Assembly: GCA_029252405.1 (NCBI GenBank)
Contig: JAQXBM010000019.1
Coordinates: 1-49,294 of the forward strand
DNA length: 49,294 nt
Source of the DNA: Crocinitomicaceae bacterium
GTDB lineage: Bacteria; Bacteroidota; Bacteroidia; Flavobacteriales_D; Crocinitomicaceae
Direction of reading: 5' to 3'
The notes beneath the pieces are model-generated. The model saw nothing but the letters and a program-made list of their open reading frames with translations. It searched no databases and was not told where the DNA came from. Made by a program: the position numbers and the translations under genes. Of the stretch, positions 1 through 49,294 are shown piece after piece. The first letter of the stretch is position 1, and each line of letters opens with the position of its first letter.

Positions 1-71
1 GTTTTTTTTTGACTTATTTTCGACCTCAACAAACTACTTCTTATTAAATCTCGTCTTTTTTTCAAAACCCA

Positions 72-102
72 TGCAGCGTTTTTGTATTTCGCTGTATCTA
101 TA
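72..102 (+). promoter_or_regulatory. Putative ECF-sigma promoter of the sigma factor gene
   Basis: TGCAGCGTTTTT, a 10-base spacer and GTATCTATA lie 17 bases upstream of the sigma-factor start. The same two blocks with the same spacing recur at 2205-2235 before the PKD-repeat gene and were not seen elsewhere in the window. ECF sigma factors commonly activate their own promoter, so these are inferred -35 and -10 elements read by the neighbouring sigma factor. Confidence 0.65.
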
Positions 103-118
103 GAAGTAGAACCTAAAA

Positions 119-673
119 ATGATGACTATCAGCGATAAGCGTCTGATCGAGCAATGCAAAAAAGGCAAAGCGCGATATCAGAAGATGTTGTACGACAAAT
201 ATTCGTGCAAGGTCTATCCTGTATGTTATCGTTATGCCAAAAACGAAGAAGATGCGAAAGACATTCTTCAAGAAACATTTATAAGGGTGTATAGTAAACT
301 AGATACATTTCAAGACAAGGGATCATTTGAAGGGTGGATTCGGAAAATTGCCGTAAACACCTCCATTCGCCATTACGAAAATTCGTTGCGAAAGATTGAT
401 AACCGAGATATTGAAAATGCCCCAGAACTCAGTTCGGATGAAAACATTCTGAGTGAATTAAATGCCGAAGACATATTGAAAAAGATCAGCGAATTGCCAA
501 CAGGCTACCGAGTTGTTTTCAATATGTATGCGATTGAAGGATACAGCCACAAAGAAATTGCGAAAGAGCTCGGAATTAGCGAAGGATCGTCGAGATCACA
601 GCTAACACGTGCAAGACAGTACTTGATAAAAGCACTACAACCAACAACGAAAGAATATGTCGAAAGAGCCTAG
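119..673 (+). CDS. ECF-type RNA polymerase sigma factor (sigma-70 family)
   Basis: A 184-residue sigma factor of normal ECF length. Region 2 covers about residues 18-85, with the core-binding and -10 recognition stretch around DAKDILQETFIRVY. Region 4 covers about 118-175, with a helix-turn-helix around YSHKEIAKELGISEGS. Region 3 is absent, as in the ECF group. There are two adjacent ATG codons (119 and 122); either could start. The next gene begins 17 bases before this stop and encodes a membrane protein with a cytoplasmic N-terminus, so it is the likely anti-sigma partner. The shared promoter motif suggests autoregulation and control of the PKD protein at 2263. The identity as a sigma factor is certain; the targets are inferred. 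Confidence 0.96.
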   Translation: MMTISDKRLIEQCKKGKARYQKMLYDKYSCKVYPVCYRYAKNEEDAKDILQETFIRVYSKLDTFQDKGSFEGWIRKIAVNTSIRHYENSLRKIDNRDIENAPELSSDENILSELNAEDILKKISELPTGYRVVFNMYAIEGYSHKEIAKELGISEGSSRSQLTRARQYLIKALQPTTKEYVERA

Positions 674-2180
674 TAACATAGATCGTCTCGTGAGAGAAAA
701 GTTGAATGGTTTCGAAATGACTCCTCCACCAAGCGTATGGGAAAACACTTCCGCGTCGCTTCAATCTGGAAGAAAGAAGCGCTTCTTTATCTGGTTCATT
801 TTCGGAATAGCTGCTTTAGCGCTTCTCGGAACTGGGATCTATTTCTACTCTTCGAATACGACATCGAATGAACAACTTTTAGCAGCAAATGCCGACAATC
901 AAACTTCACAATCAAGTAAGAATGATTCGGGAGAAGATAAAGCTGGTTCGAATTCTAATAACAACGACAATAATACCACGTCTCAACGAGATACAGATTC
1001 GCAAAACCCAGCTGATTCTCAGGATGAGCTCTCTAGGGAAGATCTTAACGGTAAAAGCGACCTCTCGAGTCTCGATCTTGACAAGCAACAAAGTACTTTC
1101 AGTGCTTCACGCTACCAGCAGGGTTCAGATAAGCAATCCGAAAAAGACAAATCTTCTCCGCGATCTGGCTCAGACTTGGGTGATAACAGCAAGAGGGATG
1201 CTCGAGACTTGAGTACTGACTCGAAAGGCACAGGCTCGCAAGCACCTGACTCTTTCAAAGGAAACGACTCTCCTGGTGACGCTAAACCAAATCCTTCTTT
1301 GCCTCTTCAAAATGGAAATGACGCTAGCGCAGGAAATTCAAATGATAAATCTGAAAAAACAGTTGAATATAGCGAGCTTCCACTTTATGACCTTGGACTT
1401 CTGAACACTTTGAACACAAAATCCGCATTGGCTGACTTGGACAAAGGATCATTCAGCAATATTGCTCCCAAACAACAGTTATTTTCTCTTGAAGGATCAA
1501 TTGGTGCTTCCACATTCAAGAATAAACCCAACGAAAAAACGACGGACCCTCAATTATTTTCCATTCTTAATAACGCGGCTTCCAATCGTCAAAGCTTCGA
1601 TGTACGACTTGGGTTGAACTATCACCTCACAAATCGAATTTCGCTTCAAACCGGAGTACATTACACTTCTTCAAGTGAGGATTACACCTATGAGAGCGAG
1701 GAGATAACAACTTTAAGCTACGTCGATACGGTCTCGTTTACCGTAGATTCTGTTACTATGGACACAACGTTCAATATCAATACGTTCTATTACGACACAA
1801 CAATTATCGTGGCGAATAATCAGCGAAATACGTACAAACTTTTCTCCTTGCCTTTCCAATTTGCTTGGAGTCAACCTATCTCACCTCGCAGTTCATTAGA
1901 ATTTGCCATGGGAGGAGAATTGAGCCTATTTGGAAACAACACTGGAACAACAATATTGAATGATTCAACGACTGTGCTCGCCTCTTCTGCATACCGCACT
2001 TCAGGCATGCTATCTATTGGAGGATCGATTAAGTACTTGTACCATTTTGGCAACCGTCACGCAGTCTATGTTGAACCTTGGGCGCAATTTGGGTTAACCA
2101 ACAATAATACTCCTCAACTCAACTACACGTCGTTGAGACGCAGAGTAGGAATTCGTTTTGGATATCGCTTCTATTTTTAG
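657..2180 (+). CDS. Probable anti-sigma/outer-membrane beta-barrel protein spanning the envelope
   Basis: 507 residues, starting inside the sigma gene in another frame, so probably translationally coupled. Residues 1-42 are basic and cytoplasmic, with a PPPSVWEN motif seen at the N-terminus of anti-sigma-like proteins beside Bacteroidota ECF genes. One membrane segment covers about 43-65. Residues 66-235 are low-complexity and rich in Ser, Asp, Asn, Gln and Lys, probably disordered. Residues 275-507 look like an outer-membrane barrel: alternating polar and hydrophobic strands and a terminal aromatic (FGYRFYF). No enzyme motif is visible. I infer one polypeptide anchored in the inner membrane by its helix and in the outer membrane by its barrel, relaying surface state to the sigma factor. 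An ordinary barrel protein with an N-terminal anchor is the alternative. Confidence 0.75.
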   Translation: MSKEPSNIDRLVREKLNGFEMTPPPSVWENTSASLQSGRKKRFFIWFIFGIAALALLGTGIYFYSSNTTSNEQLLAANADNQTSQSSKNDSGEDKAGSNSNNNDNNTTSQRDTDSQNPADSQDELSREDLNGKSDLSSLDLDKQQSTFSASRYQQGSDKQSEKDKSSPRSGSDLGDNSKRDARDLSTDSKGTGSQAPDSFKGNDSPGDAKPNPSLPLQNGNDASAGNSNDKSEKTVEYSELPLYDLGLLNTLNTKSALADLDKGSFSNIAPKQQLFSLEGSIGASTFKNKPNEKTTDPQLFSILNNAASNRQSFDVRLGLNYHLTNRISLQTGVHYTSSSEDYTYESEEITTLSYVDTVSFTVDSVTMDTTFNINTFYYDTTIIVANNQRNTYKLFSLPFQFAWSQPISPRSSLEFAMGGELSLFGNNTGTTILNDSTTVLASSAYRTSGMLSIGGSIKYLYHFGNRHAVYVEPWAQFGLTNNNTPQLNYTSLRRRVGIRFGYRFYF

Positions 2181-2204
2181 TTTTTTCATTTTTTTTGATT
2201 GCCG

Positions 2205-2235
2205 TGCAGCGTTTTTTGAGATCAGCGTATCTATA
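2205..2235 (+). promoter_or_regulatory. Second copy of the putative ECF promoter
   Basis: TGCAGCGTTTTT, 10 bases, GTATCTATA: identical in both blocks and in spacing to the site at 72-102. It lies 27 bases upstream of the PKD-repeat gene. This links that gene to the ECF sigma factor at the start of the window. Confidence 0.65.
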
Positions 2236-2262
2236 TAGATATACAACGTAAAACCTCAAATT

Positions 2263-3606
2263 ATGAAAAAATTAATCCTATTATCATTTGTCTTCTTATC
2301 GACATTTATTGTTTCCGCACAATGCTCCGCAGATTTCACTTGGACAACTTCAGGAAACACGGTTCAACTTACAAATACTTCTACCGGTACCTACATTCAT
2401 GATTGGAATTTTGGTGATGGCAATTCGTCTTCAGCAACAAATCCAACACACACCTACTCAAGTGCAGGAAGCTACGATATCTGCCTCTACTCTTACTACA
2501 TAGATTCCATTGGAGGTTTCTGCGATGATTCGGTTTGCTACCAAGTTACCGTAATTGATAGTACAGGAGGAGGTTCTTCGTGCAATGCAGATTTCACATG
2601 GAATACTTCAGGTAATACAGTGTTCTTCACGAATACTTCAACGGGAACAAACTCGAACGATTGGTGGTTCGATGATGGAACATCTTCATCAGCCACTAAC
2701 CCAACACATACATTCGCTGCTTCTGGGACTTACACTGTTTGTTTGTATTCTTACTATTTAGATTCAGTAGGTGGATTCTGCGATGACTCCGTTTGTTACA
2801 ACATTACTGTATTCGACAGCACAGGAGGTTCTTCGTGTAATGCCGATTTTACGTGGAGTGTTTCTGGTAATACAGTGTTCTTTTCGAATACTTCAACTGG
2901 TACAAACTCGAACGACTGGTGGTTCGATGATGGGACATCTTCATCAGCTACTAACCCAACACACACATTCGCGACTTCAGGAACTTACACTGTTTGTCTG
3001 TATTCTTACTATTTAGATTCAGTTGGTGGATTCTGTGACGACTCCGTTTGTTATGATATTACCGTATTCGACAGCACAGGAGGTTCTTCTTGTAATGCCG
3101 ATTTCACATGGTCAGTGAGTGGAAATACTGTTCAGTTTACGAATACTTCTTCAGGAACAAACAATCACGACTGGTGGTTCGACGATGGAACGTCTTCAAC
3201 TGACACGAACCCCGCACATACGTATGCTGCTCCTGGGACATACACTATTTGCCTGTACTCTTACTACTTAGATTCTATTGGTGGTTTCTGCGACGACTCC
3301 GTTTGTTATGACGTTACAGTATTCGACAGTTTGGATAGCACCGCGGGAACTGCAGTATTGTCGTTCAACGAATTTCAGCTTTACCCAAATCCAACCAACT
3401 CCGTAATCAATATTCAATTTGATCAATTAGCAAGTAATTCACATGCGCTCATAGTCGATATGCTTGGTCGTGAGATGATTGAAGTTGACCTAACAACACA
3501 GGTTACAGAAGTTCAAGTAGCACAATTGCCAAAGGGAATCTATTTGGTACAGCTCTTCGACGCAAACAATCGAATAATTGGCCTGTCCAAATTCGTTCGA
3601 AAATAA
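2263..3606 (+). CDS. Secreted four-repeat PKD-like protein with T9SS sorting domain
   Basis: 447 residues. A signal peptide (MKKLILLSFVFLSTFIVSAQ) is followed by four repeats of about 85 residues starting near 21, 107, 192 and 277. Each has a PKD-like core (DWWFDDGTSSSATNPTHTF type) and four conserved cysteines (CNADF, CLYSYY, GFCDDSVCY), so disulfides are likely. The C-terminal 80 residues start with LYPNPTNS and have the KGIYLVQL pattern of a type A T9SS sorting domain, so the protein is exported across the outer membrane and attached or released. No catalytic motif is visible; an adhesin or surface-coat role is inferred. An intrinsic terminator follows, and the ECF-type promoter at 2205 precedes it. 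Confidence 0.9.
   Translation: MKKLILLSFVFLSTFIVSAQCSADFTWTTSGNTVQLTNTSTGTYIHDWNFGDGNSSSATNPTHTYSSAGSYDICLYSYYIDSIGGFCDDSVCYQVTVIDSTGGGSSCNADFTWNTSGNTVFFTNTSTGTNSNDWWFDDGTSSSATNPTHTFAASGTYTVCLYSYYLDSVGGFCDDSVCYNITVFDSTGGSSCNADFTWSVSGNTVFFSNTSTGTNSNDWWFDDGTSSSATNPTHTFATSGTYTVCLYSYYLDSVGGFCDDSVCYDITVFDSTGGSSCNADFTWSVSGNTVQFTNTSSGTNNHDWWFDDGTSSTDTNPAHTYAAPGTYTICLYSYYLDSIGGFCDDSVCYDVTVFDSLDSTAGTAVLSFNEFQLYPNPTNSVINIQFDQLASNSHALIVDMLGREMIEVDLTTQVTEVQVAQLPKGIYLVQLFDANNRIIGLSKFVRK
2323..3333 (+). repeat. Four tandem in-frame repeats of about 255 bases
   Basis: The coding repeats start near 2323, 2581, 2836 and 3091. Copies 2 and 3 are nearly identical at the DNA level, including long shared runs around the GGTTCTTCGTGTAATGC joints, which indicates recent duplication. 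Copies 1 and 4 are more diverged. Copy number could change by recombination without losing frame. Confidence 0.9.
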
Positions 3607-3637
3607 ACCTATTATCACACAACTAAACGTAGGTTCT

Positions 3638-3696
3638 AACTCCCATCGGACGGTTATTGATGCACAGAGTCAATAATTGTTGATGGGAGTTTTTTT
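3638..3696 (+). terminator. Intrinsic terminator after the PKD-repeat gene
   Basis: Arms AACTCCCATC (3638-3647) and GATGGGAGTT (3682-3691) pair perfectly and are followed by a T run to 3696. A nested inner stem TTATTGA/TCAATAA (3654-3676) lies within the loop. Confidence 0.88.
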
Positions 3697-3724
3697 GATC
3701 TCAAATCACACAATAGATTTCGTA

Positions 3725-3753
3725 TTGCATAATTCGGGTTAATTGTATCTTTG
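3725..3753 (+). promoter_or_regulatory. Bacteroidota-type promoter of truA
   Basis: TTG (3725-3727), 18 bases, then TATCTTTG (3746-3753), matching the phylum's -33/-7 consensus. Only four bases separate the -7 element from the truA ATG, so the transcript would be leaderless or nearly so. Confidence 0.65.
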
Positions 3754-3757
3754 CCGT

Positions 3758-4492
3758 ATGCAGCGATATTTCTTTGAGCTTTCATACAATGGATCGGAAT
3801 TTCACGGTTGGCAAATTCAGCCAAATGCACATTCCATTCAAGAAGAAATTGAATCGAAATTGAGCCGCTTGCATTCGAATACTCCTGTTAAAGTTGTCGG
3901 ATGCGGAAGAACAGATACTGGAGTTCATGCACACCATTACATTCTTCATGTTAATATTCCTGAAATCGCAGACATTGAGCAGTTCTTGATGAAAATCAAT
4001 CGGATGTTACCCGATTCAATCGCAGTATCGAAAATTTATCCTGTTTCTGAAGATCAACACGCGCGGTTCAGCGCTACCGATCGGACGTATCGCTATTTCA
4101 TGCACTCAACAAAAGATCCATTTCGAGCTGATACAAGTTGGTACATGAATCAGTCGTTAGATGTATCAAAAATGAATCAGGCTGCCAAACACCTGATTGG
4201 CAAAAAGGACTTCACTTCACTTTCCAAACTTCATACAGACGCCAAAACCAATATCTGCGATGTTCGAGTGGCCGAGTGGATTCAGGAAAACGACGGCTCC
4301 ATCTATTTTGAAATTCAAGCTGACCGTTTCCTGCGAAACATGGTGCGAGCAACAGTCGGAACCTTAGTAGATGTTGGGCTCGGCAAATTGAAACCCGAGG
4401 ACATTCCAATGATTCTTGCGGCAATGGATCGACAAGCAGCTTCCACTTCTGTTCCAGCTCACGGGCTCTTTCTTTGGAAAATTGAATACTAA
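3758..4492 (+). CDS. truA: tRNA pseudouridine(38-40) synthase TruA
   Basis: Converts uridines 38-40 of the tRNA anticodon arm to pseudouridine. The 244-residue protein starts MQRYFFELSYNGSEFHGWQ, the usual TruA beginning. The catalytic Asp is in GCGRTDTGVHAHH near residue 54, and the conserved RFLRNMVRATVGTLVDVG stretch is near the C-terminus. The ATG at 3758 was chosen because an upstream in-frame TTG (3743) lies inside the promoter and homologues begin at MQRYF. It is a single gene followed by a secreted protein with its own promoter. Confidence 0.96.
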   Translation: MQRYFFELSYNGSEFHGWQIQPNAHSIQEEIESKLSRLHSNTPVKVVGCGRTDTGVHAHHYILHVNIPEIADIEQFLMKINRMLPDSIAVSKIYPVSEDQHARFSATDRTYRYFMHSTKDPFRADTSWYMNQSLDVSKMNQAAKHLIGKKDFTSLSKLHTDAKTNICDVRVAEWIQENDGSIYFEIQADRFLRNMVRATVGTLVDVGLGKLKPEDIPMILAAMDRQAASTSVPAHGLFLWKIEY

Positions 4493-4527
4493 ATCAAGTG
4501 TTATTTTCTTGTTAGATGCCTCAATTA

Positions 4528-4559
4528 TTGCTCAGAACCCCATCAATTCCATATCTTTA
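4528..4559 (+). promoter_or_regulatory. Promoter for the gene at 4587
   Basis: TTG (4528-4530), 21 bases, TATCTTTA (4552-4559), one mismatch from the TAnnTTTG consensus. The start codon follows 27 bases later. This supports the 4587 start over longer open-frame starts that would place the promoter inside the gene. Confidence 0.5.
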
Positions 4560-4586
4560 GATTCGCAAAATGCTCAAATTCAAACT

Positions 4587-5606
4587 ATGAAGCACATACT
4601 ACTCTCATTCATCCTTGTTCTAATCAGCTTTGGATCATTCGCCAGCAACAAAATCTGTGTTGGAGAAAAAGTCCTTGTCGTGTTCAATGAGAACTTGAAA
4701 AAACTAACCGTTCACGACAAAGAAAGCTTGGAAGTGCTGCAGTCTACTGACCTCGAAGGAAGCACCTTTGGCGAGATTGCGTTGTCTCCAGATGAAGCAA
4801 ATATTTGGTTTCAGACAGGGCGAACAATGTACTGCCGTTCGATCGAGTCTGGAGAAATACTAAAAGAACTATCGGGGACAAACGCCTACAAATTTGAATT
4901 GAGCGCTGCTCAAAATTACTTAGTGCATTACGAAACATATGAGGACCACGCCTTAGTTTATATCTACGATTTGAATACTGCGGAGGCCGTTTCGTACGCA
5001 AAAGTTGATTTTGTGAATTTCCTCGAGACTGCACATTACGATCACGAAAAACAACAATTACATCTTCTTTCGAGCACCTTTGCGTCGAAAACAGAAAAGC
5101 CTGCCAAAGAACCAATGTTTGGATTACCATCGACTTCAGAAGAAATCGAACTGCATTTCCGTCAAGATGGAGATGAAACGCGCTATTTTATCTACGACAT
5201 CGCCAACAAGTCCGTTTTATACGATGAAGTTATTCCGTATTCTCCTGACTTTGAGTGCAATTTTGAAATGATCAACGATGAATTGTATATCATTACGGCA
5301 CTGGGAACTGCGAAAGTAAAAGAAGATTTCTCACTTGAGATCACTTCCATGGTACTCATGAACATGAGTGATTACACGATTCTAGCATCTGAATTCGTTG
5401 GTGCCACGCCTTACTTTCTCTATACACGCTCTTTTGAGACCGACACGTATGAGGAAATGGACGATGATCAAGTAAACCTAATTTTGATCGAATCCGATGC
5501 TATCGCAATGACGGAAACGGATTACTATTGCATCAAAGACGGTGTTTTCTACCGATTCAAGCGCTCTGAACCGATGAACGCCGATTTTGAAATGCCGCTC
5601 GACTAG
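4587..5606 (+). CDS. Exported protein of unknown function, possibly beta-propeller-like
   Basis: 339 residues starting MKHILLSFILVLISFGSFAS, a clear signal peptide, which fixes the start at 4587 although the frame is open back to 4416 inside truA. The mature part has repeated short beta-strand patterns with lines such as LEVLQST and FGEIALSPDEANIWFQTG, reminiscent of WD40 or quinoprotein propeller blades. No catalytic motif, sorting domain or lipobox was found. It converges with the gene at 5603 and the two stop codons share the palindrome CTAG, leaving no room for a terminator. I do not recognise the family. Confidence 0.75.
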   Translation: MKHILLSFILVLISFGSFASNKICVGEKVLVVFNENLKKLTVHDKESLEVLQSTDLEGSTFGEIALSPDEANIWFQTGRTMYCRSIESGEILKELSGTNAYKFELSAAQNYLVHYETYEDHALVYIYDLNTAEAVSYAKVDFVNFLETAHYDHEKQQLHLLSSTFASKTEKPAKEPMFGLPSTSEEIELHFRQDGDETRYFIYDIANKSVLYDEVIPYSPDFECNFEMINDELYIITALGTAKVKEDFSLEITSMVLMNMSDYTILASEFVGATPYFLYTRSFETDTYEEMDDDQVNLILIESDAIAMTETDYYCIKDGVFYRFKRSEPMNADFEMPLD

Positions 5607-7882
5607 TTTTCAAGCTTCGCAAAATAGCGTTCGAATGAGAAACAGTTGCTCATGAGATCATTGGCGTCATCCGGATAATCTTTCTGCAATTTATTGTACG
5701 ATGTATTCTTTGAGAAGATATACTTGTTGAATCCACCGTGTTCATCGTAGTCGAAATCCCAAGAATAAGGAGCGTCAAAGAGCAAGGCGTGTTTTTCGCA
5801 TCTGCCTTTCATTCTCAAGCAGAGGGCTTTTACCTCGCTACTCGTTGTTAGATCATATGCCGCCTGATAGAATTCTTGTGCTCGGTTCAATCGGTAAAAT
5901 TCATCATCGTCTTCCAAGAAATTCGGGCGCATGGCCCCAGTCCAGAAATAACGACGCATCATCCAAGAGTTTCCGTAATGACTCATGTTCAACTCACAAT
6001 TACCCAGTAAAAAGTAATAGTACGCCCGATTTTCGGTTTGTGGATTTTGTGCTTTGTCAGCATATTCTTTGTACTGCTTCACGAGTTCCAATTTCGTGTA
6101 ACGAATCGTATCCAGTTTGCTTGGTTTGTGCCCAGAGTAGAAATCAGCATGAAAAGGATTTGCATTGAGGTAGTTGGCGTAAGGATACTTGTCCCATAAA
6201 TCACCTCCGACATTTTCAAACGCAGTGATTGCCGCTTCCGTTTTGTTCTGACGCACGTACTTTGTCCCCAATAAATCGTACAGTTGATCGACACTTTCTT
6301 GCAAGTGTTCGCGCTGCCAATGATCGAACTCAGTGCTTTCGGCAAATTTCAGTTCTGTGAAATCAATGACCGTTTGTACTTGCTCTGGCGTATATTCAGC
6401 ATCTAAATAAAAGAACCAGGAATAGAAAAAGTCGTCTGTCAGCGTTGCCTTCCCTGTTTCAGATCTCCACGTAACACCGCTATCATAGAAATCGTCCCTT
6501 TTGTTTACATGACTGAACAATGCCGCAGCGATATCAAGTTTATCTTGGAATTCATATTCCCTTGAAACGGCGAAAAGGAAAAGATTATAGTTTTGCTGCC
6601 TTCTATTCATCAAGAAAGCTTCCTCCTCTTTGAGCAAGCTTTTATCCGCATTAGAACGCACTTTAAACAGTAACTTGAGTTGGTTGACTAAATCCTCGAC
6701 TTCAGCATTATCACTTTTCACTCCCTCTAAAAGTCCGTATGCGAAACTATTCTTGCCCGAAATACCTGATAAATATGCTTCCGCAATGGTCCATGTCGTT
6801 TTTTCAGGTGACAATTTGAGTGAACTGATCCATTGAGAGATTTCGAGACAATACATTTCATCGTCCTTGATTCTTTCTTCAACCAGCTTATTGGATAGCT
6901 CATATCTTCCGCCGCGAGGATCCATTGATGGATCGAAATTCGTGTAATGCGGTGTGAGCACCCAATCTTCAATTTTATTGATTTCTCGAACGAGTAAATA
7001 GTCTAATAGTGGATTTTGTGAATCAAGTTGCTGGACCGTCTTCAAAGTGGATAGACCACGACCTCTGTTCCGAACAGCGTATACGACGTGCACATTTGCG
7101 CATTCCACATCTGTTTTGGCATATTTTAAGACCTCATCAATTGGGATAGCACTCGTCATATTGGTCAGAACTCCGAATCGTTTCCCTGGTGCATTCACAA
7201 AGACTTGCGTCAAATGAAAATTTCTTTCTGCAGATTTTTCTTCCATTGCAGCGTTGAAGTAAAGTGCCCAGTAATCGATAGCGTCTGATGGCTCATTAGA
7301 GAATGAGGTCTTGAAAATTCGATTTACTTTTTCTTGATCGTTGTCATAAAACGCCAATCGCAGCGCCAAAAATCGATAGCGCTTTTTAATCGATTCAGAC
7401 TTTGCCTCATTGCCTTTGTTAAGCGCTTTCAGCATCATTCTTCTTCTTTCGGAGTCGGATTCGTTATCTAATTCCCACTCAGAAGGACCATTATTTAGCC
7501 TTGAACAGCTCTTGGCAAACGCAATATAATTCAACGCTTCTTGGTCATTCGCAATTAAGTATTGAACCATTCTGTTCCTCGATTTTCGATTTTCCAACTG
7601 ATATTTTCTCAGTTCGTAAACCGCCTCGTAAATAGATTGCTCATCCACTTTGCCATTGCAGTAATCCTTCCAAAGGGCAATATTCGGATCGTTCTCTGGT
7701 GTCGACGTAAAACTATATCCGTAATTCCACCAAGTATAATAGTAAGGTGACATTCCGCCATCATCGAAGGCAGAGGGACTCATGAGTGAGAAGCGCACAT
7801 CTTCGCCAAAGGGATACCATCCACAAGCGAAGGTTTGACTGCTAATCAGACAAACTAGAAGAGTACGAATTAAGCTTTTCAT
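5603..7882 (-). CDS. Large exported protein of unknown function
   Basis: 759 residues starting MKSLIRTLLVCLISSQTFAC, a signal peptide ending at a cysteine; it may be a lipoprotein, although the lipobox is poor. The mature protein begins CGWYPFGEDVRFSL. The rest is mostly charged and helical with TPR-like pairs, for example RAQEFYQAAYDLT and ENRAYYYFLLGNCELNMSHYGNSW. I see no enzyme motif. Its start lies 41 bases inside the upstream lipoprotein gene (stop at 7842), so the two are probably translated together and act together. Family not recognised; a helical-repeat scaffold is an inference. Confidence 0.8.
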   Translation of the reverse strand: MKSLIRTLLVCLISSQTFACGWYPFGEDVRFSLMSPSAFDDGGMSPYYYTWWNYGYSFTSTPENDPNIALWKDYCNGKVDEQSIYEAVYELRKYQLENRKSRNRMVQYLIANDQEALNYIAFAKSCSRLNNGPSEWELDNESDSERRRMMLKALNKGNEAKSESIKKRYRFLALRLAFYDNDQEKVNRIFKTSFSNEPSDAIDYWALYFNAAMEEKSAERNFHLTQVFVNAPGKRFGVLTNMTSAIPIDEVLKYAKTDVECANVHVVYAVRNRGRGLSTLKTVQQLDSQNPLLDYLLVREINKIEDWVLTPHYTNFDPSMDPRGGRYELSNKLVEERIKDDEMYCLEISQWISSLKLSPEKTTWTIAEAYLSGISGKNSFAYGLLEGVKSDNAEVEDLVNQLKLLFKVRSNADKSLLKEEEAFLMNRRQQNYNLFLFAVSREYEFQDKLDIAAALFSHVNKRDDFYDSGVTWRSETGKATLTDDFFYSWFFYLDAEYTPEQVQTVIDFTELKFAESTEFDHWQREHLQESVDQLYDLLGTKYVRQNKTEAAITAFENVGGDLWDKYPYANYLNANPFHADFYSGHKPSKLDTIRYTKLELVKQYKEYADKAQNPQTENRAYYYFLLGNCELNMSHYGNSWMMRRYFWTGAMRPNFLEDDDEFYRLNRAQEFYQAAYDLTTSSEVKALCLRMKGRCEKHALLFDAPYSWDFDYDEHGGFNKYIFSKNTSYNKLQKDYPDDANDLMSNCFSFERYFAKLEN

Positions 7883-8873
7883 AACTGTAAAATTTAAGTT
7901 CTTGACTGGTTAAGTGAAAATACGAAAGAACGGCGTCATTTTTTAGTATACCCGACGCCTTAATGAGATCAACCGCCTTAGACAAATCGTCATTGGAAAC
8001 CCGTTCCATTTTAATTCTATCTCCCTTTCTCACGTAAATAGTTGAAATGACTGTATCCTGTTTCATGGTGTACCACAATCCGCGATCGTGCGTCACAAGA
8101 TCAGAATATTGCTCAATTGGACCGTGAATCACTCCCTTGAAATAATCACGATCGTAACATTGCATCCATGAATACACCGGTAACGCGACATCCAACGGAA
8201 CACCATAATCGATTTTGGTATCGAGGTATTTTGACATTTCATCGGTATCCAGAATTGTGTTTTTCCGTGGATTCTTTACCGGGTTGAGGAGATTGTAGCA
8301 CATTAAGGTCGCTCGATCAACTGGAGGAACGCCCATTTTCTCATGAAATTTGTACGGATACAAACGAAGCGTGCAGCTGATCTCTTTTTTTGATTCCTCC
8401 TTCACTTTTCTCAAGAAGTAGAAATAATTCCCTTTTGATTTTTCCGACCAATCGCAGTCGATTTGGATTTCACTGAAATCAATCGCGCCCTCAGTGGTGA
8501 GTTTTTCTGAAAAAAACTTATTGGTCAACCCAACGATATTGCTCACCAATTCATCCAATTCCTCTCGAGAAGACTCGACAAAAACCTTGTTCAGAATAAA
8601 AATACACGGAATCAATTCTCGGTTTTTCAGATTCTTGGGTTTCAACTTCAGCGACGATTTCGCGATCGGCTTGTTCTTCTCGTTTTCTCGATCTACTTCG
8701 AAAATCTTTACATACAACTTCTCAATCTTCAAGGAATCGAGTGCTGCGGTATTCTCGGCCGTTAACTTCTCAGTATCATTCTCCCAAAAATAAACACCAC
8801 GCTCGATGCTCACTGAGTCATCAGAGCACGACCCAAGAATCAAAAGAGCAAAAAGGAAGATTAAAACGCGCAT
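7842..8873 (-). CDS. Lipoprotein with possible TIM-barrel (DUF3142-like) fold
   Basis: 343 residues. The N-terminus MRVLIFLFALLILGSCSDD is a lipoprotein signal with lipobox LGSC. The mature protein has RGVYFWEND, KLYVKIFEVD and IQIDCDWSEKSKGNYFYFL, then a conserved middle (ATLMCYNLLNP, VPLDVALPVYSWM). The QIDCDW-type acidic strand and overall pattern resemble glycoside-hydrolase-like TIM barrels such as DUF3142; this is family memory, not a search result. It overlaps the downstream 759-residue gene by 41 bases and is the first gene of a two-gene operon. Confidence 0.75.
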   Translation of the reverse strand: MRVLIFLFALLILGSCSDDSVSIERGVYFWENDTEKLTAENTAALDSLKIEKLYVKIFEVDRENEKNKPIAKSSLKLKPKNLKNRELIPCIFILNKVFVESSREELDELVSNIVGLTNKFFSEKLTTEGAIDFSEIQIDCDWSEKSKGNYFYFLRKVKEESKKEISCTLRLYPYKFHEKMGVPPVDRATLMCYNLLNPVKNPRKNTILDTDEMSKYLDTKIDYGVPLDVALPVYSWMQCYDRDYFKGVIHGPIEQYSDLVTHDRGLWYTMKQDTVISTIYVRKGDRIKMERVSNDDLSKAVDLIKASGILKNDAVLSYFHLTSQELKFYSYEKLNSYSSSLSD

Positions 8874-8986
8874 AACAATTTCTTAAAATCTAAATTAAGG
8901 TTTTCCTTTATTCTTGTATCTTCATTTTGATTAAACGTAACCATTTCTAGAGGATTCGTTATGATCCCAAAACCAAGCTATTTATA

Positions 8987-9886
8987 ATGAAAAGAAGTCA
9001 ACTATTTGTTATCCTTTTATCAGGATTAATCCTTGCAAGTTTTTCAACTAGTAAAAAGACGGGTATAAAGCTCGCTAAGAAAACACTAGATAATTTTTGT
9101 GAGTTTATCCCAAGTGGGAACAGCGTAGTTGAAGGTGATACTGTTTCGGTGCAGTCATTTTACATGTCTTCATCAGAGATTTCCAACTTGCAGTATCAAG
9201 AATTTTTAGATGACCTTTTGCGAAAAGGAGAATTGGGGAAATATAACATCGCCAAAGTTGACTCTACTGGTTGGACTCGTGATAATAATCTCATCTACGT
9301 GGAATCCATGCAAAACTATTATCACAAACATCCTGCTTACGACAACTACCCTGTTGTGAATATTTCGAAAGCAGGTGCCGAATTGTATTGTGAATGGTTA
9401 ACCGAAGTATACGATAGTCTATCAAATGGTGAGATGAAATTGAAATTCAGACTTCCACTCCGTTCAGAATGGATTCGAGCAGCAAGTGGTGATTTACTAG
9501 GAGCTACGTATAGTTGGGGTGGACCATATCTGAGAAATAACAAAGGGTGCATGCTGGCGAATTTCCTTAAAATGGGGAGCGAGAACATCAGACGAAATCC
9601 TGAAACGGGAGAAATGGAAGTAATTAGAACCGGTTATTTATCTTCTTTTGATCATACCGACATTACCGCACCAACAAAATCATACTTCCAAAATGATTAT
9701 GGATTGTATAATATGAATGGGAACGTTTCTGAAATGATTGCAGATGGAGATTTTGCCGTAGGTGGAGATTGGTATTCACCTGGATATGATATTAGAAATG
9801 AAAGCATAAAAGAATTTAATAGACCCGAACCAACAGTAGGTTTTAGAGTGGTCACAACGTTTTTGGGGAGAGAGATCGAGCGATAG
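8987..9886 (+). CDS. Exported FGE-sulfatase (SUMF1/EgtB/PvdO) domain protein
   Basis: 299 residues with an N-terminal signal (MKRSQLFVILLSGLILASFS). The rest is one formylglycine-generating-enzyme-like domain: FYMSSSEISNLQYQEFLDD, YPVVNISKAGAELYCEWL, FRLPLRSEWIRAA, DYGLYNMNGNVSEMI, GGDWYSPGYD and GFRVV. This is the fold of the Bacteroidota gliding/T9SS proteins GldJ and GldK as well as of true FGE. The lack of a visible active-site Cys pair near the C-terminus argues against formylglycine activity, so a structural or T9SS-related role is more likely. An eight-codon open frame (8961-8987) ends TAATG on its start codon. A terminator follows at 9928. Confidence 0.85.
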   Translation: MKRSQLFVILLSGLILASFSTSKKTGIKLAKKTLDNFCEFIPSGNSVVEGDTVSVQSFYMSSSEISNLQYQEFLDDLLRKGELGKYNIAKVDSTGWTRDNNLIYVESMQNYYHKHPAYDNYPVVNISKAGAELYCEWLTEVYDSLSNGEMKLKFRLPLRSEWIRAASGDLLGATYSWGGPYLRNNKGCMLANFLKMGSENIRRNPETGEMEVIRTGYLSSFDHTDITAPTKSYFQNDYGLYNMNGNVSEMIADGDFAVGGDWYSPGYDIRNESIKEFNRPEPTVGFRVVTTFLGREIER

Positions 9887-9910
9887 ATAGAGTAAGATCC
9901 TTTCGGGTTG

Positions 9911-9960
9911 AAAAACCTGGTTTCAGGGGGCAGTTTTGATTCGTCAAGATTGCCCTTTTT
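9911..9960. terminator. Back-to-back terminators between convergent genes
   Basis: Rightward: GGGCA (9928-9932) pairs with TGCCC (9951-9955), enclosing TTGA-TTCG-TCAA, followed by five T. Leftward: CCTG-GTTT-CAGG (9916-9927) is followed on the minus strand by five T (9915-9911). Each serves one of the converging genes. Confidence 0.75.
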
Positions 9961-9981
9961 GACTTTTGACTAAGACCTTTT

Positions 9982-10593
9982 CTATTCGTTCGGGTCCGCA
10001 ATAACACGATGCGCTTCAATATACGCTGTTGGGTCAAGATAACCACGCGTATCGCTGCTGTATCCAACTCCCACTGACAACGCCACTTCGTCTCGCAATT
10101 CCAAATGCAAATGCGCCTTGTAATTTCCATGGGCATTTCCAATTGTCCCAATTTGATCTCCAATGGACACCCACTCACCTGTTTTCACGAGCATTTCGTT
10201 ACAATGTGCATACAAGGATTCAACTTGAGTGCTATCAGGCAAGTAATGCACAATTCGGATCACGTTTCCCCATGAATCGTTGTGATCGGTTGCGTAGGTT
10301 ACAAACCCGCTCGCGATAGCATAAATTGGATCACCCAAATCAGAGTTTCCGCCTCCCAAACCATTCCAATCATCACCTAAATGGGTATTTTTTCCAAATT
10401 TCTGCGCATTGAAATAACCATTGGCGTTAGGTTTACCAACAGGGTAATCAAACTTGTTCGCAATAAATTCTTGAGGAACCACAAAAGTTGAATCGTGAAT
10501 TACTGGTTCAGTTTCAGCCATTATAGCCAGATCTTCCTGAGCATTTGCACAGCCGAATAAAACAAAAAGTAGAATAAAATAAAGAGGTCTCAT
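9982..10593 (-). CDS. M23 family metallopeptidase, exported (lipoprotein-like signal)
   Basis: 203 residues. The N-terminus MRPLYFILLFVLFGCANAQ is an export signal, with FGCAN as a possible lipobox. The LytM/M23 fold is clear: HLGDDWN supplies the first zinc His and Asp, DPIYAIASGFVTYA is the typical core, and AHLHLEL carries the HxH motif. LytM enzymes cleave peptidoglycan cross-bridges or act as scaffolds; all zinc ligands are present here, so activity is plausible. The domain is a stand-alone short form with no LysM or coiled coil. Confidence 0.9.
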   Translation of the reverse strand: MRPLYFILLFVLFGCANAQEDLAIMAETEPVIHDSTFVVPQEFIANKFDYPVGKPNANGYFNAQKFGKNTHLGDDWNGLGGGNSDLGDPIYAIASGFVTYATDHNDSWGNVIRIVHYLPDSTQVESLYAHCNEMLVKTGEWVSIGDQIGTIGNAHGNYKAHLHLELRDEVALSVGVGYSSDTRGYLDPTAYIEAHRVIADPNE

Positions 10594-10629
10594 GTGATGA
10601 GAATGCCTTGTTTTGAAAAAGTAACAAGG

Positions 10630-10854
10630 TTAAAACTGATCCAACTCGTTTCTGTCCTCCTTTTTCTTCTTTGCGAAGAAGCCAACTATATAGGAAACCA
10701 GTGAAATCCCAACTCCTATCAGCAAAAAGTACTGGGCATAGCGCAGCCTGTTATACTTCAAAATGATTCCAATAACAATTGTAATCGCGCCAATAGCATA
10801 AACAATACGCTCGACACTCGGGTAGCTCACATTATCATCTTCTTCGAAATCCAC
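10630..10854 (-). CDS. Small two-helix membrane protein
   Basis: 74 residues with two membrane segments: about 17-36 (IVYAIGAITIVIGIILKY) and 41-60 (YFLLIGVGISLVSYIVGFF). An acidic N-terminus (MDFEEDDN) and a basic tail (FAKKKKEDRNELDQF) predict both ends in the cytoplasm. No family is recognised; this looks like one of the many small Bacteroidota inner-membrane proteins. It lies 36 bases upstream of the M23 peptidase on the same strand, so co-transcription is possible. Confidence 0.7.
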   Translation of the reverse strand: MDFEEDDNVSYPSVERIVYAIGAITIVIGIILKYNRLRYAQYFLLIGVGISLVSYIVGFFAKKKKEDRNELDQF

Positions 10855-10908
10855 TTCTCAAAGCTAACAAGATTTCAACAAAACTTTAGATAGTTAACAA
10901 TCCATAAA

Positions 10909-10935
10909 TTGATTCCTAAATTCACACTACTTTTG
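10909..10935 (+). promoter_or_regulatory. Promoter for the MazG-like/NUDIX pair
   Basis: TTG (10909-10911), 16 bases, TACTTTTG (10928-10935), matching TTG/TAnnTTTG. The start codon follows 19 bases after the -7 element. Confidence 0.55.
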
Positions 10936-10954
10936 GAGCAACAAACGACATCAG

Positions 10955-11347
10955 ATGACACTAAAAGATACAATTTCAGCAGTAGAAAAATTCCACGATT
11001 CATTCGGGATTTCCAATAATTACGAGCCAACAACGGAAATTTCAGTTGGAGACATGGAACTTCGTCACCGATTGATGCAGGAAGAAAATGACGAGTATTT
11101 GGAAGCTGCGAAAAATGGAGATTTGGTAGAAGTCGCTGATGCGCTTGGAGATCAACTTTACATCTTATGTGGAACCATTCTCAAGCATGGGATGCAGCAC
11201 AAGATCGCGGAAGTTTTCGAAGAAATTCAACGCTCAAACATGAGTAAATTGGACAAAGACGGAAACGCAATTTACCGCGAGGACGGGAAAATTTTAAAAT
11301 CTGATCTATACTTCAAGCCAGATATCGCAGCAATCTTAGCGAAGTGA
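10955..11347 (+). CDS. MazG-like all-alpha NTP pyrophosphohydrolase
   Basis: 130 residues with the helical metal-binding pattern of the MazG/phosphoribosyl-ATP pyrophosphohydrolase superfamily: EENDEYLEAAKNGD followed by EVADALGDQLYILCG, where the two acidic helices bind Mg. A C-terminal stretch (SNMSKLDKDGNAIYREDGK) is typical of the PRA-PH-like phage and bacterial subfamily. The probable role is hydrolysis of an NTP to NMP and pyrophosphate; the actual substrate is unknown. No his genes are nearby, so histidine synthesis is unlikely. Its stop overlaps the GTG start of the NUDIX gene (GTGA). Confidence 0.88.
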   Translation: MTLKDTISAVEKFHDSFGISNNYEPTTEISVGDMELRHRLMQEENDEYLEAAKNGDLVEVADALGDQLYILCGTILKHGMQHKIAEVFEEIQRSNMSKLDKDGNAIYREDGKILKSDLYFKPDIAAILAK

Positions 11348-11775
11348 GCATCGAAAAACACTTCAACTTACGCGTCTATGGAATCATCAAAAATTCTGAA
11401 GGCGAAATCCTGATTTCTGATGAATGCAGGAATCATTACTCATTCACGAAATTTCCTGGTGGCGGATTAGAAGCTGGTGAAGGTATCGCGGATTGCCTCA
11501 AACGCGAACTCAAGGAAGAATTGGATATTGATGCTACCATTGGCGACCTATTCTACGTCAACGATTTTCACCAAGAATCGGCCTTCAGAAAAACGGACCA
11601 ATTGATTAGCTTTTATTTTGAGGTGAGCGAGTATTCGGGTGTAATTACAACGCTTCAGCATACTGTTCCAGTTACAGAAGAAGTTGAGAAGTTTCGCTGG
11701 GTACGAATCGAGGATTTATCAGAAGAAATGATGACCTTCCCTATCGATAAAATCGTTGTTCAAAAACTCAAATAA
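11344..11775 (+). CDS. NUDIX hydrolase
   Basis: 143 residues with a NUDIX box from GGGLEAGEGIADCLK through RELKEELDID. It keeps the REXXEE core; the final Gly of the classical GX5EX7REUXEEXGU motif is not obvious. It starts with GTG at 11344, overlapping the previous stop in GTGA; no in-frame ATG lies near the N-terminus and the fold needs this start. The enzyme should hydrolyse a nucleoside diphosphate linked to another moiety. Coupling to a MazG-like gene suggests nucleotide-pool cleaning. Its stop is directly adjacent (no gap) to the stop of the convergent gene. Confidence 0.9.
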   Translation: MSIEKHFNLRVYGIIKNSEGEILISDECRNHYSFTKFPGGGLEAGEGIADCLKRELKEELDIDATIGDLFYVNDFHQESAFRKTDQLISFYFEVSEYSGVITTLQHTVPVTEEVEKFRWVRIEDLSEEMMTFPIDKIVVQKLK

Positions 11776-12762
11776 TCACAATTCGAAGACTTCGTTTCTT
11801 CGTCCAATTCGAAAACCTTTTTCCAAAACTTCCATTGATTCTTTGCTCTCTGGGTTGAGCACTGGATTGGTGTGATTGAAATGAATGAAAACAATCTTTG
11901 CTTTGTCTTCTTCACTCAAATCCTTGAAAGTTTCAAAGCTTTCGATGATGAATGGATGCGGAATCTGAGAAATATCTCGATTATTGATTTCCGCTCCGCT
12001 GAAAAACGTTGCATCCAAAAAGGCGTAATCAACATTTTTAATTTCCTCGACAATGTCCTTGCTCCACTTTTCCCATTTATCGATGTCCGGAATAAACAAT
12101 GCCGTTTTTCGAGGACCTTCGATGCGAAAGCCTACGGTTTCAGAAAACTCATCACGATGAGGAACCGTGAACGGCATAACCTCTAAGTCGTCCGATAATT
12201 TGATAGCAGTTTCATCCTGCATTTCCTCAATTTCAATGTTCTCTCGTGAAACCAATTGACTCCAAGGTCCATCGTTCGTGAGAAAGGTCTTCATTCGTGG
12301 CATTGCATATACGGGAACCTTATTCGCGTCCGTCGCTTCCTTGCCCAAATACATCAATCCTGTGTAATGCCCAATGTGCGCATGCGTGAGAAAAATCCCA
12401 TCGACGAATTCATTCTCGCTCTTCATTTCCAACGAAGTGATTGATTTCATTTGCTCGGCAAAATCTGGTGTAGCATCGAAGATGTAAGTTTTATCTGTGG
12501 ATACGTCAATTAAGCCAAGCGAAGATACCTTTCCGTGAAGTTCAGGCTGACCGAACACATCTTTGCAGCAGTCTTTGGTGCAAGCAATTTGAGGGAAACC
12601 GGCGTCTTGGGAAGTCCCGAGTATGACGATTGATGTTGTTGAAATTTGGGCCGAGTCCTGGGGTGAGTGAGAGGGATAATTTGAGAGCGAATCGTTCGAA
12701 TCACCATCCTGAGAGCATGATAAAACGACAAGTGAAATTAACACCGAGTAGACAAACTTCAT
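11776..12762 (-). CDS. Exported PqqB-like metallo-beta-lactamase-fold hydrolase (lipoprotein)
   Basis: 328 residues. The lipoprotein signal ends LVVLSCSQD. The catalytic domain has GTSQDAGFPQIACTKDCC near the start, THAHIGHYTGL (HxHxxH-type metal site), VPHRDEFSETVGF, DATFF and FIHFNHTNP, the pattern of PqqB-like MBL-fold proteins. True PqqB is cytoplasmic and sits with pqqA, C, D and E; none are here, so PQQ synthesis is unlikely. The Cys-rich CTKDCC near the N-terminus may bind an extra metal. It is the last gene of a leftward cluster starting at rsgA. Confidence 0.88.
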   Translation of the reverse strand: MKFVYSVLISLVVLSCSQDGDSNDSLSNYPSHSPQDSAQISTTSIVILGTSQDAGFPQIACTKDCCKDVFGQPELHGKVSSLGLIDVSTDKTYIFDATPDFAEQMKSITSLEMKSENEFVDGIFLTHAHIGHYTGLMYLGKEATDANKVPVYAMPRMKTFLTNDGPWSQLVSRENIEIEEMQDETAIKLSDDLEVMPFTVPHRDEFSETVGFRIEGPRKTALFIPDIDKWEKWSKDIVEEIKNVDYAFLDATFFSGAEINNRDISQIPHPFIIESFETFKDLSEEDKAKIVFIHFNHTNPVLNPESKESMEVLEKGFRIGRRNEVFEL

Positions 12763-12763
12763 A

Positions 12764-13090
12764 CTAACCTAGTTTTGGATTATCCTTGTGCCGAGTTGAA
12801 TCGCGTTTGGTCTTTTTATCCAAGTTCTTTTTGAGCGCTTCTTCCAAGTCGATTCCCGTTTGATTCGCAAGGCAGATTAGTACGAACATGACATCCGCCA
12901 TTTCATCACCCAAATCTTTGTTTTTATCGCTTTCCTTCTCGCTTTGTTCTCCGTATCGGCGCGCCATGATTCTCGCGACTTCCCCCACTTCTTCCATGAG
13001 CATGGCGGTGTTCGTCAATTCATCGAAGTAGCGGACACCGAATTCTTTGATCCAATCATCGACTATTTGTTGAGCTTGTTTGATTTCCAT
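12764..13090 (-). CDS. MazG-like nucleotide pyrophosphohydrolase
   Basis: 108 residues from the ATG at 13090 (MEIKQAQQIVDDWIKEFG), preferred over an upstream start at 13117 because homologues begin here. Metal-binding helices are visible: MLMEEVGEVARIMAR and GDEMADVMFVLICLANQTGIDL. It is a dimeric all-alpha NTP pyrophosphohydrolase of the MazG-like family that removes non-canonical NTPs. It lies one base upstream of the MBL lipoprotein and 30 bases downstream of dtd; the order rsgA-dtd-mazG-like recurs in Bacteroidota as I recall. Confidence 0.9.
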   Translation of the reverse strand: MEIKQAQQIVDDWIKEFGVRYFDELTNTAMLMEEVGEVARIMARRYGEQSEKESDKNKDLGDEMADVMFVLICLANQTGIDLEEALKKNLDKKTKRDSTRHKDNPKLG

Positions 13091-13120
13091 AACGCTTAAT
13101 TTTGAGATCAGCAGCAACCA

Positions 13121-13573
13121 CTATTCTCTGTTCTTAGAATCGATCCAAATAGTTACTGGACCATCATTGACTAATTGAACTTTCATATCCGCACCGAACT
13201 CGCCCGTGGTAACTTTTAAAGCTGACTCTTTTCGCAAAATTCGAATAAATTCTTCGTATAACGGAATGGCTACTTCAGGTCGAGAAGCTTTAATGTAACT
13301 CGGGCGATTTCCTTTCTTCGTTGATGCATGAAGCGTAAACTGACTGATAACAAGGAATTCACCATTCACATCAGCAATGGAATCGTTCATCTTCCCCTCA
13401 TTGTCATTGAAAATTCTCAGTGCAATCAATTTACGAACCAACCAGTTGATATCATCTTGGCTATCCTCCGCTTCAATTCCCAAGAACACCACTAATCCAC
13501 CCTTGATTTCTCCATGGATTTTACCGTCAATTTTTACCGACGCCTCACTCGCACGTTGAATCAAAACTCTCAT
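13121..13573 (-). CDS. dtd: D-aminoacyl-tRNA deacylase Dtd
   Basis: Hydrolyses D-amino acids (and Gly from tRNA-Ala) off tRNA, protecting translation. 150 residues, the usual length. Landmarks are the start MRVLIQRASEASVKIDG, the SQFTL motif near the middle with the catalytic Thr region, and the C-terminal NDGPVTIWID carrying the Gly-Pro motif of the D-chirality pocket. The start overlaps the rsgA stop in ATGA, so the two are translationally coupled. Confidence 0.97.
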   Translation of the reverse strand: MRVLIQRASEASVKIDGKIHGEIKGGLVVFLGIEAEDSQDDINWLVRKLIALRIFNDNEGKMNDSIADVNGEFLVISQFTLHASTKKGNRPSYIKASRPEVAIPLYEEFIRILRKESALKVTTGEFGADMKVQLVNDGPVTIWIDSKNRE

Positions 13574-14520
13574 CCGAATATGTTTTTACGGTAGGTTTCG
13601 TTTTGATCTTCTTCCATCAATTGCATGTAAGTAGCGTATCGACTTTCGTCAATTTCTCCAGATACAACAGCATCTTTGATCGCACATTTGGGTTCATTCA
13701 TGTGTTGGCAATTGTTGAATTTGCACTCACTCATTCGTTCTCGCATCTCTGGGAAATAATGCGACATCACACTTTTCTCCAATTCAGTAATCCCAAATGC
13801 TCGAATTCCAGGTGTATCGACAATGTATCCACCCGTGGCCACTTTGTGCATTTCCGCGAAAGTTGTGGTGTGTTGTCCTTGCTGATGTGATTTCGAAATC
13901 TCACCCGTTCGTATATCCAAGTTTGGGTCGATGGCATTAATCAGTGTGCTCTTCCCTACTCCAGAATGACCTGAAATCATTACTTGATTTCCTTTCACTT
14001 CATCACGAAGAAAGTCAATGTTCTGTTTGCTCTTTGCGCAGATTTGAACACAGGGATAGCCAATATTGGAGTACATGAAGCATAGTGCATCTGCATATTC
14101 TTGATCATCCTCCGAATACAAATCTGTTTTATTGAATAGTAAAGTCACCGGAATTCGGAAAGACTCCGCAGAAACCAAAAAACGATCAATAAAGGCCAAA
14201 TGCGTCTCTGGCGATTTCAGTGTCACAATCAAGTAAGCTCGATCGATGTTAGCCGCCAAAATCTGCATTTGCTTCGACAAGTTCGTCGATTTCCGTACGA
14301 TGTAATTTCGGCGTTTTTCAAAATCTGTAATGACGCGGTTTCCTTCTCCGTCAATCTCCTCTCCAACAGAAACGACATCTCCCACGGAAACAGGATTGGT
14401 CGTTCGCAATCCATCCAGACGCAGTTTCCCACGAATGCGACAGTTTACGATCTCACCGTCTTCTAATTCAACGATGTACCATTTACCAGTAGATTTTAAT
14501 ACTTTGCCTTTCACAGCCAT
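13570..14520 (-). CDS. rsgA: Ribosome small-subunit-dependent GTPase RsgA
   Basis: A circularly permuted GTPase that helps mature the 30S subunit. 316 residues: an N-terminal OB fold (CRIRGKLR region), then G4 NKTD, G1 GHSGVGKST and G3 DTPG in permuted order, and a C-terminal zinc knuckle CKFNNCQHMNEPKC. All motifs are intact. The promoter element lies four bases before the ATG, so the mRNA may be leaderless. It is the first gene of the leftward cluster rsgA-dtd-mazG-like-MBL. Confidence 0.97.
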   Translation of the reverse strand: MAVKGKVLKSTGKWYIVELEDGEIVNCRIRGKLRLDGLRTTNPVSVGDVVSVGEEIDGEGNRVITDFEKRRNYIVRKSTNLSKQMQILAANIDRAYLIVTLKSPETHLAFIDRFLVSAESFRIPVTLLFNKTDLYSEDDQEYADALCFMYSNIGYPCVQICAKSKQNIDFLRDEVKGNQVMISGHSGVGKSTLINAIDPNLDIRTGEISKSHQQGQHTTTFAEMHKVATGGYIVDTPGIRAFGITELEKSVMSHYFPEMRERMSECKFNNCQHMNEPKCAIKDAVVSGEIDESRYATYMQLMEEDQNETYRKNIFG

Positions 14521-14524
14521 GCCT

Positions 14525-14558
14525 CAAAGATAATCAGCTTATTCGATTACCTGCGCAA
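14525..14558 (-). promoter_or_regulatory. Promoter of rsgA, adjacent to its start codon
   Basis: On the minus strand TTG (14558-14556), 23 bases, TATCTTTG (14532-14525), then four bases and the rsgA ATG. This is the same -7-to-ATG spacing as truA. Confidence 0.6.
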
Positions 14559-15242
14559 TTGAGCTAGAGAAACCACATGCATGAAAATTGCGATTGGAGC
14601 CAAAAATCCAGCCAGAAGCAAATACGGCATTTCCAAGAACTTTTCACTCACCAATGATTCTTCGCTTCCCCACATTTGTGGGTTGTACAATGATGTTGCA
14701 ATAATGAAGGCTACGAAAAGTACCATGCAGATCCCAAGAATATTCCAGAAATACTGAACAAATCGAGAGCCGTCTTTTCGAACCACGAGGTAAGCAAAAA
14801 ATGGAGCTGAAATTCCCATCAACACATCGAAGTTTAAACCTTCCAAGGTTGCGCTTTCTGGAACAATGTTCGCATAAAATGTATAGAGTAAAATCAACTC
14901 AACAGCCACGCGAAAAGATTGAAAATAAACTGGCCACGTCTTTGGAATCTTTTTAACTACTGCACTAAACCTAGCTTTTCGGTAAAAAACGAAGAATCCA
15001 ATCACCAATGGAACAACAATCAGCAAAGGGAATTTAGGTGGGAGACTTAAATCTTTGAGGATACCCGTTTGCGAAAGGATGGTTAGATAGGCAATCCAAC
15101 CTAGAACAAATACAGATGCCACCAAAAATTTCTTTGATCGATCCTTGGCTGGAATGGCCATTCGCTGCAAAACCGTGCGATATGCCAATAGCACAACAAG
15201 GATCACAATCGCCGTGAAGATGATATAAATTGATGGGAGCAT
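14547..15242 (-). CDS. Multi-pass membrane protein of unknown function
   Basis: 231 residues from the ATG at 15242; the frame also opens at a TTG three codons upstream. About seven hydrophobic segments are visible, for example IYIIFTAIVILVVLLAY, FLVASVFVLGWIAYLTIL, FPLLIVVPLVIGFFVFY, ILGICMVLFVAFIIAT and LLLAGFLAPIAIFMHVVSL. No transporter or enzyme signature is recognised. It ends 27 bases upstream of rsgA on the same strand, and the rsgA promoter overlaps its end. Confidence 0.78.
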   Translation of the reverse strand: MLPSIYIIFTAIVILVVLLAYRTVLQRMAIPAKDRSKKFLVASVFVLGWIAYLTILSQTGILKDLSLPPKFPLLIVVPLVIGFFVFYRKARFSAVVKKIPKTWPVYFQSFRVAVELILLYTFYANIVPESATLEGLNFDVLMGISAPFFAYLVVRKDGSRFVQYFWNILGICMVLFVAFIIATSLYNPQMWGSEESLVSEKFLEMPYLLLAGFLAPIAIFMHVVSLAQLRR

Positions 15243-15457
15243 GAAAGGCAATTTTCGCGAATAGTTTACATTAAAATTCTGCTAACTTCTAGTGGAGCAG
15301 TGAATAAATAGATATACTAAAGCTAACAACAATAATCGAGAATCCTCCGCGATCAGACCGATATTTCATCCTTTCACTCAATAATGTCCATAATACTTAC
15401 GCCACGAGCAGTCAACAGCTAAATATTCATTAAATTCGTTTCCTCAAACTAATAAGC

Positions 15458-16360
15458 ATGTCCATAGAGGTAAAAAATCTATTTAAATACTACGGCGACC
15501 AAGCTGCTGTGAAGGATATTTCGTTCAACGTAAAGAACGGAGAAATCGTAGGATTCTTGGGGCCAAACGGTGCTGGAAAATCGACAACGATGAAAGTCAT
15601 CACAGGCTATATTTCGTCTTCATCGGGAGATGTTAAAGTATGTGGACAGAATGTTTCTATGGACAACTTGGAAACGCGAAAATTGATCGGATATCTTCCA
15701 GAAAACAACCCTCTCTATCTCGATATGTACGTGAAGGAATATTTGACATTTGTAGGGAAAATCTACAAGGTCAAAAATCTGAAAGAGCGTGTTGCAGAGA
15801 TGATCAAATCGGTTGGTTTGGAAGTTGAGCAAAACAAAAAAATTGGCGCACTCTCGAAAGGATATCGTCAGCGTGTTGGATTAGCTCAAGCGATCATTCA
15901 CGATCCACAAGTGTTGATTTTGGATGAGCCAACATCAGGTTTAGACCCGAATCAATTGGTTGAAATTCGAAATTTGATCAAAGAAATTGGAAAGGAAAAA
16001 ACCGTGATGCTTTCAACGCACATTATGCAGGAAGTTGAAGCGATTTGTGACCGCGTCGTGATTATCAATCGAGGTGAAATCGTTGCTGATGACAAAGCGG
16101 CCGATCTTCAAATGAAAGGACAGCAAACTGTATATGTTGAGTTTGAAGGAAAAGCGAGCAAAAGTCAACTGAAGAAAATTGAAGCAGTTAGCAAAGTTGA
16201 AAAGTTTGAAGAGGGATGGTTGCTGGAATCCAATCAAGATGTTGATTTGAGAAAGATCATCGCGCAATTCGCTCAGTCGAACAACCTCCTTGTGTTGACC
16301 TTGAGAAAAGAAGAAAAATCATTAGAAGAAGTATTTAAATCGCTGACCAGCGGTAAATAA
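15458..16360 (+). CDS. gldA: Gliding-motility ABC transporter ATP-binding protein GldA
   Basis: 300 residues, the GldA length. Walker A GPNGAGKST is at 35-43, the signature region (LSKGYRQRVGLAQA) near 133-146, Walker B VLILDEPTSGLDP near 153-165, and the switch His in LSTHIMQEVE. The start MSIEVKNLFKYYG and the C-terminal extension past residue 230 match GldA of gliding flavobacteria. GldA works with the membrane proteins GldF and GldG, which are not in this window. A generic CcmA-type ATPase is the alternative. Co-transcription with tyrS (8-base gap) is likely. Confidence 0.85.
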   Translation: MSIEVKNLFKYYGDQAAVKDISFNVKNGEIVGFLGPNGAGKSTTMKVITGYISSSSGDVKVCGQNVSMDNLETRKLIGYLPENNPLYLDMYVKEYLTFVGKIYKVKNLKERVAEMIKSVGLEVEQNKKIGALSKGYRQRVGLAQAIIHDPQVLILDEPTSGLDPNQLVEIRNLIKEIGKEKTVMLSTHIMQEVEAICDRVVIINRGEIVADDKAADLQMKGQQTVYVEFEGKASKSQLKKIEAVSKVEKFEEGWLLESNQDVDLRKIIAQFAQSNNLLVLTLRKEEKSLEEVFKSLTSGK

Positions 16361-16368
16361 AAATAACA

Positions 16369-17643
16369 ATGCCAAAGAATTTTATTGAAGAACTCCAATG
16401 GAGAGGAATGATCCACGACATGATGCCGGGGACGGAAGAAGCACTGAATAAAAAAGTTTCTTCTGGATATATTGGGTTCGATCCAACGGCAGACTCACTG
16501 CACGTGGGTAGCTTAGTACAAATCATGATTTTGGTGCATTTTCAGCGTGCTGGACATAAGCCGTATGCTTTGGTTGGTGGTGCGACTGGAATGGTTGGAG
16601 ATCCTTCTGGAAAATCTCAAGAAAGAAATTTGTTGGATGCTGAAACATTGAACAAAAATGTTGAAGGTGTTCGCAAGCAGTTAGAAAGTTTCCTCAGTTT
16701 TGAGGGAGACAATGCTGCCGAAATGGTAAACAACTACGATTGGTTCAAGGACATGAACTTCCTGGACTTTATTCGTGATACAGGTAAACACATCACCGTA
16801 AACTACATGATGGCAAAGGATTCGGTAAAATCACGCTTGGAAACAGGATTATCTTTTACTGAATTCTCTTACCAATTGGTTCAAGGATACGATTTCTACC
16901 ATTTGAACAAACATAACGATTGTATCGTCCAAATGGGTGGTTCTGATCAATGGGGGAACATCGTTACTGGAACAGAATTAATTCGTAGAAAAGGTGGTGG
17001 CGAAGCATACGCTGTAACGACTCCACTCATCAAAAAAGCAGACGGTTCGAAATTTGGAAAGACAGAAGGAGGAAATGTTTGGCTGGACGCTGAACGCACT
17101 CCACCTTACGAGTTTTACCAATTCTGGTTAAGATCTTCTGATGAAGATGCTGAGAAATACATCAAGATTTTCACTCTTAAGGAGAAAGAAGAAATCGAAG
17201 CATTAATCGCGAAGCACCAAGAAGCGCCTCATTTTAGAGTACTTCAATCTGCTCTGGCTGAAGACATTACAATTCGTGTTCACGGAGAAGCAGCTTTGAA
17301 AACTGCAATTGCAGCGTCGAAAATCTTGTTTGGGAAATCAACTACGGAAGACTTGAGAGCCTTGACAGAAGCTGAGTTCTTCTCAATTTTTCCAGGAGTT
17401 CCTCAAGCAACAGTTTCACGAGACGAAATTGGTTCATTGGGAATCATTGATGCGCTCTCTGCGAAGACAGGGTTCTTGAAGTCAAATGGTGAAGCACGAC
17501 GCGAATTGAAACAAAACGCGATTTCGGTGAATAAGACGAAAGTGAAAGAAGATTTCATTATCGATACTGATTCTTTGATCAACGATAAGTACCTACTTCT
17601 TGGAAAAGGAAAGAAGACGAATTACATTTTGATCGTCGAGTAA
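16369..17643 (+). CDS. tyrS: Tyrosyl-tRNA synthetase
   Basis: 424 residues, class I. The HIGH-type motif is HVGSLV at residue 45, the KMSKS-type motif is KFGKT near 228, and the tyrosine pocket has the QLVQGYDFYHLN and GGSDQWGN stretches. A C-terminal S4 domain (EARRELKQNAISVNKTKV) binds tRNA. It charges tRNA-Tyr. No T-box or leader peptide is seen upstream. It lies eight bases after gldA and one base before the next gene, so probably a three-gene operon. Confidence 0.98.
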   Translation: MPKNFIEELQWRGMIHDMMPGTEEALNKKVSSGYIGFDPTADSLHVGSLVQIMILVHFQRAGHKPYALVGGATGMVGDPSGKSQERNLLDAETLNKNVEGVRKQLESFLSFEGDNAAEMVNNYDWFKDMNFLDFIRDTGKHITVNYMMAKDSVKSRLETGLSFTEFSYQLVQGYDFYHLNKHNDCIVQMGGSDQWGNIVTGTELIRRKGGGEAYAVTTPLIKKADGSKFGKTEGGNVWLDAERTPPYEFYQFWLRSSDEDAEKYIKIFTLKEKEEIEALIAKHQEAPHFRVLQSALAEDITIRVHGEAALKTAIAASKILFGKSTTEDLRALTEAEFFSIFPGVPQATVSRDEIGSLGIIDALSAKTGFLKSNGEARRELKQNAISVNKTKVKEDFIIDTDSLINDKYLLLGKGKKTNYILIVE

Positions 17644-17644
17644 G

Positions 17645-18502
17645 ATGTTCAAACACTACCTCAAAAAATATCTGAAATACTACAAGGTTCGCGGAAAGAT
17701 GAATCTTAGAGTAAATCTAGGTCAACAGCGTCTGTATCTGCATTATCAAGACTTGCAGAAAGAGAAGGCACTGCCGTCGATTCAATACACTGGATTGAAA
17801 GTTTTTTCTCAGTTTGAGGAAGATGGAATGTTGTTGTATTTATTCGCACTGCTCGATATGCCGAATCGGACATTTATTGAGTTCGGATCGGATGATGGAA
17901 TTAATAGTAACTCTGCGAATTTGCATTATCACCACAGATTTGGAGGATTGTTTCTAGATGGAAATCCACAGGCAATTGAACGCGGTGAGTACTTTTTTAG
18001 TCGACATAAAAACACGCACAAATCTCCTGTAATCTTCAAAGAAGCGATGATTACTGCCGAAAACATTAATGATTTAATCAAGGATGCGGGATTTGAAGGT
18101 GAAATTGGTTTGCTATCAATTGATATTGATGGAAACGATTACTGGGTTTGGAAGGCAATTGACGTTGTTCAGCCGCTTGTTGTGATTATTGAAACGCACA
18201 ATGAATTCGGAATGAACGATATCGTTGTTCCTTATGATCCTGATTATTTCTATCCTGGAAAACACCCAACTTATCACGGAGCATCGCCTGTCGCAATGAC
18301 CAAATTGGCAAAACACAAAGGTTATCGTTTAGTTGGTTCAAACGAATTGGGCTTCAACTTTATTTACATTCGTGAAGACTTGTTGGTGGATGAAGTTCCG
18401 ACGGTGACTGTTGAATCATTGTTGCAGCACCCTTCGAATAAGGAAGCCAGAGAACGTTTTGAAGCCGTGAAAGATTGGGAGTTTGTGACTGAGGAGTTTT
18501 AA
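17645..18502 (+). CDS. FkbM-like methyltransferase-family protein
   Basis: 285 residues, no signal peptide. The central part resembles a Rossmann methyltransferase of the FkbM type: FIEFGSDDGINSNSANL (SAM-loop position), GLFLDGNPQAIERGEYFF, and GLLSIDIDGNDYWVWKAI with the acidic strand; it ends with NELGFNFIYIREDLL. Many such proteins modify sugars or surface polymers, but the substrate is unknown and methyltransferase activity is not proven. It starts one base after tyrS. Confidence 0.72.
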   Translation: MFKHYLKKYLKYYKVRGKMNLRVNLGQQRLYLHYQDLQKEKALPSIQYTGLKVFSQFEEDGMLLYLFALLDMPNRTFIEFGSDDGINSNSANLHYHHRFGGLFLDGNPQAIERGEYFFSRHKNTHKSPVIFKEAMITAENINDLIKDAGFEGEIGLLSIDIDGNDYWVWKAIDVVQPLVVIIETHNEFGMNDIVVPYDPDYFYPGKHPTYHGASPVAMTKLAKHKGYRLVGSNELGFNFIYIREDLLVDEVPTVTVESLLQHPSNKEARERFEAVKDWEFVTEEF

Positions 18503-18531
18503 ATCTTTACGGAAATCGTTATCTTTAAAGT

Positions 18532-18756
18532 ATGACGCATCATTTTAGCATAGATGGATCTTCAGATAAGGCGAAAGCTTTACTGGAATACCTTCGTACA
18601 CTCGAATTTGTGAAAGAAGAGTCTTCTGATTACGTCCTGACCGATGAGCATCGCAACATTTTGGAAGATCGAAGAGCAAATCGAATGTCTGGAAAATCTC
18701 AAACATATTCTTGGGACGAAACGAAAAACTCTATTCAGAAAGGAAAATCGGACTAA
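18532..18756 (+). CDS. Antitoxin-like protein
   Basis: 74 residues. The C-terminal half (LTDEHRNILEDRRANRMSG, then SYSWDE-like TYSWDETKNSI) is the typical tail of small Bacteroidota antitoxins paired with RelE/ParE toxins. A -7-like TATCTTTA (18520-18527) ends four bases before the ATG, suggesting a leaderless mRNA. The toxin gene follows after 57 bases, wider than most toxin-antitoxin pairs. Confidence 0.8.
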   Translation: MTHHFSIDGSSDKAKALLEYLRTLEFVKEESSDYVLTDEHRNILEDRRANRMSGKSQTYSWDETKNSIQKGKSD

Positions 18757-18759
18757 TTA

Positions 18760-18786
18760 TTGACCCGAAACCCTTCAATACCTTTG
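18760..18786 (+). promoter_or_regulatory. Possible separate promoter for the toxin gene
   Basis: TTG (18760-18762), 16 bases, TACCTTTG (18779-18786), within the gap between antitoxin and toxin and 27 bases before the toxin ATG. It matches the TTG/TAnnTTTG consensus. Confidence 0.5.
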
Positions 18787-18813
18787 CACTAAACTGATAG
18801 ACACCTTCTTTTT

Positions 18814-19107
18814 ATGAAGCAAAACCTAACCGTTCAAATTCAAGAAGAAGCCCGAAACGAAATACTTAACGCCTATTTTTGGTATGAAGAAAAATCACTG
18901 GGGCTGGGTAAAAAATTCATCACGGAATTAGACGAGGCCTTTAAGACAATTGTTAAATCACCGAAAGGATATCAAAAGTTTTATAGACACAGACAATTTC
19001 CATTAGAGAAGTTTCCGTTCATAATATTATTTGAAGCCACTCCGAACGTGCTTTATATTGATGCCGTTTTTCATACGAGTCAAGATCCTTTGAAAAAAAT
19101 TCGTTGA
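18814..19107 (+). CDS. RelE/ParE-family toxin
   Basis: 97 residues of the RelE/ParE fold: QIQEEARNEILNAYFWYEE (N-terminal helix pair), GLGKKFITELDEAFKTIVKSPKGYQ, then FPLEKFPFIILFEATPNVLYIDAVFHTSQDP with the late-strand pattern of the family. ParE toxins poison gyrase and RelE toxins cut ribosome-bound mRNA; the sequence does not decide between them. The antitoxin lies directly upstream. No mobility genes flank the pair. Confidence 0.85.
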   Translation: MKQNLTVQIQEEARNEILNAYFWYEEKSLGLGKKFITELDEAFKTIVKSPKGYQKFYRHRQFPLEKFPFIILFEATPNVLYIDAVFHTSQDPLKKIR

Positions 19108-19138
19108 TTTAGAAAACACGGTCTTTGCGGTTCCAAAA

Positions 19139-20386
19139 TCACACCATCAACTTCCCAAAATCATCCCAAAAACTTGGATAACTTTTCGATACTGCTTCAG
19201 CACCGGAAATCGTCATTTCTCCGTCAATCTTCGTTCCAGCAATAGCCAAACACATGGCGATTCTGTGATCATTATGTGAATCGACATCGGCACCAACTAA
19301 TTTGTTTCCTCCATGAATGAGCATATCATCGCCATTGAGGTCGATTTTCAATCCCAATTTCCCAAATTCCTCTTGTAAGACAGTACCTCGATCGCTCTCC
19401 TTGTTTTTGAGTCGATGGACACCTGAAATAGTTGAAACACCTTCACAGAAAGCAGCGAGCGCAACCAAGGCTGGAAATAAATCTGGACAATGCGTTGCAT
19501 CTGCCGAGAATGGTTTTCGGTTCGAGCCATCTATTGAAATTGAATCATTCTCGAAGTTAAGCTCACAGTTAGCCGACTTCAGCATCTCTAGCAATGCTTT
19601 GTCTGCCTGTGCACTTTCCAAATTCAATCCTGAAAGAGAAATATCATGTCCTAATGCTGCTGCAACCAACCAGTAACTCGCCGAGCTCCAATCACTTTCA
19701 ATGATATATTCATCACAATGGTAGGATTGATTTCCTCTGATCGTAAATCGCTCGAAATTGTCATGTTCCACCTTCACCCCGAAAGCTTCAAGTGTATTCA
19801 ATGTCATTTGAACGTATGGAATGCTCTTTAATTTCCGAACGATTAATGTTGAATCTTCTTCAATGAGCGGCAACGACATCAACATACCTGATAAAAACTG
19901 TGAGGAGGTACTTCCATCAATTTCTACCTTCCCACCAATCAATTTCCCGTGAACGGTAATCGGTAAAAAGCCCTCATTCGAGACAACTCGAACGCCCATT
20001 TGAGTCAAATGTTCCTCAAAAAACAACTGAGGACGTAGCGGAAGAGATCCTTCTCCAGATATCGTAAATTCTCCTCCTTGACCTGCGCATACGCCCGTAA
20101 TCAAGCGCATCCCTAATCCACTTTCACCAGCATTTATCTCGGCCTGCTTTGGGAATTCTTGAATGCCTTTGATTTCCGTCACTTCTTGAAAAGAACTTTC
20201 TAAACCTGCACCAAGTTGAAATATATTTCGAAGCATCACTTGCTCATCATCACTATCACCAATGCGATATAGCACTGTCACTCCCTTGCTCAAGCCTGCA
20301 GCCAAAATTGCACGCTGCCCATCACTTTTTGATGACGGAACAACAACGGAGCCATTTAACTCACATGAGGAAATCACTCGTTTCAT
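19139..20386 (-). CDS. aroA: 3-phosphoshikimate 1-carboxyvinyltransferase (EPSP synthase)
   Basis: Transfers enolpyruvyl from PEP to shikimate-3-phosphate, the sixth shikimate step. 415 residues. Substrate motifs are VVPSSKSDGQRA near the N-terminus, AGESGLGMRL, DGSTSSQFLSGML and the late NDHRIAMCLAIAG; the two-domain inside-out barrel is complete. The phylum's variant SKSDGQRA replaces the more common SKSISNR form. The start overlaps the stop of the DAHP synthase fusion in ATGA, so the two enzymes are coupled and share the upstream leader. Confidence 0.96.
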   Translation of the reverse strand: MKRVISSCELNGSVVVPSSKSDGQRAILAAGLSKGVTVLYRIGDSDDEQVMLRNIFQLGAGLESSFQEVTEIKGIQEFPKQAEINAGESGLGMRLITGVCAGQGGEFTISGEGSLPLRPQLFFEEHLTQMGVRVVSNEGFLPITVHGKLIGGKVEIDGSTSSQFLSGMLMSLPLIEEDSTLIVRKLKSIPYVQMTLNTLEAFGVKVEHDNFERFTIRGNQSYHCDEYIIESDWSSASYWLVAAALGHDISLSGLNLESAQADKALLEMLKSANCELNFENDSISIDGSNRKPFSADATHCPDLFPALVALAAFCEGVSTISGVHRLKNKESDRGTVLQEEFGKLGLKIDLNGDDMLIHGGNKLVGADVDSHNDHRIAMCLAIAGTKIDGEMTISGAEAVSKSYPSFWDDFGKLMV

Positions 20387-21462
20387 GTCTTGCGTTTTTC
20401 AGTATTCATCACTTTGGTTTGATGACGAATCGATTCTTGGTGAATCGCATCCATCAACTGACGCACGAACTGCTGTGTGAGCCTAAACTCTCCTCTATGT
20501 TCAATACGTGAAGCGATCACTTTTTGCCAATGGTCTTGTTGCAGAATCGTAATGTTATTTTCACGCTTCATCTGGCCAACTTCCTCACTTAATTCCATTC
20601 TAGCCCCGAGAATTTCAAACAAGCGATCATCCAAAATGGAAATCTTCGCTCTCAATTCTTCCATGCTTCCCTCCAAATCTTTAGAGACTTCAACAGAACG
20701 CAAAACGAGTTGAGAGAGAATATCATTCAACCCATCAGACGTTACTTGCTGAGCGGCATCTGACCACGCTTCATCTGGATTAGGATGTGTTTCAATCATC
20801 AATCCCTCAAAGTTCAAATCCATCGCTTTTTGACTCACTTCGAGGAGTAAATCACGTCGTCCTGTGATATGACTCGGATCACAAATAATCGGTAAATCTG
20901 GGCGTTGTTCCTTCAAGGCAATTGGAATTTGCCAGCTAGGAACATTTCTGTATTTCTTGTGTTTGTAGACTGAAAAACCCCGGTGTACAGCAGTTAAGTC
21001 AGTGATTCCAGCTTTCTCAAAACGCTCAAAAGCTCCCAACCATAATTGCAAATCAGGATTCACAGGATTCTTAATCATTACGGGAATATCAATCCCTTGT
21101 AAGGCATCGGCTATTTCTTGCACAGCAAAGGGATTAACGGTTGTGCGAGCTCCGATCCAAAGTACATCCACTCCAGCTTTAAGTGCTGCTTCAACGTGCT
21201 TCTTATTCGCAACTTCCGTCGTTGTTGGAAGGCCTGTTGCCTTACCTGCGTTTACCAACCAAGGGAGAGCAATTTCACCCAGTCCTTCGAAGCTATTTGG
21301 ACGAGTACGTGGCTTCCAAATACCCGCGCGAAGCAATTTGACAGAAGGGTTTTTCGCCACCTCCTTACAAATCATCATCACCTGTTCCTCACTTTCGGCA
21401 CTACATGGCCCAGCGACAACAAACGGTCGATCTCCTCTACTAATCTTCTCTGCTAATTTCAT
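20383..21462 (-). CDS. Bifunctional DAHP synthase / chorismate mutase
   Basis: 359 residues. Residues 1-265 are a class I-beta DAHP synthase barrel: VVAGPCSAES with the metal Cys, RAGIWKPRTRP, TEVANKKHVEAA, WIGARTTVNPF, CDPSHITGRRDLL with the metal His, and ETHPNPDEAWSD. Residues 270-359 are an AroQ chorismate mutase helix bundle (MEELRAKISILDDRLFEIL onward). The same C-terminal fusion is known from Prevotella, where the mutase domain mediates feedback by prephenate. It condenses PEP with erythrose-4-phosphate and also makes prephenate. It follows a leader peptide and terminator (21497-21612) and overlaps aroA. Confidence 0.95.
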   Translation of the reverse strand: MKLAEKISRGDRPFVVAGPCSAESEEQVMMICKEVAKNPSVKLLRAGIWKPRTRPNSFEGLGEIALPWLVNAGKATGLPTTTEVANKKHVEAALKAGVDVLWIGARTTVNPFAVQEIADALQGIDIPVMIKNPVNPDLQLWLGAFERFEKAGITDLTAVHRGFSVYKHKKYRNVPSWQIPIALKEQRPDLPIICDPSHITGRRDLLLEVSQKAMDLNFEGLMIETHPNPDEAWSDAAQQVTSDGLNDILSQLVLRSVEVSKDLEGSMEELRAKISILDDRLFEILGARMELSEEVGQMKRENNITILQQDHWQKVIASRIEHRGEFRLTQQFVRQLMDAIHQESIRHQTKVMNTEKRKT

Positions 21463-21496
21463 AATTCAAGTTCCTTAAAAGTACCTAATTTTCAAC

Positions 21497-21526
21497 AAAA
21501 AAATCCCGACGTTTAGCGCCGGGATT
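21497..21526 (-). terminator. Intrinsic terminator in the 5' leader of the DAHP synthase-aroA operon (putative attenuator)
   Basis: On the minus strand AATCCCG, an inner GCG/CGT stem with loop, then CGGGATT and a run of T ending at 21497. It lies 34 bases upstream of the DAHP synthase ATG and no leftward gene ends before it, so it must act on this operon's own leader transcript. Confidence 0.75.
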
Positions 21527-21564
21527 CATAGTTATGTTAAAACAATAGTTGGTCCAAACGCTCA

Positions 21565-21612
21565 TTATTCAATGTCGTTCCAAAGCCAAGCATATGTTGT
21601 AATCTTTCTCAT
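21565..21612 (-). CDS. Putative aro leader peptide with Tyr and two Trp codons
   Basis: A 15-codon frame reading MRKITTYAWLWNDIE, ending 38 bases before the terminator hairpin. Trp at 9 and 11 and Tyr at 7 are far above the expected frequency for so short a peptide. A partial -7 element TCCCTTTG (21628-21621) precedes it by eight bases. Position, size, aromatic codons and the following terminator fit a ribosome-mediated attenuator that would raise DAHP synthase and AroA when charged Trp (or Tyr) tRNA is scarce. A full antiterminator is not obvious; GCGTTT just after the stop can pair with AAACGT in the terminator loop and 3' arm. Confidence 0.55.
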   Translation of the reverse strand: MRKITTYAWLWNDIE

Positions 21613-21650
21613 TGGTTTTACAAAGGGAAAAAAAATATTTGAATAATCCG

Positions 21651-21682
21651 TTGTTTTTGTGAAAAATTAATTGTGATATTTG
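21651..21682 (+). promoter_or_regulatory. Promoter of the trp leader
   Basis: TTG (21651-21653), 21 bases, GATATTTG (21675-21682), one mismatch from TAnnTTTG. The leader-peptide ATG is five bases downstream, so transcription would start at or next to the ATG. Confidence 0.5.
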
Positions 21683-21687
21683 CAGAG

Positions 21688-21756
21688 ATGTACAAAATGA
21701 CTCAAAATACAAATTGGTGGTGGCACTCAACGAATCGTTGGTGTGAGTGGCGCTAG
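21688..21756 (+). CDS. trpL: trp operon leader peptide (five Trp in 22 residues)
   Basis: A 22-codon frame with Trp at 10, 11, 12, 18 and 21, including a WWW run, ending 22 bases before an intrinsic terminator in front of trpE. This is the hallmark of a trp attenuator: a ribosome stalls on Trp codons when charged tRNA-Trp is low. Inside the frame CAACG (21728-21732) and CGTTG (21736-21740) can form hairpin 1:2. ACGAATCG (21730-21737) can instead pair with CGGTTCGT (21781-21788), the 5' arm of the terminator, giving an antiterminator. A second in-frame ATG at 21697 still includes all Trp codons. Confidence 0.85.
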   Translation: MYKMTQNTNWWWHSTNRWCEWR

Positions 21757-21778
21757 TTTGTAGTTTTCCATATTCATG

Positions 21779-21811
21779 AGCGGTTCGTTTCCTACGAGCC
21801 GCTTTTTTTTT
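21779..21811 (+). terminator. trp attenuator terminator
   Basis: AGCGGTTCGT (21779-21788) pairs over ten positions (one G-U) with ACGAGCCGCT (21794-21803) around a five-base loop, followed by nine T (21803-21811). It lies between the Trp-rich leader peptide and trpE, 25 bases before the trpE ATG. Confidence 0.9.
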
Positions 21812-21835
21812 ACATCATTTTTCAAAATTTATTTC

Positions 21836-23242
21836 ATGTTTATTTATTCAAAACTCAGTCAGTTCTCTGCAGACGTATATACTCCAGTAGAATTGTATTT
21901 ATCGCTTCGGAACCATCATCGCAAGACGTGTTTGCTTGAAAGCAACGACTATCATTCACGACAAAACAGCAAGTCATTTATTGGCTGTGATCCTATCGTG
22001 GAGTTCGTCCTCAAAGATGACCTACTCAGGATTTCAACCAGATCAAACATTGAAGAAATTCAACTGAAATCAGAATTATCTCGGGCAAAGCAAGTTCAGT
22101 CAATTTTGGATGAATACACCTTTTCTGAAACGAAATTCAACGGTTTTTTCGGAAGAATGGGCTTCGAATTCAATCTAAAAGATGAAACGCACATTGAGAA
22201 ATCTTCCAAAGAAGACGACCTACCCGATTTGCACCTTTTCATCTTCAAACACGTAATTGTCATCGATCATTTTACATCGGATGGTTACTTACTCGAAAAC
22301 AGCCTTGCTGAGATTGAAAAATCCGCTCAGATTTACGAATTGTTCCAAAAGAATAGCATCATGGAGTTACCTTTTGAAACGATTGGCGAGGAAACATCAA
22401 ACTTCAGTGATGCTGAGTTCAGCGAGTTAGTTGAGCGGGGAATTCAACATTGCGAAAGAGGTGATGTCTTTCAACTCGTCCTTTCAAACGAATTCCAACA
22501 GGCCTTTTTTGGGGATGAATTTCAGGTGTATCGGGAATTACGAAGACTGAATCCTTCTCCCTATTTGTTTTTCTTTGATTTTGAAGAATACCGTTTATTT
22601 GGCTCTTCTCCCGAAGCACAATTGTTGGTTACCGATGGCAAAGCTGAAATCCACCCGATTGCGGGAACGGTTCCTTTGACAGGTGACCGAGAAGTTGACT
22701 CTGAGAAACTGGAATTCTTATTGAACGATGAGAAGGAAAATGCCGAACACACCATGCTAGTTGATCTCGCTCGAAACGACTTAAGCCGTGATTGTACTGC
22801 CGTAAAAGTCGATAAATACAAAGAAGTCCAACATTTCAGTCATGTCACACACTTGGTTTCGAAAGTGACAGGACAATTGAAAACAGACAACGCCTTCGAA
22901 GCATTCTGTCATTCCTTCCCTGCGGGAACACTCTCGGGAACTCCAAAGCCGAAAGCATTAGAACTCATTCAGCAATACGAAACGGACAACCGCAATTTTT
23001 ATGGTGGAGCCATTGGTTTGATTGGTGCAAATGGTGATTTAAACACGGCGATTGTCATTCGAAGCATTCTAAGCCGAAACAATGTCTTGCATTACAGAGC
23101 GGGTGCAGGCGTAGTACTCGATTCAATCCCAGAAAGCGAAACGAAAGAAGTGCATCACAAACTAAGAGCACTGCGAACAGCTATCGATCGTGCAGTGAAA
23201 TCATGTCAACTCATCAACAACACAGAGCTATGCAAAAGATAA
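21836..23242 (+). CDS. trpE: Anthranilate synthase component I
   Basis: Makes anthranilate from chorismate with ammonia delivered by TrpG. 468 residues from the ATG at 21836; an earlier in-frame ATG (21776) is inside the attenuator hairpin and is rejected. The N-terminal LLES motif (TCLLESNDYHS) is the Trp feedback site. The chorismate-binding domain has GDVFQLVLSNEF, GSSPEAQL, HPIAGTVPLTGD, LVDLARNDLSR and FPAGTLSGTPKPKALELI. The last 13 bases overlap trpG. Both attenuation and feedback inhibition are therefore expected. Confidence 0.97.
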   Translation: MFIYSKLSQFSADVYTPVELYLSLRNHHRKTCLLESNDYHSRQNSKSFIGCDPIVEFVLKDDLLRISTRSNIEEIQLKSELSRAKQVQSILDEYTFSETKFNGFFGRMGFEFNLKDETHIEKSSKEDDLPDLHLFIFKHVIVIDHFTSDGYLLENSLAEIEKSAQIYELFQKNSIMELPFETIGEETSNFSDAEFSELVERGIQHCERGDVFQLVLSNEFQQAFFGDEFQVYRELRRLNPSPYLFFFDFEEYRLFGSSPEAQLLVTDGKAEIHPIAGTVPLTGDREVDSEKLEFLLNDEKENAEHTMLVDLARNDLSRDCTAVKVDKYKEVQHFSHVTHLVSKVTGQLKTDNAFEAFCHSFPAGTLSGTPKPKALELIQQYETDNRNFYGGAIGLIGANGDLNTAIVIRSILSRNNVLHYRAGAGVVLDSIPESETKEVHHKLRALRTAIDRAVKSCQLINNTELCKR

Positions 23243-23796
23243 CTGTTATCGATAACTACGATTCCTTCGTGTTCAATCTCGTTCGTTATTTTGAAGAGTT
23301 AAATTGTGAAGTGAGCGTTCAAAGAAATGATCGAATAGATTATTCTGAACTAGAAAATTCAGATGGGATTTTGCTCTCGCCGGGACCAGGGATTCCAACG
23401 GAAGCAGGGCAATTAATGGAAGTCATTGACCGATTTGCGGAATCTAAAAAGATGTTAGGAGTTTGTCTTGGGCACCAGGCGATCGCGCAGCATTTTGGAG
23501 GAGAAATCTCTCAGTCGATGAAAGCCATTCACGGTAAGCAAAGTTCGATTGAAATAGACCCAACAAGCACTCTGTTTCATTCGCTCGAACCGAACATTGA
23601 CGTTGGCAGATATCACAGTTGGCACGTTGAGCAACTACCTGACTCTATGCGATCGACAGCACAACTTTCAACAGGTCAGATCATGGCGATAGAGCACTCA
23701 AACTTTCCAATTTACGGGGTTCAATTTCATCCAGAATCGATATTGACCCCACAGGGAAGGACGATAATTTCCAACTGGTTAAATGCATTAAAATGA
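23230..23796 (+). CDS. trpG: Anthranilate synthase component II (glutamine amidotransferase)
   Basis: 188 residues from the ATG at 23230 (MQKITVIDNYDSFVFNLVR, the typical start); an earlier in-frame ATG at 23203 lies in trpE. The class I glutaminase triad is complete: nucleophile Cys in GVCLGHQAIA, and His-Glu in GVQFHPESILT. LSPGPGIPTEAG lines the oxyanion region. It supplies ammonia from glutamine to TrpE. The stop overlaps trpD in ATGA. Confidence 0.97.
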   Translation: MQKITVIDNYDSFVFNLVRYFEELNCEVSVQRNDRIDYSELENSDGILLSPGPGIPTEAGQLMEVIDRFAESKKMLGVCLGHQAIAQHFGGEISQSMKAIHGKQSSIEIDPTSTLFHSLEPNIDVGRYHSWHVEQLPDSMRSTAQLSTGQIMAIEHSNFPIYGVQFHPESILTPQGRTIISNWLNALK

Positions 23797-24788
23797 AAAC
23801 ATTATTAGAAAAATTACTACGGCACGAACACCTCAATTTTGAGGAAGCACGCTCCTTCATCTTTGCGATTGAAGAAGAAAAGTTCACCTCTGAAATGATC
23901 AGCGGAATGCTCATGACAATCCAAATGCGTGGAGCTCAGCTCACAGAAATGACAGGCTTCAGATCTGCACTTTTGGAACTGTCCAATCGGATTGAACTCG
24001 ACAGCGAACATGCAATTGATTTATGCGGAACAGGAGGTGACGGAAAAAACACCTTCAATATCTCCACAACAACGGCATTTGTTTTGGCTTCAATGGGAAA
24101 GAAAGTCATTAAGCACGGGAATTACGGAGTGAGTTCGTTGTGCGGATCTTCAAATGTACTGGAAGAACTGGGAATTAAGTTCACCAGCGATCAAGGCGAA
24201 CTTCAGCGGCAACTTGATGAACGAAACATTTGCTTTCTCCACGCACCGCTCTTCCATCCAGCGATGAAAAAAGTGGCTCCCATTCGGAGAAACTTAGGCG
24301 TTCGAACGATCTTCAATAACCTTGGACCGTTAATTAATCCAGCACAACCGAAATTTCAGTTAACTGGAACATACTCCTTGGAATTAGCGAGAATGTACCA
24401 ACATATTTTGCGAACGGAACGAACGAATTACCGCGTACTTTACGGAATGGATGGGTTCGATGAAATTTCACTGACTGACGACACGCGCATTTTAGGTGGA
24501 CAGAGCGATTCAGTTTTGAATGCATTTACACTCAATTCGAGTCCTATCAAACTTGCGGAAATAAAAGGAGGAAGAACGGTTCATGACGCAGCTCAAATCC
24601 TGAATTCAATTCTCAGCGGACATGGCAGCGACGCTCAAAATGCTGTTGTAGCTGCAAACACTGCGGTCGCATTGCAACTTTATCATCCAACGGCTTCGGT
24701 ACTTGATTTATTCAACGAAGCACGTCAATTTATTCAATCTGGACACGCTCAACTCAAAGCATCTGTTCCAACAACACAGTATTTATGA
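23793..24788 (+). CDS. trpD: Anthranilate phosphoribosyltransferase
   Basis: Adds the ribose-phosphate of PRPP to anthranilate. 331 residues of the class IV phosphoribosyltransferase fold. PRPP and substrate motifs are DLCGTGGDGKNTFNIST, KHGNYGVSSLCGSSNVLEELG, and RRNLGVRTIFNNLGPLINPA. KHGNYGVSS stands in place of the more common KHGNRSVSS, with Tyr-Gly for Arg-Ser; I cannot say whether this matters. It has ATGA overlaps with both neighbours. Confidence 0.97.
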   Translation: MKTLLEKLLRHEHLNFEEARSFIFAIEEEKFTSEMISGMLMTIQMRGAQLTEMTGFRSALLELSNRIELDSEHAIDLCGTGGDGKNTFNISTTTAFVLASMGKKVIKHGNYGVSSLCGSSNVLEELGIKFTSDQGELQRQLDERNICFLHAPLFHPAMKKVAPIRRNLGVRTIFNNLGPLINPAQPKFQLTGTYSLELARMYQHILRTERTNYRVLYGMDGFDEISLTDDTRILGGQSDSVLNAFTLNSSPIKLAEIKGGRTVHDAAQILNSILSGHGSDAQNAVVAANTAVALQLYHPTASVLDLFNEARQFIQSGHAQLKASVPTTQYL

Positions 24789-25573
24789 AAATCTTAGATC
24801 AAATAATCGTCTCAAAAAAGAAAGAAGTCGCATTGCTGAAAGAAAAATTTAGCTACGCAGATTACGAAAACAGCCCATTTTTTTCTGAAGAAACCCGTTC
24901 CATAAGCTCAAAATTGGCAACTACTGAATTCGGAATTATTGCGGAATTGAAACGTAAATCGCCAAGTGCAGGATACATCAACAAAGATCTCGATGTTATT
25001 CAGCAAGCGAAGCTCTATGAATCGAGCGGAGCGTCTGCGATTTCCTGTCTCACAGATTACTTTTATTTCGGAGGTTCTGGTGAAGATTTGTCTGCTATCA
25101 AACCTGCGACGTCCATTCCAATATTGCGCAAAGAGTTCATTATTGATGAAATACAACTGTTCGAATCCAAAGCGATAGGCGCGGATGTCATCTTGCTCAT
25201 TGCTGAGATTCTGACAAAAGAACAAGCGCTGCATTTGACCATTATGGCGCAGTCGCTGGGAATGGAAGTGATTATGGAGTGTCACAGCTACAACGAATTG
25301 AAAAAAGTAAATGATCTCGTCGATGTGATTGGTGTGAACAACCGCGATTTGCAAGCACAAAAAACCGACATTCAGACTTCCTTTGATCTCTACAATTTCA
25401 TCCCTGAAGGCAAACTGTGCATTTCAGAATCTGGAATTCGTTCGAAAGATGATTTGATTCAATTGTCGGAAAAAGGATATCACGGAGCGCTGATTGGCGA
25501 GCATATTCTGCAGAGTTCCGATCCAGGTGAAGCCATTAGAAATCTCCAGTTCAAAAAAACGGAGTTATGCTAA
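24785..25573 (+). CDS. trpC: Indole-3-glycerol-phosphate synthase
   Basis: Closes the indole ring from CdRP. 262 residues, a TIM barrel. The N-terminal ILDQIIVSKKKEVALLKEK helix is typical. Catalytic and phosphate motifs include IAELKRKSPSAG, ISCLTDYFYFGGS, LRKEFIIDEIQ, GADVILLIAEIL, IGVNNRDLQ and SESGI, with ALIGEHIL at the end. It is a stand-alone protein, not fused to TrpF. It overlaps trpF by seven bases. Confidence 0.97.
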   Translation: MKILDQIIVSKKKEVALLKEKFSYADYENSPFFSEETRSISSKLATTEFGIIAELKRKSPSAGYINKDLDVIQQAKLYESSGASAISCLTDYFYFGGSGEDLSAIKPATSIPILRKEFIIDEIQLFESKAIGADVILLIAEILTKEQALHLTIMAQSLGMEVIMECHSYNELKKVNDLVDVIGVNNRDLQAQKTDIQTSFDLYNFIPEGKLCISESGIRSKDDLIQLSEKGYHGALIGEHILQSSDPGEAIRNLQFKKTELC

Positions 25574-26160
25574 TCAAAGTTTGCGGGATGCAATCTGCAA
25601 AACAAGTTGCAGAACTCGACCAAATAGTAGATTTCATCGGATTCATTTTCTATGAGAAATCAAAGCGGTTTGTGAGGTCTACTCCAGTTGTTGAAAATGC
25701 ACTCAAAACTGGTGTATTTGTAAACGCTCCAGTTGCAGAAGTGAACGATTGTATTGAAAATGAATCGCTCAACGTCGTGCAGTTACATGGAAACGAATCA
25801 CCTGAAATGTGCGCAAATCTAACAGAGAAAGCGAAAATCATCAAAGCCTTCGGTGTAGATGAAGGTTTCAATTTTAACAAAACGCAAGCTTATGCCGAAT
25901 GTGTTGATTACTTCCTATTCGACACCAGAACGAAACTTCATGGAGGCTCAGGGCGGCAATTTGATTGGTCGCTGCTCTCGAATTATGACGGATCCACTCC
26001 TTTTTTTCTGAGTGGCGGAATCAATCCAGATGCACTAGAATCCATCAAGAAACTTGAGCATCCAAAACTGATTGGTATCGACCTCAACAGCGGATTCGAA
26101 CATGCTCCAGGATATAAAAACATTTCAGAATTACACCAATTTATTAAAGAATTACAATGA
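25567..26160 (+). CDS. trpF: Phosphoribosylanthranilate isomerase
   Basis: Amadori rearrangement of PRA to CdRP. 197 residues. The general-base Cys is in MLIKVCGMQ at the N-terminus. Other landmarks are [46 protein letters not shown] with the general-acid Asp, [11 protein letters not shown], and [16 protein letters not shown]. The start overlaps trpC by seven bases and the stop overlaps trpB in ATGA. Confidence 0.96.
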
Positions 26161-27332
26161 CAAAAATTGCCTCTCTCCCAGATGAAATGGGATTTTACGG
26201 AGATTTTGGAGGAGCTTACGTTCCTGAGTTACTCCGCCCGAATGTTGAAGAATTGGCGTTAGCATTCAAGGAAAAGAAAAACGATCCGGTATTTCACTCG
26301 ACGTATATTTCGATGTTGGAAGATTACGTGGGACGCCCTACTCCGCTTTATTTGTCTGAAAAGCTCAGTACGAAGCATGACTGTACAATTTATTTGAAGC
26401 GTGAAGATTTGAACCACACGGGAGCTCATAAAATCAATAATGCGATAGGACAAATACTCTTAGCGAAGTCGATGGGGAAAACCCAAATTGTCGCAGAAAC
26501 TGGAGCTGGTCAACACGGAGTGGCAACGGCTACAGCTTGCGCGCTGATGGACATGGAATGTATTGTTTTCATGGGCGAAATTGACATTGAACGTCAAGCC
26601 CCAAATGTTCAGCGCATGGAATTTCTTGGGGCGAAGGTCGTTCCAGCGACAAGTGGGAGTAAAACCTTGAAAGATGCAACGAATGAAGCGATTCGCTACT
26701 GGATCAATCATCCTGATGCCTACTATTTGATTGGCAGTGTTGTTGGACCTCATCCCTACCCCGAGATTGTAGCACATTTTCAATCGATTATTTCGAAGGA
26801 AATTCAGGAGCAATTGAAAAAGAAGACGGGAAAAAGTTCACCAAGCAAAGTGATTGCTTGCGTGGGTGGAGGAAGTAACGCAGCTGGTGCTTTCTTTCAT
26901 TTTTACGATGAAGAGAACGTAGAGTTAATCGCTGTGGAAGCAGCTGGTCATGGATTAAAATCTGGTAAATCCGCTGCGACCTCGATCTTGGGAACTCCTG
27001 GCGTTTTGCACGGAAGCATGACTTTGTTGATGCAAGATGAGTTCGGACAAGTCACTGAACCGCATTCCATCTCAGCAGGATTGGATTACCCCGGAATTGG
27101 ACCACTGCACGCTTATTCGATTGATTCAGGAAGGACCAAAAGTATTCCTGTTACTGATCAAGAAGCACTAATTGCAGCCCAAGAACTAACAAAATCTGAA
27201 GGGATTATTCCCGCACTCGAGAGCGCACATGCACTGGCAGCACTGAATTCCGTTGAACTGGAACCAAGTGATATTGTTGTAGTGAATTTATCAGGTCGCG
27301 GTGACAAAGATTTAAGTACTTACCTCAAATAA
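26157..27332 (+). CDS. trpB: Tryptophan synthase beta subunit
   Basis: PLP enzyme joining indole and serine. 391 residues, TrpB1 type. The Schiff-base Lys is in [11 protein letters not shown]. Also seen are [28 protein letters not shown], the phosphate loop [10 protein letters not shown], and ALESAHALA. The COMM-domain residues that contact TrpA are present ([11 protein letters not shown] region). The gap to trpA is six bases. Confidence 0.98.
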
Positions 27333-27338
27333 TTAATC

Positions 27339-28076
27339 ATGAATCAATTTAAAAAAGCATCCAAGCAACTGAGTATTTTCGTGACAGCAGGATATCCAAA
27401 GCTCAACAGTTTGAATGATCAATTGAATTTACTCGAAGCCAATGGCGTTGATTTTGTCGAGGTGGGAATACCGTTTTCAGATCCAATGGCTGATGGACCA
27501 ACAATTCAAGAAACCAGTGATCTCGCTCTCAAAAATGGAATGAACCTTGAACTACTTTTTGAGCAACTAAACGAAAGAACCTCGACTCTTCCTTTGGTGC
27601 TTATGGGATACTTGAATCCTGTTTTGTCGTATGGTATTGATCGGTTCTTGGAATCGTGTAATCGCGTTGGAGTTAGATCCGTTATTCTACCTGATATGAG
27701 TTTGGAAATCTACGAGCGATTCTATCGAGATCAATTTGAAAAGTACGAAGTGTTTCCAAGTTTTTTGATCACGCCAACGAGTTCAACACAACGCATACAG
27801 CGGATCAGCAAAGTCTGTAAAAACAGCTTCGTTTACTTGGTTTCATCAAACGCGACAACAGGAGGGAAAAGTACATTTAATGCTGATCAAGCTAAGACCT
27901 ATCAATCCATCAGAGAAAATTGCGGAGAGACTCCGCTCTTTATTGGGTTTGGAATTGACTCGAAGGAGAAAGTTGAATATGTTCAAGAAGTGAGTCATGG
28001 AGCGATAATCGGATCTGCTTATTTGAAAGCATTAGGATTAAACAAGGAAAAAGATTTTCTAAAATCAATTAGATAA
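27339..28076 (+). CDS. trpA: Tryptophan synthase alpha subunit
   Basis: Cleaves indole-3-glycerol phosphate to indole, which is passed to TrpB. 245 residues, a TIM barrel. The catalytic Glu is in GVDFVEVGIPFSDPMADGP, the catalytic Asp in SVILPDMSLE, and the phosphate site around GFGIDSKEKV and GAIIGSAYLK. It is the last gene of the operon. Its stop touches the stop of convergent tsaB with no bases between, so no terminator fits at the junction. Confidence 0.97.
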   Translation: MNQFKKASKQLSIFVTAGYPKLNSLNDQLNLLEANGVDFVEVGIPFSDPMADGPTIQETSDLALKNGMNLELLFEQLNERTSTLPLVLMGYLNPVLSYGIDRFLESCNRVGVRSVILPDMSLEIYERFYRDQFEKYEVFPSFLITPTSSTQRIQRISKVCKNSFVYLVSSNATTGGKSTFNADQAKTYQSIRENCGETPLFIGFGIDSKEKVEYVQEVSHGAIIGSAYLKALGLNKEKDFLKSIR

Positions 28077-28739
28077 CTACTTCACAACTTTTTTTCCTGC
28101 GATAAAATCTTTCAAATAAAATGGCTCGAAGTAGGCAACATCTTCAAAATCAGCGTTCGCATACTTTTGAAAAGCCAATTTTACTTGCCCTTTTGCGGAC
28201 GATTTGATGGAAGTATTGATCGTGCAATTACGGTTTGCCCAGACGTCCTCTAATTTCCGAGCTCCATCTCCAAAATAGGTGAACGGCTCAAATTCACGGT
28301 AGGAATCTTCGTCGATGATATCGGCAGAAATTTCCTTCAGTTTGTTTCCTTGAGCATCGAAGAAGCAATTATACACTTCCATTCTTCGCGCATCGATAAC
28401 AGCGCATTTTGTTTGATCGGAATCATCCAATGCAGCAAGAGCTGAAAGACTATCGATGGCAATCAGTGGGATTTTCAAAGAGTAGCACAAACCTTTTGCA
28501 GTGGAAACCCCAATTCTCAATCCCGTGTAGGAACCTGGACCTGATGCTACGGAAATTCCATTTAAATCCTTGATTGAAATATTTGCTTTCTGCAAAACGC
28601 GCTCGATAAAAATGGTAAGATTTTCTCCGTGAGAGTATCCTGCCTCTTCGAGTTCTTCTATCGCTACCAATTCGCCGTCTTTCGATAAGGCAACTGAGCA
28701 CACTTTGGTCGATGTTTCAAGATGAAGTAAGAAAGTCAT
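28077..28739 (-). CDS. tsaB: tRNA threonylcarbamoyladenosine biosynthesis protein TsaB
   Basis: A scaffold partner of TsaD in adding t6A37 to tRNAs that read ANN codons. 220 residues of the ASKHA fold: LLHLETSTKVCSVAL at the start, GYSHGENLTIFIERVL, and SVASGPGSYTGLRIGVSTAKGL, the TsaB signature. IDARRMEVYNCFFD is also characteristic. The start shares its A with the upstream stop (TAATG). It is in a three-gene leftward operon with an exported protein and a response regulator. Confidence 0.95.
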   Translation of the reverse strand: MTFLLHLETSTKVCSVALSKDGELVAIEELEEAGYSHGENLTIFIERVLQKANISIKDLNGISVASGPGSYTGLRIGVSTAKGLCYSLKIPLIAIDSLSALAALDDSDQTKCAVIDARRMEVYNCFFDAQGNKLKEISADIIDEDSYREFEPFTYFGDGARKLEDVWANRNCTINTSIKSSAKGQVKLAFQKYANADFEDVAYFEPFYLKDFIAGKKVVK

Positions 28740-29143
28740 TAGATGTCCTTTTCCTGCTTTTTGGGATTGTCCCAGTCTTTGGGTTTTACGCAGTAATCGT
28801 GCTCGAGCTTGAGCACGTCACCAATCGTTTTGTAGCCGAAAAGTTTCTTTTTCCAAACATACGCCAAGTCCAAAGGAATGTCGCGCGTGATTCCATCTTC
28901 GTCCAAATACTGAATATACACTTCCCAGTATTCCTCATAGCCCGTGTGCTTCATGTACACTTTGATGGGCTGCACCTTTTCTGGTTCTTTCAGCGAACAG
29001 CATCCACAAAAAAGATAGATGGATTTCATCTTTTCAATTTTCGCTACTGCGCGATCTGCATCTGCTTTTGAAATGTACGCCAATTGATCAGCATAGCTCA
29101 ATGTTGAGATAGTTATAAAAAGGATGGTCAATAATTTTTTCAT
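28739..29143 (-). CDS. Small exported protein of unknown function
   Basis: 134 residues with signal peptide MKKLLTILFITISTLSYA. The mature part has a cysteine cluster, YLFCGCCSLKE, followed by a beta-rich stretch (IKVYMKHTGYEEYWEVYIQYLDED) and a single late Cys (HDYCVKP). I do not recognise the family; metal binding or a disulfide-stabilised fold is possible. It overlaps the response regulator by four bases (ATGA) and tsaB by one base, so the three are co-translated. Confidence 0.75.
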   Translation of the reverse strand: MKKLLTILFITISTLSYADQLAYISKADADRAVAKIEKMKSIYLFCGCCSLKEPEKVQPIKVYMKHTGYEEYWEVYIQYLDEDGITRDIPLDLAYVWKKKLFGYKTIGDVLKLEHDYCVKPKDWDNPKKQEKDI

Positions 29144-29829
29144 TCTGAAACTTCTAACTTAAATCCAATTCCGTGTACGTTGGTGATTTGAATTCGCTCA
29201 TCTTGTTTGAGGTACTTTCTCAATTTGGTGATGAAGACATCCAAACTACGACCTACGAAATAATCATCTTGTCCCCAAACGGCATTCAAAACAACTTCTC
29301 GCGCTACGACTTGGTTTGCAAATTTACACAAGATCTTCAAAATTTGCGCTTCCTTTTTGGTAAGAATTTTCTCAAATTCTGGGTGCTTAAGCTCGTAATT
29401 GATGGTGTCAAATTGATACCCCGCGATGTCGTAAACATCCTTTTCTTTTGCTTCTGGTTGTATGTCAACTCTTCTCAAAAGAGCTGCGACACGCAATTGC
29501 AATTCTTCGACGTTGAAGGGCTTGGTCAAATAATCATCTCCACCAGATTTAAATCCTTCTACTTTGTCTTGATCGTTTGATTTCGCTGTTAAAAACAGAA
29601 TTGGAATGTTATTGTCCATTTTTCGGACGTCCTTTGCCAAGGTGAAACCATCCTTTTTCGGCATCATGACATCGAAGATGCACATGTGAAAATCATTTTC
29701 ATTGAATGCCTTGAATCCCTCTGCGCCATCAGACTTCAAGGTTACTTCGTAACCATTCGATTTTAGTGAGTCCGAGATGATGAATCCTAGGTTGGTATCG
29801 TCTTCAACAAGTAGAATTTTGACTTTCAT
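29140..29829 (-). CDS. OmpR-family response regulator
   Basis: 229 residues. Receiver: acidic pair ED at 9-10, phospho-acceptor Asp53 in CIFDVMMPKKDG, and Lys103 in LTKPF. C-terminal winged helix: LTKKEAQILKILCKFANQVVAREVVLNAVWGQDDYFVGRSLDVFITKLRK. The YFVGRSLDVFITKLRK ending resembles Bacteroides RprY. No histidine kinase is adjacent, so the cognate kinase is elsewhere. First gene of the operon with the exported protein and tsaB. Confidence 0.93.
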   Translation of the reverse strand: MKVKILLVEDDTNLGFIISDSLKSNGYEVTLKSDGAEGFKAFNENDFHMCIFDVMMPKKDGFTLAKDVRKMDNNIPILFLTAKSNDQDKVEGFKSGGDDYLTKPFNVEELQLRVAALLRRVDIQPEAKEKDVYDIAGYQFDTINYELKHPEFEKILTKKEAQILKILCKFANQVVAREVVLNAVWGQDDYFVGRSLDVFITKLRKYLKQDERIQITNVHGIGFKLEVSE

Positions 29830-29921
29830 GTTCCAAGCTTTGTCACTAAGATATAAGAAAAGTCATCATGAGAAGTGAATTGAATTTCAAAAGCGGAATG
29901 TTTAACAGGAATTTAAGAAAT

Positions 29922-29952
29922 AAAAAACCCCAGACGATAAATGTCTGGGGTT
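29922..29952 (-). terminator. Terminator after the phosphate-porin gene
   Basis: On the minus strand AACCCCAGAC and GTCTGGGGTT form a perfect ten-base stem (29943-29952 with 29926-29935), followed by six T. It lies 27 bases past the porin stop. Confidence 0.9.
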
Positions 29953-29978
29953 CCGAATAAAGTTAAAGTTTTATTTAA

Positions 29979-31214
29979 CTAGAAGTGGATGTCCATTTGT
30001 AATCTGTACATCAAACCGCTATCTGGGCTATTGTCAGTTTGCAAGTAGCTAAGATCTGTTTGAACTTTCAAAGCGTGTCCAACAAAGTACTTAGACAATC
30101 CTAGTGTGTATTGTTTTTGGCTTGCTCTTCCTGTTACAGTTTCAGGATCAATTTGAGTGTATCGTCCAGCAAGTTCCCAGTTGTTTTTGAACAAGTATCC
30201 CGCTTGAAGGTTGATTCCGTTACCTACTCGCATTGTTCTCGTTGTTACAGATGCATCATCATTTACGATTGACTGTTGAACAGTTTCGCTTGGTGCAGTT
30301 CTGTTAGCGAATTCACCCATGAATGAGAAACCTTTGTATTTGAACATCATGTCAACGAAAATTGTTGAGGTTGTAATTTCAAAGTACCCGTCGATGTCGC
30401 CATCGTCGTTTGTATCGTAACTCATGTAGCTTCCTTGGTTAGCACGGTCTTTTACTGCACGATCGTGGTAATCGTATGTCACACCAAGTGCCAATTTTGG
30501 CTTTTTCTCACGTTTCAAGTCACCTCCCTTGTAGTCACCTTTGCTTGCGAATGAACCAAATGGATAGATTTCAACACGTCCAGTGTACTCGTATCCTCCT
30601 AAGTTTTGTTGAACAATATTTCGTCCTTCACCTTGAGAGAAAGCAAGTGCCGACTTTACTTGGAATTGTTTTCCAATCTTCGCCTTGTGATGTAACTGGA
30701 ATCCCATGTCACGATCAATGTTAAACACACTGTTCACTAATGAACGATCAACCAATTGCAAGTTTGCAGAAGAAACAACACGTTCTCTGTTACCTGGGAG
30801 TTTTGTTTGTCCAGCCCACAATGTGAAGTTTTTGTAGAAGTTCCATTTCAATACGGCATCCAAGATCATTTTAGGAGCAAAGTTCGTACGCTCACTAGCT
30901 TTACCTAAATCACGGTTAGACAACCCTAACTCAATCTTGTATTGTAATCTAGGATCAAAAGCGAATCCTCCGAATTTCAAACGAGCTCTTCGAATTAAGA
31001 ACTGAGAATCACCATTTCCGATACCTGTTGTGTCGTTCACATTCCACGAACCAATAAATAAGGATTGAAATCGAACTCCAAACTTCATACTCCAAGAGCT
31101 ATCAGCAGCAATCACATTATAGAGACCTTTACCAAATTTAGAGTCGATTTTTCTTTGACCGAACGCTGCAGAAGTTGATAACAATAATAGAGCAGCAATA
31201 ATAATTTTCTTCAT
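29979..31214 (-). CDS. Phosphate-selective porin O/P-family outer-membrane protein
   Basis: 411 residues. Signal peptide MKKIIIAALLLLSTSAAFGQ, then a 16-strand-type barrel with family landmarks: KFGVRFQSLFIGSWN, RRARLKFGGFAFDPRLQYKIELGLSN, WAGQTKLPGNRERVVSSANLQLVDRSLVN, and GINLQAGYLFKNNWELAGRYTQ. It ends in a phenylalanine-type beta signal (MDIHF). Such porins take up phosphate or polyphosphate under starvation. It is divergent from the Na/Pi cotransporter, and the gap holds TTAAC-type repeats and a -7-like CATCTTTG (31246-31239), so Pho control is inferred. Confidence 0.9.
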   Translation of the reverse strand: MKKIIIAALLLLSTSAAFGQRKIDSKFGKGLYNVIAADSSWSMKFGVRFQSLFIGSWNVNDTTGIGNGDSQFLIRRARLKFGGFAFDPRLQYKIELGLSNRDLGKASERTNFAPKMILDAVLKWNFYKNFTLWAGQTKLPGNRERVVSSANLQLVDRSLVNSVFNIDRDMGFQLHHKAKIGKQFQVKSALAFSQGEGRNIVQQNLGGYEYTGRVEIYPFGSFASKGDYKGGDLKREKKPKLALGVTYDYHDRAVKDRANQGSYMSYDTNDDGDIDGYFEITTSTIFVDMMFKYKGFSFMGEFANRTAPSETVQQSIVNDDASVTTRTMRVGNGINLQAGYLFKNNWELAGRYTQIDPETVTGRASQKQYTLGLSKYFVGHALKVQTDLSYLQTDNSPDSGLMYRLQMDIHF

Positions 31215-31264
31215 GACTTAGATTTCAATTTCTATTTGCAAAGATGCATTGATTTAATATTCGG

Positions 31265-31300
31265 TTAACATTTTTCATTCAGAGTTAACCTAAACTTAAA
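31265..31300. promoter_or_regulatory. Pho-box-like repeat cluster between porin and Na/Pi cotransporter
   Basis: TTAAC-like units start at 31265 (TTAAC), 31274 (TTCAT), 31285 (TTAAC) and 31296 (TTAAA), about 11 bases apart. The last pair reads GTTAACCT-AAA-CTTAAAGT, close to the cyanobacterial Pho box of 8-base units with 3-base spacers. It lies 18 bases upstream of the porin -7-like element, where an activator would bind. Confidence 0.55.
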
Positions 31301-31337
31301 GTGAGACGATTTTGATAACATTTCCTTAATATGAGAA

Positions 31338-31370
31338 TTGAAATTTTATGAAATGGTTGGAATACCTTCG
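31338..31370 (+). promoter_or_regulatory. Possible promoter of the Na/Pi cotransporter gene
   Basis: TTG (31338-31340), 22 bases, TACCTTCG (31363-31370). If used, transcription starts near 31377, which favours the ATG at 31396 over that at 31348. Confidence 0.4.
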
Positions 31371-31395
31371 CACCATAATTAAAACTGCACGAAGA

Positions 31396-33819
31396 ATGTT
31401 CAAGAAAATTAACCTGTTAGTGATATGCGTATTCGCGCTGAGCTTTGTAAGCTTGGCAGATGTCATCGCTGAACCAGACACTACTATTGATGCTACGATC
31501 AACGCAGCATACACCAATTTACAATCATCCATCTTTGAAAATGATAAAGCTGAAGATGATTTAACGAAGAAACTAGAAACTGGTTCTGTTACATTGACTT
31601 GGGAAAATACGGATAACAGTTCGCCAGTATTGCGTTACCGTCAGGAAGGATCTGAAGAATGGAATACTTCTGAACAACTTAAAGCAGGAGCTTCAGAATA
31701 TATCATTGAAGGATTGGATGAGAATAAATTCTTTGAGTGGTCTTTAGGGGGTAGTTCAACTTGGACTGAACCTACTGAATTTCACACTCTAGGAATGCAT
31801 CTTTTCGAAAACTTCTCAGCGAAACCTGGTGCCGAGAGCATGAAGTTGACATGGAGTATTAACTACGATGTTGCGACTAAATTGAAAGGTCGTGATGTGA
31901 TGGTTGTGGTTAAATACCAAAATGACATTGCCAAGCGTCGTGCGAAAAAAGGCGTTGAAGGAGGTGGATGGCTTTACACTGAACCTTTCTCAATTCTGGA
32001 CAAAAAGATAGAATTCGAAAACCTAAACGGTAACGATAAGTACCAATTCCAAATTGGATTTGCCCCATTTGCGAAAACAGCAAATGTCATGAAGGAGAAA
32101 GATCAAATGATTTGGTCTGACAAGGTGAAATCGACAACAAAACGTGGATGGGGAATTGCTAAATTCCTAATCTTGATCGGGTCATTGGCCTTCTTCATTT
32201 TCGGAATGAAGCTAATGAGTGAAGGGTTGCAACAAGCAGCTGGAAATCGCTTAAGAGCTATGCTCGGTGCAATGACATCTAATCGCGTTAAAGGTGTTTT
32301 AACTGGATTCGGAATCACATCGATTGTTCAATCTTCCTCTGTGACTTCTGTAATGACAGTAAGTTTTGTAAACGCGGGGTTGATGACGCTTCGCCAATCG
32401 GCAGGTGTAATGATGGGAGCAAACGTTGGAACAACAATTACCGCTTGGATCATCGTTGTATTAGGATTTAAACTTAGCATCGTATCGTACGCTTACATGC
32501 TAATTGCATTGGCTGCTCCATTGTTGTTCATCTCAAAACCAAAAGCGAAAGCATGGGTAACAGCAATCTTCGGATTCTGTATCTTATTTATTGGTTTGGG
32601 TGAGTTAAAAGATGCTGTTCCAGAATTGGATGCTAGCTCTTCAATCGTTCAGTTCTTTATTGACTTTAAAGAAGCTTGGTACGGTCCAGTAATGTTCGTA
32701 CTACTTGGTGCGCTTGTAACAATGGTGATTCAATCATCGTCGGCTGCCATGGCCTTAACATTAACAATGGTTGCTTCTGGAACTCTTCCATTCGACGTTG
32801 CTTGTGCAATGGTACTTGGGGAAAATATCGGAACAACAATTACGGCTCAATTAGCATCGTTAATCGCCAATGTACACGCAAAACGAGCTGCCGCAATTCA
32901 CACGATTTTCAACGTAGTTGGTGTCGTCTGGATGTTACTGGTGTTCCACTTCTTCTTAGATGGATTGGCTTGGATGGTAACTGGTGATCCATACAAAGAT
33001 ACAGCAGTTGCGGCAACAGCAATCGCACTCTTCCACACGCTCTTTAACTTAATTAACGTGTTCGTTTTAATCTGGTTTGTCCCTCAATTAGTGAGATTCG
33101 CAGAACGCTCTGTTAGATCTAAAGGAGAATCTGATGAGGAATTCCACTTAGACTTTATCAGTGGACCACTTGGTTCAACATCTGAGTTATGTATCCTGGA
33201 GGCGAAGAAAGAAGTAGCCAAATTTGGAAAGATTACTTCCAAAATGAATGGTTTTGTGAAAACCTTCGTGAACTCTTCAGATCGTAAGGAGAAAAATAAG
33301 ATGTTACGTAAGATCGAGAAATACGAAGAAATTACGGATCGAGTTGAAATTGAAATTGCTGATTACCTAGGGAAAACGGCTCAAATGGAGATGAGTGAAG
33401 ATGCATCAACTCGCATGCGAGGAATGTTGAATATCACGACTGATCTTGAGCGTATTGGTGATATCTTCTTCCAGATGAGTAAGACACTTGAGAAAAAAGA
33501 CAGCGATAAAGTTTACTTCACTCCTGAGCAACGTAATGGATTGAATAACATGTTGAAGATTGTTGACAACGCATTCGACGTAATGAACGAAAACTTGAAC
33601 TCTGAATACGGTTCAATCAGCATGGACAAAGCAATTGCTCGAGAAAGAGAAATTGATCAAATGCGAGATCAACTTCGTGAAGAACACCACAGACAAATTG
33701 GTACGGGAACCAACTTAGAAAATGGAATGGTGTTCAGTAACCTATTCTCTTCTTTGGAAAAAGTAGGTGACCATATTATTAATGTATCTGAGCATGTTGC
33801 TGGTGTAAACTTGCACTAA
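31396..33819 (+). CDS. Na/Pi cotransporter with N-terminal exported FN3-like domains and a PhoU-like tail
   Basis: 807 residues from the ATG at 31396 (MFKKINLLVICVFALSFVSLA, a signal peptide); the frame is open from an ATG at 31348. Residues about 50-245 contain two fibronectin type III-like domains in the periplasm. From about 250 comes the NptA/YjbB-type transporter with two inverted repeats, each with a QSSS motif (QSSSVTS near 311, QSSSAAM near 445) and GANVGTT or GENIGTT. Residues about 600-807 form PhoU-like helices (ISDLERIGD-type TTDLERIGDIFFQM). It imports phosphate with sodium. It is divergent from the phosphate porin and likely Pho-regulated. The exported FN3 part is unusual. Confidence 0.92.
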   Translation: MFKKINLLVICVFALSFVSLADVIAEPDTTIDATINAAYTNLQSSIFENDKAEDDLTKKLETGSVTLTWENTDNSSPVLRYRQEGSEEWNTSEQLKAGASEYIIEGLDENKFFEWSLGGSSTWTEPTEFHTLGMHLFENFSAKPGAESMKLTWSINYDVATKLKGRDVMVVVKYQNDIAKRRAKKGVEGGGWLYTEPFSILDKKIEFENLNGNDKYQFQIGFAPFAKTANVMKEKDQMIWSDKVKSTTKRGWGIAKFLILIGSLAFFIFGMKLMSEGLQQAAGNRLRAMLGAMTSNRVKGVLTGFGITSIVQSSSVTSVMTVSFVNAGLMTLRQSAGVMMGANVGTTITAWIIVVLGFKLSIVSYAYMLIALAAPLLFISKPKAKAWVTAIFGFCILFIGLGELKDAVPELDASSSIVQFFIDFKEAWYGPVMFVLLGALVTMVIQSSSAAMALTLTMVASGTLPFDVACAMVLGENIGTTITAQLASLIANVHAKRAAAIHTIFNVVGVVWMLLVFHFFLDGLAWMVTGDPYKDTAVAATAIALFHTLFNLINVFVLIWFVPQLVRFAERSVRSKGESDEEFHLDFISGPLGSTSELCILEAKKEVAKFGKITSKMNGFVKTFVNSSDRKEKNKMLRKIEKYEEITDRVEIEIADYLGKTAQMEMSEDASTRMRGMLNITTDLERIGDIFFQMSKTLEKKDSDKVYFTPEQRNGLNNMLKIVDNAFDVMNENLNSEYGSISMDKAIAREREIDQMRDQLREEHHRQIGTGTNLENGMVFSNLFSSLEKVGDHIINVSEHVAGVNLH

Positions 33820-33837
33820 ATAAGTATTAACTGAAAG

Positions 33838-33879
33838 AAGGATTCCTTCCCGATAATTATCGAGAGGAGTCCTTTTTTT
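33838..33879 (+). terminator. Terminator after the Na/Pi cotransporter
   Basis: AAGGATTCC (33838-33846) pairs with GGAGTCCTT (33866-33874), with an inner palindrome CGATAATTATCG, followed by T to 33879. A TTG in the T run (33878) opens the next frame but cannot be the start of the next gene. Confidence 0.88.
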
Positions 33880-33898
33880 GTATCAAAAAATTGCAAAA

Positions 33899-35089
33899 AT
33901 GGAAGAGCAAAACGAATCGAAAAAAGGAAATATTCGTGAAGTAGCTGGAGTCTTTTTTAAGATGGGCTTAGTTGCATTTGGAGGACCTGCTGCTCACATC
34001 GCAATGATGGAGGATGAACTCATCACAAAAAGAAAATGGATGAGTAGACAGCACTTCCTCGACTTGATGGGAGCGACAAATTTAATTCCAGGTCCAAACT
34101 CAACTGAAATGACCATGCATTGTGGACATGAACGAGCAGGTACACTTGGATTGTTCGTGGCAGGAATTAGTTTCATTATTCCAGCAGTACTAATTACTGG
34201 AATCTTAGCTTGGCTATATGTTGAATACTCGACAGTTCCAGAAGTTGGGCCGTTTATCTATGGAATAAAGCCTACGGTTATCGCAATTATCGCAGGGGCG
34301 GTGTACAAACTAGGTAAAAAAGCGCTAAAAAACTGGGAGCTTGGGGTATTTGGAGTTCTAGTAATCGTTGCGGCTTATTTTGGAGTAAATGAAGTAACGG
34401 CATTACTTGGGGCTGGACTCATAGGAATGATCTATTTCTACGTCAAAAATGAAATGTCTAACACAAGTGAAAAGAAAAAAGACACGTCAAAAAATAAAAA
34501 GCAATTCCTTCCTCTTTTATTAATGCAGGGAACTGGAGCTGTAGCTGCGAAGGTGACTACTCTTAAGGTGTTCTTAACGTTCTTGAAAGTTGGAGCAATA
34601 CTGTATGGAAGTGGATACGTCCTTTTCGCTTACCTCGATGCAGAATTGGTAAGCACGGGAATGTTAACGCGTAAAGAACTGATAGACGCAATCGCCATTG
34701 GTCAATTTACTCCTGGACCGGTATTGTCAACTGCAACCTTCATTGGATATCAATTGAATGGAATCGCAGGGGCGCTTGTAGCGACTGTTGGGATCTTCCT
34801 TCCATCGTTCTTGTTTGTATTGTTGTTGAATCCGTTGATTCCAAAAATGAGACAATCGAAATTGCTAAGAGGATTCTTGGACACGGTTAATATTGCCGCA
34901 GTTGCAATAATGGTCGCAGTACTATTCGAAATTGCAATGGAATCACTCGTTGCTGATGGAAACGTTGAATGGCGCGCGGTGGTAATTGCTGTGATTAGTT
35001 TAATACTGACATTCGGATATAAAAAGATCAGCGTAATGTGGTTGGTTTTGGGTGGAGCCGTTCTTGGATATCTACTCCAACTCATCTAA
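33899..35089 (+). CDS. chrA: Chromate transporter (ChrA/CHR family)
   Basis: 396 residues from the ATG at 33899, a long two-domain CHR protein. The N half has VAFGGPAAHIAMMEDEL, MGATNLIPGPNSTEM and HERAGTLGLFVAGISFIIPA; the C half repeats it with GSGYVLFAYLDAELV, IAIGQFTPGPVLSTATFIGYQLNG and FLPSFLFVLLLNPL. About ten membrane segments. The family exports chromate or related oxyanions; the native substrate here is unproven. The position within a phosphate cluster could mean an oxyanion other than chromate, which is inference only. Confidence 0.9.
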   Translation: MEEQNESKKGNIREVAGVFFKMGLVAFGGPAAHIAMMEDELITKRKWMSRQHFLDLMGATNLIPGPNSTEMTMHCGHERAGTLGLFVAGISFIIPAVLITGILAWLYVEYSTVPEVGPFIYGIKPTVIAIIAGAVYKLGKKALKNWELGVFGVLVIVAAYFGVNEVTALLGAGLIGMIYFYVKNEMSNTSEKKKDTSKNKKQFLPLLLMQGTGAVAAKVTTLKVFLTFLKVGAILYGSGYVLFAYLDAELVSTGMLTRKELIDAIAIGQFTPGPVLSTATFIGYQLNGIAGALVATVGIFLPSFLFVLLLNPLIPKMRQSKLLRGFLDTVNIAAVAIMVAVLFEIAMESLVADGNVEWRAVVIAVISLILTFGYKKISVMWLVLGGAVLGYLLQLI

Positions 35090-35096
35090 AGTTGCT

Positions 35097-35166
35097 ATAA
35101 AAAAGAACGAGAACTAAAGACAGGCGTCTGAAGTTCTCGTTACACTAATCAACCTAACCTACTACT
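35097..35166 (-). ncRNA. Candidate short RNA or orphan terminator on the minus strand
   Basis: AACGAGAACT (35106-35115) and AGTTCTCGTT (35132-35141) form a perfect ten-base stem with inner AGAC/GTCT. The run of six T occurs only on the minus strand, yet no leftward gene ends here. A TAnnTTTG element on the minus strand, TAACTTTG (35180-35173), would start a transcript near 35166, giving an RNA of about 70 bases. No -33 TTG is visible. The hairpin may simply serve chrA on the plus strand. Confidence 0.35.
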
Positions 35167-35202
35167 ACACTACAAAGTTAAACCAACTTGATAGAAATTC
35201 TT

Positions 35203-35268
35203 CCATTATCCGGAGCTAATTAAAGCCTTCAACAAAAGCTTAGCATCTTAAGCTTTGACCATTATCCG
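35203..35268. repeat. Inverted repeat flanked by two CCATTATCCG copies
   Basis: CCATTATCCG occurs at 35203-35212 and 35259-35268. Between them AAAGCTTA (35235-35242) and TAAGCTTT (35249-35256) form a perfect eight-base inverted repeat with a six-base loop. The rest of the 359-base gap from 35090 to 35448 shows no gene. Function unknown; it lies upstream of the orphan PhoB-like regulator. Confidence 0.5.
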
Positions 35269-35448
35269 TCCATTTAATCTCCAAGAGTATCTCATTGAAA
35301 CAATGGTTAAAACGCTCTATTTACGGCAAATGTTCGATGCTAAACGGATTTAGTTACCTGTAAACCGACGATTATTCAATGACTTAAGATTCCAATATTC
35401 TACTTATATTTATCCCAAGTAGAAACATTAATTGCTTAAAATCGCCGC

Positions 35449-36126
35449 ATGGAATCTGTATTGATCATAGATGATGAAGCTGATATCAGAGATATTCTTG
35501 CCTACAATTTGAAGAAGGAAGGATTTGCTGTTCATACTGCCTCAAATGGTAAAGAAGGTATTGAAATCGCTCAGGCAAAGCAGCCGGACATTGTCATTCT
35601 AGATGTAATGATGCCCGAAATGGATGGCATTGAAGTGTGTGATGTTCTCAGAAACAATCCTAACACGAAACATATCCGCATTTGTTTCTTAACAGCAAGA
35701 AGCGAAGATTACAGCCAAATTGCAGGATTGGATGCTGGAGCAGACGATTACGTTGCCAAACCAATCAAGCCTCGCGTATTGATTAGTCGAATCAAAGCAT
35801 TGCTCCGAAGAAACGTGAATTTAGATCAGGGATCTTCGGTTACCGAAAGCGGAAGCTTGCACATTGACCGTGAAAAGTACCTTGTTGTCAACAATGGAGA
35901 AACTGTTCATTTGCCGCGTAAAGAATTCGAACTATTGGCCTTGCTTGCCTCGAAACCAGAAAAAGTATTTGATCGTGACTTCATTCTGAAAACCGTTTGG
36001 GGTGAAGGCGTTGTGGTTGGAGATAGAACGATTGATGTTCACGTTCGAAAGCTGAGAGGAAAAATTGGCGATGATTATATCAAGACTGTGAAAGGTGTTG
36101 GGTATAAGTTTTCGTATCCGAAGTAG
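35449..36126 (+). CDS. PhoB-like response regulator without adjacent kinase
   Basis: 225 residues. Receiver: DD at 8-9, phospho-acceptor Asp52 (VILDVMMPEMDG), Lys104 (YVAKPIKPR). Winged helix: LPRKEFELLALLASKPEKVFDRDFILKTVWGEGVVVGDRTIDVHVRKLRGKIGDDYIKTVKGVGYKF. It is closely similar throughout to the regulator at 41042, including SEDYSQIAG and ADDYxAKPI, so the two are paralogues. The 41042 copy has a kinase partner; this one does not, and no clear 11-base Pho repeat lies upstream. It may share the same kinase. Confidence 0.93.
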   Translation: MESVLIIDDEADIRDILAYNLKKEGFAVHTASNGKEGIEIAQAKQPDIVILDVMMPEMDGIEVCDVLRNNPNTKHIRICFLTARSEDYSQIAGLDAGADDYVAKPIKPRVLISRIKALLRRNVNLDQGSSVTESGSLHIDREKYLVVNNGETVHLPRKEFELLALLASKPEKVFDRDFILKTVWGEGVVVGDRTIDVHVRKLRGKIGDDYIKTVKGVGYKFSYPK

Positions 36127-36133
36127 GTAAGAT

Positions 36134-36241
36134 CGGACTTCGAGTGCCTCAGCCATCAGATCTAAACTGATATTTGATAAACCGATGACTGAGCGGAGTC
36201 GAAGTCGGAGGTTTTGAATGCGGACTTCGAGTGCCTCAGCC
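36134..36241. repeat. REP-like intergenic palindromic element
   Basis: CGGACTTCGAGTGCCTCAGCC occurs at 36134-36154 and again at 36221-36241. Between them GACTGAGCGGAGTCGAAGTC (36187-36206) is an imperfect reverse complement. CTTCGACTCCGCTCAG-type sequences recur between genes in flavobacteria as I recall, suggesting a REP-like family. Confidence 0.6.
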
Positions 36242-36269
36242 CTCGGTGAGTTCCTTTATTATTAAAGAC

Positions 36270-36298
36270 AAATGCACGCCCATTGAGCGTGCATTTTT
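36270..36298. terminator. Terminator shared by convergent regulator and TonB receptor genes
   Basis: AAATGCACGC (36270-36279) and GCGTGCATTT (36287-36296) pair perfectly around a seven-base loop, followed by T on the plus strand and a T-rich tract on the minus strand. Confidence 0.85.
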
Positions 36299-36321
36299 CA
36301 TTCTGATATATGTGGTAAAAT

Positions 36322-39291
36322 TTATTTCAGTGTATATGATATCGCTGCAGAAATTGAAATTCCTCTATTCAAATAATCGAATACTTGAGACTCTGCATTG
36401 AATGATTCGTACCATCTTTGTCTAGCTTGATTCAACAGGTTTCTTCCTGTTAAACTTGCTGTCCAACGTGGCGCCGATTCACCTTCAAAGACTTTTCCGA
36501 ACCCTTTAGATACTTTCAAACTCAAACTGTGGAATGGTTGTTCGAATACATCCGGAACACCTCCTACTCCAATTACTGCCAATTTCTTTCCTTGAACGTT
36601 GTATGAAACGTTGCATGAAAGGAATAACGAATCGTTGCTGAAGTTTGCAAAGGCATTGATGATGTATGGAGACTGACCGTACATTGTGCGGTAATCACCG
36701 ATAACTTCGCCTTCTCGTGCATTCGCTTCACGAACTTCTTTTTCCGTCATGATTACACCACCTACTTCTGTTTCAACTAGGTTCATGTCAATTCTAGAAA
36801 GAACGTAGGTAAAGTTACCACCAAGCACGAAACGAATGTGTTCTTGAGATTTCTGTTTGAAACCAATTGCTTTACGGAATTCAAACTCTGCCCCATAGAT
36901 GTCAGCGACTCCAGCGTTGACTGGAAGGAACTCATTCGGTGCTGCAACGTTCGCCACAATCTCGATTGGGTTGATGAAACGCTTGTAGAATGCACTGGCA
37001 GAAATGATCTCTGTTCTTCCGAAGAAACGCTCCCAACGGAAATCAGCATTATGAATCAATGTTTGTTTCAAGTTTATATTTCCTAAGTAACGACGTCCTT
37101 GAATTGGATCGTAAATTTGTGAGATCGAAATTTCACGGAACGAAGGTCGAGCTACTGTTTGTGTATATGCTGCTCTGAAGTTGGTATTACGCTCGAATTT
37201 CGTAGAATCCACAGCACCTTTCATTTTGTATACCAAATTCACAGAAGGAAGAACGTTAATCGTGTTCAACACAACTTCATTCACATACTTTGGTGCATTC
37301 GGATCGAAATCAGCATTGTTCGATTGCCCTGTGTATCGGTTAACGTTTCTTTCAACACGCGCTCCGTATGTTGCACTGAAGGCTTCAGAGAATGGAAGCT
37401 CGTTCATAACGTATGCTGAATTGATCATTTGGTTGGCTTCGTAGATATTTGCTCTCTCCTGCTGACCTGTTGCGTACGTTCCTTGATTGTTTTCAGGCGT
37501 CCAAATGTTTTCTTCTTCGAAGAACCAATCTGGATCATTCGGTACTACGTTCGAAGTATTGTAAAGTCGGAATACGTATTCTGAAACATCAAACGATCTG
37601 TTCTTGTATGTTGTTAATCCACCGAAAGAGAATTTACTCTCCAATGAATCTTTCCAAACGGTAAACTTACGCTCTAAATCAAAACGACCGCTTAAGTTGT
37701 ACTCGTTCAATGAACGGAATATACGACGTACTTCAGCTCCAACGGACTCTTCCCAAAGGTAAACGTCTTCTCCATTTGGACCAACTTGATCATCAGAGAT
37801 TTCAAGCGCAGTTGATCGAATATCTGGGTCCGAAATACGTGAGAATGTTGGACTCAATTTCCAAACTAACTTCCATTTGTTCAACGAATCCAAATAGTGC
37901 GTTCCCGTTAAGTTTGCATTTGATACTGATCGTTGCGTGTACTGCAACCCTTGTTTCACCAATACCGCCTGATTACTGTCGAAGTTACGCTCTGTAAGGT
38001 TTGCCGCTGACTTTGTTCCATTTTGTGTGTGGAAGAAAGTCAATGCCAATTTGCTCTTTCCAAATTTGATCGATTGACCGAAAAGTGCTGTCCATAAAAC
38101 ATTCGACTCCGTTTGTTCACCTCTTGAGGTACGATCGCGGAATAATGTTGTTTGAGATCTATCTGTATCTAACAAAAATTCGTTGTATTCCACATCTCGG
38201 AAATAAGTGTTCGATGAACGGTAATTCAATACTGCATTGTAACCGTATGTTAAACGTGACGAATCAGTCTTTGCTTTATTATAATTGTAGAAATCTTTCT
38301 GGTTTCCAATACCAAACGCATAGTTCTGATTCAAGAAGCCCATGGCTTTCTCAGTTGCCATTGTTTTCCCAAAACTCTTCGTAGCGTATGCTGTTGCTTC
38401 ATCTCCCAAAATTGGATTTGGAATTTCAAACTGAGAGTTTACCGCTAACTTGCGTGTACCATCATCAAATCCGAGGAAATCCAAAGCTCCGCCCTGGTAG
38501 GAAATGAAATCAGGATTGAAGGTTGCGTTTGTGTTGTATCCCAACCCAGCTTTCGCATAAATTGTTTTTCGTGTTGGGAAGTCTTTTGTTTCGATGTTGA
38601 TCAATCCTCCTGTAAAATCCGCAGATAAATTCGGAGTAAAGGTTTTGTAAACCGTAATTTTATCCACTAAAACTGTTGGGAAGATGTCGAGTTGAACAGA
38701 ATTTCGGTCTGGATCAAGACCTGGAATGTCCATTCCATTTAGAATCGTTTTCGTATATCGGTCTCCCAAACCACGGATGTAAACATTTTTTCCGTCTTCC
38801 ACAGAAGCTCCAGGAGTGGTTGCCACAGCTGTAGCGGCATCCACAATTCCCTTTTTCTGCATCGCCTCGTTTCCAACGATATCTGTTGTCCCTTTTGCTT
38901 TGAGCCTAACATCATCAATGGCTTTATCTGATGTTGGTGGAGCTTGAGCTACAACTACTGCACCTTCGACCTCTGTTAATCCATTCGACATTTTGATGTC
39001 TAAAATCAAAACGTTTCCTGCAACCACTTCGATTTCTTTCTCTTCATCCAAATAACCATCTAACGTCTGAGAAAATTTAAGTGTGTAAGTTCCTGGTGTT
39101 AAGCTTAAACTGTAAGCACCATCCAAATCTGTTCGCATTTTACCTTTTCCGTTAACGGCAACAATTGCGTCAACTACCGGTTCACCGCTTTTGGCGTCGG
39201 TGACTATACCTCTTACTATTTCCTGTGCATTTGAAGAAAAGGAAATAATAAGGAGAATTGCTAGGGAGTATAAGTGTTTGATCTTCATCAT
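36322..39291 (-). CDS. TonB-dependent outer-membrane receptor, probable Pho-regulon member
   Basis: 989 residues from the ATG at 39291 (MMKIKHLYSLAILLIISFSSNAQ, signal peptide); the frame is open to 39393 through a hairpin and into the upstream gene, which is rejected. An N-terminal carboxypeptidase-regulatory-like domain (about 22-105: VRGIVTDAKSGEPVVDAIV) precedes the plug (NVYIRGLGDRYTKTILNGMD, DPDRNSVQLDIFPTVLVDKI, FTGGLINIETKDFP) and a barrel ending ISAAISYTLK. No TonB box is evident. It transports an unknown ligand with TonB energy. It lies after a beta-helix lipoprotein gene with a Pho-box-like promoter; phosphate, phosphoesters or phytate are possible substrates, by inference only. 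Confidence 0.92.
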   Translation of the reverse strand: MMKIKHLYSLAILLIISFSSNAQEIVRGIVTDAKSGEPVVDAIVAVNGKGKMRTDLDGAYSLSLTPGTYTLKFSQTLDGYLDEEKEIEVVAGNVLILDIKMSNGLTEVEGAVVVAQAPPTSDKAIDDVRLKAKGTTDIVGNEAMQKKGIVDAATAVATTPGASVEDGKNVYIRGLGDRYTKTILNGMDIPGLDPDRNSVQLDIFPTVLVDKITVYKTFTPNLSADFTGGLINIETKDFPTRKTIYAKAGLGYNTNATFNPDFISYQGGALDFLGFDDGTRKLAVNSQFEIPNPILGDEATAYATKSFGKTMATEKAMGFLNQNYAFGIGNQKDFYNYNKAKTDSSRLTYGYNAVLNYRSSNTYFRDVEYNEFLLDTDRSQTTLFRDRTSRGEQTESNVLWTALFGQSIKFGKSKLALTFFHTQNGTKSAANLTERNFDSNQAVLVKQGLQYTQRSVSNANLTGTHYLDSLNKWKLVWKLSPTFSRISDPDIRSTALEISDDQVGPNGEDVYLWEESVGAEVRRIFRSLNEYNLSGRFDLERKFTVWKDSLESKFSFGGLTTYKNRSFDVSEYVFRLYNTSNVVPNDPDWFFEEENIWTPENNQGTYATGQQERANIYEANQMINSAYVMNELPFSEAFSATYGARVERNVNRYTGQSNNADFDPNAPKYVNEVVLNTINVLPSVNLVYKMKGAVDSTKFERNTNFRAAYTQTVARPSFREISISQIYDPIQGRRYLGNINLKQTLIHNADFRWERFFGRTEIISASAFYKRFINPIEIVANVAAPNEFLPVNAGVADIYGAEFEFRKAIGFKQKSQEHIRFVLGGNFTYVLSRIDMNLVETEVGGVIMTEKEVREANAREGEVIGDYRTMYGQSPYIINAFANFSNDSLFLSCNVSYNVQGKKLAVIGVGGVPDVFEQPFHSLSLKVSKGFGKVFEGESAPRWTASLTGRNLLNQARQRWYESFNAESQVFDYLNRGISISAAISYTLK

Positions 39292-39305
39292 CTTTATGTT
39301 TAGTA

Positions 39306-39339
39306 CAAAATGCCTATGGTTGAAACCATAGACATTTTG
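39306..39339. repeat. Perfect intergenic hairpin between lipoprotein and TonB receptor genes
   Basis: CAAAATG (39306-39312) and CTATGGTT (39314-39321) pair with AACCATAG (39324-39331) and CATTTTG (39333-39339), interrupted by one C-A mismatch. No T run follows on the minus strand, so it is not a typical terminator. An mRNA-processing or stabilising hairpin is plausible. Confidence 0.7.
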
Positions 39340-39379
39340 ATCTGCATAACTTGCTTTATTACTATTTGAAGTAATTGAT

Positions 39380-40690
39380 TTAGAGTTTTCCATTTACTGA
39401 ACACCACGTCCATCCTGAGAAAGCAGATGACGTTGCTCCTGTGGCAGTTGTTGAAGTCATTACTCCTTCAGCTGCTGTTTGATCTGCTGGGAATACTGTA
39501 CAATCGTTTACTGCTGCATCATCTTGAGAAGCCGTATAAACTGTTGCTGCGCTGAACTCAGACCCAACAAATGTTAGAATTGGAGAAGTTTGAGTCAAGT
39601 ATGTGAAAGCATCTGTTTTCGGATCGTTGCAATCATTTTGGTAAGAAGCGCGAATTTTAGCTTCACCCATTTTCACGTTAGTGATAGTTCCTTGAGCTTT
39701 TGATTTGAAATCTCCACGAGCATCAGCTCCACCGAAAGTGTATACTGTTCCGTTTTCAAGTGTGAATAATCCAGTTGTGTGAGTTGATCCTTCTGGACCA
39801 TCAACTTCCATTGCTTCGTCTGAATTGTTTCCATTGATTACCATGAAGTTTGAAACCGTTCCAGCGTAGTTCATGTCGATATCAATTCCATCATCTCCTT
39901 GGAACCCAACTAAAACGTTTGTTACGTTTACTGTTCCACCAAAGAATTCAACACCATCATCAAGATTAGAAACAATCTCGATATTTGAGATAGATGTTCC
40001 AGATCCAACTCCTCCTAATGTCAATCCATTGATTTCGTTTCCAGCACCTATCAATGCACCACCGTGACGAATTGAAACGTATGACATTGTTCCTGAGTTA
40101 TCAGCTACATCAGATCCTCCAAATGCTCCGAATTGATCCGTTACTGGGAACCCCTCGATTTGAGCAACATTGTCACCATCAGCTGCAGATATAGGAGCGT
40201 ATCCTAAAACTACAATTCCTCCCCAAAGACCTTGATCAGTTTCGGAAAGGTTCGTTCCTGTTAATTCTCCAGGTTGAATGTTATCTAAAATAGATGTGAA
40301 GATAATAGGCTCTGTTGCTGTTCCAACAGCGTTAATTCTTGCACCTTGACGAACAACCAATGCTGAAGCCAATGTTCCAGAACCTTCATTCGCTTTTACA
40401 ATTGTTCCTGGCTCGATTGTCAACGTGTGTCCACTTTCAACAACAACTTTCCCTTTTAATACGTAAACGTTTCCAGCCGTCCATGTCTCTGATTGAATAA
40501 ATCCAGCCTTTGGAATTTCATTTCCTACTGGATCAATAGGAGTTTCAATACAAGAACCGTCATCTTTCTTTGCACTATCATCGTAATTGATTGAAGTTGG
40601 ATCTGTACATCCTTTTTTACACGAAACAGTTCCAAGTGCTAGTGATGCCGCCATGATCATCACTCCGAATTTCAATTTGTTTGTTTTCAT
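39380..40690 (-). CDS. Surface lipoprotein with right-handed beta-helix, partner of the TonB receptor
   Basis: 436 residues. Lipoprotein signal MKTNKLKFGVMIMAASLALGTVSC; the mature N-terminus then has a motif CTDPTSINYDDSAKKDDGSC, a short Cys-bounded repeat common in secreted Bacteroidota proteins. The remainder is a parallel beta-helix pattern: TLTIEPGTIVKANEG, GLWGGIVVLGYAPI, SYVSIRHGGALIG, ISNIEIVSNLDDGVEFFGG, QGDDGIDIDMNYAG. No catalytic motif. It sits 89 bases upstream of the receptor and probably plays the SusD-like ligand-capture role, but it is not a SusD homologue. Its promoter carries TTAAC-type repeats. Confidence 0.85.
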   Translation of the reverse strand: MKTNKLKFGVMIMAASLALGTVSCKKGCTDPTSINYDDSAKKDDGSCIETPIDPVGNEIPKAGFIQSETWTAGNVYVLKGKVVVESGHTLTIEPGTIVKANEGSGTLASALVVRQGARINAVGTATEPIIFTSILDNIQPGELTGTNLSETDQGLWGGIVVLGYAPISAADGDNVAQIEGFPVTDQFGAFGGSDVADNSGTMSYVSIRHGGALIGAGNEINGLTLGGVGSGTSISNIEIVSNLDDGVEFFGGTVNVTNVLVGFQGDDGIDIDMNYAGTVSNFMVINGNNSDEAMEVDGPEGSTHTTGLFTLENGTVYTFGGADARGDFKSKAQGTITNVKMGEAKIRASYQNDCNDPKTDAFTYLTQTSPILTFVGSEFSAATVYTASQDDAAVNDCTVFPADQTAAEGVMTSTTATGATSSAFSGWTWCSVNGKL

Positions 40691-40763
40691 AATTTCTTTT
40701 GTTCTTGATTCGTCTTCTTATTTTTTGTTGACAAACGAATCGGCTTCTTCAAATTTCTTACTG

Positions 40764-40853
40764 CAAATATGAGGGCTTGTTATGAAGTCGATTTACCTAA
40801 ACTCTTACCATTTTATCAAGCTTAAGTTAACTCAATGTTAAGTCGAACTTGAA
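40764..40853 (-). promoter_or_regulatory. Pho-box-like promoter of the lipoprotein-TonB receptor operon
   Basis: A -7-like CATATTTG on the minus strand (40771-40764), with no TTG at -33. Upstream, five-base units begin at 40793 (TTACC), 40805 (TTACC), 40816 (TCAAG), 40827 (TTAAC), 40838 (TTAAG) and 40849 (TTGAA), almost all 11 bases apart. The first unit is 22 bases from the -7 element. Confidence 0.55.
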
Positions 40854-40933
40854 CTTCGTGGTATCACTGGAATTACGCGCTATAATTGACTTTACAAGAG
40901 AGCAATAATTTTGAAAGCATCAAATATTGCCAC

Positions 40934-41021
40934 TTAACATCTAGGTAACACGGCACTCAAGTATGTTAACATAAGCGTAAAGACTAGATAAAAACTAGTG
41001 GCGTCTTTGGTCGTAACTTTG
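40934..41021 (+). promoter_or_regulatory. Pho-box-like promoter of the PhoB-PhoR-like operon
   Basis: Units begin at 40934 (TTAAC), 40945 (GTAAC), 40956 (CTCAA), 40966 (TTAAC), 40977 (GTAAA) and 40988 (ATAAA), 10-11 bases apart. The -7 element TAACTTTG (41014-41021) is 22 bases beyond the last unit. This suggests autoregulation by the encoded regulator. Confidence 0.55.
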
Positions 41022-41041
41022 TTAAAACAAGGTTTTTCAAA

Positions 41042-41719
41042 ATGAAATCAATGCAGACAATATTATTGGTAGATGACGAACAAGATGTTTTAGACTTTCT
41101 TACGTATACTATTCAGAAGGAAGGATATAGAGTTTTTACCGCGAGAAATGGTAAAGAAGCTGTAGACAAAACCATTGAATTGTCTCCCAAGTTGGTTCTT
41201 ATGGACTTGATGATGCCGATTATGGACGGTATTGAAGCTTGCATTGCGATTAGGAACAATACTTCCATCAGTCAACCAATTATATCATTGTTAACATCAC
41301 GCTCAGAGGATTACTCGCAAATTGCAGGGTTTGATGCTGGAGCGGATGATTACATTGCAAAACCAATACGTCCAAGGCTGTTGTTGAGTAAAATCAATGC
41401 ATTATTAAGAAGACCAATCAGCGGAGAAGCTCAACCAGAACAAGACGGACGTTTACACATTGATCGAAGTTCTTATTTGGTACGATTAGACAATGAAAGG
41501 ATAGAACTTCCTAAAAAAGAGTTTGAACTTTTGGAGTTATTAGCAAGCCGCCCAGGTAAAGTTTTTACGCGAGATCAAATTATGTCCATCGTTTGGGGTA
41601 ATGAAGCAATTGTCGGTGAACGAACAATCGATGTTCACATTCGCAAACTCAGAGAAAAACTGGGTAATGACTATATTCGTACCGTTAAAGGAGTTGGATA
41701 TACGTATAACACGATTTGA
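41042..41719 (+). CDS. phoB: PhoB-like response regulator
   Basis: 225 residues. Receiver: DD at 11-12, phospho-acceptor Asp55 (VLMDLMMPIMDG), Lys107 (YIAKPIRPR). OmpR/PhoB winged helix: LPKKEFELLELLASRPGKVFTRDQIMSIVWGNEAIVGERTIDVHIRKLREKLGNDYIRTVKGVGYTYN. It pairs with the kinase gene that starts inside its stop codon and is flanked by phosphate-transport genes, which supports a PhoB role. The symbol is assigned on that context; a different stimulus cannot be ruled out. It has a paralogue at 35449. Confidence 0.85.
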   Translation: MKSMQTILLVDDEQDVLDFLTYTIQKEGYRVFTARNGKEAVDKTIELSPKLVLMDLMMPIMDGIEACIAIRNNTSISQPIISLLTSRSEDYSQIAGFDAGADDYIAKPIRPRLLLSKINALLRRPISGEAQPEQDGRLHIDRSSYLVRLDNERIELPKKEFELLELLASRPGKVFTRDQIMSIVWGNEAIVGERTIDVHIRKLREKLGNDYIRTVKGVGYTYNTI

Positions 41720-42759
41720 AAAATTTAAAACCCATTACATTATTATTAGGTGGAAGTTCAATTGTTGGAGCATCTATCTTTATCGTCCTTTTGGTAATGG
41801 GATTCGTAAAAGATGAATTCGACCCGTTAGAACTCATTTTAATCCCAGTAATCGCCGGAATCATAACATATTCCGTTTTCTACTTTTTCATTAAGTACTT
41901 CATTACAGAACGACTCCGTGTTTTGTACCGTTCCATTCGAACTGGGAAATTCGATGGGAGCCAGAACGAGAATTATAAGCTATCTGATGATGTAATTACG
42001 GATGCGGAAATTGAAACGAGACGCTGGAGTGACGAACAAATTGCTGTGATTTCCGAGTTGAAAGAACAAGCCGCTTTTCGTCGAGAGTTTTTGGGAAATC
42101 TTGCGCATGAGTTAAAGACTCCTGTTTTCTCCATTCAAGGATACATCTTAACGCTACTGGAGGGAGGATTGGAAGATGAAACGGTGAACCGTACATTTTT
42201 AGAACGCGCCTCAAAGGCAAGTGATCGAATGACAGCTATTCTGGAAGATTTAGATCAGTTGACCAAGCTGGAGGTGAATGCAATTCCGTTAGAATTGACC
42301 AACTTCGATATTCGACAACTGGTTCAAGATTTATTCGAGGATTTGGAAATCCGTGCAAAAAAGCGCAACATCTCCCTAGCATTTGCTCGTGATTACGATC
42401 CGCTATTTGTGCAAGCCGATAAGGGAAAAATTGGGCAAGTAATCGCAAACTTGATTAGTAATTCTATTTCATACGGGAATGATGGTGGTACAACCAAGGT
42501 GCGTTTGTTCGCTTTGGGTGATATTATCACAGTTGAAGTTTCTGATGACGGACTTGGAATTGATGATGAACATCTCTCAAGGCTATTCGAGCGATTCTAT
42601 CGTGTCGAGAAAAGCCGAAACCGTAACGAAGGAGGTTCAGGACTTGGATTGGCCATTGCGAAGCATATTATCGAAGCTCATGGTCAAACGATTAATGTAA
42701 GAAGTACCGTGGGCGTTGGAAGTACGTTTACGTTTAGTTTGGATAAAGGGAAGAAGTAA
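41716..42759 (+). CDS. PhoR-like sensor histidine kinase, TTG start
   Basis: 347 residues starting at TTG 41716, which overlaps the regulator stop in TTGA. The next in-frame ATG (residue 28) would cut the first membrane helix (ITLLLGGSSIVGASIFIVLL), so TTG is required. Two membrane helices (about 6-27 and 40-60) flank a very short periplasmic loop. The HisKA His is in LAHELKTPVFS near residue 131; the HATPase has N box IANLISNSISYG, DDGLGID, and GGSGLGLAIAKHII. No PAS domain or large sensor domain is present, as in some PhoR proteins that sense through the transporter or PhoU. Confidence 0.9.
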   Translation: MKNLKPITLLLGGSSIVGASIFIVLLVMGFVKDEFDPLELILIPVIAGIITYSVFYFFIKYFITERLRVLYRSIRTGKFDGSQNENYKLSDDVITDAEIETRRWSDEQIAVISELKEQAAFRREFLGNLAHELKTPVFSIQGYILTLLEGGLEDETVNRTFLERASKASDRMTAILEDLDQLTKLEVNAIPLELTNFDIRQLVQDLFEDLEIRAKKRNISLAFARDYDPLFVQADKGKIGQVIANLISNSISYGNDGGTTKVRLFALGDIITVEVSDDGLGIDDEHLSRLFERFYRVEKSRNRNEGGSGLGLAIAKHIIEAHGQTINVRSTVGVGSTFTFSLDKGKK

Positions 42760-42877
42760 CCCTGTAAACAACTGAATAAGAGACGTTTCATTCATTCATT
42801 TCAATTTTCTCCTAAAACCGTAACATAACTGGTTATGATTTGCGGCTTTGTGTGCACTAATAATAAAATCAATTATT

Positions 42878-45598
42878 ATGAAAACACACAAAATGAATGA
42901 ACAACATGGAAGATACCGCGAACGGTATCGAAATTGGACACGAGGAATTTCGGTCTTATTTTTATTTCTACTTAGCGGACATTTTTCTCAAGCACAATCG
43001 CTTTACGCCATTGATTTCTTGGGAGGGCAAAGCAGAATGATTGTGGTTGACGAAGCCACTGGTGCAACAACTCCCGTAATGACATTTCCCGCTAGTGTTG
43101 GGCGAGTCGGAAGATTGACCTGGGCTCCGGATCAAGGCGTATTTTATGCTTACGGGGATCTTTTAACGACCACCGCAACTAACTTATTGAGAATAAACGT
43201 TTGCGACTCAAGTTTTGTTGACCTTGGAGACATTACGTTAAATGGTAACCAAGTTTTTCCAAGCGAGGGTCTTTCTTATGATCCAGTTACCGAAGAACTT
43301 TATGCAGCACTCTCAACTGTATTCAATAGCCCAACGAGTAATCGATTGGTAATACTAGATCAAACTACCGCAGTGGCCACACTCGTAGGGAATGTCACAC
43401 AAGGACCCACAATTATCAATAATGAGTTAGATGTTATTGAATTTGTTGGAACCGCGAATCCCAGCAGTACGCTTTTGGGCTTCGATAATTTCCCTGGAAA
43501 CAATTCAGCAATCTACACGGTGGATTATAATGGAGGAACACCTGGAACAGCAACAACTTTGAATAACTACGGTACGCCGCAGGGATTAGGAGACTTCGCT
43601 TACTTAGAATCTGCTGATGAATTGCGCTACGTTGGTAGTGGAGTTATTGGAAACATTGATCCTGCTACTGGTGCATTGTTTGGACCTACAATTCCTGTTC
43701 TAGGCGCTGGTACAATATACGGTGCTGCTTGGGGGCCTTTGGCCAGTGGTTGTGCATATGAATTAGAGGACATTGCTGTAACCTGTGATTCAATCGATTG
43801 CATTTGTTGCGGAAATCCAACTGTTTGCATTCCATTTAGCACTAAATGTGAAGTTCAGGACAGTATGATTGGAATTGACTTCTGTGTAAACTACGATCAA
43901 ACGATGATGACACCAACTGGTAATGTATCACTTGGAGATGTTGTATTGGATGGATCACCTGATGCTGATTACGCAATCAACTATGTAATGACACCAGGGG
44001 AATTGCACGTAAGTATTTTCTACTTACCATCTGCACCAGTAACTGCCATGTTCGAAGGAGCAGGTGAAATCGCTTGTGTAGAATTTTCACTTTCATCAAG
44101 TTACCAAACTGGTGACACATTAGATCTTTCTGTTTGTGAAGTAATTGAAGGGTTTCAAACGTCAGTTGAATTTGAATGTGCCGATACAGGATCATTCGTT
44201 TTGTTAGATGATGATATTCTTGAAGCTTCATTGATCTATTGGAATGACGATACTCGACCATTGCGTTATGATCAAGCGAATCCAGCGGATTTTCTTATCA
44301 CAGATATTAGTGGAACAGATGCTAACTGTACCGTAACAAATCCAAATGTAGGAGTTCCGGATATTAACGGAAACTTCACATACGACATTAACAACGGTCC
44401 ATCTATTGAAATTCTTAGAGACATCCAAGGGAACTCAACTTCCTCTGCGCCATGTCCTTCTCCATCTGGGGTTATGCCAGTTATTAATGGAATGGACGCG
44501 TATTGGACAAGCTTGGTAACGACGTTAAACGGATCCTTTGTTCCTAATCCTTACCAAATTGTAGCGATGGACGTGAACATGGATGGATTCGTTTCTGCGA
44601 ATGATATTACGCATATCCAAAATAGAACAATTGGAAACATCTGTGAATATCCACAGGCTTGGAACTATCCAAACCCTACAACTAACTCATTGGACTGGAG
44701 ATTCATTGATCGTACAACGGTAGAGAATTCACCAGAATATACTGTTAGTAACGTATATCCAGCGAATGATATGGTTGGATACTCAAAATACAATGTGCCG
44801 GATGTACCATTCTGTCTAGAAGTTGCTGTTGATTCGAACGGAACTTTCTGTACAACTGTTGGTGAGGAAGATTTCAATGGGATTTTACTAGGTGATGCAA
44901 ATGGTAGCTGGACTGGAAATACGCCGACGGTTGTAATTAAGCAACTGAACGACGAAGTTTTCTATGATTTATCTCAAGTAACGGTTGATCAGAACTGTGT
45001 ATTCTCAATCCCAGTATATTACACGAGTAGTGATAACTTAATGGCATTGGATTTTTCAATGGACTATGATGAATCGCGTTTAAACTTGCAAAACATTGTT
45101 CCTGCGAGCGGTGCAACGGGTAATATGATTGGTGCGCACAATGATCTTGGAGATCAAGTATTGTTTACATCATACTCAAGTGTACCAGGAGGAATCAACT
45201 TGGTCGCTCCTGTGTACTATCTTCAATTCACATCGATCGATGACGATATTTATCCGAACGATCTTGGATCAATTACAAGTTATTTCAACGGGTCTGCTGT
45301 AACAAGTACAATTACTGGGACAACAATTTCATGCAGTACGTTGGATGTAACGCAAATCTCGGAAGATGTGAATGCGCTAATTTCTCCGAATCCATTCGAA
45401 GATGAATTAAACGTTCATTTCGGAACTGACTTAATCGAAGAAACAACTATCACAGTATACGATCTTCAAGGAAGAAAGAAAATCGAACTGGATTGTTTGT
45501 CTAATGGAATAGTGTCGATTAACACCAAAGAACTGGCTGCAGGTGCCTACATGATTTTCATCAATGAAAAATCAATTGGTAAAGTAGTTAAGCTGTAA
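42878..45598 (+). CDS. Secreted cohesin-like protein with dockerin-like EF loop and T9SS sorting domain
   Basis: 906 residues from the ATG at 42878; the signal segment ends near residue 40 (SGHFSQAQ). Residues about 41-300 form a propeller-like region (LYAIDFLGGQSRMIVVD, GLSYDPVTEELYAAL). Residues 308-441 and about 700-815 look like cohesin-fold domains (FSIPVYYTSSDNLMALDFSM and LNLQNIVPASGATG). A dockerin-like calcium loop, DVNMDGFVSANDITHIQNR, is near 564. The C-terminus from about 834 (ISPNPFEDELNVHF, KELAAGAYMIFINE) is a T9SS sorting domain. Role unknown; surface protein assembly is an inference. Terminator at 45611. Confidence 0.85.
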   Translation: MKTHKMNEQHGRYRERYRNWTRGISVLFLFLLSGHFSQAQSLYAIDFLGGQSRMIVVDEATGATTPVMTFPASVGRVGRLTWAPDQGVFYAYGDLLTTTATNLLRINVCDSSFVDLGDITLNGNQVFPSEGLSYDPVTEELYAALSTVFNSPTSNRLVILDQTTAVATLVGNVTQGPTIINNELDVIEFVGTANPSSTLLGFDNFPGNNSAIYTVDYNGGTPGTATTLNNYGTPQGLGDFAYLESADELRYVGSGVIGNIDPATGALFGPTIPVLGAGTIYGAAWGPLASGCAYELEDIAVTCDSIDCICCGNPTVCIPFSTKCEVQDSMIGIDFCVNYDQTMMTPTGNVSLGDVVLDGSPDADYAINYVMTPGELHVSIFYLPSAPVTAMFEGAGEIACVEFSLSSSYQTGDTLDLSVCEVIEGFQTSVEFECADTGSFVLLDDDILEASLIYWNDDTRPLRYDQANPADFLITDISGTDANCTVTNPNVGVPDINGNFTYDINNGPSIEILRDIQGNSTSSAPCPSPSGVMPVINGMDAYWTSLVTTLNGSFVPNPYQIVAMDVNMDGFVSANDITHIQNRTIGNICEYPQAWNYPNPTTNSLDWRFIDRTTVENSPEYTVSNVYPANDMVGYSKYNVPDVPFCLEVAVDSNGTFCTTVGEEDFNGILLGDANGSWTGNTPTVVIKQLNDEVFYDLSQVTVDQNCVFSIPVYYTSSDNLMALDFSMDYDESRLNLQNIVPASGATGNMIGAHNDLGDQVLFTSYSSVPGGINLVAPVYYLQFTSIDDDIYPNDLGSITSYFNGSAVTSTITGTTISCSTLDVTQISEDVNALISPNPFEDELNVHFGTDLIEETTITVYDLQGRKKIELDCLSNGIVSINTKELAAGAYMIFINEKSIGKVVKL

Positions 45599-45610
45599 AT
45601 CTAAATAATG

Positions 45611-45641
45611 AACCGTCTCACTTTTGTGGGGCGGTTTTTTT
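45611..45641 (+). terminator. Terminator after the cohesin-like gene
   Basis: An eleven-base stem (two G-U pairs) between 45611-45621 and 45626-45636 around a TTTT loop, followed by T to 45641. Confidence 0.9.
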
Positions 45642-45651
45642 AGACTCTAAA

Positions 45652-46311
45652 TCATTTCAAAAAACCTCGAATCTTACCCTTGAAACCAATTTGCACACTT
45701 AAATTGTTGTGCCTCGATGGAACTTCAGCATCTGTTATTTTTGACAAACCGTGATCATACGTCGCTGAGAGATAAATCTTGTTTCCGTATTTGTCCTCCA
45801 TTCCAAAGCCAGCTCTTGCCAAAACCGAAAAATCAAGGGGGGTTAGGTAATTCAATTCCCAACGGTATCCTTGAACTGTGGATCCATCGTTTAGCTCGAA
45901 TGAATCACCCGATGCTATCGAATTTGTGTAAATCGAGCATCTAAAGCCTACTCCAGAAAAGCCGAAATATTTCTCGCCAAATTCAATCCCAACGATTTCA
46001 GAAATACTTAAATAATTGTGACGTAAGCTCTCGAGTGCGCCTTGTCCTAATACATTTCCGACTTCATCGACATAAATCAATTCCTGTTTAAAACCTTTAT
46101 TCATGTAGCCTATACCTGATGTTGACGTGAACAAGTTCTTTTTGTATTCAAAAAATAGATCGGCGGATAAAGCTGTTAAGGAATTGTAATGGTCAAAATC
46201 CTTTCGAACTGTATTAGCGAAAGTCGGCCCAATTTCCACTCCCATACTACGAGTTTGTGCTGAAGATTGAAAAAGTAGAAGTAACCCAAGTAGCGTTAGG
46301 AATGTTCTCAT
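45652..46311 (-). CDS. Outer-membrane beta-barrel protein (PorT-like family)
   Basis: 219 residues. Signal peptide MRTFLTLLGLLLLFQSSAQ, then eight or so amphipathic strands (VEIGPTFANTVRK, LSADLFFEYKKNLFTSTSGIGYMNKGF, YLSISEIVGIEFGEKYFGFSGVGF, DFSVLARAGFGMEDKYG, IYLSATYDHGL, LSVQIGFKGKIRGF). The pattern is that of the small PorT-like barrel family; PorT itself serves T9SS, but this protein need not. Six tandem copies of GATTGTCC lie 39 bases upstream of its start. Confidence 0.78.
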   Translation of the reverse strand: MRTFLTLLGLLLLFQSSAQTRSMGVEIGPTFANTVRKDFDHYNSLTALSADLFFEYKKNLFTSTSGIGYMNKGFKQELIYVDEVGNVLGQGALESLRHNYLSISEIVGIEFGEKYFGFSGVGFRCSIYTNSIASGDSFELNDGSTVQGYRWELNYLTPLDFSVLARAGFGMEDKYGNKIYLSATYDHGLSKITDAEVPSRHNNLSVQIGFKGKIRGFLK

Positions 46312-46350
46312 GTTTTTGCAACGAGAGGAATTCTGATTTATTGTTTAGTT

Positions 46351-46401
46351 GATTGTCCGATTGTCCGATTGTCCGATTGTCCGATTGTCCGATTGTCCGA
46401 T
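46351..46401. repeat. Tandem octanucleotide repeat (GATTGTCC), six copies plus
   Basis: GATTGTCC occurs in six perfect consecutive copies from 46351 to 46398, then GAT. It lies 39 bases upstream of the minus-strand gene starting at 46311. Such arrays gain and lose units by replication slippage. Confidence 0.95.
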
Positions 46402-46473
46402 AAGGGATTAATGGAATTCACATTGTTATCGAATTTTTCAATCTTTTAATTGAATCATCTTTCAATTATGACG

Positions 46474-48849
46474 TTATCGTCTTCGTCCACCAGTGTATGA
46501 CATCGCCTCGCCTTTTCCGAAACTATAACTAAATCCAAGGGTGATGAATCTTCCGCGTTGCGAAAAGCTGTAGAGGTAGAAACTTTGTTGATCGATAACC
46601 GTCTCTCTAATTCGCGAAGCAAAAATGTCTCTCACTGCGAAGCTCACAACTGCTTTTCCTTTCCAAATTTTTTGGCGCATCCCAAAATCTGCAGAAGCAA
46701 AACCAGAGGTGATACCTTGAACTGTTTTGAATTCTGATTCGTAGTTTCCTGTTAGCTCTAGATCAAACCCTTTTTTGAATTTAAACTTCGCTACGGCTCG
46801 CGTCGACCACTGATCTCCTTGGAAATCGAAGTTTTGTGATTCAAATTCACCTTGACGATTGAAGTAACCATAGTTCACATCGCCATTGGCACTGAACCAT
46901 TTGTTGACGGTGTACTTCCAATTCAATTCTACTCCAACCTTGTGATTGATCCCAACGTTTACTGGGCGCGTGACAGAAATATCATTCTCGAAATACGTGA
47001 TTCGCTCTTTGACATCTGTCGTGTAGAGATAATACAAACTTGCATTCAGCATGATTTTTTTCAAGTAGAAGATGCTCGTGAGTTCGTATGAGTCGGCAAA
47101 TTCTGGTAGCAAATCAGGATTTCCAGTTCGAATGTTGTAGTTGTTTTGGATATTGAAGAAAGGATTCAAATCCCAAAGTCGTGGTCTAAAAATCCGACGC
47201 GAGTAACCCGCTTGAAACTGTACCTTTTTCGAAACCTTATACGAGGTATGCACCGTTGTGAACAAGTTCGTGAAGTTTTGATTGTTGCGCTCATTTGTAT
47301 TGGTTAAGACGGTCGTTAAATCTGTGTTCTCCAATCTCAATCCAAGTTTCAATCCCCACTTCTCTCCTTCGTAGGCTCCTGTTGAATAAACGCCAAGGAC
47401 TTTTTGATTGTACTCGAAGTTGTTCGTGAAATTTGAATCAACTACGAATATGCCGTTATCTTCATCGTACACCGCGAAATCATTCCCAACGTCGTTGATA
47501 TCGTACATTGCTCCTGATTCGATAGTCCAATTTTCTGTGAGTGGATTGACATAATCTAACTGAAAGGTTTGACTCAACTGGAAAAAAGTGGTTTCCGTTT
47601 TTTGATTTCTAAATGCCGTTGTTCCAATGAAATTCGTATTAGTAAAATCTGACTCCTGGGCCTTCCCGAAATACCTACCTAGCGAGCTGAACTGCAAGGT
47701 GTGTTCTTTGTTGTTCTTGAATTCTTTCTTGTATTGGAGTTCGTATCTGTATTTAGGATTCAGCGCCGAAGTTGTTTCCTTGCGTTGATATTGAGATGCT
47801 ACTTGGTTGAATTGATCGTAAACAGTGATGTTCGTTTCCGAAGGTTGCTGTTCAATTTCGTAGGCAAAATTTCCTGATAGCGTAATTGTATTGTACTTGT
47901 TGATATAATAATCGGATCCTAAAGTGATGTTGTAGAAATTCTCATCGCGGTATGCGATACCATCACTGGACACCGTGGTTCCTGTCGTTAAGTCTGAGTT
48001 TTGGTTCTTGTTGTATCGAGGTAAGGATCGGTATCCAGCTCCGAATTGCGTGAATAAGTTGAATTTCTTCGTTCGATAATTGATGCTTCCACCAATCGAA
48101 TGATTGTGTGGCCAACCTGTGTTGAGCGATATTGAACCGTTGAACCCTCGCTTTTCGTCCTTTTTTAGAATGATGTTAAGTATTCCTGAGGTTCCTCCTG
48201 CATCATATTTCGCAGATGGGTTGGTAATTACTTCGATGGATTCGATCATGTCAGCAGTGATGGTTCCTAGCGCACTCGCAGGATCATCAGACAAGACAGA
48301 AGGTTTTCCATTAATCAATATTTGAACACCTGAGTTTCCTCTTAGTTTGATATTCCCTTCGATGTCAACACTAACCGAAGGAACGTTATTCAAGACTTCC
48401 ATGGCTCCCATTCCTGTCGTGCTAATATCCTTCCCTACGTTGAATACGCGCTTGTCCAACTTAAATTCCATGGATGATTTCTCAGCACTTACATTTACCC
48501 CTTCTAAATCAATGGCGCTTGGTTTTAACTTAACTTCTTTTAAGTCTAGGAGCCCCGATTCTGGAGGAGTTACTTCTATAATAGAATCACCATAATCGAA
48601 AAAGGTAATCTTGATGAATAATGAATCCGAAGACTTGCTATTCAATTGGAACAGTCCATCCTCGAAAGTTGTGGTACCATCCAGCACTGCATCATATACT
48701 TTCGAAACAAGCACTACAGTTGCATAAGGGATTCCTTCGTTTGTTTCAGCATCTACAACTCTACCTGTGTACGTTTTAACTTGAGAGAATCCGCTGAAAG
48801 AGAGCAAGAAAAAAATCAATAATAGTATTGACTTGATATGGAGATTCAT
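46474..48849 (-). CDS. TonB-dependent receptor-like outer-membrane protein with CarboxypepD-reg domain
   Basis: 791 residues. Signal MNLHIKSILLLIFFLLSFSGFS, then a CarboxypepD_reg-like domain (YTGRVVDAETNEGIPYATVVLVSK), a plug region (MGAMEVLNNVPSVSVDIEGNIKLRGNSGVQILINGKPSVL, ESIEVITNPSAKYDAGGTSGILNIILKK) and a large barrel. The plug motif NVPSVSVDIEGNIKLRGNS and the tail are typical of the OMP_b-brl_3 TonB-receptor relatives of Bacteroidota. Start confirmed by the signal peptide. No SusD-like partner is adjacent and the ligand is unknown. Transcription runs toward the barrel gene at 45652. Confidence 0.9.
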   Translation of the reverse strand: MNLHIKSILLLIFFLLSFSGFSQVKTYTGRVVDAETNEGIPYATVVLVSKVYDAVLDGTTTFEDGLFQLNSKSSDSLFIKITFFDYGDSIIEVTPPESGLLDLKEVKLKPSAIDLEGVNVSAEKSSMEFKLDKRVFNVGKDISTTGMGAMEVLNNVPSVSVDIEGNIKLRGNSGVQILINGKPSVLSDDPASALGTITADMIESIEVITNPSAKYDAGGTSGILNIILKKDEKRGFNGSISLNTGWPHNHSIGGSINYRTKKFNLFTQFGAGYRSLPRYNKNQNSDLTTGTTVSSDGIAYRDENFYNITLGSDYYINKYNTITLSGNFAYEIEQQPSETNITVYDQFNQVASQYQRKETTSALNPKYRYELQYKKEFKNNKEHTLQFSSLGRYFGKAQESDFTNTNFIGTTAFRNQKTETTFFQLSQTFQLDYVNPLTENWTIESGAMYDINDVGNDFAVYDEDNGIFVVDSNFTNNFEYNQKVLGVYSTGAYEGEKWGLKLGLRLENTDLTTVLTNTNERNNQNFTNLFTTVHTSYKVSKKVQFQAGYSRRIFRPRLWDLNPFFNIQNNYNIRTGNPDLLPEFADSYELTSIFYLKKIMLNASLYYLYTTDVKERITYFENDISVTRPVNVGINHKVGVELNWKYTVNKWFSANGDVNYGYFNRQGEFESQNFDFQGDQWSTRAVAKFKFKKGFDLELTGNYESEFKTVQGITSGFASADFGMRQKIWKGKAVVSFAVRDIFASRIRETVIDQQSFYLYSFSQRGRFITLGFSYSFGKGEAMSYTGGRRR

Positions 48850-49212
48850 TTTCTGAATGATTTGAAATACAAAGGAACAACAATTTTGCTTTTCCGTGTT
48901 CTATTAGACGCCATTTGCATTTGTTTCTTGCGTTGTTTTTGCAAAAATAGTGCGAGTATATTAGAATCTATATCGTCATATTGCGAAATAGATATATTGC
49001 CTTATCGAAATTTGTCCATATATCATTTGATTTTATTCTTAGTATTTATCCTGTTTTTCCATTTGTCGGAATATCCTTTCGCTTTTTCTGCTTGGAGAAA
49101 TACTTCATAAAAATCGCCCTCTATCTGACCTTTCAGGTACAGCTGGTAGTCTAGCACTAAAAGGGTAGTGCAAAAGAGTGCTGCACTTTGAGGAAATAAA
49201 TACCATAAAACG
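48850..49212. other. Intergenic region between TonB receptor and 5S rRNA terminator
   Basis: 363 bases, AT-rich, with no recognisable gene. One short hairpin, GCACTA (49154-49159) with TAGTGC (49166-49171), and a minus-strand TATTTTTG -7 element (48949-48942) that could serve the receptor gene. A 90-codon plus-strand frame (48838-49110) has no coding character and is not called. Confidence 0.5.
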
Positions 49213-49247
49213 AAAAAATCCCTTCCTACGAATGTAGAAAGGGATTT
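49213..49247 (-). terminator. Terminator of the rRNA operon
   Basis: AAATCCCTT/AAGGGATTT with inner CTAC/GTAG, read on the minus strand and followed by a T run (49218-49213). It lies directly after the 5S rRNA 3' end. Confidence 0.9.
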
Positions 49248-49252
49248 AAAAG

Positions 49253-49294
49253 TGGCGTCGACTTACTCTCCCACCCTCAAAAGGGCAGTACCAT
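49253..49294 (-). rRNA. rrf: 5S ribosomal RNA, 3' end only (cut by window edge)
   Basis: On the minus strand ATGGTACTGCCCTTTTGAGG, then GGGAGAGTAAGTCGACGCCA, is the conserved 3' part of Bacteroidota 5S rRNA (the GTGGGAGAGTA-GTCGACGCC motif). Only about 42 bases are in the window; the rest of the operon lies to the right. The exact 3' end is uncertain by a few bases. An intrinsic terminator follows at 49247-49213. Confidence 0.9.

Follow-up and report, generated by a model that had tools for sequence, protein, structure and literature searches.

The window (the whole stretch of 49,294 nucleotides analysed here, from a Crocinitomicaceae genome of 4.28 Mb) carries on its plus strand a trp operon with the gene order trpE-G-D-C-F-B-A, as assigned with NCBIfam, and with the end of trpA at 28076. 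Ahead of trpE lie a short Trp-rich reading frame, a terminator and several RNA segments that can pair with one another:

21675..21682, plus strand: -7-like promoter box GATATTTG of the trp leader, one mismatch to TAnnTTTG
21688..21756, plus strand: trp leader peptide ORF MYKMTQNTNWWWHSTNRWCEWR, read from the sequence (ATG at 21688, 22 sense codons, TAG at 21754-21756)
21707..21763, plus strand: long-range protector helix, ATACAAATT (21707-21715) with AGTTTGTAG (21755-21763), from folding and the Rfam alignment
21728..21740, plus strand: small hairpin CAACG-AAT-CGTTG competing with the antiterminator (1:2-like), from folding
21729..21739, plus strand: antiterminator 5' strand AACGAATCGTT, from folding by ribosome position and alignment A2 (see below)
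21778..21812, plus strand: intrinsic terminator with an 11-bp stem, a 5-nt loop and a T run, from terminator search, folding and covariation
21779..21789, plus strand: antiterminator 3' strand AGCGGTTCGTT, overlapping the terminator 5' arm, from folding and alignment A2
21836..23242, plus strand: trpE, first gene of the trp operon, best NCBIfam match TIGR00564

An initial annotation of this DNA had described a 22-codon leader with five Trp, three of them consecutive, and this is what the sequence holds: Trp is encoded at codons 10, 11, 12, 18 and 21 of MYKMTQNTNWWWHSTNRWCEWR. Trp makes up 5 of the 22 codons, so that the leader is rich in codons for the product of the operon, and this feature is conserved. 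The leader does stand ahead of a terminator and trpE, and the coordinates and pairings given at the outset are correct within one base; the gap between stop codon and terminator, put at 22 bases, is 21 by our count, and 79 bases separate the leader end from trpE. The terminator, GAGCGGTTCGT-TTCCT-ACGAGCCGCTT at 21778-21804 followed by the T run, is an intrinsic one located between the leader and the first gene. The interval 21300-22200 holds two terminator-like sites, where shuffled sequence gives 0.7 on average (sd 0.9); the second of them belongs to a minus-strand leader. The trpE product matches TIGR00564 with an E value of 3.1e-114 and 382.5 bits, under the 517.7-bit cut-off, and its start codon was picked through comparison with relatives. 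The nearest TrpE proteins among the named loci are those of a Flavobacteriia MAG (L032) at 55% identity and of a Fluviicola MAG (L033) at 53%, and the window is presumably from a Fluviicola-like bacterium.

The promoter of the trp leader is putative, as it was read solely from the consensus TAnnTTTG quoted for Flavobacterium psychrophilum (PMC9723704). The TTTG of the box occupies 21679-21682, 5 nt ahead of the ATG, and a near-leaderless start of the trp leader RNA is plausible. A further TTTG at 21656-21659 may presumably be the -33 part of the same promoter. If the box is right, the ATG follows it too closely for a Shine-Dalgarno site to fit in the RNA. With leader starts set at the best-fitting in-frame ATG, the ATG follows TTTG at a distance of 4-10 nt in 55 of 85 leaders; the distance is longer in 25 and five have no TTTG within 45 nt, and the near-leaderless layout is therefore common in the relatives, not universal. 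Leaderless mRNAs make up 5.5% in F. psychrophilum (PMC9723704) and 5' ends under 10 nt make up 3.7% in B. thetaiotaomicron. Since such ends are rare, a near-leaderless trp leader would be unusual.

With regard to RNA structure, the proposed antiterminator pairing of ACGAATCG (21730-21737) with CGGTTCGT (21781-21788) was borne out and extends to a helix of 21729-21739 with 21779-21789, and the competing CAACG/CGTTG pairing was found at 21728-21732/21736-21740. In folding by ribosome position, where the leading edge was set 15 nt past the first P-site base: (i) with the A-site on Trp10, 21729-21739 is free to pair with 21779-21789 before the terminator 3' arm exists; (ii) with the A-site on Trp11 the antiterminator is shorter, and on Trp12 it is much weaker; and (iii) with the A-site on Trp18 or Trp21, or with the ribosome at the stop codon, the terminator alone forms. 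The protector helix, which has 8 of 9 pairs in the window and resembles the hairpin of the Rfam RF01692 model, joins the codons 5' of WWW to the RNA at and past the stop codon when there is no translation. Comparative pairing and folding, both computational, thus point to an antiterminator that is mutually exclusive with the terminator, hidden by a ribosome at the stop codon but exposed by a stalled one; full-length folds disfavour it. The terminator wins in every full-length fold of the window leader and, consequently, the decision must be kinetic.

We favor the reading that a ribosome-mediated transcription attenuator at 21688-21812 governs the trp operon, with a probability of roughly 0.9. 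Leader, terminator, conservation and matching pairing are computed; start site, translation, stalling and the response to Trp are what we infer from them. A ribosome would begin to translate the trp leader ORF very close to the RNA 5' end. When charged Trp-tRNA is scarce it would stall at Trp10 or Trp11, leaving 21729-21739 free beyond its leading edge; this segment would then pair with 21779-21789, the terminator 5' arm would be captured and polymerase would read into trpE. When charged Trp-tRNA is plentiful the ribosome would reach the stop codon and cover 21729-21739, allowing the terminator at 21778-21804 to form. If the leader is not translated, the 21729-21739 region would be held by the small 1:2 hairpin together with the protector hairpin, and termination would again be expected. 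A leader of this design bears on how the first ribosome couples to RNA polymerase when a Shine-Dalgarno site is unavailable.

The initial annotation had suggested aligning the trpE upstream region of relatives for a Trp-rich frame plus terminator. This was carried out, and the Trp codons, the terminator and the competing pairing are conserved phylum-wide. For each of 99 trpE genes (21 from the window's own genome and its relatives, 78 of the 80 named loci), the preceding 400 bases were scanned for an ATG-started ORF of 8-50 codons containing WW or WxW and followed by a terminator. Two loci with too little upstream DNA, L034 and L062, were dropped; L034 is cut by a contig end, and L062 does carry a leader. 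The pattern occurs ahead of 93 of the 99 Bacteroidota trpE genes, and with WW alone ahead of 88, compared with 0 for both patterns in each of ten dinucleotide-shuffled sets of 99. On the opposite strand the same scan gave 10 of 99 (WW or WxW) and 1 of 99 (WW alone); the ten are presumably divergent DAHP synthase leaders for the most part. Likewise, 2000 dinucleotide shuffles per pattern of the window's own 400-base upstream region yielded no WW or WWW leader with a terminator. Three of the six missed loci (L102, L107 and L109) have a WWW leader and terminator farther upstream, which in L102 and L107 we read, from the first residues, as probably standing before trpB; the other three (L036, L094 and L106; 3 of 99) have no leader in the upstream DNA examined.

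Among 60 related genomes, 20 carry a protein that scores as a TrpE orthologue (E of at most 1.1e-104, with the next matches at 2.6e-39 and weaker), and all 21 such trpE loci, own included (L002-L022), have a Trp-rich leader and a terminator, L022 with just two Trp codons. An automatic leader search missed 13 of 101 loci. Six of these (L039, L040, L061, L064, L073 and L093) do carry a Trp-rich leader and terminator; the other seven are the truncated L034, the three loci with a more distant leader (L102, L107 and L109) and the three in which none was seen (L036, L094 and L106). Taken as sequence evidence, the scan shows a Trp leader attenuator to be the usual arrangement before trpE in the sampled Bacteroidota. 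As a side observation, 19 of 33 same-genus relatives are without a TrpE orthologue by score, some of these genomes being incomplete.

Across loci the 3' part of the leader is complementary to the 5' arm or loop of its own terminator. For example, in Terrimonas (L037) GGGGCTT matches AAGCCCC, in Flavobacterium (L044) GTCGTGA around the stop codon matches TCACGAC, in Dyadobacter (L053) AGATGGAC matches GTTCATCT, and in Sphingobacterium (L042) CGTCGGG matches CCCGACG. Pairing with the own terminator averaged -15.0 kcal/mol over 88 loci compared with -11.4 kcal/mol for foreign terminators, and 0 of 5000 permutations were as good. The loci are related by descent, and a set of 35 representatives with dissimilar terminators, which limits the effect of kinship, gave -15.4 versus -11.4 kcal/mol with 0 of 20,000 permutations; in just 16 of these 35 is the own terminator within the best 10% of partners. 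The pairing region was defined after inspecting the sequences, and the permutation controls composition, not that choice. In L060, L098 and L111 the pairing motif TCGTGA is kept though the leader stop codon precedes it, which implies that the RNA, not the peptide, is conserved there. Measured from the end of the first three codons in the Trp run, pairing begins at a distance of at least 9 nt in 71 of the 88 loci, with 28 of the 88 at 16-17 nt, and at less than 9 nt in the other 17; the longer spacing corresponds roughly to the leading edge of the ribosome.

It is this phylum-wide permutation, not covariation within the genus, that provides the strong comparative support for the antiterminator. 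Alignment A2 has 17 rows, 15 from same-genus loci plus the named MAGs L032 and L033. In it, 95.7% of the terminator cells are paired and 7 of 11 terminator pairs are changed on both sides. The antiterminator helix of the initial annotation is complete (11 of 11 pairs) in 4 of the 17 rows, those of the window's subclade only, so that it stands for this subclade but not as a general helix: the other rows mostly pair otherwise. Overall it has 73.9% of cells paired versus 29-48% when slid. Its covariation signal is weak: both sides have changed in 2 of 11 pairs, compared with 4 for a one-column slide. By share of pairs, 11 of the remaining 13 rows pair better via the second Trp cluster (TGGTGT plus CGTT), whose partner is the loop and foot of the terminator; the exceptions, L009 and L010, each have 7 of 10 second-cluster pairs and 8 of 11 pairs of the helix from the initial annotation. 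For the second-cluster helix 84.1% of cells are paired, compared with 29-49% when slid by 1-3 columns, and 3 of 10 pairs are changed on both sides, a figure also reached by the -2 and +3 slides (2 of 6 slid versions). This pairing has decayed in the window to 5 of 10 pairs. In L006 a Cys codon has become Tyr, and the terminator loop has changed to match. We considered the second Trp cluster as an extra sensor and rejected this, as its codons are better explained by RNA pairing, given the 11 of 13 rows and the paired change in L006. From the alignment, where covariation is moderate, we read the cluster as mainly an RNA constraint.

Other explanations have to be weighed against attenuation by a translating ribosome. 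Short ORFs are common in general (162 of at least 20 aa overlap 19500-30500), and the Trp-rich ORF could be a chance frame beside an unrelated terminator belonging to an upstream gene or an sRNA. This we regard as excluded for practical purposes, as the recurrence of the unit in relatives compared with its absence from shuffles already refutes a chance frame, and as the flanking gene is divergent, no upstream gene needs the trp leader terminator. Alternatively, the terminator could be a partial stop of fixed strength, with the short ORF setting trpE translation by reinitiation. It has been proposed that short leader genes near their gene promote reinitiation, Bacteroidetes being one of the groups concerned, and the same source gives a Bacteroidetes leader-gene distance peak of 11-14 bp and 40 bp or more as expected for attenuation (PMC4833913). 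By these figures the distance from the trp leader to trpE is far from the peak and beyond the minimum for attenuation, and the conservation of both the Trp codons and the pairing with the own terminator also argues against a role in reinitiation only, which we judge highly improbable.

It is also conceivable that a nascent QNTNWWW peptide (TnaC-like) or the RNA itself senses free Trp instead of charged tRNA. In keeping with an arrest peptide, the QNTN residues before WWW are conserved in several relatives, but in 12 of the 17 A2 rows the protector helix has 6-8 of its 9 pairs (0-5 in the remaining five), and for much of the genus it can explain the QNTN codons, which weakens the case for nascent-peptide arrest. 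In addition, the residues before WWW vary elsewhere in the phylum, and other operons have runs of codons for their own product, such as His codons ahead of hisG and Phe/Tyr codons ahead of pheA, as is characteristic of codon-dependent stalling. Overall we hold free-Trp sensing to be very unlikely. A free-Trp riboswitch or T-box in particular was rejected as the whole window gave 0 Rfam matches at gathering scores, with T-box and other riboswitch families included in the search.

The favored reading, attenuation by a ribosome stalled at Trp codons, is not new in kind; the window holds a divergent example of a catalogued Bacteroidota type. Rfam RF01692 (Bacteroid-trp, 'Bacteroidete tryptophan peptide leader RNA'), which originates in Weinberg et al. 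2010 (PMC2864571), aligns to 21668..21789 on the plus strand over model positions 1-131, with 46.0 bits and an E value of 1.9e-4, under the 49-bit gathering cut-off; it is the only match listed for the window's own genome (E 4.8e-4). The context is that of the family, namely a position before a trpE-A operon, a WWW leader and nearest named loci in Bacteroidota, and the likeness extends over the leader start, the WWW region and the leader hairpin. By alignment the window leader is a divergent, near-threshold relative of RF01692, not a formal member. The model ends within the terminator 5' arm and draws the leader hairpin only, without terminator or antiterminator. At gathering score it finds 4 of 20 scanned loci, all 20 of which have a Trp-rich leader, and the textbook-like trp attenuator thus reaches well beyond the model's catch in the loci compared, with an antiterminator now proposed. 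RF01692 matches occur in 30 of 296 phylum genomes, a figure that gives no leader rate because the filters were strict and the genomes were not sorted by trpE. An RF01692-type model that includes the terminator and antiterminator might perform better.

The initial annotation did not count this mechanism as well documented in Bacteroidota. That view has to be revised: besides RF01692, the trp operon leader of F. psychrophilum has been mentioned and compared with that of E. coli (PMC6414381), and a 2021 transcriptome of the same species found strong indications that leader peptides attenuate amino acid operons, with structured 5' elements named for pheA and hisG (PMC9723704); the part of that paper covered here describes no antiterminator and no DAHP synthase leader for them. 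For comparison, the leader peptide systems outside Proteobacteria and Actinobacteria in the available text of a 2010 survey were ermC and the survey's own Firmicutes case (PMC2965389). As in the window, the leader of the E. coli trpL attenuator is followed by trpE. We found no sequence kinship with it; RF00513 is absent from the window's matches at gathering scores and from its 16 weak Rfam matches, and the E. coli element is also unlike the window in the distance of the ATG from the promoter box. What the two have in common is a design, that is, a leader peptide with Trp codons and a competition between antiterminator and terminator.

Absent from the initial annotation is a second leader, MRKITTYAWLWNDIE, which with its terminator occupies 21612-21501 of the minus strand; 75 bases separate the start codons of the two leaders.

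20383..21462, minus strand: DAHP synthase-chorismate mutase fusion, then aroA at 19139-20386
21501..21527, minus strand: terminator of the divergent leader, from terminator search and relatives
21515..21562, minus strand: proposed antiterminator, AGCGTT-T-GGA (21562-21553) with TCC-C-GGCGCT (21524-21515), from pairing analysis
21565..21612, minus strand: divergent leader peptide ORF (one Tyr, two Trp), from the sequence and relatives
21621..21624, minus strand: TTTG of a -7-like box, 8 nt ahead of the divergent leader ATG, from the sequence, with a similar layout in relatives

There are 15 trpE-positive genomes of the genus, own included, and the DAHP synthase locus was obtained for 14 of them (the gene of G006 is cut by contig ends). 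All 14 loci have an aromatic leader and terminator before DAHP synthase, 12 found automatically and two (L120 and L121, equal to L014 and L016) read from the sequence, compared with 1 of 12 trpE-negative loci of the genus (L133); some trpE-negative genomes are 72-90% complete and a few may not truly lack trpE. The genomes share descent, and the counts are not independent. L133 itself (G012, 99% complete) goes against the trend in keeping a Trp-containing DAHP synthase leader, MKIQIQNKFILWWSTIFY. Outside the genus, a DAHP synthase leader was found at 0 of the four loci L138-L141, two of them trpE-positive, and none was seen at the DAHP synthase locus of L032; the Fluviicola MAG L033 has one, MNLFLSIQHVGFSWWIAFLR, with a terminator identified by eye. 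Except in 6 of 20,000 permutations, 15 DAHP synthase leaders paired better with their own terminators than with permuted ones, in a test in which the leaders were hand-picked, the pairing region was set after inspection and kinship was not limited. A link between Phe codons in these leaders and the presence of prephenate dehydratase was also looked for; the pattern was mixed and no such link is claimed.

From this analysis the minus-strand element probably is an attenuator that controls the DAHP synthase operon by reading Trp and Tyr. There is precedent in Corynebacterium glutamicum aroF, where a putative leader peptide with Phe-Tyr-Phe precedes the DAHP synthase gene (PMC4046766); that case is from another phylum, whereas the window leader has Tyr and two Trp and stands back to back with the trp attenuator. 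We found no report of such a trp/DAHP synthase leader pair in titles and abstract openings on DAHP synthase attenuation or divergent Bacteroidetes trp, with the subscription literature mostly outside this scope. One possibility, to which we give even odds, is that the trp/aro intergenic region is a double-headed sensor composed of two near-leaderless attenuators, one reading Trp only for trpEGDCFBA and the other reading Trp plus Tyr (in some relatives Phe) for DAHP synthase-chorismate mutase and aroA. If so, entry into the shikimate pathway and its use would be set by the same charged tRNA, and coupling would depend on the immediate loading of a ribosome at the 5' end of the nascent RNA, where there is no space for a Shine-Dalgarno site. 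With two aromatic leaders in one intergenic region, pathway entry and use can be examined together in the window's genus.

Leaders of this type also precede other amino acid operons. The window's own hisG (L145) is preceded by a His leader, MKYTQLHHHHFHTCTQASGK, with HHHH and then a terminator, and each of the 11 hisG loci is preceded by a His-rich leader with at least three His, the terminators being identified by eye. The own genome (G000) has no prephenate dehydratase domain above the Pfam cut-off, though it has a chorismate mutase fused to DAHP synthase, and Phe auxotrophy is possible. An aromatic leader and terminator were found before prephenate dehydratase (pheA) at 20 of 23 loci. For 'tandem attenuators', the best 10 of 45 literature matches listed held only a Salmonella mgtCBR paper under that name. 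Six of the 23 pheA loci (L153, L154, L155, L162, L165 and L167) have two complete Phe/Tyr-rich leader-terminator units in series, an arrangement that looked unusual.
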